NCBI GenBank assembly: GCA_022710665.1
Contig: JAKLGN010000004.1
Coordinates: 1 to 24,837 of the forward strand
DNA length: 24,837 nucleotides
Origin: Methanoregula sp.
Lineage (GTDB): Archaea > Halobacteriota > Methanomicrobia > Methanomicrobiales > Methanospirillaceae
Direction of reading: 5' to 3'
A program made the position numbers and the translations under genes. The stretch's first letter is position 1; each line of letters starts with the position of its first letter. Below are positions 1 through 24,837 of the stretch, in pieces. The notes below the pieces were generated by a model. It was not told where the DNA came from and made no database searches. It saw only the letters and a list, made by a program, of their open reading frames with translations.

Positions 1-1
1 C

Positions 2-481
2 GTGGACACGCTCATCAACCGCGACCTTCTCGGGCAGGTCAAGGCAATGGCGGATGCGGTTATCCGCCCGGTCCTTATCATCGAGGGTGGCGATCTCTAT
101 ACCCAGAGAAACATCCACCAGAACGCGATACGGGGCGTGCTTGCAGCTCTGACTGTTGACATGGGGGTCTCGGTCCTCTTCACCCGCGATGAGCAGGACA
201 CGGCGCAGATGCTCATGGTGATAGCGAAACGCGAGGAGGGGGAACGGGGGGAGCGGAAAGTGCACCCGCACAAGACCCACCGTTCAATCAAGGAGGAGCA
301 GGAGTATATCGTGTCGGCATTCCCGGAGATCGGGATGAAGAACGCCCGGCTGCTGCTTGCTCACTTTGGTTCAATTCAGGGAATTGTGAACGCTTCTCTC
401 GAAGAACTTGTTGCGGTGAAGGGGATTGGGGAGAAGACCGGGCAGCGGGTGTTTGAGCTGTGCCTGGCGAAGTACGGGTAA
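2..481 (+). CDS. hef: Hef-type ERCC4 nuclease, C-terminal part (5' end outside window)
   Basis: The open frame is already running at the window edge, so this is the C-terminal ~159 residues of a longer protein. The first ~70 residues match the second half of an XPF/ERCC4 nuclease domain (LINRDLLGQ, then RPVLIIEGGDLY, then the helix and strand around LTVDMGVSVLFTRDEQDTA). A charged linker follows, and residues ~105-155 form a tandem helix-hairpin-helix (FPEIGMKNARLLLAHFGS, then VKGIGEKTGQ). This order is that of archaeal Hef, a helicase-nuclease that cleaves stalled forks and flap or branched DNA as a dimer. The catalytic GDxnERKxxxD motif would lie upstream, so neither it nor the helicase part can be confirmed. 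A stand-alone XPF nuclease without helicase is the alternative. It converges on the gene ending at 936. Confidence 0.85.
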   Translation: MDTLINRDLLGQVKAMADAVIRPVLIIEGGDLYTQRNIHQNAIRGVLAALTVDMGVSVLFTRDEQDTAQMLMVIAKREEGERGERKVHPHKTHRSIKEEQEYIVSAFPEIGMKNARLLLAHFGSIQGIVNASLEELVAVKGIGEKTGQRVFELCLAKYG

Positions 482-535
482 TCGGGATCTATTCTTTGGA
501 TATCATTGATGGGGGGTGATGCCCCCATACCCCCC

Positions 536-652
536 TTGCGATGCTTGCCGCCGCCTCGAAGGGCACCCCGCGGCGGCCTCAATTACCGGTTTTCCCGGAC
601 CTGCTCTTGCCCCGCCGTGCCCCGCGAGAGGCCCTGAGGCGGGGAGGGCTCA
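536..652 (-). repeat. Bipartite palindromic dispersed repeat, copy 1 (inverted)
   Basis: Read on the minus strand, this has a GC-rich block (CTCCCCGCCTCAGGGCCTCT, then CGCGGGGCACGGCGGGGCA), a ~30-nt variable middle, then a hairpin block (GCCGCCGCGGGGTGCCCTTC, then GAGGCGGCGGC) ending in ATCGCAA. The same two blocks in the same order occur at 6344-6467 on the plus strand. It lies in the gap between convergent hef and the CARF gene. It looks like an extragenic palindromic repeat family; no coding role is seen. Confidence 0.75.
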
Positions 653-684
653 TAGTTTCCGTGAATCACAAACCAACTTGATCA

Positions 685-760
685 TTTTTCAATCGCACAT
701 CGATCTCCGGAAAAAAATTTTCAATCGACCCCTCACCCCCCGCTCGCATTTTTTCAATCG
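685..760. repeat. Three TTTTCAATCG motifs with 32-33 nt period
   Basis: TTTTCAATCG ends at 695, 727 and 760, giving steps of 32 and 33 nt (about three helical turns). On the minus strand the motif reads CGATTGAAAA, which resembles the 3' handle of many archaeal CRISPR repeats (ATTGAAA). Only ~10 bp are conserved between copies, so this is not a normal CRISPR array. Function unknown; possibly a protein-binding array or a decayed repeat. Confidence 0.5.
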
Positions 761-809
761 CGATCCGATCGATCAACCGGAATGCTCACGATGGAGAAAG
801 GAAAAAGTA

Positions 810-876
810 GTAAAGTACGCTCTTAGTGAGTCAAGTACTTACCCGGCAATCAAGAAGGTACTTTACACTTTTTTTT
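810..876 (+). terminator. AAGTAC inverted-repeat cluster followed by a T8 run
   Basis: GTAAAGTAC (810-818) and GTACTTTAC (858-866) are perfect inverted repeats, with the palindrome AAGTACTT (833-840) between them, followed by eight T residues (869-876). As RNA this could fold and end at the T run, serving hef readthrough. Alternatively the three AAGTAC cores are operator sites. No nearby gene start explains an operator here. Confidence 0.35.
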
Positions 877-935
877 CCCGATTGATCCATGAAAGGCAGG
901 GGGTCCCGGAAAAATTAACAGAGTCCGGACAAGGA

Positions 936-1784
936 TCACGCCCCGTCCAGCATCTGATTCACAATAGAATTCACGGCCGGGTCAGCAAAGAACCGGAACG
1001 CCATCTCCCCGTCTGCCGTTATCCGGTACGCCGTCTCCCTCCCGCTCCTCCGGCCCGGTGCCTCTTCGGCAAGGCCGGCACCGGTGAGCACCTTCAGGAA
1101 CCACGAGAACGTTGCCTGCGACAGGTCGTTCGCCGGTTTCCTCCCGCGTTTATAGTGTGCAACAGGGGCGCCCTCCACCGGTTTTTGGGCCCGCTGGCGG
1201 ATGTAGTACGGCCAGACCTGGCTGTACAGGTACTGCCGGGGGATGTACGGGACGTCTGTCAGGACGGTGGAAGTCGGGCGATTCCGCAGGAGCACCGCGA
1301 GGATCGTCTGGTAGTTCACGTTCGCAAGCATTGCCTGGACATCCCGGTCCGGCACCGGGACCTGCTGCGGTTTCTTCCCGTCGAACGAGCTCCAGACTTC
1401 ACCATTGATCCACGGGGCAAGCGCGAAGAGCGCCATACAGAGATCCCTTGACCCGCCCGAGAGATCGAACGTGATGCGGGCCCTTTTATTCTCGCGCCGG
1501 ATCTTCGTCAGTACCGTGCGGGCAGATGGCAATACCGGGGGAAATACCGTCTCGCGGGCGAACGGGATTTCAAGCGAAGCGGAGATCTCCTTCACCGATT
1601 CAACGGCATGGCGGACCTTTGCCCGTTCTTTCTCGATCGGCAGGTTCTGCGATATGCCGTACGTTTCGCTCCCGGCGACCACGTACACGCGGGTGATGCC
1701 CGGGAGCATGCGGAGGATCGCCGGGAAGGCCGTGTGGATCTTTTCTCCCGCACTGATGATATGGACATGGCTGCCCGGTTGCAT
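936..1784 (-). CDS. Orphan CARF-domain protein with C-terminal winged HTH
   Basis: A 282-aa protein with an N-terminal Rossmann-like CARF domain: first strand HVHIISAGEKIHTAF (residues ~6-20), second strand TRVYVVAGSETY (31-42), and the ligand-loop signature TFDLSGGSRDL (105-115). The C-terminal ~120 residues look like a winged helix (SQATFSWFLKVLTGAGLAEE, then a basic wing RRSGRETAYRITADGE). The family is known from CRISPR-linked regulators such as Csa3, which sense cyclic oligoadenylates, and from archaeal CARF-HTH proteins outside CRISPR loci (DUF6293-like). No cas gene or CRISPR array is in this window, so the ligand and target genes are unknown. The start at 1784 is supported by a TATA box ~26 nt upstream, implying a leaderless mRNA. 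It probably acts as a ligand-responsive DNA-binding regulator; the DNA target is not predicted. Confidence 0.7.
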   Translation of the reverse strand: MQPGSHVHIISAGEKIHTAFPAILRMLPGITRVYVVAGSETYGISQNLPIEKERAKVRHAVESVKEISASLEIPFARETVFPPVLPSARTVLTKIRRENKRARITFDLSGGSRDLCMALFALAPWINGEVWSSFDGKKPQQVPVPDRDVQAMLANVNYQTILAVLLRNRPTSTVLTDVPYIPRQYLYSQVWPYYIRQRAQKPVEGAPVAHYKRGRKPANDLSQATFSWFLKVLTGAGLAEEAPGRRSGRETAYRITADGEMAFRFFADPAVNSIVNQMLDGA

Positions 1785-1805
1785 GGATCAGGGTCGAATG
1801 TCCGG

Positions 1806-1815
1806 GTTAAATACT
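1806..1815 (-). promoter_or_regulatory. TATA box of the CARF-HTH gene
   Basis: On the minus strand the sequence reads AGTATTTAAC, centred ~26 nt before the ATG at 1784. No Shine-Dalgarno sequence is visible, so transcription probably starts at or next to the start codon. Confidence 0.55.
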
Positions 1816-1855
1816 TGCAGGTCAATAAAAAAAAGTGGCTGGCGAAGCGGTCGCT

Positions 1856-2299
1856 TCACAATTTGCACAAAATCTCGAGCGCCTCGGTCCCTTCCTTCAC
1901 TGCATTCATCAGCAGGATGACATTCTCGGGGTCCTTCTCATTCTGGATCCGCTCGCACAGGGAATGGATGGTGAATGCCAGCTCCTCGGCAAGACCTCCA
2001 TCGCCATCGCCGCAGGTGCAGGAATCCTCGTCATGGTCTTCCCCGCAGGAACAGGCATGCCCGTCATCATGGATGAGGGTCGCGGCCCCTGCCTCCGCAG
2101 CCGCGGGTGCAGCCGGTTTTTTTCCACCAAGTACATTCTTCGCATCTTTCGCGGGTTCATTCTCTGCACAGACGACACAGAGTGTCTTTCCTTTGACTTC
2201 AAATAAGGGGCAGCCACAGGTCTTGCAGGCCTTTTCAAGCATTTTTCCTCCTTTCAGGAGGTATTCAGCCATGATTTCGTCTTCTTTGCGCGCTGGCAT
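1856..2299 (-). CDS. UPF0148 / SSSCA1-family zinc-ribbon protein with Cys-Asp-His-rich linker
   Basis: A 147-aa protein. The N-terminus (MAEYLLKGGKMLEKACKTCG) and paired cysteines C25-x2-C28 and C41-x2-C44 define the UPF0148 (SSSCA1/ZNRD2-like) zinc ribbon, a family of unknown function conserved in archaea. After an Ala-rich spacer comes a striking stretch at residues ~77-102 rich in His, Asp and Cys, with two Cys-X-Cys pairs (CSC 83-85, CTC 94-96) and three His. A C-terminal helical segment (FTIHSLCERIQNEKDPENV) closes the protein. The acidic Cys/His insert could bind metal; this is inference from composition. GGTGA precedes the chosen start at 2299; M10 (2272) is an alternative. It is divergent from the UPF0147 gene. 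Confidence 0.8.
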   Translation of the reverse strand: MPARKEDEIMAEYLLKGGKMLEKACKTCGCPLFEVKGKTLCVVCAENEPAKDAKNVLGGKKPAAPAAAEAGAATLIHDDGHACSCGEDHDEDSCTCGDGDGGLAEELAFTIHSLCERIQNEKDPENVILLMNAVKEGTEALEILCKL

Positions 2300-2315
2300 C
2301 TGATCACCGTCGGAT

Positions 2316-2335
2316 CGATATTTAACCTATATATG
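2316..2335. promoter_or_regulatory. Overlapping divergent TATA boxes between UPF0148 and UPF0147 genes
   Basis: On the plus strand CCTATATATG (2326-2335) serves the gene at 2379. On the minus strand GGTTAAATATCG (2316-2327), or the same TATATA core, serves the gene at 2299. The two genes share an ~80-nt intergenic region. Confidence 0.55.
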
Positions 2336-2378
2336 TCGGTTCCGCATATTAACTACAGGTACACAGGTAGGTGATACC

Positions 2379-2642
2379 ATGCCCAACCCTGAAAAAACTA
2401 TGGAAAATTGTATCCTGATGCTGCAGCACATTCAGGAGGACAACTCGATACCCAGAAATATCCGGCGCGTGGCTGACGAGACCCGGACGCTGCTTACGAA
2501 CAATTCCAAGGCAATGGGGCTGCGCGCCGCGGAAGCCATCTCCAAGATTGATGAAATTTCCAATGATCCCAACATGCCCATCCACGCACGGACCCGTATC
2601 TGGGAACTCGTATCCCAACTGGAGACCATCCCGCTGGACTGA
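2379..2642 (+). CDS. UPF0147 family protein
   Basis: An 87-aa, probably all-helical protein recognised as UPF0147 from the family's typical run: [20 protein letters not shown], then the [11 protein letters not shown] helix, [18 protein letters not shown] and [12 protein letters not shown]. Length fits the family (about 85-95 aa). Biochemical function is unknown; it is a small, widely conserved archaeal protein, presumably cytoplasmic because no signal or membrane segment is seen. GGTGAT lies 5-10 nt before the ATG, which supports this start. It shares a divergent promoter region with the UPF0148 gene. Confidence 0.85.
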
Positions 2643-2739
2643 CGGGATAAAAAAATCCTTCCGCTCTTCCCTCTCTCTTTCTGACAAGGCCCCCTGCCGG
2701 TTCCGGCCCCGGACGGATACGAGGAAATCCGAAGTATTA

Positions 2740-2928
2740 TCAGACTGACAATACGTGTTCCGGAACACCGTTTTTTAAGGAAGTCTGTCCCGCAGACAAG
2801 AGATGGGGGGCACGTGAATCATACCGGGACAGAACCAGTACAGGGCTGTTCAGAAAGGGGAAGAGCGCTTCCGAACGAAGAACCCTGATGGATTCTTCAT
2901 CTTTTTTAAGTATGATGATCTTTTGCAT
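2740..2928 (-). CDS. Possible small hypothetical protein
   Basis: A 62-aa frame starting MQKIIILKKDEESIRVLRSE. The start lies 2 nt after the stop of the small membrane ORF upstream, as if co-transcribed. The N-terminal half has plausible strand-helix composition and a reasonable amino-acid mix; the C-terminal half is less convincing. I recognise no family. It could be a chance ORF in the 2643-2930 gap, which otherwise shows only a polypyrimidine tract just after the UPF0147 gene. Confidence 0.25.
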   Translation of the reverse strand: MQKIIILKKDEESIRVLRSEALFPFLNSPVLVLSRYDSRAPHLLSAGQTSLKNGVPEHVLSV

Positions 2929-2930
2929 TT

Positions 2931-3258
2931 TCAAGCTGTTTTTTTAATCTCGCGGATACTTCTCAGCATCTCTTCCGAGGATGGGGTGCACCGGTAACTG
3001 AGGTTGTTCTCGATCTGCCAGAATCCGCTCTTCTCGTCGTAGTTCCCGATGATATTACAGATAACGATATAGGGGGACCGCCAGGGCAATAACCATGGCA
3101 AGATCATCCCGAAGAGGATGGTGAAGAAGTCCTGGAACAGTTTCGCGTTTGCGGGGATGATACCGAAGTTGAGCACGATCAGCGTCCATGACGTCCCCCC
3201 TTGTATACCGCTGCTTAAAGAGCGAAAGGACGTAGAGCAACCCGTGATTGTCTGTCAT
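2931..3258 (-). pseudogene. Small membrane protein, apparently frameshifted at a G6 run
   Basis: Two frames together make one sensible ~108-aa protein. Frame one starts at ATG 3258 (MTDNHGLLYVLSLFKQRYTR) and loses sense after the six-C run at 3195-3200 (plus strand). Shifting by one base there continues as GTSWTLIVLNFGIIPANAKL, then a hydrophobic segment FFTILFGMILPWLLPW, and ends in a soluble tail (FWQIENNLSYRC, then SSEEMLRSIREIKK) at 2931. Five rather than six G would restore the frame. This may be a sequencing error, a real lesion or, less likely, programmed frameshifting. If the frame is truly broken, a GTG-started 81-aa product (2931-3176) could still be made. Family not recognised. Confidence 0.45.
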
Positions 3259-3344
3259 GGATATGTTTTTTTGGGCAGGGCGTGATATGTTTTCTCTTAA
3301 AAAGAATGCTGGACAAAACAGGAAAAAAACCTGAGCGTGTACCT

Positions 3345-3571
3345 TATTTTTTTGTGGGTATCGTCTCATTTTTACCACCAACCCAAAATCGAAATCATGG
3401 GGTGAAATCTGCCTGAGATAGAGCTCCATGATTTTGATTCAAAAAAGTATTCCAAGCAAACTCGAGACAATGATGACGCTTTCGGGGCTTCGCCCCACCG
3501 CTATGGCGCCCCGGTTGCGATTACATGGTTTGCCCAAATCGACTGCCGGGGATGCAGGAGGAATCATATGC
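3345..3571 (+). repeat. Long dispersed repeat A, copy 1
   Basis: About 225 bp closely matching 8253-8466 in the same orientation. Shared landmarks in order: TTGTGGGTA, ACCACCAACCCAAAATCGAA, TGAAATCTGCCTGAGAT, AAAAAAGTATT, GAGACAATGATGACGCT, GGGCTTCGCCCC, GGCGCCCCGGTTGCGATTAC and AAATCGACTGCCGGGGATGC. This copy has ~9 extra bases (TGGTTTGCC) near 3527-3537. It sits in a gene-free gap before the 3' end of the DUF2115 gene. No transposase or terminal inverted repeat is seen. Confidence 0.85.
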
Positions 3572-3612
3572 CCCCCGCCCCCTTGGGGGCGGTCTGGCGC
3601 GAGGGGGGCGAC
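3572..3612 (+). repeat. GC-rich hairpin module next to repeat A
   Basis: Perfect palindrome GCCCCCTTGGGGGC (3577-3590) followed by GGTCTGGCGCGAGGGGGGCG. The same hairpin-plus-tail arrangement occurs at 22267-22308 (GCCCCCGACGGGGGC, then CTGGCGCAAGGGGGCC), so it is a mobile or recurrent module that can be found apart from repeat A. Confidence 0.6.
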
Positions 3613-3645
3613 ATCCGGCAAAAAATTAGTAGCTGGATTTTGCTC

Positions 3646-4299
3646 CTATACCCTTTTTGCTTCTTCTGTCTGGAGTGCCGGGCAGAAGTTACAGATGGAC
3701 CAGAAGACATCCTTTTCCTTGTCCCGGATAAGGCAGTAAAAATCCCTGCCCCGCTGCTCCACGGTAAATCCCCCGGGAAACGGCATCCCCACCGGGTGCC
3801 CTGGTTCTTCGAGGACAAACATGGTAAAGGCCGCGATCAGGTAATAGAACAGCCGGTTCTTCGGGTTCTGGAAATACGGGTTGCGTTCACTGGTCTCTTC
3901 CCAGACAAAACATCCTTCGGGCAGCATAGTGCAGAACCGGGTAAATGTCTCCCGGTCATGGATCGGGCCGGTCATTCGGTCAAACGCCCCGCTCCGGCCC
4001 ATGGAAAGGAGTTTGTGGTGTTTCCCGAAGATCTGATCCCGGAAATACGGGCAGATTGCCTGGCGGTAGGGCTGGGGGAGTTTCCCGATATCGCTGTTGA
4101 GCCTGCCTCCGATGATCTGGAGATCGAACAGGGAATACGCACTGATTTCCTGTGCAACAATGGTGCCCAGCCCGCCTCTTGTCCGTGCCGACAGCAGCCG
4201 GGTGGCAATATCGCGAATCAGGGCGCCCGAATCGGTTCTGTCGTCACCGGCAGCTGCAGCCGTATCACCTTTTTTACTGTCCCGCATCTGCATCAGCAT
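3646..4299 (-). CDS. DUF2115 (UPF0305) family protein
   Basis: A 217-aa protein of the methanogen-enriched DUF2115 family. Diagnostic segments are AQEISAYSLFDLQIIGGRLN (residues ~48-68), then a Cys-containing CPYFRDQIFGKHH, then FTRFCTMLPEGCFVWEETSE, and a C-terminal NFCPALQTEEAKR. Several conserved cysteines suggest metal or Fe-S binding, but the family has no established function to my knowledge. No signal peptide or membrane helix is seen. The first ~35 residues are polar and variable, so start codons at M3 or M5 are possible. It is divergent from the aquaporin gene and its 3' end faces repeat A. Confidence 0.8.
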   Translation of the reverse strand: MLMQMRDSKKGDTAAAAGDDRTDSGALIRDIATRLLSARTRGGLGTIVAQEISAYSLFDLQIIGGRLNSDIGKLPQPYRQAICPYFRDQIFGKHHKLLSMGRSGAFDRMTGPIHDRETFTRFCTMLPEGCFVWEETSERNPYFQNPKNRLFYYLIAAFTMFVLEEPGHPVGMPFPGGFTVEQRGRDFYCLIRDKEKDVFWSICNFCPALQTEEAKRV

Positions 4300-4377
4300 A
4301 TCTTGACTGATACAAAAAATAGGTATGCGTTCTCCCGATCCGGATGACTGAACCGTTACCGTGGATATCCCGATAGA

Positions 4378-4387
4378 CGTATAAAGG
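4378..4387 (+). promoter_or_regulatory. TATA box of the aquaporin gene
   Basis: ACGTATAAAG lies ~55 nt before the ATG, predicting transcription from about 4409 and a ~30-nt leader that contains the weak ribosome-binding sequence AGGATG. Confidence 0.45.
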
Positions 4388-4438
4388 TCAAGATTAAACG
4401 CATTTTAACGGCTAAAACAGGCCGCAGGATGAAAGAAT

Positions 4439-5137
4439 ATGTCTGATACGAACAAGTACCTTGCAGAACTTATCGGGACCTTTGTCCTGGTGTTTATGGG
4501 TTGCGGAAGTGCCGTCATTGCCGGGGAAAAGGTCGGTTTCCTTGGCATAGCCCTGGCATTTGGTCTGTCTGTTCTTGTTATGGTCTATGCAATCGGCCCC
4601 ATATCCGGGTGCCATATCAATCCGGCCATCACGATTGCCATGCTCATCAACGGGAAGATAAGCGGCAGGGATGCCGGGATATATATTATCTGCCAGTGTA
4701 TCGGCGCGATCATCGCAGCAGGCCTCCTCTTCACTATCATGACCGGTCTCCCGACATACTCTCTTGCTACCAGCGGGCTGGGACAGAACGGGTACGGTGT
4801 CGCATCCCCCGGAGGATTCTCCATGGTATCGGGACTTATCGCAGAAGTCATCCTCACCTTCATCTTCCTCATCGTTATCTTCGGTGCAACAAGCAGGGCT
4901 GCACCCGCGGGATTTGCCGGCATTGCGATCGGTCTCTCCCTTGCGTTGATCCATATTGTCGGAATCCCCATAACCGGCGTATCCGTCAACCCGGCCCGGA
5001 GTATCGGTCCTGCCCTTCTTGTCGGGGGGACAGCGCTCGCCCAGCTCTGGCTCTTCATCATCGCCCCGGTTATCGGTGCAGTGCTGGCTGCCTTTGTGTG
5101 GAAATATCTGCTTGAAGGAGCTGCTTCGCCGGCATAA
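4439..5137 (+). CDS. aqpZ: MIP-family aquaporin, AqpZ-like
   Basis: A 232-aa integral membrane protein with six predicted helices and both half-helix NPA motifs (HINPA, N61; SVNPAR, N184). It resembles bacterial AqpZ more than archaeal AqpM: the opening GTFVLVFMGCGSAV, the extracellular-loop segment SPGGFSMVSGL and His172 before the second NPA all match AqpZ. By motif alignment to E. coli AqpZ, the selectivity filter would be Tyr50 (Phe43 there), His172, Val181 (Thr183) and Arg187, so it keeps the water-type His/Arg pair with two changes. Predicted role: water flux and osmotic adjustment across the cell membrane; CO2 or small-solute passage cannot be excluded. It is followed 67 nt later by a DUF475 membrane protein on the same strand. 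Confidence 0.92.
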   Translation: MSDTNKYLAELIGTFVLVFMGCGSAVIAGEKVGFLGIALAFGLSVLVMVYAIGPISGCHINPAITIAMLINGKISGRDAGIYIICQCIGAIIAAGLLFTIMTGLPTYSLATSGLGQNGYGVASPGGFSMVSGLIAEVILTFIFLIVIFGATSRAAPAGFAGIAIGLSLALIHIVGIPITGVSVNPARSIGPALLVGGTALAQLWLFIIAPVIGAVLAAFVWKYLLEGAASPA

Positions 5138-5204
5138 CCACTCCCCATTTTCAGGAGTGCCCGTAGTGTTTATAGCCGGGAAAATCCCATAAGAATCCTG
5201 ACAC

Positions 5205-6134
5205 ATGGATATTCTCAGCATCATCCTGATTGTCGCCGGTCTCGTTCTCTTTGAGACGATCACGAGCATTGACAATGCTATCATCAATGCCGAAGTCCTC
5301 TCGACCATGGGTGAACGGGCACGACGCTGGTTCCTGGTCTGGGGGCTTATCTTCGCCGTCTTTGCCATCCGCGGGCTGCTACCCTGGCTCATTGTCTGGC
5401 TCTCCTCACCAGGACTCGGGCCGGTCGGCGCCCTGACCGCAACATTTTCGAGCGATCCGCTCGTCATAGCAGCCATCGAGCAGTCAGCTCCGGTGCTCCT
5501 GATCGGAGGCGGCACGTTCCTCGTCTTCCTCTTCATCAACTGGCTGTTTCTGGAGACCAAGAACTACGGCCTGAGGGGGGAACGTTACTTTGCAACGAAG
5601 GGGGTCTGGTTCTTTGCCATTGTCTCAATCCTGCTCGCAGGTATCGTCTGGTTCGCTCTCAAACAGAATCCGATGATGGCTTTTGGCGCCGTAGTCGGAT
5701 CTACGGCGTTTTTTATCGTGCACGGTTTCCGCCAGAATGCCGAGCTGGCCGAGCACCGGATGCTCCATTCTTCCGATATGTCGGATGTCAGCAAGATCTT
5801 CTACCTTGAGGTCATCGATGCTACGTTCTCCATTGACGGCGTGATCGGGGCGTTCGCGTTTACGATGGCAGTCCCGCTCATCCTTATCGGGAACGGTATC
5901 GGCGCGTTCGTTGTGCGGGAACTGACCCTGCGGAATGTCGACAATATCAAGAGATACCGGTACCTGAAAAACGGGGCAATGTATTCCATTTTCTTTCTCG
6001 GCACCATTATGATCCTTGACAGTTTTGGCATTCAGATCCCTTTCTGGGTCTCGCCCCTCATCACGTTCGGGATCGTGGGATTCTTCTTCTACAAATCGGT
6101 GCGGGAAATACCGAAGGTTTCGGGAACCAAATAG
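5205..6134 (+). CDS. DUF475 / TerC-like integral membrane protein
   Basis: A 309-aa polytopic membrane protein with about 8-9 hydrophobic segments. Two acidic motifs typical of the TerC/DUF475 superfamily are present: ETITSIDNAIINAEVL in the first helix region and LEVIDATFSIDGVIGAFAFT in the second half, consistent with an internal duplication. Related TerC and Alx proteins are implicated in metal (Mn, tellurite) handling, and the intramembrane Asp/Asn residues suggest cation transport; the substrate here is inference. A TATA-like TGTTTATAGC about 30 nt before the ATG gives it its own short-leader promoter, so it need not depend on the aquaporin transcript. Confidence 0.85.
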   Translation: MDILSIILIVAGLVLFETITSIDNAIINAEVLSTMGERARRWFLVWGLIFAVFAIRGLLPWLIVWLSSPGLGPVGALTATFSSDPLVIAAIEQSAPVLLIGGGTFLVFLFINWLFLETKNYGLRGERYFATKGVWFFAIVSILLAGIVWFALKQNPMMAFGAVVGSTAFFIVHGFRQNAELAEHRMLHSSDMSDVSKIFYLEVIDATFSIDGVIGAFAFTMAVPLILIGNGIGAFVVRELTLRNVDNIKRYRYLKNGAMYSIFFLGTIMILDSFGIQIPFWVSPLITFGIVGFFFYKSVREIPKVSGTK

Positions 6135-6343
6135 GAAAATACCGGTTGATTTTTTTCCATCGCCTATCCCGTCCCAGGTCAGGTCCGCTTCCCGGTCCTT
6201 GAGGGACGGTTTTTTTGGGAGGGATTCTGGATCTCCAGGACTTTTATTCCATGGCACACCATTTTTTGAGAGGAAAAAGCGGCTCTGTAGAAACGGGCAT
6301 GAACCTATAACGTTCGCTCCGGATCCATGAAAATTGCAGATAC

Positions 6344-6467
6344 GAGGGCTCCCCGCCTCAAGGCCCCTCGCGGGGCACGGCGGGGCAGTTCCCTGTTTTT
6401 TTTGTATGCTCAAGGTTATTGATCCGCCGCGGGGGCGCCCCGTCGGGGGCGGCGGCGTTGATCGCAA
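6344..6467 (+). repeat. Bipartite palindromic dispersed repeat, copy 2
   Basis: Block one is GAGGGCTCCCCGCCTCAAGG, then CCCCTCGCGGGGCACGGCGG. After a T-rich spacer, block two is CCGCCGCGGGGGCGCCCCGT, then CGGGGGCGGCGGC, ending GATCGCAA. It is the same family as 536-652 but in the opposite orientation. It lies in the 614-nt gene-free gap between DUF475 and the convergent aldo/keto reductase. T-rich stretches between the blocks and at 6150-6215 may end DUF475 transcription. Confidence 0.75.
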
Positions 6468-6548
6468 ATAATTGAGAACGTGAAAAATCCCAAAATCACA
6501 TTTGTTCAAAGCAATTTTCATAGGAAAACCTCTTCTTATGGTGTCAGT

Positions 6549-6655
6549 GACCCCCGCTCTCCCCCAGAGGGGGAGGCAGCCCAAGGGGGCAGGCCCCCTT
6601 ATCCCCCCTTACCCGGCCATACTCCACGGGGCGAGCGCCCGTGGCCCTATCGCTC
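6549..6655 (+). repeat. GC-rich dispersed repeat B, copy 1
   Basis: GACCCCCGCTCTCCCCCAGA, then GGGGGAGGCAGC, a second pyrimidine/purine block, then CTCCACGGGGCGAGCG. A degenerate counterpart with the same order occurs at 8090-8250 (GACCCCCTCTCCCCCAAAGG, then CTCCACGGGGCAAGC). A weaker echo (GCCCCCATACCCCCCTTGCG) is at 521-540. Confidence 0.5.
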
Positions 6656-6748
6656 ATCAATATAATTTCTCATAGAGGATTTCTAGAGAGCAGAAAAAGC
6701 AATAAAAAAAAAGATCAGCGCCCTATCCGGACAGGCAACCCCTGCCCG

Positions 6749-7981
6749 TCAGTCCGGGATGAAGATCCCTTTCAGTTTTTTGGCTTTATCCATGCACCAG
6801 AGCCCGCCTTTCAGGACCGGGATGATGAGCCGCATACCTCCCTCCATCTCCTTTGAGACGTCCTTTAGCCGGTTTCGGATCGGCAGGTGCTGGGGACAGG
6901 CTTTCTCGCATTTGCCGCAGGCCTTACAGAGCCCGGCATAGGATACCCCTCCCATGAGACCTCCGTGGTGACCGAAGTACTGGAATTTTGCAGACCGGTC
7001 ATGCGGGAAGAGGTGGTGGGCATTATACAGCGAAAAGCAGCCGGGGATATCGACCCCGGCCGGGCAGGGCATGCAGTACCTGCAGCCCGTGCACCCGACC
7101 TTCATCAGCCGCCAGTAGGTGTCCCGGACGCTACTGATACAAACGAGCTCCTCCTCCGTCAGCGACCGGGGGTACGCATCAGCTGCCGTTTTGAGATTCT
7201 CCTCAATATTTGCCTCATCGTTCATGCCGGAGAGGACGACCGTGACCTCAGGGTGGTCCCACACCCAACGAAACGCCCATGCGGCCGGTGAGCGTTTCAC
7301 GGGGGATTTATCCCAGATCTTTTGTACTTCTTCCGGTACCGGTCCCCCGAGGTTACCCCCGCGGAGGGGTTCCATGATCATGACCGCAAGATTTTTTCCA
7401 TGGGCATATTCGAGACCTTCCGTCCCCGCCTGGTTCTTCTCATCAAGATAGTTGTACTGGATCTGGCAGAATGTCCAGTCATAGGCATCAACAATCTCCT
7501 TAAAAGCCGGGAGGTCTGCGTGCGTGGAAAAACCGGCATACCTGATCCGTCCATCTTTTTTTGCCTGAGAAAGAAATTGCAGCACCCCGAGTTTCTTGAG
7601 GTGATCAAAACTCTCCCTTGTAAGACTATGCAGGAGGTAATAATCGATGTGGTCGGTCTTCAGGGTGGCGAGCTGGCCATCGAGGATCTGGTCCATGTCC
7701 TCCCGGGAGCGGACCGACCACGGGGGGAGTTTTGTTGCCAGCCGTACTTTGTTGCGGTAGCCATCTTCGAGGGCACGACCAAGGAGCTGTTCACTCCTGC
7801 CAAAGTGGTACGCCGGGGCCGTATCAAGATAGTTCACACCATGATCGATCGCATAGCGCAGCTGCCGTATAGCCCGGTCTTCATCGATCCCGCTGCCGCT
7901 CTTTTTTGCCGGCAGGCGCATGCAGCCGAACCCGAGGATCGAAAGCTCATCGCCGGTTTTGGGGACTTTTCGGTAGAGCAT
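6749..7981 (-). CDS. Aldo/keto reductase with C-terminal 4Fe-4S ferredoxin domain
   Basis: A 410-aa protein from the ATG at 7981, chosen because GAGGTG lies 6-11 nt upstream and the family N-terminus (MLYRKVPKTGDELSILGFGC) begins there; an upstream in-frame start would add 16 unlikely residues. The AKR barrel carries the catalytic tetrad Asp53 and Tyr58 (LDTAPAYHFG), Lys84 (ATKLPPW) and His118 (YYLLHS). The C-terminal ~110 residues hold Cys motifs CTGCRYCMPCPAGVDIPGC and CKACGKCEKACP, each of which can support a [4Fe-4S] cluster. Such AKR-ferredoxin fusions are common in strict anaerobes and may couple NAD(P)H-type chemistry to ferredoxin; the substrate is unknown. Cytoplasmic; monocistronic by context. 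Confidence 0.9.
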   Translation of the reverse strand: MLYRKVPKTGDELSILGFGCMRLPAKKSGSGIDEDRAIRQLRYAIDHGVNYLDTAPAYHFGRSEQLLGRALEDGYRNKVRLATKLPPWSVRSREDMDQILDGQLATLKTDHIDYYLLHSLTRESFDHLKKLGVLQFLSQAKKDGRIRYAGFSTHADLPAFKEIVDAYDWTFCQIQYNYLDEKNQAGTEGLEYAHGKNLAVMIMEPLRGGNLGGPVPEEVQKIWDKSPVKRSPAAWAFRWVWDHPEVTVVLSGMNDEANIEENLKTAADAYPRSLTEEELVCISSVRDTYWRLMKVGCTGCRYCMPCPAGVDIPGCFSLYNAHHLFPHDRSAKFQYFGHHGGLMGGVSYAGLCKACGKCEKACPQHLPIRNRLKDVSKEMEGGMRLIIPVLKGGLWCMDKAKKLKGIFIPD

Positions 7982-8030
7982 GGGAGACACCTCATCTATG
8001 GTAAACAAACCAGTCAATTGGACAGGCACT

Positions 8031-8040
8031 CTTATAGGTT
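8031..8040 (-). promoter_or_regulatory. TATA box of the aldo/keto reductase gene
   Basis: The minus strand reads AACCTATAAG, centred ~54 nt before the ATG at 7981. This predicts a leader of about 28 nt that contains the GAGGTG ribosome-binding site. Confidence 0.55.
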
Positions 8041-8089
8041 TTTTTCTTTGGTGAGATCATCTGCCCTTGCTCATGGGAACAGGGGAAGA

Positions 8090-8250
8090 TGACCCCCTCT
8101 CCCCCAAAGGGCAAGCAGCATGCGGGGGGAAAGTCACCCTGACCACACCAGGACAACATTTTTCAAACGATTTTCAGACACCGTTATCCTCCACGGGGCA
8201 AGCCCAAAAGAAGCGGCAAGCGCCGGGGTCCCATCGTCATTCTCGTGGCA
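8090..8250 (+). repeat. GC-rich dispersed repeat B, degenerate copy 2
   Basis: It shares the opening GACCCCC..CTCTCCCCCA block and the later CTCCACGGGGC(A/G)AGC block with 6549-6655, with diverged sequence in between. It is directly followed by repeat A copy 2, so the 8041-8556 gap is made almost entirely of repeats. Confidence 0.4.
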
Positions 8251-8252
8251 GT

Positions 8253-8466
8253 TTTTATTGTGGGTAGTGTTTCATTTTACCACCAACCCAAAATCGAAAT
8301 CATGACGTGAAATCTGCCTGAGATGGAGCTCCAGGATTTTGACTTAAAAAAGTATTATAAGCTCATTGAGACAATGATGACGCTCCCTGGGCTTCGCCCC
8401 GCCGCTCTGGCGCCCCGGTTGCGATTACACCAAATCGACTGCCGGGGATGCATGAGGAATCACATG
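8253..8466 (+). repeat. Long dispersed repeat A, copy 2
   Basis: Direct-orientation counterpart of 3345-3571. It matches over ~215 bp, with scattered substitutions and lacking the 9-base insert seen in copy 1. It contains the hairpin GGGCTTCGCCCC and the shared end AAATCGACTGCCGGGGATGC. As with copy 1, it precedes the 3' end of a minus-strand gene. Confidence 0.85.
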
Positions 8467-8556
8467 CGCCATGAGCCCCTGCGGGAACAGGAATTGGCAC
8501 GTTGGGAGTTATCATTTCAAGGAAAAAAAGGCATTTCTGGTAAAGCAGCTATTCTC

Positions 8557-9363
8557 TCACCCTCCACCATAGGACCGGATGTGTTTCCATGCGCGGTGAT
8601 ACTGACCAAACCGTGTACTCCTCTCATCGTACATTTCAGGATCTTCGCGGAGGAACCGTATCCGGTCCTCCCCGACAGGACAGACTTTGATGCAGATACC
8701 GCAGGGAGCCATGAACTGTTTTGACAATGCCTCCGACCGCGTGGCACAGGTTTTTTTGTCGGTCAGTCCTTCGGGATAGTCTTCCCCACCCAGCGCATGG
8801 ACCGGGCAGGCTTCCACGCACCGCTGGCAACGGATGCAGAGCGGTTTTTCCAGTACCGGATCCGGCTCAATCTCCGCTGCGGTCAGGATTGATGCGAACC
8901 GGACCCGGGGCCCGAATTCCGGTGTCAGGAGCGTGTTGTTTACACCAAAATTCCCAAGACCCGCAAGAAATGCCGCATGGCGGTGCGAGAAGAACGCTAC
9001 CGGTTTCTCCATCAGAACGCTGATGGAACCGTAGCCGTCACGGGGAATCCAGACAGAAGGGTAGCCGCCAGCGGAAAGGGCAGAAGCAATCCGGTACCCC
9101 GCCTGGTCCAGCAGGGCATTGACCGTACGATAAAGCTCACGGTACCAGATGGAGGGGGCAGACTCGAGGACAGGTAGGGAAACCGGCAAACCGATCACAA
9201 TAACCGTGTTTGTCTCCGGAAAGACAGACCGGGGGCGGAACGCTTCAGGAATCCATGGTTCAAACAGGGGAGCATCCCAGCGGCCGGCAGGTGCAAATCC
9301 AACCAGCGGAATATCAAGATCTGCACATTTTTTTCTGACCTCGTGCCGGATAGTTTCGTTCAT
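8557..9363 (-). CDS. QueG-like (epoxyqueuosine reductase-type) iron-sulfur protein
   Basis: A 268-aa protein from the ATG at 9363; a TATA box 26 nt upstream makes a leaderless transcript likely, so the 23-residue longer frame is not used. Residues ~1-165 resemble the QueG-type cobalamin-binding reductase fold (VIVIGLPVSLPV, FFSHRHAAFLAGLGNFGVNN, TPEFGPRVRFASILT). Residues 176-186 (CIRCQRCVEACP) and 221-228 (CGICIKVCP) form a double [4Fe-4S] domain. It is shorter than bacterial QueG (about 350-380 aa), and archaea use archaeosine rather than queuosine, so the family relationship does not fix the substrate. It may be a corrinoid- or flavin-linked reductase. Cytoplasmic, monocistronic. Confidence 0.75.
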   Translation of the reverse strand: MNETIRHEVRKKCADLDIPLVGFAPAGRWDAPLFEPWIPEAFRPRSVFPETNTVIVIGLPVSLPVLESAPSIWYRELYRTVNALLDQAGYRIASALSAGGYPSVWIPRDGYGSISVLMEKPVAFFSHRHAAFLAGLGNFGVNNTLLTPEFGPRVRFASILTAAEIEPDPVLEKPLCIRCQRCVEACPVHALGGEDYPEGLTDKKTCATRSEALSKQFMAPCGICIKVCPVGEDRIRFLREDPEMYDERSTRFGQYHRAWKHIRSYGGG

Positions 9364-9383
9364 GGAGCAGCATACAACGGTCT

Positions 9384-9393
9384 GCAATATATG
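9384..9393 (-). promoter_or_regulatory. TATA box of the QueG-like gene
   Basis: Minus strand CATATATTGC is centred ~26 nt before the ATG at 9363, with no ribosome-binding site between them. It fixes the choice of start and suggests a leaderless mRNA. Confidence 0.6.
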
Positions 9394-9503
9394 AATATGG
9401 GAAACCGGGTATGACCTGTCCCGTTCCGGCACATCCCCCCGTACACAAGAGGAATATTGTTATATATCAATAAAATATATTTTATACCCGGAGCCTCAAG
9501 TCT

Positions 9504-9758
9504 ATGACGGCAGTCCCTGATATCACCGCTGGCATCAACCTTCTCTTATGCATCGTGATCTTCGTGCTCGGGTACCTCATGTACCGCAGGCAGGAAAAGA
9601 TAAGCGCACTCCTGATAAGCATTGCTTTTGGCCTGTTCGGCCTTTCGCACTTCAGTGTGGTGACCGGTATCAGCTTCCCCGAGGTCACCTTTATCCTGCT
9701 GAGGATTTCCGGGTATGTTCTTGTGGTTGCGGCACTCTGGCTTATGCTCTCAGAATAA
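9504..9758 (+). CDS. Small three-helix membrane protein, unknown function
   Basis: An 84-aa hydrophobic protein with three predicted membrane helices: LLLCIVIFVLGYLMY (residues ~14-28), ALLISIAFGLFGLSHFSVV (~35-53) and FILLRISGYVLVVAALWLML (~63-82), joined by short loops, the first with a positive cluster (YRRQEKIS). The start is supported by an AT-rich TATA (AATATATTTTAT, 9474-9485) and GGAG 10 nt upstream of the ATG. I recognise no family. The layout resembles small membrane proteins that often lie beside sensor or transport genes, but no such neighbour is present. It converges on the YjbQ gene. Confidence 0.65.
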   Translation: MTAVPDITAGINLLLCIVIFVLGYLMYRRQEKISALLISIAFGLFGLSHFSVVTGISFPEVTFILLRISGYVLVVAALWLMLSE

Positions 9759-9824
9759 CAGTGCCCATGGCAGGAAAAATCCGCTGTTTTTCAGACATTC
9801 AGATACAGGTACGTGGTGACCGGC

Positions 9825-10241
9825 TCAGGAACCGGTCACCGTGCAGACGATCGTGCGTTCCCTGCCCGCATTCACATCGAGTTCAAGCAGCACGAGCTGC
9901 TGCCAGGTCCCGCACACGATATGCCCCTCCACCACCGGCACCGTTATGGAAGGACCGACGAGGGCAGCTTTGACATGCGAACGGCCGTTGCCATCACCCC
10001 ACCGGCTGTTGTGGGCATAGACCTCGTTGTCCGGGGCGAGCACCGCAAGGGCACGCGTGAGGTCTGAAAGCACACCGTCCTCGTACTCGATCGTAGTCAG
10101 GGCTGCCGTGGAGTGCTGCACAAAGAGATGGACAAGCCCGTTTATCACTCTGCTTTCAGATACTGCCTTTTGCACGTGAGGAGTGAGATTGATGATATCC
10201 CCTTCACGGCGTGACATCACGGTCAGAATCGTGCGAAACAT
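9825..10241 (-). CDS. YjbQ / UPF0047 family protein
   Basis: A 138-aa protein matching UPF0047 over its full length: N-terminal REGDIINLTPHVQKAV, the signature VQHSTAALTTIE (residues ~41-52) with its conserved His, the central GDGNGRSHVKAAL, and C-terminal CGTWQQLVLLELDVNAG. The family forms compact trimers; members can show thiamine-phosphate synthase side activity, and the conserved His/Asp/Glu set suggests a metal-dependent enzyme, but the physiological role is unsettled. No signal or membrane segment is seen. TTTTTATCTA lies ~45 nt upstream as a possible promoter element. Its 3' end faces the small membrane protein. Confidence 0.88.
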   Translation of the reverse strand: MFRTILTVMSRREGDIINLTPHVQKAVSESRVINGLVHLFVQHSTAALTTIEYEDGVLSDLTRALAVLAPDNEVYAHNSRWGDGNGRSHVKAALVGPSITVPVVEGHIVCGTWQQLVLLELDVNAGRERTIVCTVTGS

Positions 10242-10402
10242 GGAATAATCACAGGTACATGGGGAACGGTAGATAAAAACGGTTATGGGATTACCTCAGA
10301 AGCACGGGAAAAAACATACCTTCAACCTTGGAACGAAAGAAAACAAGAAAAAATCCTGAAAAGATCGGTTTCACGCAATAGGATCGCCAACCCTGACACC
10401 CT

Positions 10403-10459
10403 CCCTGCCCTTGCCATGGCAACGGTGCAGGGGGACAGTCCTGCAACTACCTGTGCAGG
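10403..10459. other. Two adjacent hairpins in a 690-nt gene-free gap
   Basis: The gap 10242-10934 has no convincing ORF. It holds two neighbouring inverted repeats. The first is CCCTGC (10403-10408) with GCAGGG (10427-10432), enclosing the perfect palindrome TTGCCATGGCAA (10411-10422). The second is CCTGCA (10440-10445) with TGCAGG (10454-10459) and an 8-nt loop. No clear TATA box was found just upstream, and the rest of the gap shows poly-A/T tracts (10571-10580) only. It could be a structured RNA or DNA-binding site; weak evidence. Confidence 0.3.
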
Positions 10460-10934
10460 AAAATTCCACACTATTCTCTCCAGGTAATACCGTGTCAGCG
10501 CAACCGGAGCGCCACGCCAACCGTGCGAAGTCCGGGAACCATCATCAAAAAAATGAACCTCTTGGGCACTTTTAAAAAAAAAACTCTGTTCTTACCAGAC
10601 GTTCTTTTAGGCTTTTTTGCCCACCTCCGCTCCCGCCGCGGTGGCATTTCCCGGATTGCGATGGAGACATATTTCCTGTTACAGGCTTCATCTTATCATT
10701 ATGTCCCCCGGTCCCGACCGGTGGACTAGTGGTGTAAGAGGCTGGTTTGGTATTACCGGGGATGTTCATAATCAGGAATCGCCGGATTTTTCTCTTAATT
10801 CCCGGATTGCAGTTTGCATCCTGAAAAAAGCCCGGTTTTCCCCGCTACGAGATAGTGAGACCGGGCACTACCCTCATCGGTAAAACAAGGCAGGTTGTTA
10901 TCTACTATTACGGCAGAAATCCTTTAACGCAATC

Positions 10935-12083
10935 ATGATTCCGTGGCTGAACTCCAATTTCAGGCATTTCAAACCAACCGCCGCCATCGCCATCAATGCC
11001 ACGCGGCACATGAATAAAATCGAGAGGAAAAAGTTATTCTCTCCCGATATCGAGCCGATGCGTACTGCCGAGGGGAGGTGGTTCGAGGCGATAGTGTATG
11101 AGATGTTCCTGGACATATCGAAAAGATCCGATACAATCAAGTACCTCGCAATGAAAGGTGCTGACGCTCCACAGCGGCGTGAGGAAGTCCGGATCGGTCA
11201 GAACGGGCTCTTCTATTCCAAATATGGTGATATTACCATCCGGGGAAACGGGCAGGATCTTGCCGAGTTCGACATGTTGCTCGTGGACTCAGACAACCAT
11301 GTTGCTTTTGCTGAAGTGGTCACTTCACCGGCAGACTTAAAAGAATTTGAGATTGAGATCGCCTTTAAGAAAAAACTGCTCGGCTACCTTTACGGGCAGA
11401 AGATCACCCCCTTCCTGCTTGTTTCATCTTTTGATCTATCGAACTATTCTGTAGTAAAACGCCTCGCAAAGGACAGGACGAACGCGGTTATTCACACAAG
11501 TTCCTGTGAGGAGATCAAATCCCTTGTCAAGCATTACCGCCCACGGATTCTCTACAACCTCCCACAGAACCATCCGAAACTTATCAGGGCTACAGAAATC
11601 CCGATGAAACACCCGTTTGATTACAAACGGTACCATGATGAGGTCAGGAACAGGCTATTTTCTGAGATCAATAAGACCCGGGGCGGGATTAAACCGGCAA
11701 TCACGGATCCAACAGGCCAGCTCGTGAAAAAAGTGCTCTACGGGGGCCTCTTTCCACCGGCTATCAAATCTGTTTGCGAAACATACGGGCTTACAGTCAA
11801 AGGAAAGAAGATCATACCCGAAGATTTTTCAAAATATTATTCCAAGGCGATAATAGCCACCGACCTTCCTAACTATGAACTGATCATCTACCTGCGCTCA
11901 AAACAAAAGAAAGAATATCATAAGATGATCCAGATGAAGGATGGCCACTTCAAGTACGAGCGCCCGACACCTCCAAAGGTTGGGTTTTTCTTATGGCTTG
12001 AATCCATCCAACCAACTCTCGGTGCACGGATTACACTCCAGGTGCTCGACGCATTTTCCATTGGCGAACGATCACCGACCTAG
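10935..12083 (+). CDS. Unrecognised protein with a PD-(D/E)XK-like core
   Basis: A 382-aa protein I cannot assign to a named family. Residues ~45-165 fit the restriction-endonuclease-like fold: a helix with acidic residues (AEGRWFEAIVYEMF, E46/E51), then Gly-rich strands (YGDITIRGNG), the strand EFDMLLVD with Asp113, the strand HVAFAEVVTS with Glu127, and a Lys-rich helix (FKKKLLGYLYG). The usual Lys of the ExK motif is replaced by Val129, so either the Lys has moved to the helix (145-147) or the site is inactive. The C-terminal half (~170-382) is mixed alpha/beta with basic patches and no known motif. Base usage appears richer in A/T than neighbouring genes, consistent with acquired DNA. No partner gene is adjacent. 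The start is uncertain: M26 is an alternative. Confidence 0.7.
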   Translation: MIPWLNSNFRHFKPTAAIAINATRHMNKIERKKLFSPDIEPMRTAEGRWFEAIVYEMFLDISKRSDTIKYLAMKGADAPQRREEVRIGQNGLFYSKYGDITIRGNGQDLAEFDMLLVDSDNHVAFAEVVTSPADLKEFEIEIAFKKKLLGYLYGQKITPFLLVSSFDLSNYSVVKRLAKDRTNAVIHTSSCEEIKSLVKHYRPRILYNLPQNHPKLIRATEIPMKHPFDYKRYHDEVRNRLFSEINKTRGGIKPAITDPTGQLVKKVLYGGLFPPAIKSVCETYGLTVKGKKIIPEDFSKYYSKAIIATDLPNYELIIYLRSKQKKEYHKMIQMKDGHFKYERPTPPKVGFFLWLESIQPTLGARITLQVLDAFSIGERSPT

Positions 12084-12202
12084 TTAAAGATCTCCGGATC
12101 CGGGTATTCGGATCTGTACTTTTTGTTATTAGGTACCTTTCATCGTGGAACATCCGATGCATGACAGGAAAAGATGAGGAAAGTATCCCCGGGAAACTTT
12201 CC

Positions 12203-12532
12203 TTAGATCTCCGTTTCCCCGGTCCGGATCCTGATGGACTTTTCGACAGGGATCACAAAGATCTTCCCGTCCCCGAATTTACCAGTACGGGCCGATTCTG
12301 TGATGGTGCTGACAAGGGTATCAAGATCGGAATCCCTGACAACAATCTCAATCTGGAGCTTGGGTAGCATGTCGACTGTCATTAACCCGCCCCGGTATTC
12401 GAGGGAGATCCCTTTCTGCTCACCCCGTCCCCGGACTTCAGAGACGGTCATGCTTTTAAAGCCTTTGTCTTCCAGCGCTTTTTTTATGAACTCGAATCGT
12501 TCTGGTTTAAGGATTGCTTTTACTAATTTCAT
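12203..12532 (-). CDS. glnK: Nitrogen regulatory PII protein GlnK
   Basis: A 109-aa PII protein. It has the N-terminal KLVKAILKPERFEFIKKAL, the T-loop from RGRGEQKGISLEYRGG to VDMLPK, and the C-terminal signature ARTGKFGDGKIFVIPVEKSI. PII trimers bind ATP/ADP and 2-oxoglutarate and plug the cytoplasmic face of Amt transporters when nitrogen is sufficient. Residue 51, the uridylylated Tyr of enterobacterial PII, is Met here, so control must be by ligand binding alone. The gene begins 15 nt after amt1, an arrangement seen in many archaea that points to Amt1 as its partner. It converges on the unrecognised gene ending at 12083. Confidence 0.95.
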   Translation of the reverse strand: MKLVKAILKPERFEFIKKALEDKGFKSMTVSEVRGRGEQKGISLEYRGGLMTVDMLPKLQIEIVVRDSDLDTLVSTITESARTGKFGDGKIFVIPVEKSIRIRTGETEI

Positions 12533-12547
12533 GATGATCCCACCAAA

Positions 12548-13753
12548 TCAGCACCGCTCCCCGTGCTGCGAGATATCAAGGCCAACATACTCTTCTTCCT
12601 CCGTCACGCGCAGGCCGATCGTTTTGTCGATCACAACCGCGAGTACGTAGGTGACCACGAATGCATAGATCACAGCAGACCCAGCTCCTACCACCTGTGC
12701 AATAAACTGGGTGACATTACCTTCAATGAGCCCGGATTTGCCGTTGATTGCTGCCATGGAAAAGATACCCGTTGCGAGCGCGCCCCAGAGGCCGCCCATC
12801 CCGTGGATTGCCCAGGCATCGAGGCTCTCGTCAATCTCTTTTCCCTGCCGCCAGAGCATGATGCCATAGCAGAGTGCACCGGCCACTGCACCAATGATGA
12901 TTGCTCCCATCGGGGTGACAAAACCGGCACCGGGAGTTATCGCGACAAGACCGGCCACTGCACCCGAGACAAAGCCAAGCGAGCTCGGTTTACCGCCATG
13001 GGCCCACGAGACAAGCATCCATGAGATCGCTGCTGCTGCCGCTGCCGTATTTGTGGTAACAAACGCTACTGCAGCAAGACCGTTCGCATCGACCGCACTG
13101 CCTGAATTGAACCCGAACCAGCCGAACCAGAGCAGGGCGGCACCGAGGATTGACCATGGTATATTTGCCGGTTCCATACTGTACTTGCCGTACCCTACAC
13201 GTTTACCGATCACCAGGGCAAGAGCAAGTGCTGCAAAACCTGAACTGATGTGCACGACCGTGCCGCCGGCAAAGTCGATCGCACCAAACTGCGAAGCCCA
13301 GCCGCCGCCCCACACCCAGTGGGCCATCGGATCATAGACGATCGTGGTCCAGATCAAGGCAAAGACAAGGTACGAGCTGAACTTGATCCGCTCGGCAAAT
13401 CCCGAGGTCACGATTGCCATGGTCACGGTCGCGAATACCAACTGGAAGACCATATACAGCAGTCCAGGGATGACCGGGCTGTAAGCACCGGGATCCATTC
13501 CCACGTTGTTCAATCCGAGATATTCCAGGTTGCCGATAAGCCCACCGACATCTGCACCGAACGCCAGCGAGTACCCGAACAGCACCCACTGGATGCTGAC
13601 GAGTGCAAAGGCAACGAACGACAGGGTGATCATGTTGATGAAGTTTTTCCTCCGGACAAGACCCCCGTAGAAAAGACCCACGCCCGGCGTCATGATCATG
13701 ACGAGGGCCGTCGAGGCGAGGATCCATGCTGTTGCTCCTGAATCAATTGCCAT
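12548..13753 (-). CDS. amt: Ammonium transporter Amt (intact paralogue)
   Basis: A 401-aa Amt/Mep/Rh transporter with about 11 membrane helices. Hallmarks are present: the N-terminal [17 protein letters not shown], the periplasmic recruitment region HWVWGGGW, Asp160 (IDFAGG), and the twin pore histidines His168 (GTVVHISSG) and His317 ([10 protein letters not shown]). The cytosolic tail ([18 protein letters not shown]) has the conserved EYxGLDxxxHGE motif that interacts with PII. The start at 13753 has GGTGA 6 nt upstream and a TATA-like ATAATTAAAG ~45 nt upstream. It forms an operon with glnK. A perfect NrpR-type box lies ~190 nt upstream and may control it or a separate transcript. Confidence 0.96.
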
Positions 13754-13938
13754 TCATTTCACCAATTATCTTTGTTCTGCATCGTTTTTCCATATCTTTA
13801 ATTATCCCCAACTGGAACGGACGTGACTGATCAAACTGATAGCGATAATTGCCGGAGAAAAAATCCGGTATCTCCCTGGTTCATCAGTTCCCGCTGTTCC
13901 CGTCAGTTCGGATTTTCAGTGTAGTACAATTGTTGGAA

Positions 13939-13952
13939 GGAAGTTGTATTCC
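13939..13952. promoter_or_regulatory. NrpR-type operator, GGAA-N6-TTCC
   Basis: GGAAGTTGTATTCC matches exactly the consensus of the archaeal nitrogen repressor NrpR. It sits 4 nt from a strong TATA box (13957-13966) inside a nitrogen gene cluster. On the plus strand it overlaps the BRE position; on the minus strand it lies just downstream of the TATA, so it could block either promoter. Confidence 0.6.
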
Positions 13953-13956
13953 AATG

Positions 13957-13966
13957 TTTATAAATA
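13957..13966. promoter_or_regulatory. Strong near-symmetric TATA box
   Basis: TTTATAAATA, flanked by CCAAT (13951-13955) and ATTGG (13973-13977). Plus-strand use predicts transcription from about 13986 into a gene-free region. Minus-strand use predicts a start near 13936 and a ~180-nt leader for amt1. The sequence fits both. Confidence 0.5.
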
Positions 13967-13985
13967 TTATGTATTGGCGACACCA

Positions 13986-14067
13986 TCACGAGAAGAAAAA
14001 CCGAGCGGTTCGTGCAACGATTTCCGAGAGTAAAATCTCATAAAAATACAAAAAACATTGATTTTTT
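13986..14067 (+). ncRNA. Candidate nitrogen-regulated small RNA (hypothetical)
   Basis: No ORF or known gene occupies 13754-14194. From the predicted plus-strand start near 13986 the transcript would open with a stem: CACGA (13987-13991) pairs with TCGTG (14010-14014), and inside it ACC pairs with GGT around GAGC. A second weak stem is GATTT (14019-14023) with AAATC. It ends at a T6 run (14062-14067). The upstream TATA and perfect GGAA-N6-TTCC box would place it under NrpR, comparable in logic to sRNA154 of Methanosarcina mazei, though no sequence relationship is claimed. Existence of the RNA is inference. Confidence 0.3.
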
Positions 14068-14194
14068 CCCGGCCAATTTCTATCATTACCGCTGTCATAC
14101 CGTTAATCCTGCCCGTACTGGATTTCCCATGAATGGAAACGGGTCCAGAGCTCGTTGTTATCCGGATCTCCACCCGTATCCAAAAAGATGCAGA

Positions 14195-14872
14195 TCAACG
14201 GTTCCTTCCCGCGCTGATGAAATCCCCTGCAACCATCCGGCACAGTCGGTTACTTTCCGCGAGATACCTGGAGGTGTCCCGTGCGATCCGGACCTGCTCG
14301 TGGTGTCGGAGATCGCCGGACCATTCCCTCACGATCTCTCCGGTCATTTCAAGATGGAACTGCAGGCCGAGTGCATCCCTGATTGAGAATGCCTGGTTCC
14401 GGACCTTCTCCCCGTACGCGAGCAGGTGGCCCCCGTAAGGAATTTCAAACGTTTCCCCGTGAAGCTGGAACACAGGGAACTGTTCCGGGAATGCTGCAAA
14501 CCAGCCAGAGGCATCGGTCACCCGATGGAGCTGGTGCCACCCTCTCTCCTGCAGGAACGGGTAAACCCGTGCCCCGTTGGCAGAGGCTATCAGTTGTGCG
14601 CCAAGGCAGATCCCCAGTACTTTCTGCCCCGCTTTGACCGACCGCCGTATGAGTTCTTTCTCCTGTTTCAGCCAGGGAAATTCTTCTTCGTCATTGACAC
14701 TCATCGGCCCCCCCATGAACATGAGATGGGTCGGTTGAGCAAGGCGGGGGACCTCATTGGTGTCGTACAGCCGGATATATTCAAACGGGATATCCATTTC
14801 ATGGAAGAGGGTTTCAAAATATCCAGACGGTTCATGGGGAACATGCTGGAAGATGGCGACCTTCGAATCCAT
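14195..14872 (-). CDS. Class I glutamine amidotransferase (GMP synthase GATase-like)
   Basis: A 225-aa protein from ATG 14872, chosen because a TATA box (CTATAAACC on the plus strand, 14894-14902) lies ~26 nt upstream and the fold starts there. The triad of class I GATases is visible: Cys89 in the nucleophile elbow LGICLGAQL, and His173 and Glu175 in LQFHLEMT. The oxyanion-type strand MFMGGPMSVNDEEEFPWL is typical of stand-alone GMP-synthase-like GATases (COG0518). It releases ammonia from glutamine or a gamma-glutamyl amide; the acceptor is unknown and no synthetase domain is attached. Its place between two amt genes and glnA suggests a nitrogen-metabolism role, such as glutamine turnover. 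The amt2 stop lies 59 nt upstream. Confidence 0.88.
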   Translation of the reverse strand: MDSKVAIFQHVPHEPSGYFETLFHEMDIPFEYIRLYDTNEVPRLAQPTHLMFMGGPMSVNDEEEFPWLKQEKELIRRSVKAGQKVLGICLGAQLIASANGARVYPFLQERGWHQLHRVTDASGWFAAFPEQFPVFQLHGETFEIPYGGHLLAYGEKVRNQAFSIRDALGLQFHLEMTGEIVREWSGDLRHHEQVRIARDTSRYLAESNRLCRMVAGDFISAGRNR

Positions 14873-14931
14873 ATCTGGTTTCCTGCAACATCTGCTATAA
14901 ACCTGCCGGGAAGGTTCCGGAAGCATTCACC

Positions 14932-16127
14932 TCATGCCCGCTCGCCGTGCTGGCAGATGTCCAGCCCGACATATTCCTCGTCCTCGGTGACACGCAGCCC
15001 CAACGTGCGGTCCATGATAACCCCACGACGTACGTCATGCAGAACGCGTACGCGGCCGCCACCCCGGCGCACAGGGCATTGACCAGGAACTGGTTGGCGT
15101 TGCCCCCGAACAGCCCGGTATATCCCCCGACTGCTGCCGCGGCAAAGAGACCGGTGGCAAGGGTGCCCCACAGGCCGCCCATGCCAGGGTTGGCCCAGGC
15201 ATCGAGACTCTCGTCGAACTTCTGCCTGATCCGGACGAGCATCATGGAATAACAGAGCACCCCGGCAACCGCGCCGATGAAAACGGCCACCAGCGGCGTC
15301 ACGAAACCAGCGGCAGGCGTGATGGCAACCATACCGGCAATTGCCCCGCTCACCATGCCAAGCGAGCGCGGCTTGCCGCGGTACCAGCTCGCAAACATCC
15401 AGACAAGCGTACCTGCTGATGCTGCCGAGTTGGTGTTGACAAACGCGACAGCTGCACTGCTGTTGACCGCAAGAGCGCTGCCGGCATTGAACCCGAACCA
15501 CCCGAACCAGAGGAGGGCCGCACCGACAAGTGCAATGGGAATGTTGTGCGGTTCCAAGGCATATTCACCATACCCGGCCCGACGCCCGATAACACAAGCC
15601 AGCCCCAGTGCGGCAAAGCCGGAACAGATCTCGACAACCGTTCCCCCGGCAAAATCGATAAGCCCCATCTGCTGGGCCCAACCCCCGCCCCAGGCCCAGT
15701 GTGCAAGGGGGCAATAGACAACGGTCAGCCAGACAAGACAGAAGACAATATAGGAAGAAAGTTTGATTCTCTCTGCAACCGCTGAAGTGACAATCGTAAT
15801 GGTCACTGCAGCAAAGAAGAGCTGGAATACCATGAAAACGAGCGGAGGATCTGCTGCAGTACCGGCACTGGCACTAACTCCCGATAAGCCCAGGTAGTCC
15901 AGGTTCCCGAAAACCCCTCCGAAGTCAGGCCCGAATGCAAGCGAGTACCCGATAAAAATCCACTGGATGCTTGCCAGCGCCAGGCTCACAAAGGACAGCG
16001 CAATCATCGAAATAAAGTTCTTCTTCCTTACAAGTCCGCCATAAAAAAGGCCGACACCGGGGGTCATCAGCATGACCAGCAGCGCCGAGACCAGCAGCCA
16101 GCAGGTAATTCCTGTATCCATTGCCAT
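14932..16127 (-). pseudogene. Second Amt paralogue, twin-His motif lost, frameshifted near C-terminus
   Basis: This is similar to amt1 over its whole length ([52 protein letters not shown]). Two features stand out. First, the pore histidines are replaced: Glu166 (GTVVEICSG) and Pro314 (DAWANPGMGG). Second, the frame breaks at the CCCC run 15021-15024 (plus strand): after MTYVV the conserved tail continues one base out of phase as VIMDRTLGLRVTEDEEYVGL and HGERA, stopping at 14932. One extra G on the coding strand would repair it. As written, the ORF ends at 14895 with a nonsense tail. GGTGAT precedes the ATG at 16127. If the shift is a sequence error, the product may be an altered channel or ammonium sensor; otherwise it is a recent pseudogene. 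Confidence 0.85.
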
Positions 16128-16225
16128 GTAATCACCGTAATAAGATGATCAACTGCGACCGGACTGTTCCATCACTGCGCTGGAAACCCTGCAGGTACCG
16201 GGCGTCTGGGTGCCCTCCCGTGGAC

Positions 16226-16240
16226 GAATGCCAAGCATTC
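16226..16240. promoter_or_regulatory. Inverted repeat upstream of amt2
   Basis: GAATGC-CAA-GCATTC is a perfect 6-bp inverted repeat with a 3-nt spacer, ~100 nt before the amt2 start, in the 210-nt gap after glnA. It could be an operator or a small hairpin. No convincing TATA box was found for amt2, so it may depend on readthrough from glnA. Confidence 0.3.
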
Positions 16241-16337
16241 CGGTACGGGCATCAGAGCGGAGAGACAGAACGATCGGCCGATCCGTACGGGATTACAAGT
16301 CCGTAAATCACCGATTATTCAAAAATTTTTATAAGAT

Positions 16338-17663
16338 TTAATATGTTGCCAGATACCGGTCCAGTTCCCACGGGTGGACCGCGAGCCGGAAGGCATCGGT
16401 TTCCATCTCGGCAATGCGAGTAAGGTTGGTTACCACGTGCTCGCCGAGGATATTGCAGATGACCTCGTCCTTGAGGAGTGCTGCGTTTGCCTCGGCAAGA
16501 CTTGCTGGCAGCATCTCGACCTTGAGCCGCTTGCGATCCTTTGCGTTGAGGTGGTAGATGTTGGTGTTGGTCGACTCCGGTGGCATGATCTTGTTCCTGA
16601 TACCATCCATCCCTGCTGCGAGCATGCAGGCGAAGGTGAGGTACGGATTGCACATCGGATCAGGGCTCCGGAACTCGGCGCGGGTGCTGTTGCCCCGGGC
16701 TGCCGGGACGCGGACGAGTGCCGAGCGGTTTGCTGCGCTCCAGGCAAGGTAGCAGGGGGCTTCGTAGCCGGGAACGAGGCGCTTGTAAGAGTTGATGGTC
16801 GGGTTCGCGACCCGGGTGATTGCCTTTGCATGCTTCAGGATACCGCCGATATAGTAGAGGCATGTGTCCGAAAGCTGCAGTTCGGCGTTTGCATCGTAAA
16901 ACGCGTTCTTGCCGTTCTTGGAGAGAGAGCCGTGGGTATGCATGCCGCTGCCGTTGATGCCGGCAATCGGCTTGGCCATGAAGGATGCGTGGAGGCCGTA
17001 CTGCAGGGCAATCGACTTCGTTGCAAACTTGAAGGTGATGACGCGGTCTGCGGTCACGAGGGCATCGCCGTACTTGAAGTCGATCTCGTGCTGGCTGTCG
17101 GCAACTTCGTGGTGGGAAGCTTCGATCTCAAAGCCCATATTGCTCAGTGCAAGGACCACGTCGCGCCGGACATCTTCTGCCGAGTCCGTGGGGGCGAGGT
17201 CGAAATACGCACCATGGTCCTCGAACTCCGTGGTAGGTTGGCCATCGTACATCTTGAACAGGAAAAACTCAAGTTCGGGCCCGGTGTTAAAGGTAAATCC
17301 TGCCTTCGCTGCATCTGCCATCGCCTTGCGCAGGATGAAGCGGGGGTCCCCTTCAAAAGGCTTGTTGCCGTACGTCTGGACATCGCAGATGAACCGGGCA
17401 ACCTTTCCTTCCTGGGGCCTCCACGGGAGAACTGCATACGTGGCCGGGTCGGGCTTGAGGATCATGTCGGATTCTTCGATCCGGGCAAATCCTTCAATAG
17501 AAGATCCATCGAACCAGATACCTTCGGTCAGTGCTTTCTCGGCCTGGATTGCAGGAATCGAGACGTTTTTGGGCATCCCCTGGATGTCCGTGAACTGGAG
17601 ACGGATGAATTTAACCCCGTCTGCCTCGATTTTCTTGAGCATTTTCGTTACATCTGCTGACAT
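16338..17663 (-). CDS. glnA: Glutamine synthetase type I (GSI-alpha)
   Basis: A 441-aa enzyme that makes glutamine from glutamate, ammonia and ATP as a dodecamer. Visible motifs are the N-terminal FIRLQFTDIQGMPKNV, latch-loop DGSSIEGFARIEESD, GPELEFFLF, metal-site HHEVADSQHEIDF, GSGMHTHGSL, and the ATP-site NPTINSYKRLVPGYEAPCYL. The region corresponding to the enterobacterial adenylylated Tyr reads NIYHLNAKDRKRL, as in the non-adenylylated GSI-alpha type. The start at 17663 is preferred because the TATA box (17690-17699) predicts transcription from about 17668 and the length then matches GSI-alpha; ATG 17675 is the alternative. It is divergent from the glutamate synthase operon across a region with tandem palindromes. 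A T-rich tract after the stop (16319-16332) may end the transcript. Confidence 0.97.
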   Translation of the reverse strand: MSADVTKMLKKIEADGVKFIRLQFTDIQGMPKNVSIPAIQAEKALTEGIWFDGSSIEGFARIEESDMILKPDPATYAVLPWRPQEGKVARFICDVQTYGNKPFEGDPRFILRKAMADAAKAGFTFNTGPELEFFLFKMYDGQPTTEFEDHGAYFDLAPTDSAEDVRRDVVLALSNMGFEIEASHHEVADSQHEIDFKYGDALVTADRVITFKFATKSIALQYGLHASFMAKPIAGINGSGMHTHGSLSKNGKNAFYDANAELQLSDTCLYYIGGILKHAKAITRVANPTINSYKRLVPGYEAPCYLAWSAANRSALVRVPAARGNSTRAEFRSPDPMCNPYLTFACMLAAGMDGIRNKIMPPESTNTNIYHLNAKDRKRLKVEMLPASLAEANAALLKDEVICNILGEHVVTNLTRIAEMETDAFRLAVHPWELDRYLATY

Positions 17664-17689
17664 ACTGGAAGACATGTTCCACCCAATCA

Positions 17690-17699
17690 TATTTATACC
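17690..17699 (-). promoter_or_regulatory. TATA box of glnA
   Basis: Minus strand GGTATAAATA, an excellent archaeal TATA box, centred ~32 nt before the ATG at 17663 and only ~20 nt before the ATG at 17675. It therefore favours the inner start codon. Confidence 0.65.
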
Positions 17700-17724
17700 T
17701 ATTGAGCCAATGTTACTGCACAAC

Positions 17725-17738
17725 TGAACGAATGTTCA
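17725..17738. promoter_or_regulatory. Operator-like palindrome 1, TGAA-N6-TTCA
   Basis: TGAACGAATGTTCA, one of two near-identical palindromes 22 bp apart between glnA and the glutamate synthase operon. The GAA-N6-TTC core and spacing equal those of the NrpR box GGAA-N6-TTCC, with the outer G/C pair changed to T/A. It lies upstream of the glnA TATA box. Confidence 0.6.
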
Positions 17739-17746
17739 TATCATCA

Positions 17747-17760
17747 TGAACATATGTTCA
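17747..17760. promoter_or_regulatory. Operator-like palindrome 2, TGAA-N6-TTCA
   Basis: TGAACATATGTTCA is a perfect 14-bp palindrome. Its CATATG centre lies ~39 nt before the glutamate synthase start codon at 17792, so it probably overlaps that operon's TATA element. Binding here would block the operon's promoter. Confidence 0.65.
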
Positions 17761-17791
17761 ACAGTACTGGATCAGTTTCCATTGTGATAAT

Positions 17792-18844
17792 ATGTGTGGT
17801 ATTATAGGTGTCATTGACCGGCGTCGACAGCTGATGGACGGCTCCAGGATTCGTGAGGCTCTCGCGTCCATGGACGAGCGTGGGAGCGGAGAAGGTGCAG
17901 GGTATGTGGCATATGGGATCTATCCTGACTACAAGGAGTACTACGCACTCCATGTATTCTTCGATAATATCCGGGAAAACAAGGCCTCGCTCGATAACCA
18001 GCTGGAGAAGTGGGGGACCATCATCCATGACGAGCAGATCAAGACCCATGAACAGCCCGGTCTCCGGAAGGTCCACACGCCGTGGAGGTACTTCTTCCGA
18101 CCGGACCGGACCCTGATGCCGAAAAGCACCACTCCCGAAGAGGATATTATCACGCACCTGGTCATGAAAGTCAACAGCGAGAAGAACGGGGCGCTCATCT
18201 TCTCATCCGGGAAAAACGTCGGAGTCTTCAAAGCAGCTGGCTGGCCCGAGGACGTGGCGAACTTTTACCGGATCCAGGACTACAAAGGATACCTCTGGCT
18301 TGCCCATAACCGGTACCCGACCAACACGGCCGGGTGGTGGGGCGGGGCCCACCCGTTCAACCTCCTCAACTGGAGCGTTGTCCACAACGGTGAAATCACC
18401 TCCTACGGCACCAACCGGCGCTACATCGAGAGTTACGGGTACAAGTGCACAATGTACACCGACACGGAAGTCGTTGCCTACCTCGTCGACCTTCTCGTGA
18501 GGAAGCACGGGCTCTCAGAGAAGATGGCGGTCCGGGCGCTCGCCCCGCCATTCTGGGAAGAGATCGACCGGATGCCGGCAAAGGAACAGGAGCTCAACCA
18601 GGCACTCCGGCTCACCTACGGTTCCGCCCTCATGAACGGGCCCTTTGCGATCTGCGTGGCAAACGAGAACTCGCTCGTCGGGTTCACGGACCGGATCAAG
18701 CTCCGCCCCCTGGTTTCTGGTGAGAGCGGCGACCGTCTCTTCATCTCCAGTGAAGAGGCAGCGATCCGGCGGATCGATCCCGACGTGGAGAACATCGCGA
18801 TGCCCAAGGCCGGTGAGCCGGTGATCGGGAAGGTGTACTCATGA
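17792..18844 (+). CDS. Glutamate synthase, glutaminase (class II GATase) subunit
   Basis: A 350-aa Ntn-type class II amidotransferase. Cys2 directly after Met (MCGIIGVID) is the catalytic N-terminal nucleophile. Further class II marks are LAHNRYPTNTAGWWGGAHPF, WSVVHNGEITSYG and the MYTDTEVVAYL segment. It hydrolyses glutamine and passes ammonia to the synthase subunit. In bacteria this is the first domain of GltB; here, as in other archaea, it is a separate polypeptide. GTGAT 4-8 nt upstream supports the ATG. Its stop overlaps the next gene's start (ATGA at 18841), which indicates translational coupling and a common complex. Confidence 0.92.
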   Translation: MCGIIGVIDRRRQLMDGSRIREALASMDERGSGEGAGYVAYGIYPDYKEYYALHVFFDNIRENKASLDNQLEKWGTIIHDEQIKTHEQPGLRKVHTPWRYFFRPDRTLMPKSTTPEEDIITHLVMKVNSEKNGALIFSSGKNVGVFKAAGWPEDVANFYRIQDYKGYLWLAHNRYPTNTAGWWGGAHPFNLLNWSVVHNGEITSYGTNRRYIESYGYKCTMYTDTEVVAYLVDLLVRKHGLSEKMAVRALAPPFWEEIDRMPAKEQELNQALRLTYGSALMNGPFAICVANENSLVGFTDRIKLRPLVSGESGDRLFISSEEAAIRRIDPDVENIAMPKAGEPVIGKVYS

Positions 18845-20352
18845 GCATCGGCAGCACTCCTCTGAAGTTCCGTGTCAGGATCGATCCGGAGCAGTGCATG
18901 AACTGCGGCCGCTGCATCGGGAGCTGCTCGTACGGGGTGTTCCGGCGCGAAGGCGACGATATCCGGATCAACTCAAGAAACTGCGTTGCCTGCCACCGGT
19001 GCATAGCGTTCTGCCCGCGGGATGCCATCGAGATCGAGGAGAAGCCGGGCGATTACCGGAGCCACCCGGTCTGGACCCGCGACGTGCGCGAGGCGGTCTT
19101 CAACCAGGCCCGGACCGGCAAGATCATCCTTGCCGGTATGGGCAATGCCAAGCCGTACCCGATCATCTTCGACCATCTGGTCCTCGATGCGTGCCAGGTG
19201 ACCAACCCGAGCATCGACCCGCTCCGGGAGCCCATGGAGCTCCGGACCTACATCGGCAAAAAACCCTCATCCCTTGACCTGAAACAGCTATCGAACGGCG
19301 ATGTCGAACTGAAGACGAAACTCACCCCCAACCTCCAGATCGAGACCCCGATCATGATCGGGCACATGAGTTACGGGGCGATCAGCCTGAACGCTCAGAC
19401 TGCGCTTGCAAAAGCTGTCAGCAGGATCGGCACCTTCATGGGAACCGGGGAAGGCGGGCTTCACGAATCGCTCTACCCGTACCAGGACCACATGATTGTG
19501 CAGGTCGCCTCGGGCCGTTTCGGCGTAGACATCAACTATCTCGAGCGGGGGGCAGCGATCGAGATCAAGATCGGGCAGGGCGCAAAACCCGGTATCGGCG
19601 GCCACCTCCCGGGCGAGAAGGTCTGCGCCGATGTCTCGTGCACCCGCATGATCCCCGAGGGGAGCGATGCGATCAGCCCTGCTCCTCACCACGATATCTA
19701 CAGTATCGAGGACCTCAAGCAGCTCGTCCGGAGCCTCAAGGAGGCAACCGAGTGGAAGAAACCGGTCTTTGTCAAGATCGCCGCGGTCCATAACTCCGCA
19801 GCCATCGCAGCCGGTATCGCCCGGTCCGGAGCCGATGCGGTCGTTGTTGACGGATTCCGGGGGGGGACCGGGGCTGCACCACGGGTTTTCCGGGATAATG
19901 TGGGCATCCCGGTCGAAGCAGCCGTTGCAAGTGTGGATGCAAAACTCCGCCAGCAGGGGATACGGAACGAGGTCTCCATCATTGCAAGCGGCGGCATCCG
20001 GGAGAGTGCGGATGTGGCAAAGATCATCTGCCTCGGTGCCGATGCAGTTTATATCGGGACCTCCGCCCTGGTTGCCATGGGCTGCCGGGTCTGCGGTACC
20101 TGTTACCGGGGCACCTGCGCCTGGGGTATCGCCACCCAGAAACCGGAGCTCGTGCAGCGCCTTGACCCCGAGACCAATGCCGTACAGGTCGGGAACCTGA
20201 TCCACGGCTGGACCGACGAGCTTGCAGAACTGATGGGGGCGGCTGGCATCAACAGCATCGAGAGCCTCCGGGGCAACCGCGACCGGCTCCGGGGCTATAT
20301 GCTCGATGAAGGTATCCTGAAAGTTCTCGATGTGCAGACCGTGGGGGCGTAA
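18841..20352 (+). CDS. Glutamate synthase central FMN/Fe-S subunit with N-terminal ferredoxin domain
   Basis: A 503-aa subunit. The N-terminal ~65 residues carry a two-cluster ferredoxin (CMNCGRCIGSCSYGV and CVACHRCIAFCP). The rest is the FMN-binding synthase barrel: IGHMSYGAISLNAQTALAKA, GTGEGGLHE, IKIGQGAKPGIGGHLPGEKV, DGFRGGTGAAP and IASGGIRESADVAKI. Cys residues in GCRVCGTCYRGTCAWG fit the [3Fe-4S] cluster loop. It converts 2-oxoglutarate plus channelled ammonia to glutamate using electrons from its Fe-S chain. This archaeal architecture lacks a GltD-like NADPH subunit. The four genes 17792-22126 overlap or abut, so they form one operon. Confidence 0.95.
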   Translation: MSIGSTPLKFRVRIDPEQCMNCGRCIGSCSYGVFRREGDDIRINSRNCVACHRCIAFCPRDAIEIEEKPGDYRSHPVWTRDVREAVFNQARTGKIILAGMGNAKPYPIIFDHLVLDACQVTNPSIDPLREPMELRTYIGKKPSSLDLKQLSNGDVELKTKLTPNLQIETPIMIGHMSYGAISLNAQTALAKAVSRIGTFMGTGEGGLHESLYPYQDHMIVQVASGRFGVDINYLERGAAIEIKIGQGAKPGIGGHLPGEKVCADVSCTRMIPEGSDAISPAPHHDIYSIEDLKQLVRSLKEATEWKKPVFVKIAAVHNSAAIAAGIARSGADAVVVDGFRGGTGAAPRVFRDNVGIPVEAAVASVDAKLRQQGIRNEVSIIASGGIRESADVAKIICLGADAVYIGTSALVAMGCRVCGTCYRGTCAWGIATQKPELVQRLDPETNAVQVGNLIHGWTDELAELMGAAGINSIESLRGNRDRLRGYMLDEGILKVLDVQTVGA

Positions 20353-20354
20353 CG

Positions 20355-21098
20355 ATGAAAACGGTACGCATTGATGCAAAGGATCTCCATTACACCCCCC
20401 TCAATCAGAAGATCCGGGCTGCTGTCGATAACGGGGCAAAAGAGATCGTCATCGACAACGTGCTCGGCCAGCGGTTCATTGGCGACGGCCTGAGGGGTGA
20501 GGGCGTGACCATTACGGTGAATGGCGTCCCCGGCGGCGACCTTGCTATGTTCATGAGCGGCCCGACCGTGATTGTCAACGGCAATGCCGACCATGCACCG
20601 GGCAATACGATGGACAAGGGAAAGGTGATTATCCATGGCAGTGCCGGCGATGCGGTTGCCCACAGCATGCGGGGCGGCCGGGTCTATGTCCGGGGCAACA
20701 TCGGGTACCGGGGCGGCATCCACATGAAGCAGTACCTGGAGAAGCGCCCCATCCTGGTGGTCGGGGGAGCTGCACGGGCGTTCCTCGGCGAGTACATGGC
20801 CGGCGGGCTCCTGATCGTGCTCGGGCTTACGGGTACAGCCCCTATCAGCGAGCGCGGTGTCGGGAGCGGGATCCATGGCGGGGAGATCATCGTTCGCGGA
20901 AAGGTTGATATCCAGTACCTTGGCGTAGGGGCAAAACAGCAGCCGCTCACGGATGAAGAGAAGACGGTCATCCTGCCGGTCGTCGAGGACTTTGCAGGGG
21001 TATTCGGGATCGATGCCGCTCCCCTCCGGGCGGATACGTACACGAAGATCATCCCGTCAAGCGCACGGCCGTTTGCCAACAAGTATACCTGGGAGTGA
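20355..21098 (+). CDS. Glutamate synthase GXGXG (C-terminal domain) subunit
   Basis: A 247-aa right-handed beta-helix protein matching the GXGXG domain of glutamate synthase and formylmethanofuran dehydrogenase subunit C. Repeated G-rich turns are seen: GQRFIGDGLRGEGVTITVNG, NADHAPGNTMDKGKVIIHGS, AGDAVAHSMRGGRVYVRGN and GSGIHGGEIIVRGKV. It is the third piece of the split GltB and is structural rather than catalytic. It begins 2 nt after the synthase stop, and its own stop is 2 nt before the ATG of the F420-type gene. An FwdC assignment is less likely because the operon partners are glutamate synthase subunits. Confidence 0.93.
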   Translation: MKTVRIDAKDLHYTPLNQKIRAAVDNGAKEIVIDNVLGQRFIGDGLRGEGVTITVNGVPGGDLAMFMSGPTVIVNGNADHAPGNTMDKGKVIIHGSAGDAVAHSMRGGRVYVRGNIGYRGGIHMKQYLEKRPILVVGGAARAFLGEYMAGGLLIVLGLTGTAPISERGVGSGIHGGEIIVRGKVDIQYLGVGAKQQPLTDEEKTVILPVVEDFAGVFGIDAAPLRADTYTKIIPSSARPFANKYTWE

Positions 21099-21100
21099 GA

Positions 21101-22126
21101 ATGATGGCTGCAAAAAATTATCTCGATTTGAAAAGCGAGGTCTGGGATACAGGGATCTGTTCCGGCTGCGGCGCCTGCATTGCCGTCTGCCCTGCTGATG
21201 CCCTCTCCTTCAAAGAGGGAGAGATGGTGACTGCCCCGGCCAGTAACGGGTACTGCAAGCAGGCTACCGACAATGTTCCCTGCGGGGCGTGCTATGCATC
21301 CTGTCCCCGCACCGTTGACCAGCCGAGACTGGAACTGGGCAATTACCAGGAGATCGTATCAGCAAAAGCCATGTTCGATATCCCCCGCCGGCAAAGCGGT
21401 GGTGCGGTGACGGCAATCCTCACCCACGCTCTTGATGAGGGGCTTATCGATGCGGTCGTCACGGTGATGGAAGATCACTGGACCCTGAAACCGTCCTCCG
21501 TTGTCATCACGAAATCGGAAATGCTCGTCCAGCAGGCCGGGAGCCGGTACAGCTGGTGGGTGCCGCTGCTTATGGCGCTCAAGACCGCGGTCATTGAGAA
21601 AAAATGCCACAAGATTGCCGTTGTCGGGGTCCCGTGTGCCGTCATGGCGCTGGCACGGATACGGTCAAGCGAGAACGACCTCCTCAGGCCCTATGCAAAA
21701 TCCCTCCGTCTCGTGATAGGACTTTTCTGCACAGAGACCTTCGAATACCATGCCCTGATCGAAGGCAAACTCCGATGCAACTATAATCTCGAACCCCACG
21801 AGATCCGGAAACTGGATGTCAAGGGCAAACTCGAGATCCTCAAGCAGGACGGGAGCACAACCGCCGTCCCGCTCGCGGAGCTCGAGACCTGCATCCGGAA
21901 AGGCTGTCATTTCTGTACCGATCTCACCTCAGTATACGCTGATATCTCAGCTGGAGCGATCGGAAGCCCGGCCGGATCCACGACCCTGATTATCCGCACA
22001 CCGACCGGGAAGGGGTTTGTCAACAGTGCGGTGCGGGGCGGGAAACTCACGCTGGGGACCGGCGTGGACGAAGCGTTGATCAAGAAGCTCGCATCCGCGA
22101 AGATTAAGAAGAATACGAAGAAGTAA
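21101..22126 (+). CDS. FrhB-family F420 oxidoreductase subunit in the glutamate synthase operon
   Basis: A 341-aa protein of the coenzyme F420 hydrogenase/dehydrogenase beta-subunit family. The N-terminus has [4Fe-4S] motifs CSGCGACIAVCP and CGACYASCP. The FrhB core includes RRQSGGAVTAILTHAL, VVGVPCAVMALARIRSS, GLFCTETFEY, and CIRKGCHFCTDLTSVYADIS followed by GAIGSPAGSTTL. Family members hold FAD and pass electrons between F420H2 and an Fe-S partner. Being last in the glutamate synthase operon, and with no NADPH-type GltD encoded, it is the likely electron input, making this an F420H2-dependent glutamate synthase (inference). GGAGTGAG just upstream supports ATG 21101; ATG 21104 is equally close. 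Confidence 0.9.
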   Translation: MMAAKNYLDLKSEVWDTGICSGCGACIAVCPADALSFKEGEMVTAPASNGYCKQATDNVPCGACYASCPRTVDQPRLELGNYQEIVSAKAMFDIPRRQSGGAVTAILTHALDEGLIDAVVTVMEDHWTLKPSSVVITKSEMLVQQAGSRYSWWVPLLMALKTAVIEKKCHKIAVVGVPCAVMALARIRSSENDLLRPYAKSLRLVIGLFCTETFEYHALIEGKLRCNYNLEPHEIRKLDVKGKLEILKQDGSTTAVPLAELETCIRKGCHFCTDLTSVYADISAGAIGSPAGSTTLIIRTPTGKGFVNSAVRGGKLTLGTGVDEALIKKLASAKIKKNTKK

Positions 22127-22133
22127 TTTTTTT
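22127..22133 (+). terminator. Poly-T terminator of the glutamate synthase operon
   Basis: A run of seven T immediately after the TAA stop at 22124-22126, typical of archaeal intrinsic termination, which needs no stable hairpin. Confidence 0.5.
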
Positions 22134-22163
22134 AGACTTTGTTTGATGCAGGCGCTCTCGGGG

Positions 22164-22310
22164 ATGCTGTCGCCGCCGCTGGGGCTCCCCCGGTTGCGAT
22201 GATGCCGTATGACCGTACACCATCTCTGAGAAATTTCCGGTACAGGTCTGCCGAGGCATCGAAATACGCCCCCGCCCCCGACGGGGGCAGGGCTGGCGCA
22301 AGGGGGCCGA
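22164..22310 (+). repeat. Composite dispersed repeat (GGTTGCGAT element plus GC-rich hairpin module)
   Basis: GATGCTGTCGCCGCCGCTGG, then GGCTCCCCCGGTTGCGAT, recalls the GGCGCCCCGGTTGCGAT part of repeat A. Further on, GCCCCCGACGGGGGC (22273-22287), followed by AGGGCTGGCGCAAGGGGGCC, matches the hairpin module at 3572-3612. It occupies most of the 22127-22384 gap between convergent genes. Confidence 0.55.
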
Positions 22311-22384
22311 TCAGATTCGTGAAATGGTATTTTTTTAACCAAAAAAATCGGATCTCACTTACGACAGCCCCCCGCAATTCCGCC

Positions 22385-23755
22385 TCACCGTTTCCTCAGT
22401 ATCCTGACAAGCGGTGAGCACCGGTCGAAGAACCCGGCTATGAACGACGCAAACTCCTCTTGCCAGCAGTCGGCTCCTTCCAGAAGAGTCCATCCGCTTT
22501 CAAGCCTCTGGCGGACATGCTTGCCCAGGCTTGCAGCCATGAGAATCTCCTGGGATGAGAGCAGATTTCTTGCCGTGGTAAATTCCCGAGGTATTTCCAT
22601 CTCGTACCTTCCTTCCACGATGTAAGGCCCGGCTGTCCGTTCAGCAAGGTGTTTTTTCCGGAATTTATCGGCATTGATATGGTTCCAGAGGGGGGGGCCT
22701 GCGTGTCTGCGGATCGTGGGCAGTTCCCCGACAGGCAGTTCGAAAAGGAACATGCATCGCTCCGGCTGCATATCATAGTCAGCATGGTGAACCGCAAAAC
22801 CATTGCGTTCAAGGAGATCACAAACCGATAAGAGACTGCGCTTCAGCTGGGGAACTATCACCTCGGGAATGTAAGGGGGGGTGGTGAATACAAGCGCATA
22901 TACAGAAGTCTTCCGCTGCAGGATAATTGTTGCAAGTTCCTGTTTTAAGATACATCGTTCGGGCGGATGTGCAAAAAACGCACCAGATGGCTCTTCCAGA
23001 TACCCGCGGACAAGGTCCACGAATTCTGCCATACGGTCGATGGAGACAGCGGCAGCAACATTACGCCGGGGATCAACCGGGTCAATCACGACCAGCGGTT
23101 CGTCAAACGTTTTTGCCGCATGGTGTTCAATATCAATAATGATGTGCGGGCGCCAGCTCGCCGCTGCTTTAAGAAGGGGAGTGAATCCACCATAATGGAG
23201 AATGAGCAATTCACACAGGTACCCGGAAAAACCTTCTGTCATCTGGTCGGACCCATAAATCCCTCCGGCTTTGGTGAACCGCTTCAGCAACAGGACATCG
23301 TCGATCAGGCCGTTAATCTTATCCGAAATATACCGTGTGTGGAACGGTGTCCTGTCAACAGCACTCTGGATCCTGGCAGCACTGTCCACATGGTAGCAGG
23401 GAACGAGATCGACATCCACATCATCAATTTGCGCGTTGATGTACGGGTGTTCAGCATATTTTTCATGGAAATTTTCCGTATAGGAGCCAGCAATAGATCG
23501 GGCAAGAGAAAGGCCCTGCGTCTCGAGCTCCTCCCGTGGCAGTTGGGGATCAAAGAGCATGAAAACGTCAAGGTCCCGGTCACCACGCACCCATGTATTC
23601 CTGGCAATGGAACCGACGACCATCCCCTGTGCCTTACCGCTCTGATTTATTGATAAGAGCAGGTTTTTTGCAAGGTTGCAGATATGGTCTCGCTCTTCTG
23701 AAGTAGGACGGATAGTTGCAAGCACTTCTTCTTCAAGGGGGAGACGCTTCACCAC
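22385..23755 (-). CDS. cca: CCA-adding enzyme (archaeal class I tRNA nucleotidyltransferase)
   Basis: A 456-aa enzyme that adds or repairs the 3' CCA of tRNAs. The nucleotidyltransferase signature VVGSIARNTWVRGDRDLDVF gives the GS and DxD residues; a third carboxylate is in DVDVDLVPCY. The FTKAGGIYGSDQMTEGFSGY segment is the archaeal class I CCA fingerprint, and the C-terminal tRNA-binding tail is full length. The start is a GTG (GTGGTGAAG) with GGAG upstream, and it overlaps the end of thpR by 7 nt, so the two RNA-processing genes are translationally coupled. Confidence 0.95.
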   Translation of the reverse strand: MVKRLPLEEEVLATIRPTSEERDHICNLAKNLLLSINQSGKAQGMVVGSIARNTWVRGDRDLDVFMLFDPQLPREELETQGLSLARSIAGSYTENFHEKYAEHPYINAQIDDVDVDLVPCYHVDSAARIQSAVDRTPFHTRYISDKINGLIDDVLLLKRFTKAGGIYGSDQMTEGFSGYLCELLILHYGGFTPLLKAAASWRPHIIIDIEHHAAKTFDEPLVVIDPVDPRRNVAAAVSIDRMAEFVDLVRGYLEEPSGAFFAHPPERCILKQELATIILQRKTSVYALVFTTPPYIPEVIVPQLKRSLLSVCDLLERNGFAVHHADYDMQPERCMFLFELPVGELPTIRRHAGPPLWNHINADKFRKKHLAERTAGPYIVEGRYEMEIPREFTTARNLLSSQEILMAASLGKHVRQRLESGWTLLEGADCWQEEFASFIAGFFDRCSPLVRILRKR

Positions 23756-24288
23756 ACCGCCTCCAGCAGGTCCTTGTAGACAGGGCCCCGCGGCGTCAGG
23801 GTACTCTTCTTGAGTTTCATCCCGCCAATCAAGCAGTCGCCATAAGTTGTTTTTTCCATGGAGCGGATGGCGTTAAACAGCGTCGGGTCCGGAACCTTGA
23901 CCCGCGCCAGCGTTGCATGCGGGGTGAACCCGCGGGTTTCCCGTTCAAACCCGAGCGGTGCAAGGACATCCTCAACCTGCCGGAAGAGATTTTTTACGGA
24001 TCCCCCGTCAATGATCGAACACCATACGGTGTGGGGACGCTTCGGGTTGTTCAACATCACGGTCCCCGCAGTGACCGGGAATGGCCGAAACGAGATACCA
24101 TTGAGTGTATCGCACAGGCGCGGGAGGTCATTTTCCGCAACATCACCAAGAAACTTCAGCGTTATATGAATAAGAGCAGGGTCAACGAACGTGAGGCGCG
24201 CCGAACTGTTGCGGAGGTTTTCCTGCGCTGCCCTGAGCCGTTCCTGGATCTCCAAAGAAAGTTCGAGCGCGATAAATGCCCTGACCAT
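23749..24288 (-). CDS. thpR: RNA 2',3'-cyclic phosphodiesterase (2'-5' RNA ligase family)
   Basis: A 179-aa protein of the 2H phosphoesterase family. Both catalytic HxTx motifs are present: HITL (~residue 42) in ALIHITLKFLGDV and HATL (~125) in TRGFTPHATLARV. The N-terminus VRAFIALELSLEIQERL is typical. It opens 2',3'-cyclic phosphates and can reversibly make 2'-5' RNA bonds; the biological substrate may be tRNA fragments. ATG 24288 is preferred over an in-frame GTG one codon upstream. It overlaps cca, a pairing seen in many Euryarchaeota, which suggests a joint role in tRNA end maturation or repair. Confidence 0.92.
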   Translation of the reverse strand: MVRAFIALELSLEIQERLRAAQENLRNSSARLTFVDPALIHITLKFLGDVAENDLPRLCDTLNGISFRPFPVTAGTVMLNNPKRPHTVWCSIIDGGSVKNLFRQVEDVLAPLGFERETRGFTPHATLARVKVPDPTLFNAIRSMEKTTYGDCLIGGMKLKKSTLTPRGPVYKDLLEAVW

Positions 24289-24420
24289 CACCGTACTATT
24301 ATTTCATTCACCTACTAATGGTGATCGCTTGCACGCGACGATGCGATCCGCATGCACAAACCAAGATTTTTTTATTCACATACTTCCTATTGGATAACAG
24401 ACAGAGTGAGGGTGTTTTTT

Positions 24421-24690
24421 ATGCCGAAAAGTCCGCAACTGATTGTGTATACACTTGAACATTGCCCGAACTGCGAACTGCTGAAAGGATTTTTGAAAAA
24501 GAACGGTCTCAAATACAGCGAGCGAGACCTTTCTTCAGCCGAATCGCTTACGGAACTCCGGTTGAACGGCGTGTTTGTAAACGAAGCCCCCGTACTCCAG
24601 AAAGATGAAGATTTTTACACTTCTACGGACATTTTCTCCTCAGGTAAACTGGATGCTGAACACGTATCCCGTCTGATATCAGGTGCTTAA
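24421..24690 (+). CDS. Glutaredoxin/NrdH-like thioredoxin-fold protein
   Basis: An 89-aa thioredoxin-fold protein. The strand LIVYTLEHCPNC carries the redox pair Cys15-x2-Cys18; the cis-Pro loop is EAPVLQ. The start at 24421 is supported by GAGGGTG 7 nt upstream; a longer frame from 24352 would add an unlikely tail. It overlaps the next ATG by one base (TAATG), so it is coupled to nrdD. It probably supplies reducing power or thiol exchange for the anaerobic ribonucleotide reductase; the electron donor (glutathione is absent in methanogens) would be thioredoxin reductase or a similar system. Confidence 0.85.
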   Translation: MPKSPQLIVYTLEHCPNCELLKGFLKKNGLKYSERDLSSAESLTELRLNGVFVNEAPVLQKDEDFYTSTDIFSSGKLDAEHVSRLISGA

Positions 24691-24837
24691 TGGCGCGTCA
24701 TGAAACCAGGCAGCTGACATTTGAGGGCATAACTGTCCCGGTACTCCCGTTCGTCCGCACAACAGATGGCCATATCATCGAATGGGATCGCCAGCGGATT
24801 GTCCGTCAGATCGTCCAGGAGACAAAACTCGTCGAGA
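24690..24837 (+). CDS. nrdD: Anaerobic ribonucleoside-triphosphate reductase, N-terminus (runs off window)
   Basis: The first ~49 codons are present, too short to stand alone. Translation gives MARHETRQLTFEGITVPVLP, then FVRTTDGHIIEWDRQRIVRQ and IVQETKLVE, which is the start of an ATP-cone as found at the N-terminus of class III ribonucleotide reductase NrdD. The enzyme makes deoxynucleotides using a glycyl radical under anoxic conditions. The ATG overlaps the stop of the glutaredoxin-like gene. Other ATP-cone proteins (NrdR, NrdA/J) are possible, but the context favours NrdD. Confidence 0.75.
   Translation, partial: MARHETRQLTFEGITVPVLPFVRTTDGHIIEWDRQRIVRQIVQETKLVE

Follow-up and report, generated by a model that had tools for sequence, protein, structure and literature searches.

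A predicted NrpR-type promoter of amt1-glnK and a candidate leader hairpin ahead of two ammonium transporter genes in Methanoregula

Which gene is served by a perfect nitrogen-operator box that stands beside a TATA box in a gene-free gap of a methanogen genome? The sequence analysed here (the window, 24,837 nucleotides) is one contig (C177) of a draft Methanoregula genome, 64% complete and divided over 242 contigs. The preliminary description placed the gap between amt1-glnK and a glutamine amidotransferase gene, which is borne out: it spans 13754-14194 and borders on a class-I amidotransferase (Table 1). The box, GGAAGTTGTATTCC at 13939-13952, follows the NrpR operator consensus GGAA-N6-TTCC and is separated by 4 nt from the TATA box TTTATAAATA at 13957-13966. 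These coordinates are correct, as are those of a T6 run at 14062-14067. Two readings had been offered for this arrangement. The main one was a plus-strand small RNA starting near 13986, and the competing one was a promoter driving amt1 on the minus strand, with a long leader.

Table 1. Features of the locus, with positions in the window and supporting evidence.
Feature	Position	Strand	Evidence or remark
glnK, PII protein	12203..12532	-	PF00543, E 5e-30
amt1, ammonium transporter	12548..13753	-	PF00909, E 1.9e-131
amt1-glnK mRNA leader, predicted, ~180 nt	13754..13933	-	172-223 nt across 27 loci
Leader hairpin, amt1 copy	13837..13882 (core 13852-13868, CCGGATTTTTTCTCCGG)	-	Model match, E 2.7e-5 genome-wide, 2.5e-6 in locus search; training sequence
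amt1-glnK transcription start region, predicted ~13933	13930..13934	-	Conserved TTCYnACAA block ~30 nt past TATA start
NrpR-type operator, predicted, GGAATACAACTTCC read toward amt1; palindromic ends	13939..13952	- (strand of served gene)	Exact GGAA-N6-TTCC match
TATA box, TATTTATAAA toward amt1	13957..13966	-	Columns -12 to -10 and -7 invariant (27 loci); outside the locus-selection rule
A-rich element, putatively BRE-like, upstream of TATA in amt1 direction	13967..13976	-	Mean 0.79 bits, columns -24 to -13
Class-I glutamine amidotransferase, behind amt2	14195..14926	-	PF00117, E 2.8e-15 for 14195-14875
amt2, ammonium transporter	14895..16127	-	PF00909, E 1.2e-112
Leader hairpin, amt2 copy, between glnA and amt2	16273..16318 (core 16288-16303, CGGACTTGTAATCCCG)	-	Model match, E 4.4e-4 genome-wide; training sequence
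glnA, glutamine synthetase	16338..17663	-	PF00120, E 7.5e-131
NrpR-type box of glnA	17667..17680	-	Between TATAAATA (17690-17697) and ATG at 17663

Taken by itself, an 8-base box carries little weight. The window holds three matches for 0.92 expected, a number reached by 9 of 100 shuffles, and the genome holds 53 sites versus 31 for the reversed control. The third match in the window, GGAAGAGCGCTTCC at 2859-2872, has an identical 14-mer at G000:C164:4995. The box of the gap is raised above chance by its conservation together with the TATA box at a fixed spacing. Positions 13700-14194 were searched as DNA against 60 genomes, their own included; 36 gave a match and 24 gave none. The noncoding block that recurs, outside the coding end of amt1, covers about 13918-13974 and corresponds to box and TATA. 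The loci taken from this search were its best 30 matches, which favours near relatives. The genus supplied 36 amt1-type loci, the window among them; in 27, a perfect GGAA-N6-TTCC stands beside a TATA box, 191-242 nt ahead of the ATG. The distance from box to TATA is fixed in all 27; 20 of their boxes read GGAATnnAACTTCC, and the N6 is 0-3 bases off that of the window.

Nine amt1-type loci are boxless. Four of them (L004, L005, L006 and L008) are second amt1 copies, the box being present at the other copy of those genomes. One (L028) offers only 225 nt upstream to read, and in L003, L010, L017 and L022, as fetched, the box was not found. Ahead of the four second copies stands an altered operator, GGAACGAATRTTCTTTCC, which has the form GGAA-N10-TTCC and differs from the normal box by one mismatch. 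Box and TATA also precede amt in the g15 loci L281 and L299. In ten other genera of the family (17 genomes; 30 of 37 matches made into loci), they precede amt in four of the 22 parsed loci (L292, L294, L298 and L300), and a box with TATA was not found within 350 nt in the remaining 18. A start was parsed in 24 of the 30 loci fetched for this check, the exceptions being L303, L304, L306, L308, L309 and L310.

The extent of the conserved unit was read from an ungapped profile of the 27 loci. Starts in this set were found by pattern; amt2 rows, the repeat fetches L123-L126 and L122 were excluded, and the start of L117 was not parsed. The selection pattern itself fixed GGAA, TTCC and the T[TA]C after it, so that conservation of those columns is built in; TATA, spacer, N6 and the remaining flanks are free of this pattern. 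Mean information amounts to 0.10-0.19 bits beyond -35 and 0.29 at -35 to -25. It rises to 0.79 bits at -24 to -13 and to 1.39 from -12 to -1 (TATA and spacer). Counted from the box start, it is 1.21 bits at 14 to 25 nt and 0.15-0.32 beyond. The conserved columns are an A-rich upstream element, TATA, box and initiator, with conservation fading ~24 nt ahead of the box. This layout indicates a promoter firing toward amt1, with a predicted start at ~13933. In the closest relative, 34 of 40 positions are identical at 13931-13970, and the leader aligns as well, with 75-88% identity of aligned positions depending on the segment. Judged from this sequence conservation, box and TATA very probably form the promoter-operator of amt1-glnK on the minus strand. 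This is a known kind of promoter, whose direction the main reading misassigned and the competing one had right; in 27 loci, box and TATA make up a single unit aimed at amt1-glnK.

The genome also encodes the presumed regulators. An NrpRI-type protein (L032) combines an HTH_12 winged helix (E 4.3e-16) with NRD1_2, and an NrpRII-type protein (L031) has NRD1_2 alone; a winged-helix NRD protein beside an NRD-only protein is a combination familiar from the NrpRI/NrpRII pair of Methanosarcina. In the window, glnA has a similar promoter, laid out as TATA, box and start. Its TATA element, box and ATG fall inside ~40 nt, which suggests a leaderless, NrpR-controlled glnA mRNA. A perfect box was found ahead of glnA in five of six relatives read (L252, L253, L255, L256 and L216) and is absent in L254. 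Conservation, the similar glnA promoter and the two NrpR-type proteins all support the earlier prediction that the box is a nitrogen operator of the NrpR type. Its placement between TATA and the predicted amt1-glnK start, seen in 27 of the 36 amt1-type loci, suits the blocking of a nitrogen-assimilation promoter. When nitrogen is plentiful, NrpR (NrpRI with NrpRII) would sit between TATA and start and block transcription. Under nitrogen limitation it would leave, and an mRNA with a leader of ~180 nt would be made. This cycle of block and release is carried over from the known biology of NrpR, the analysed genome itself contributing the DNA anatomy alone.

The TATA box is near-palindromic, which favours any reading with plus-strand transcription. 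One such reading is a bidirectional promoter, with amt1 as the conserved target and some plus-strand output without conserved function; the A-rich element and the initiator are, however, kept in the amt1 direction, and we consider it improbable. The small RNA of the main reading, ~80 nt at 13986-14067 and an independent counterpart of sRNA154, draws in addition on the T6 run that ends 82 nt on. On the plus-strand side of TATA, nothing conserved was found in the 27 amt1 loci, conservation fading there. A search of 13978-14090 against 39 genomes of the genus (own included) gave a best non-self match of 40 nt (E 8.7e-4), far from the amt1 of that genome, and among the listed pieces that match, none lies within 4 kb of a listed amt1 promoter. 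In the closest relative, 15 of the 82 positions of 13986-14067 are alignable, 13 of them identical; from this alignment, the relative seems to have no equivalent of the stretch upstream of the promoter.

Folding does not help the small RNA either. The transcript had been described as opening with a stem-loop, but 13986-14067 folds at -10.7 kcal/mol (z -0.42), a value that 62 of 200 shuffles equal or better. The longer piece 13974-14067 reaches a z of 0.24, and the equivalent region in the 27 loci has a mean z of -0.12 on one strand and -0.37 on the other. A plus-strand RNA would need T runs of its own, seen as A6+ when read toward amt; such runs are present in nine of the 27 loci. T6+ runs read toward amt, able to end an upstream co-directional gene, are present in 24 of them. 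In the window, minus-strand T runs are read at 14042-14055, in the gap behind the amidotransferase gene, and the mRNA of this gene probably ends inside the gap. The earlier statement that the transcript has no ORF needs qualification: a mechanical GTG frame of 124 codons runs on the plus strand from 14012, antisense into the amidotransferase gene, and is regarded here as spurious. With promoter parts pointing to amt1, no orthologue, a chance-level fold and no conserved terminator, the small RNA deserves almost no credence. A comparison of the gap across relatives had been proposed at the outset; it finds box and TATA kept in 27 of the 36 amt1-type loci of the genus and, for the small RNA, no conserved sequence or stable stems. 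An unsupported candidate is replaced by a testable promoter map.

Lining up the 27 amt1 leaders revealed a second recurring feature, CCGGACTTnnnATCCGG and variants, with the core GGACTT-N3-ATCC. Its GGA lies 52-85 nt past the predicted amt1 start. The window contains two copies of this hairpin (Table 1). Compared with CGGACTTNNNATCCSG, the amt2 copy has 0 mismatches and the amt1 copy two; the loop of the latter has diverged, the conserved C and A being lost. In 39 genomes of the genus, CCGGACTTNNNATCCGG gives 36 sites versus 0 for the reversed control. Ahead of amt genes lie 25 of these sites, and 11 of the 36 carry the AAG loop of the tRNA-Leu(UAA) anticodon arm. Seven of the 11 were read, all in tRNA-Leu context, and one was confirmed by ARAGORN. 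A tRNA-like leader was rejected, as ARAGORN found no tRNA within the window.

The gene amt2 lies behind glnA in the window and in the relatives L252-L255 and L216 (amt2 starts were also taken from L113, L114 and L119). Nine amt2 starts from other genomes come with 100 nt or more of upstream sequence; six of these show the core, 165-203 nt before the ATG. The remaining three have 110-181 nt available, and two of their genomes (G018 and G005) show the hairpin in the model search. Three of the nine boxless amt1-type loci (L017, L022 and L028) carry the hairpin, so that box and hairpin need not go together. It was not seen in the other six; these include the second amt1 copies L004, L005, L006 and L008, whose leaders lack it. 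Weak model matches are found more than 1 kb upstream of two second copies, at L008:1731-1778 (E 0.0085) and L006:2926-2973 (E 0.21).

In 16 of the 27 amt1 leaders, ATGCA recurs within the final 60 nt, often as AACAATGCA, shortly ahead of the Shine-Dalgarno sequence. A short upstream ORF from this ATGCA was dropped, its frames and lengths varying by eye. A long-range pairing between GCATTG, past the hairpin, and CAATGC, close to the start codon, was also rejected; both are present in just four of the 27 leaders (L011, L013, L015 and L026), with one more by eye if G.U is allowed.

The distribution of the hairpin was determined with a covariance model of 46 positions, built from 33 amt1 and six amt2 copies. 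Within the family (108 genomes), 79 reach E<=0.1, and chance probably explains many of the weaker matches. Within the class (232 genomes), 58 matches at E<=0.001 were obtained in 45 genomes. An amt coding motif follows 120-244 nt downstream in 54 of them, from 41 genomes that all belong to genera g1 and g15; the other four lie elsewhere (G225, G215, G197 and G068). The 54 amt-linked matches comprise 37 training rows and 17 others, one of which is identical to a training row. The E-values of the model are rough, and the training rows L002 and L009 fall short of E<=0.001. Outside g1 and g15, the class search gave no match at this threshold ahead of amt. The fetched loci of the ten other family genera (17 genomes) gave none below E 0.15, and 11 amt loci of Methanosarcinales, Methanospirillum, Methanocalculus and Methanoperedens (L033, L034, L036-L041, L055, L064 and L072) none up to E 1. 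No Rfam 15 family exceeded its gathering threshold in the window and six relative loci; two sub-threshold chance matches fall in one leader.

Around the fixed core, the flanks pair more than expected. In the amt1 set (n=41, including one amt2 copy, the second L216 row, and one third amt type, L251), 17.7 pairs are formed versus 11.6 after shuffling (mean z -1.35; 35 of 41 below 0). In the amt2 set (n=15), 13.2 pairs are formed versus 7.9 (mean z -1.46; 13 of 15 below 0). As the sequences are related, these values are not independent. Other parts of these leaders have a mean z of -0.43 and 0.13. The core helix is without covariation, and the outer stem, in fixed register, covaries weakly, its score being reached by 80 of 500 shuffles. 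On balance, we favour the leader hairpin as a functional RNA element and a candidate cis-regulatory RNA.

A core that is nearly invariant, palindromic and free of covariation would also fit a DNA operator for another regulator, with CCGGA-N7-TCCGG as inverted repeat. In amt1, however, such an operator would lie well past the predicted start; the loop is conserved asymmetrically and in a single orientation to the gene, and flanks of differing sequence pair too. We regard this explanation as unlikely, though it retains some weight. A metabolite-sensing riboswitch would suit the leader position ahead of two nitrogen genes, but the conserved part is an arm of 13-17 nt, no second conserved domain was seen, and just three of the 27 leaders have T5+ runs within the 95 nt that precede the ATG, a count on which an attenuator was rejected as well; it appears quite improbable.

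Energy leaves the strand of the structured RNA unsettled. The antisense strand folds better by z-score in 32 of 41 amt1-type windows, and the sense strand is lower in energy in just eight of 41 and four of 15 windows, which speaks for a structured RNA transcribed antisense to the amt leaders. Such an RNA is very improbable: no promoter was noticed for it on an unsystematic look, G.T and A.C occur about equally often among the 1x1 oppositions (5 and 7), and the shared loop may account for part of the strand difference. In every copy read, the hairpin points the same way relative to the amt gene, which favours a sense transcript.

As a cis-acting RNA element in the amt1 leader and between glnA and amt2, the hairpin would add a second, post-transcriptional control common to both ammonium-transporter genes. 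Most likely, it would be the binding site of a protein that alters message stability or translation. More tentatively, and with clear reserve, it might represent a new class of nitrogen-regulatory leader RNAs in archaea, with joint control over both amt genes in two related genera, its arm resembling a tRNA anticodon arm and being read by a dedicated RNA-binding factor. If so, two gates would act on ammonium uptake in these methanogens, one transcriptional (NrpR) and one post-transcriptional. What is new at this locus is the leader element, which may be an undescribed regulatory element of methane-making archaea; at the level of titles and abstracts, with subscription journals thinly covered, no report of a leader element of archaeal amt genes was found. 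To our knowledge, conserved cis-regulatory RNAs have rarely been described in archaea. One acting on methanogen ammonium uptake would show post-transcriptional nitrogen control outside Methanosarcina.

In comparison with known systems, the nearest described kind of element is the glnA (glutamine) RNA motif of Weinberg et al. (2010), a conserved RNA ahead of nitrogen genes. According to that report, it belongs to cyanobacterial nitrogen regulation, and the genes include ammonium transporters (PMC2864571); in the analysed leaders, no Rfam family reached threshold. Within the genus, the anticodon arm of tRNA-Leu(UAA), CCGGACTTAAGATCCGG, is an exact match to the hairpin pattern, at L150 and ten similar sites, whereas the three middle loop bases vary in the amt leaders. 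This fit is either mimicry or coincidence, possibly the latter.

The sRNA154 of M. mazei, located between MM3337 and MM3338 according to its description (PMC3177094), shares with the analysed gap an intergenic NrpR-type box; no conserved RNA was found in the gap. The potential NrpRI operator quoted there is GGTA-N6-TACC, versus GGAA-N6-TTCC here. In a further report, sRNA154 is described as highly conserved in Methanosarcinales and absent from Methanococcales (PMC9765008). The glnK1/amtB1 operon of M. mazei is reported as NrpR-regulated (PMC10714827). The analysed genome differs from it in the gene order, amt1-glnK, and has a long leader with a hairpin, the M. mazei glnK1 leader lying outside this comparison. 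Both have in common the combination of ammonium transporter and PII genes, and NrpRI- and NrpRII-type proteins are both encoded in the analysed genome.
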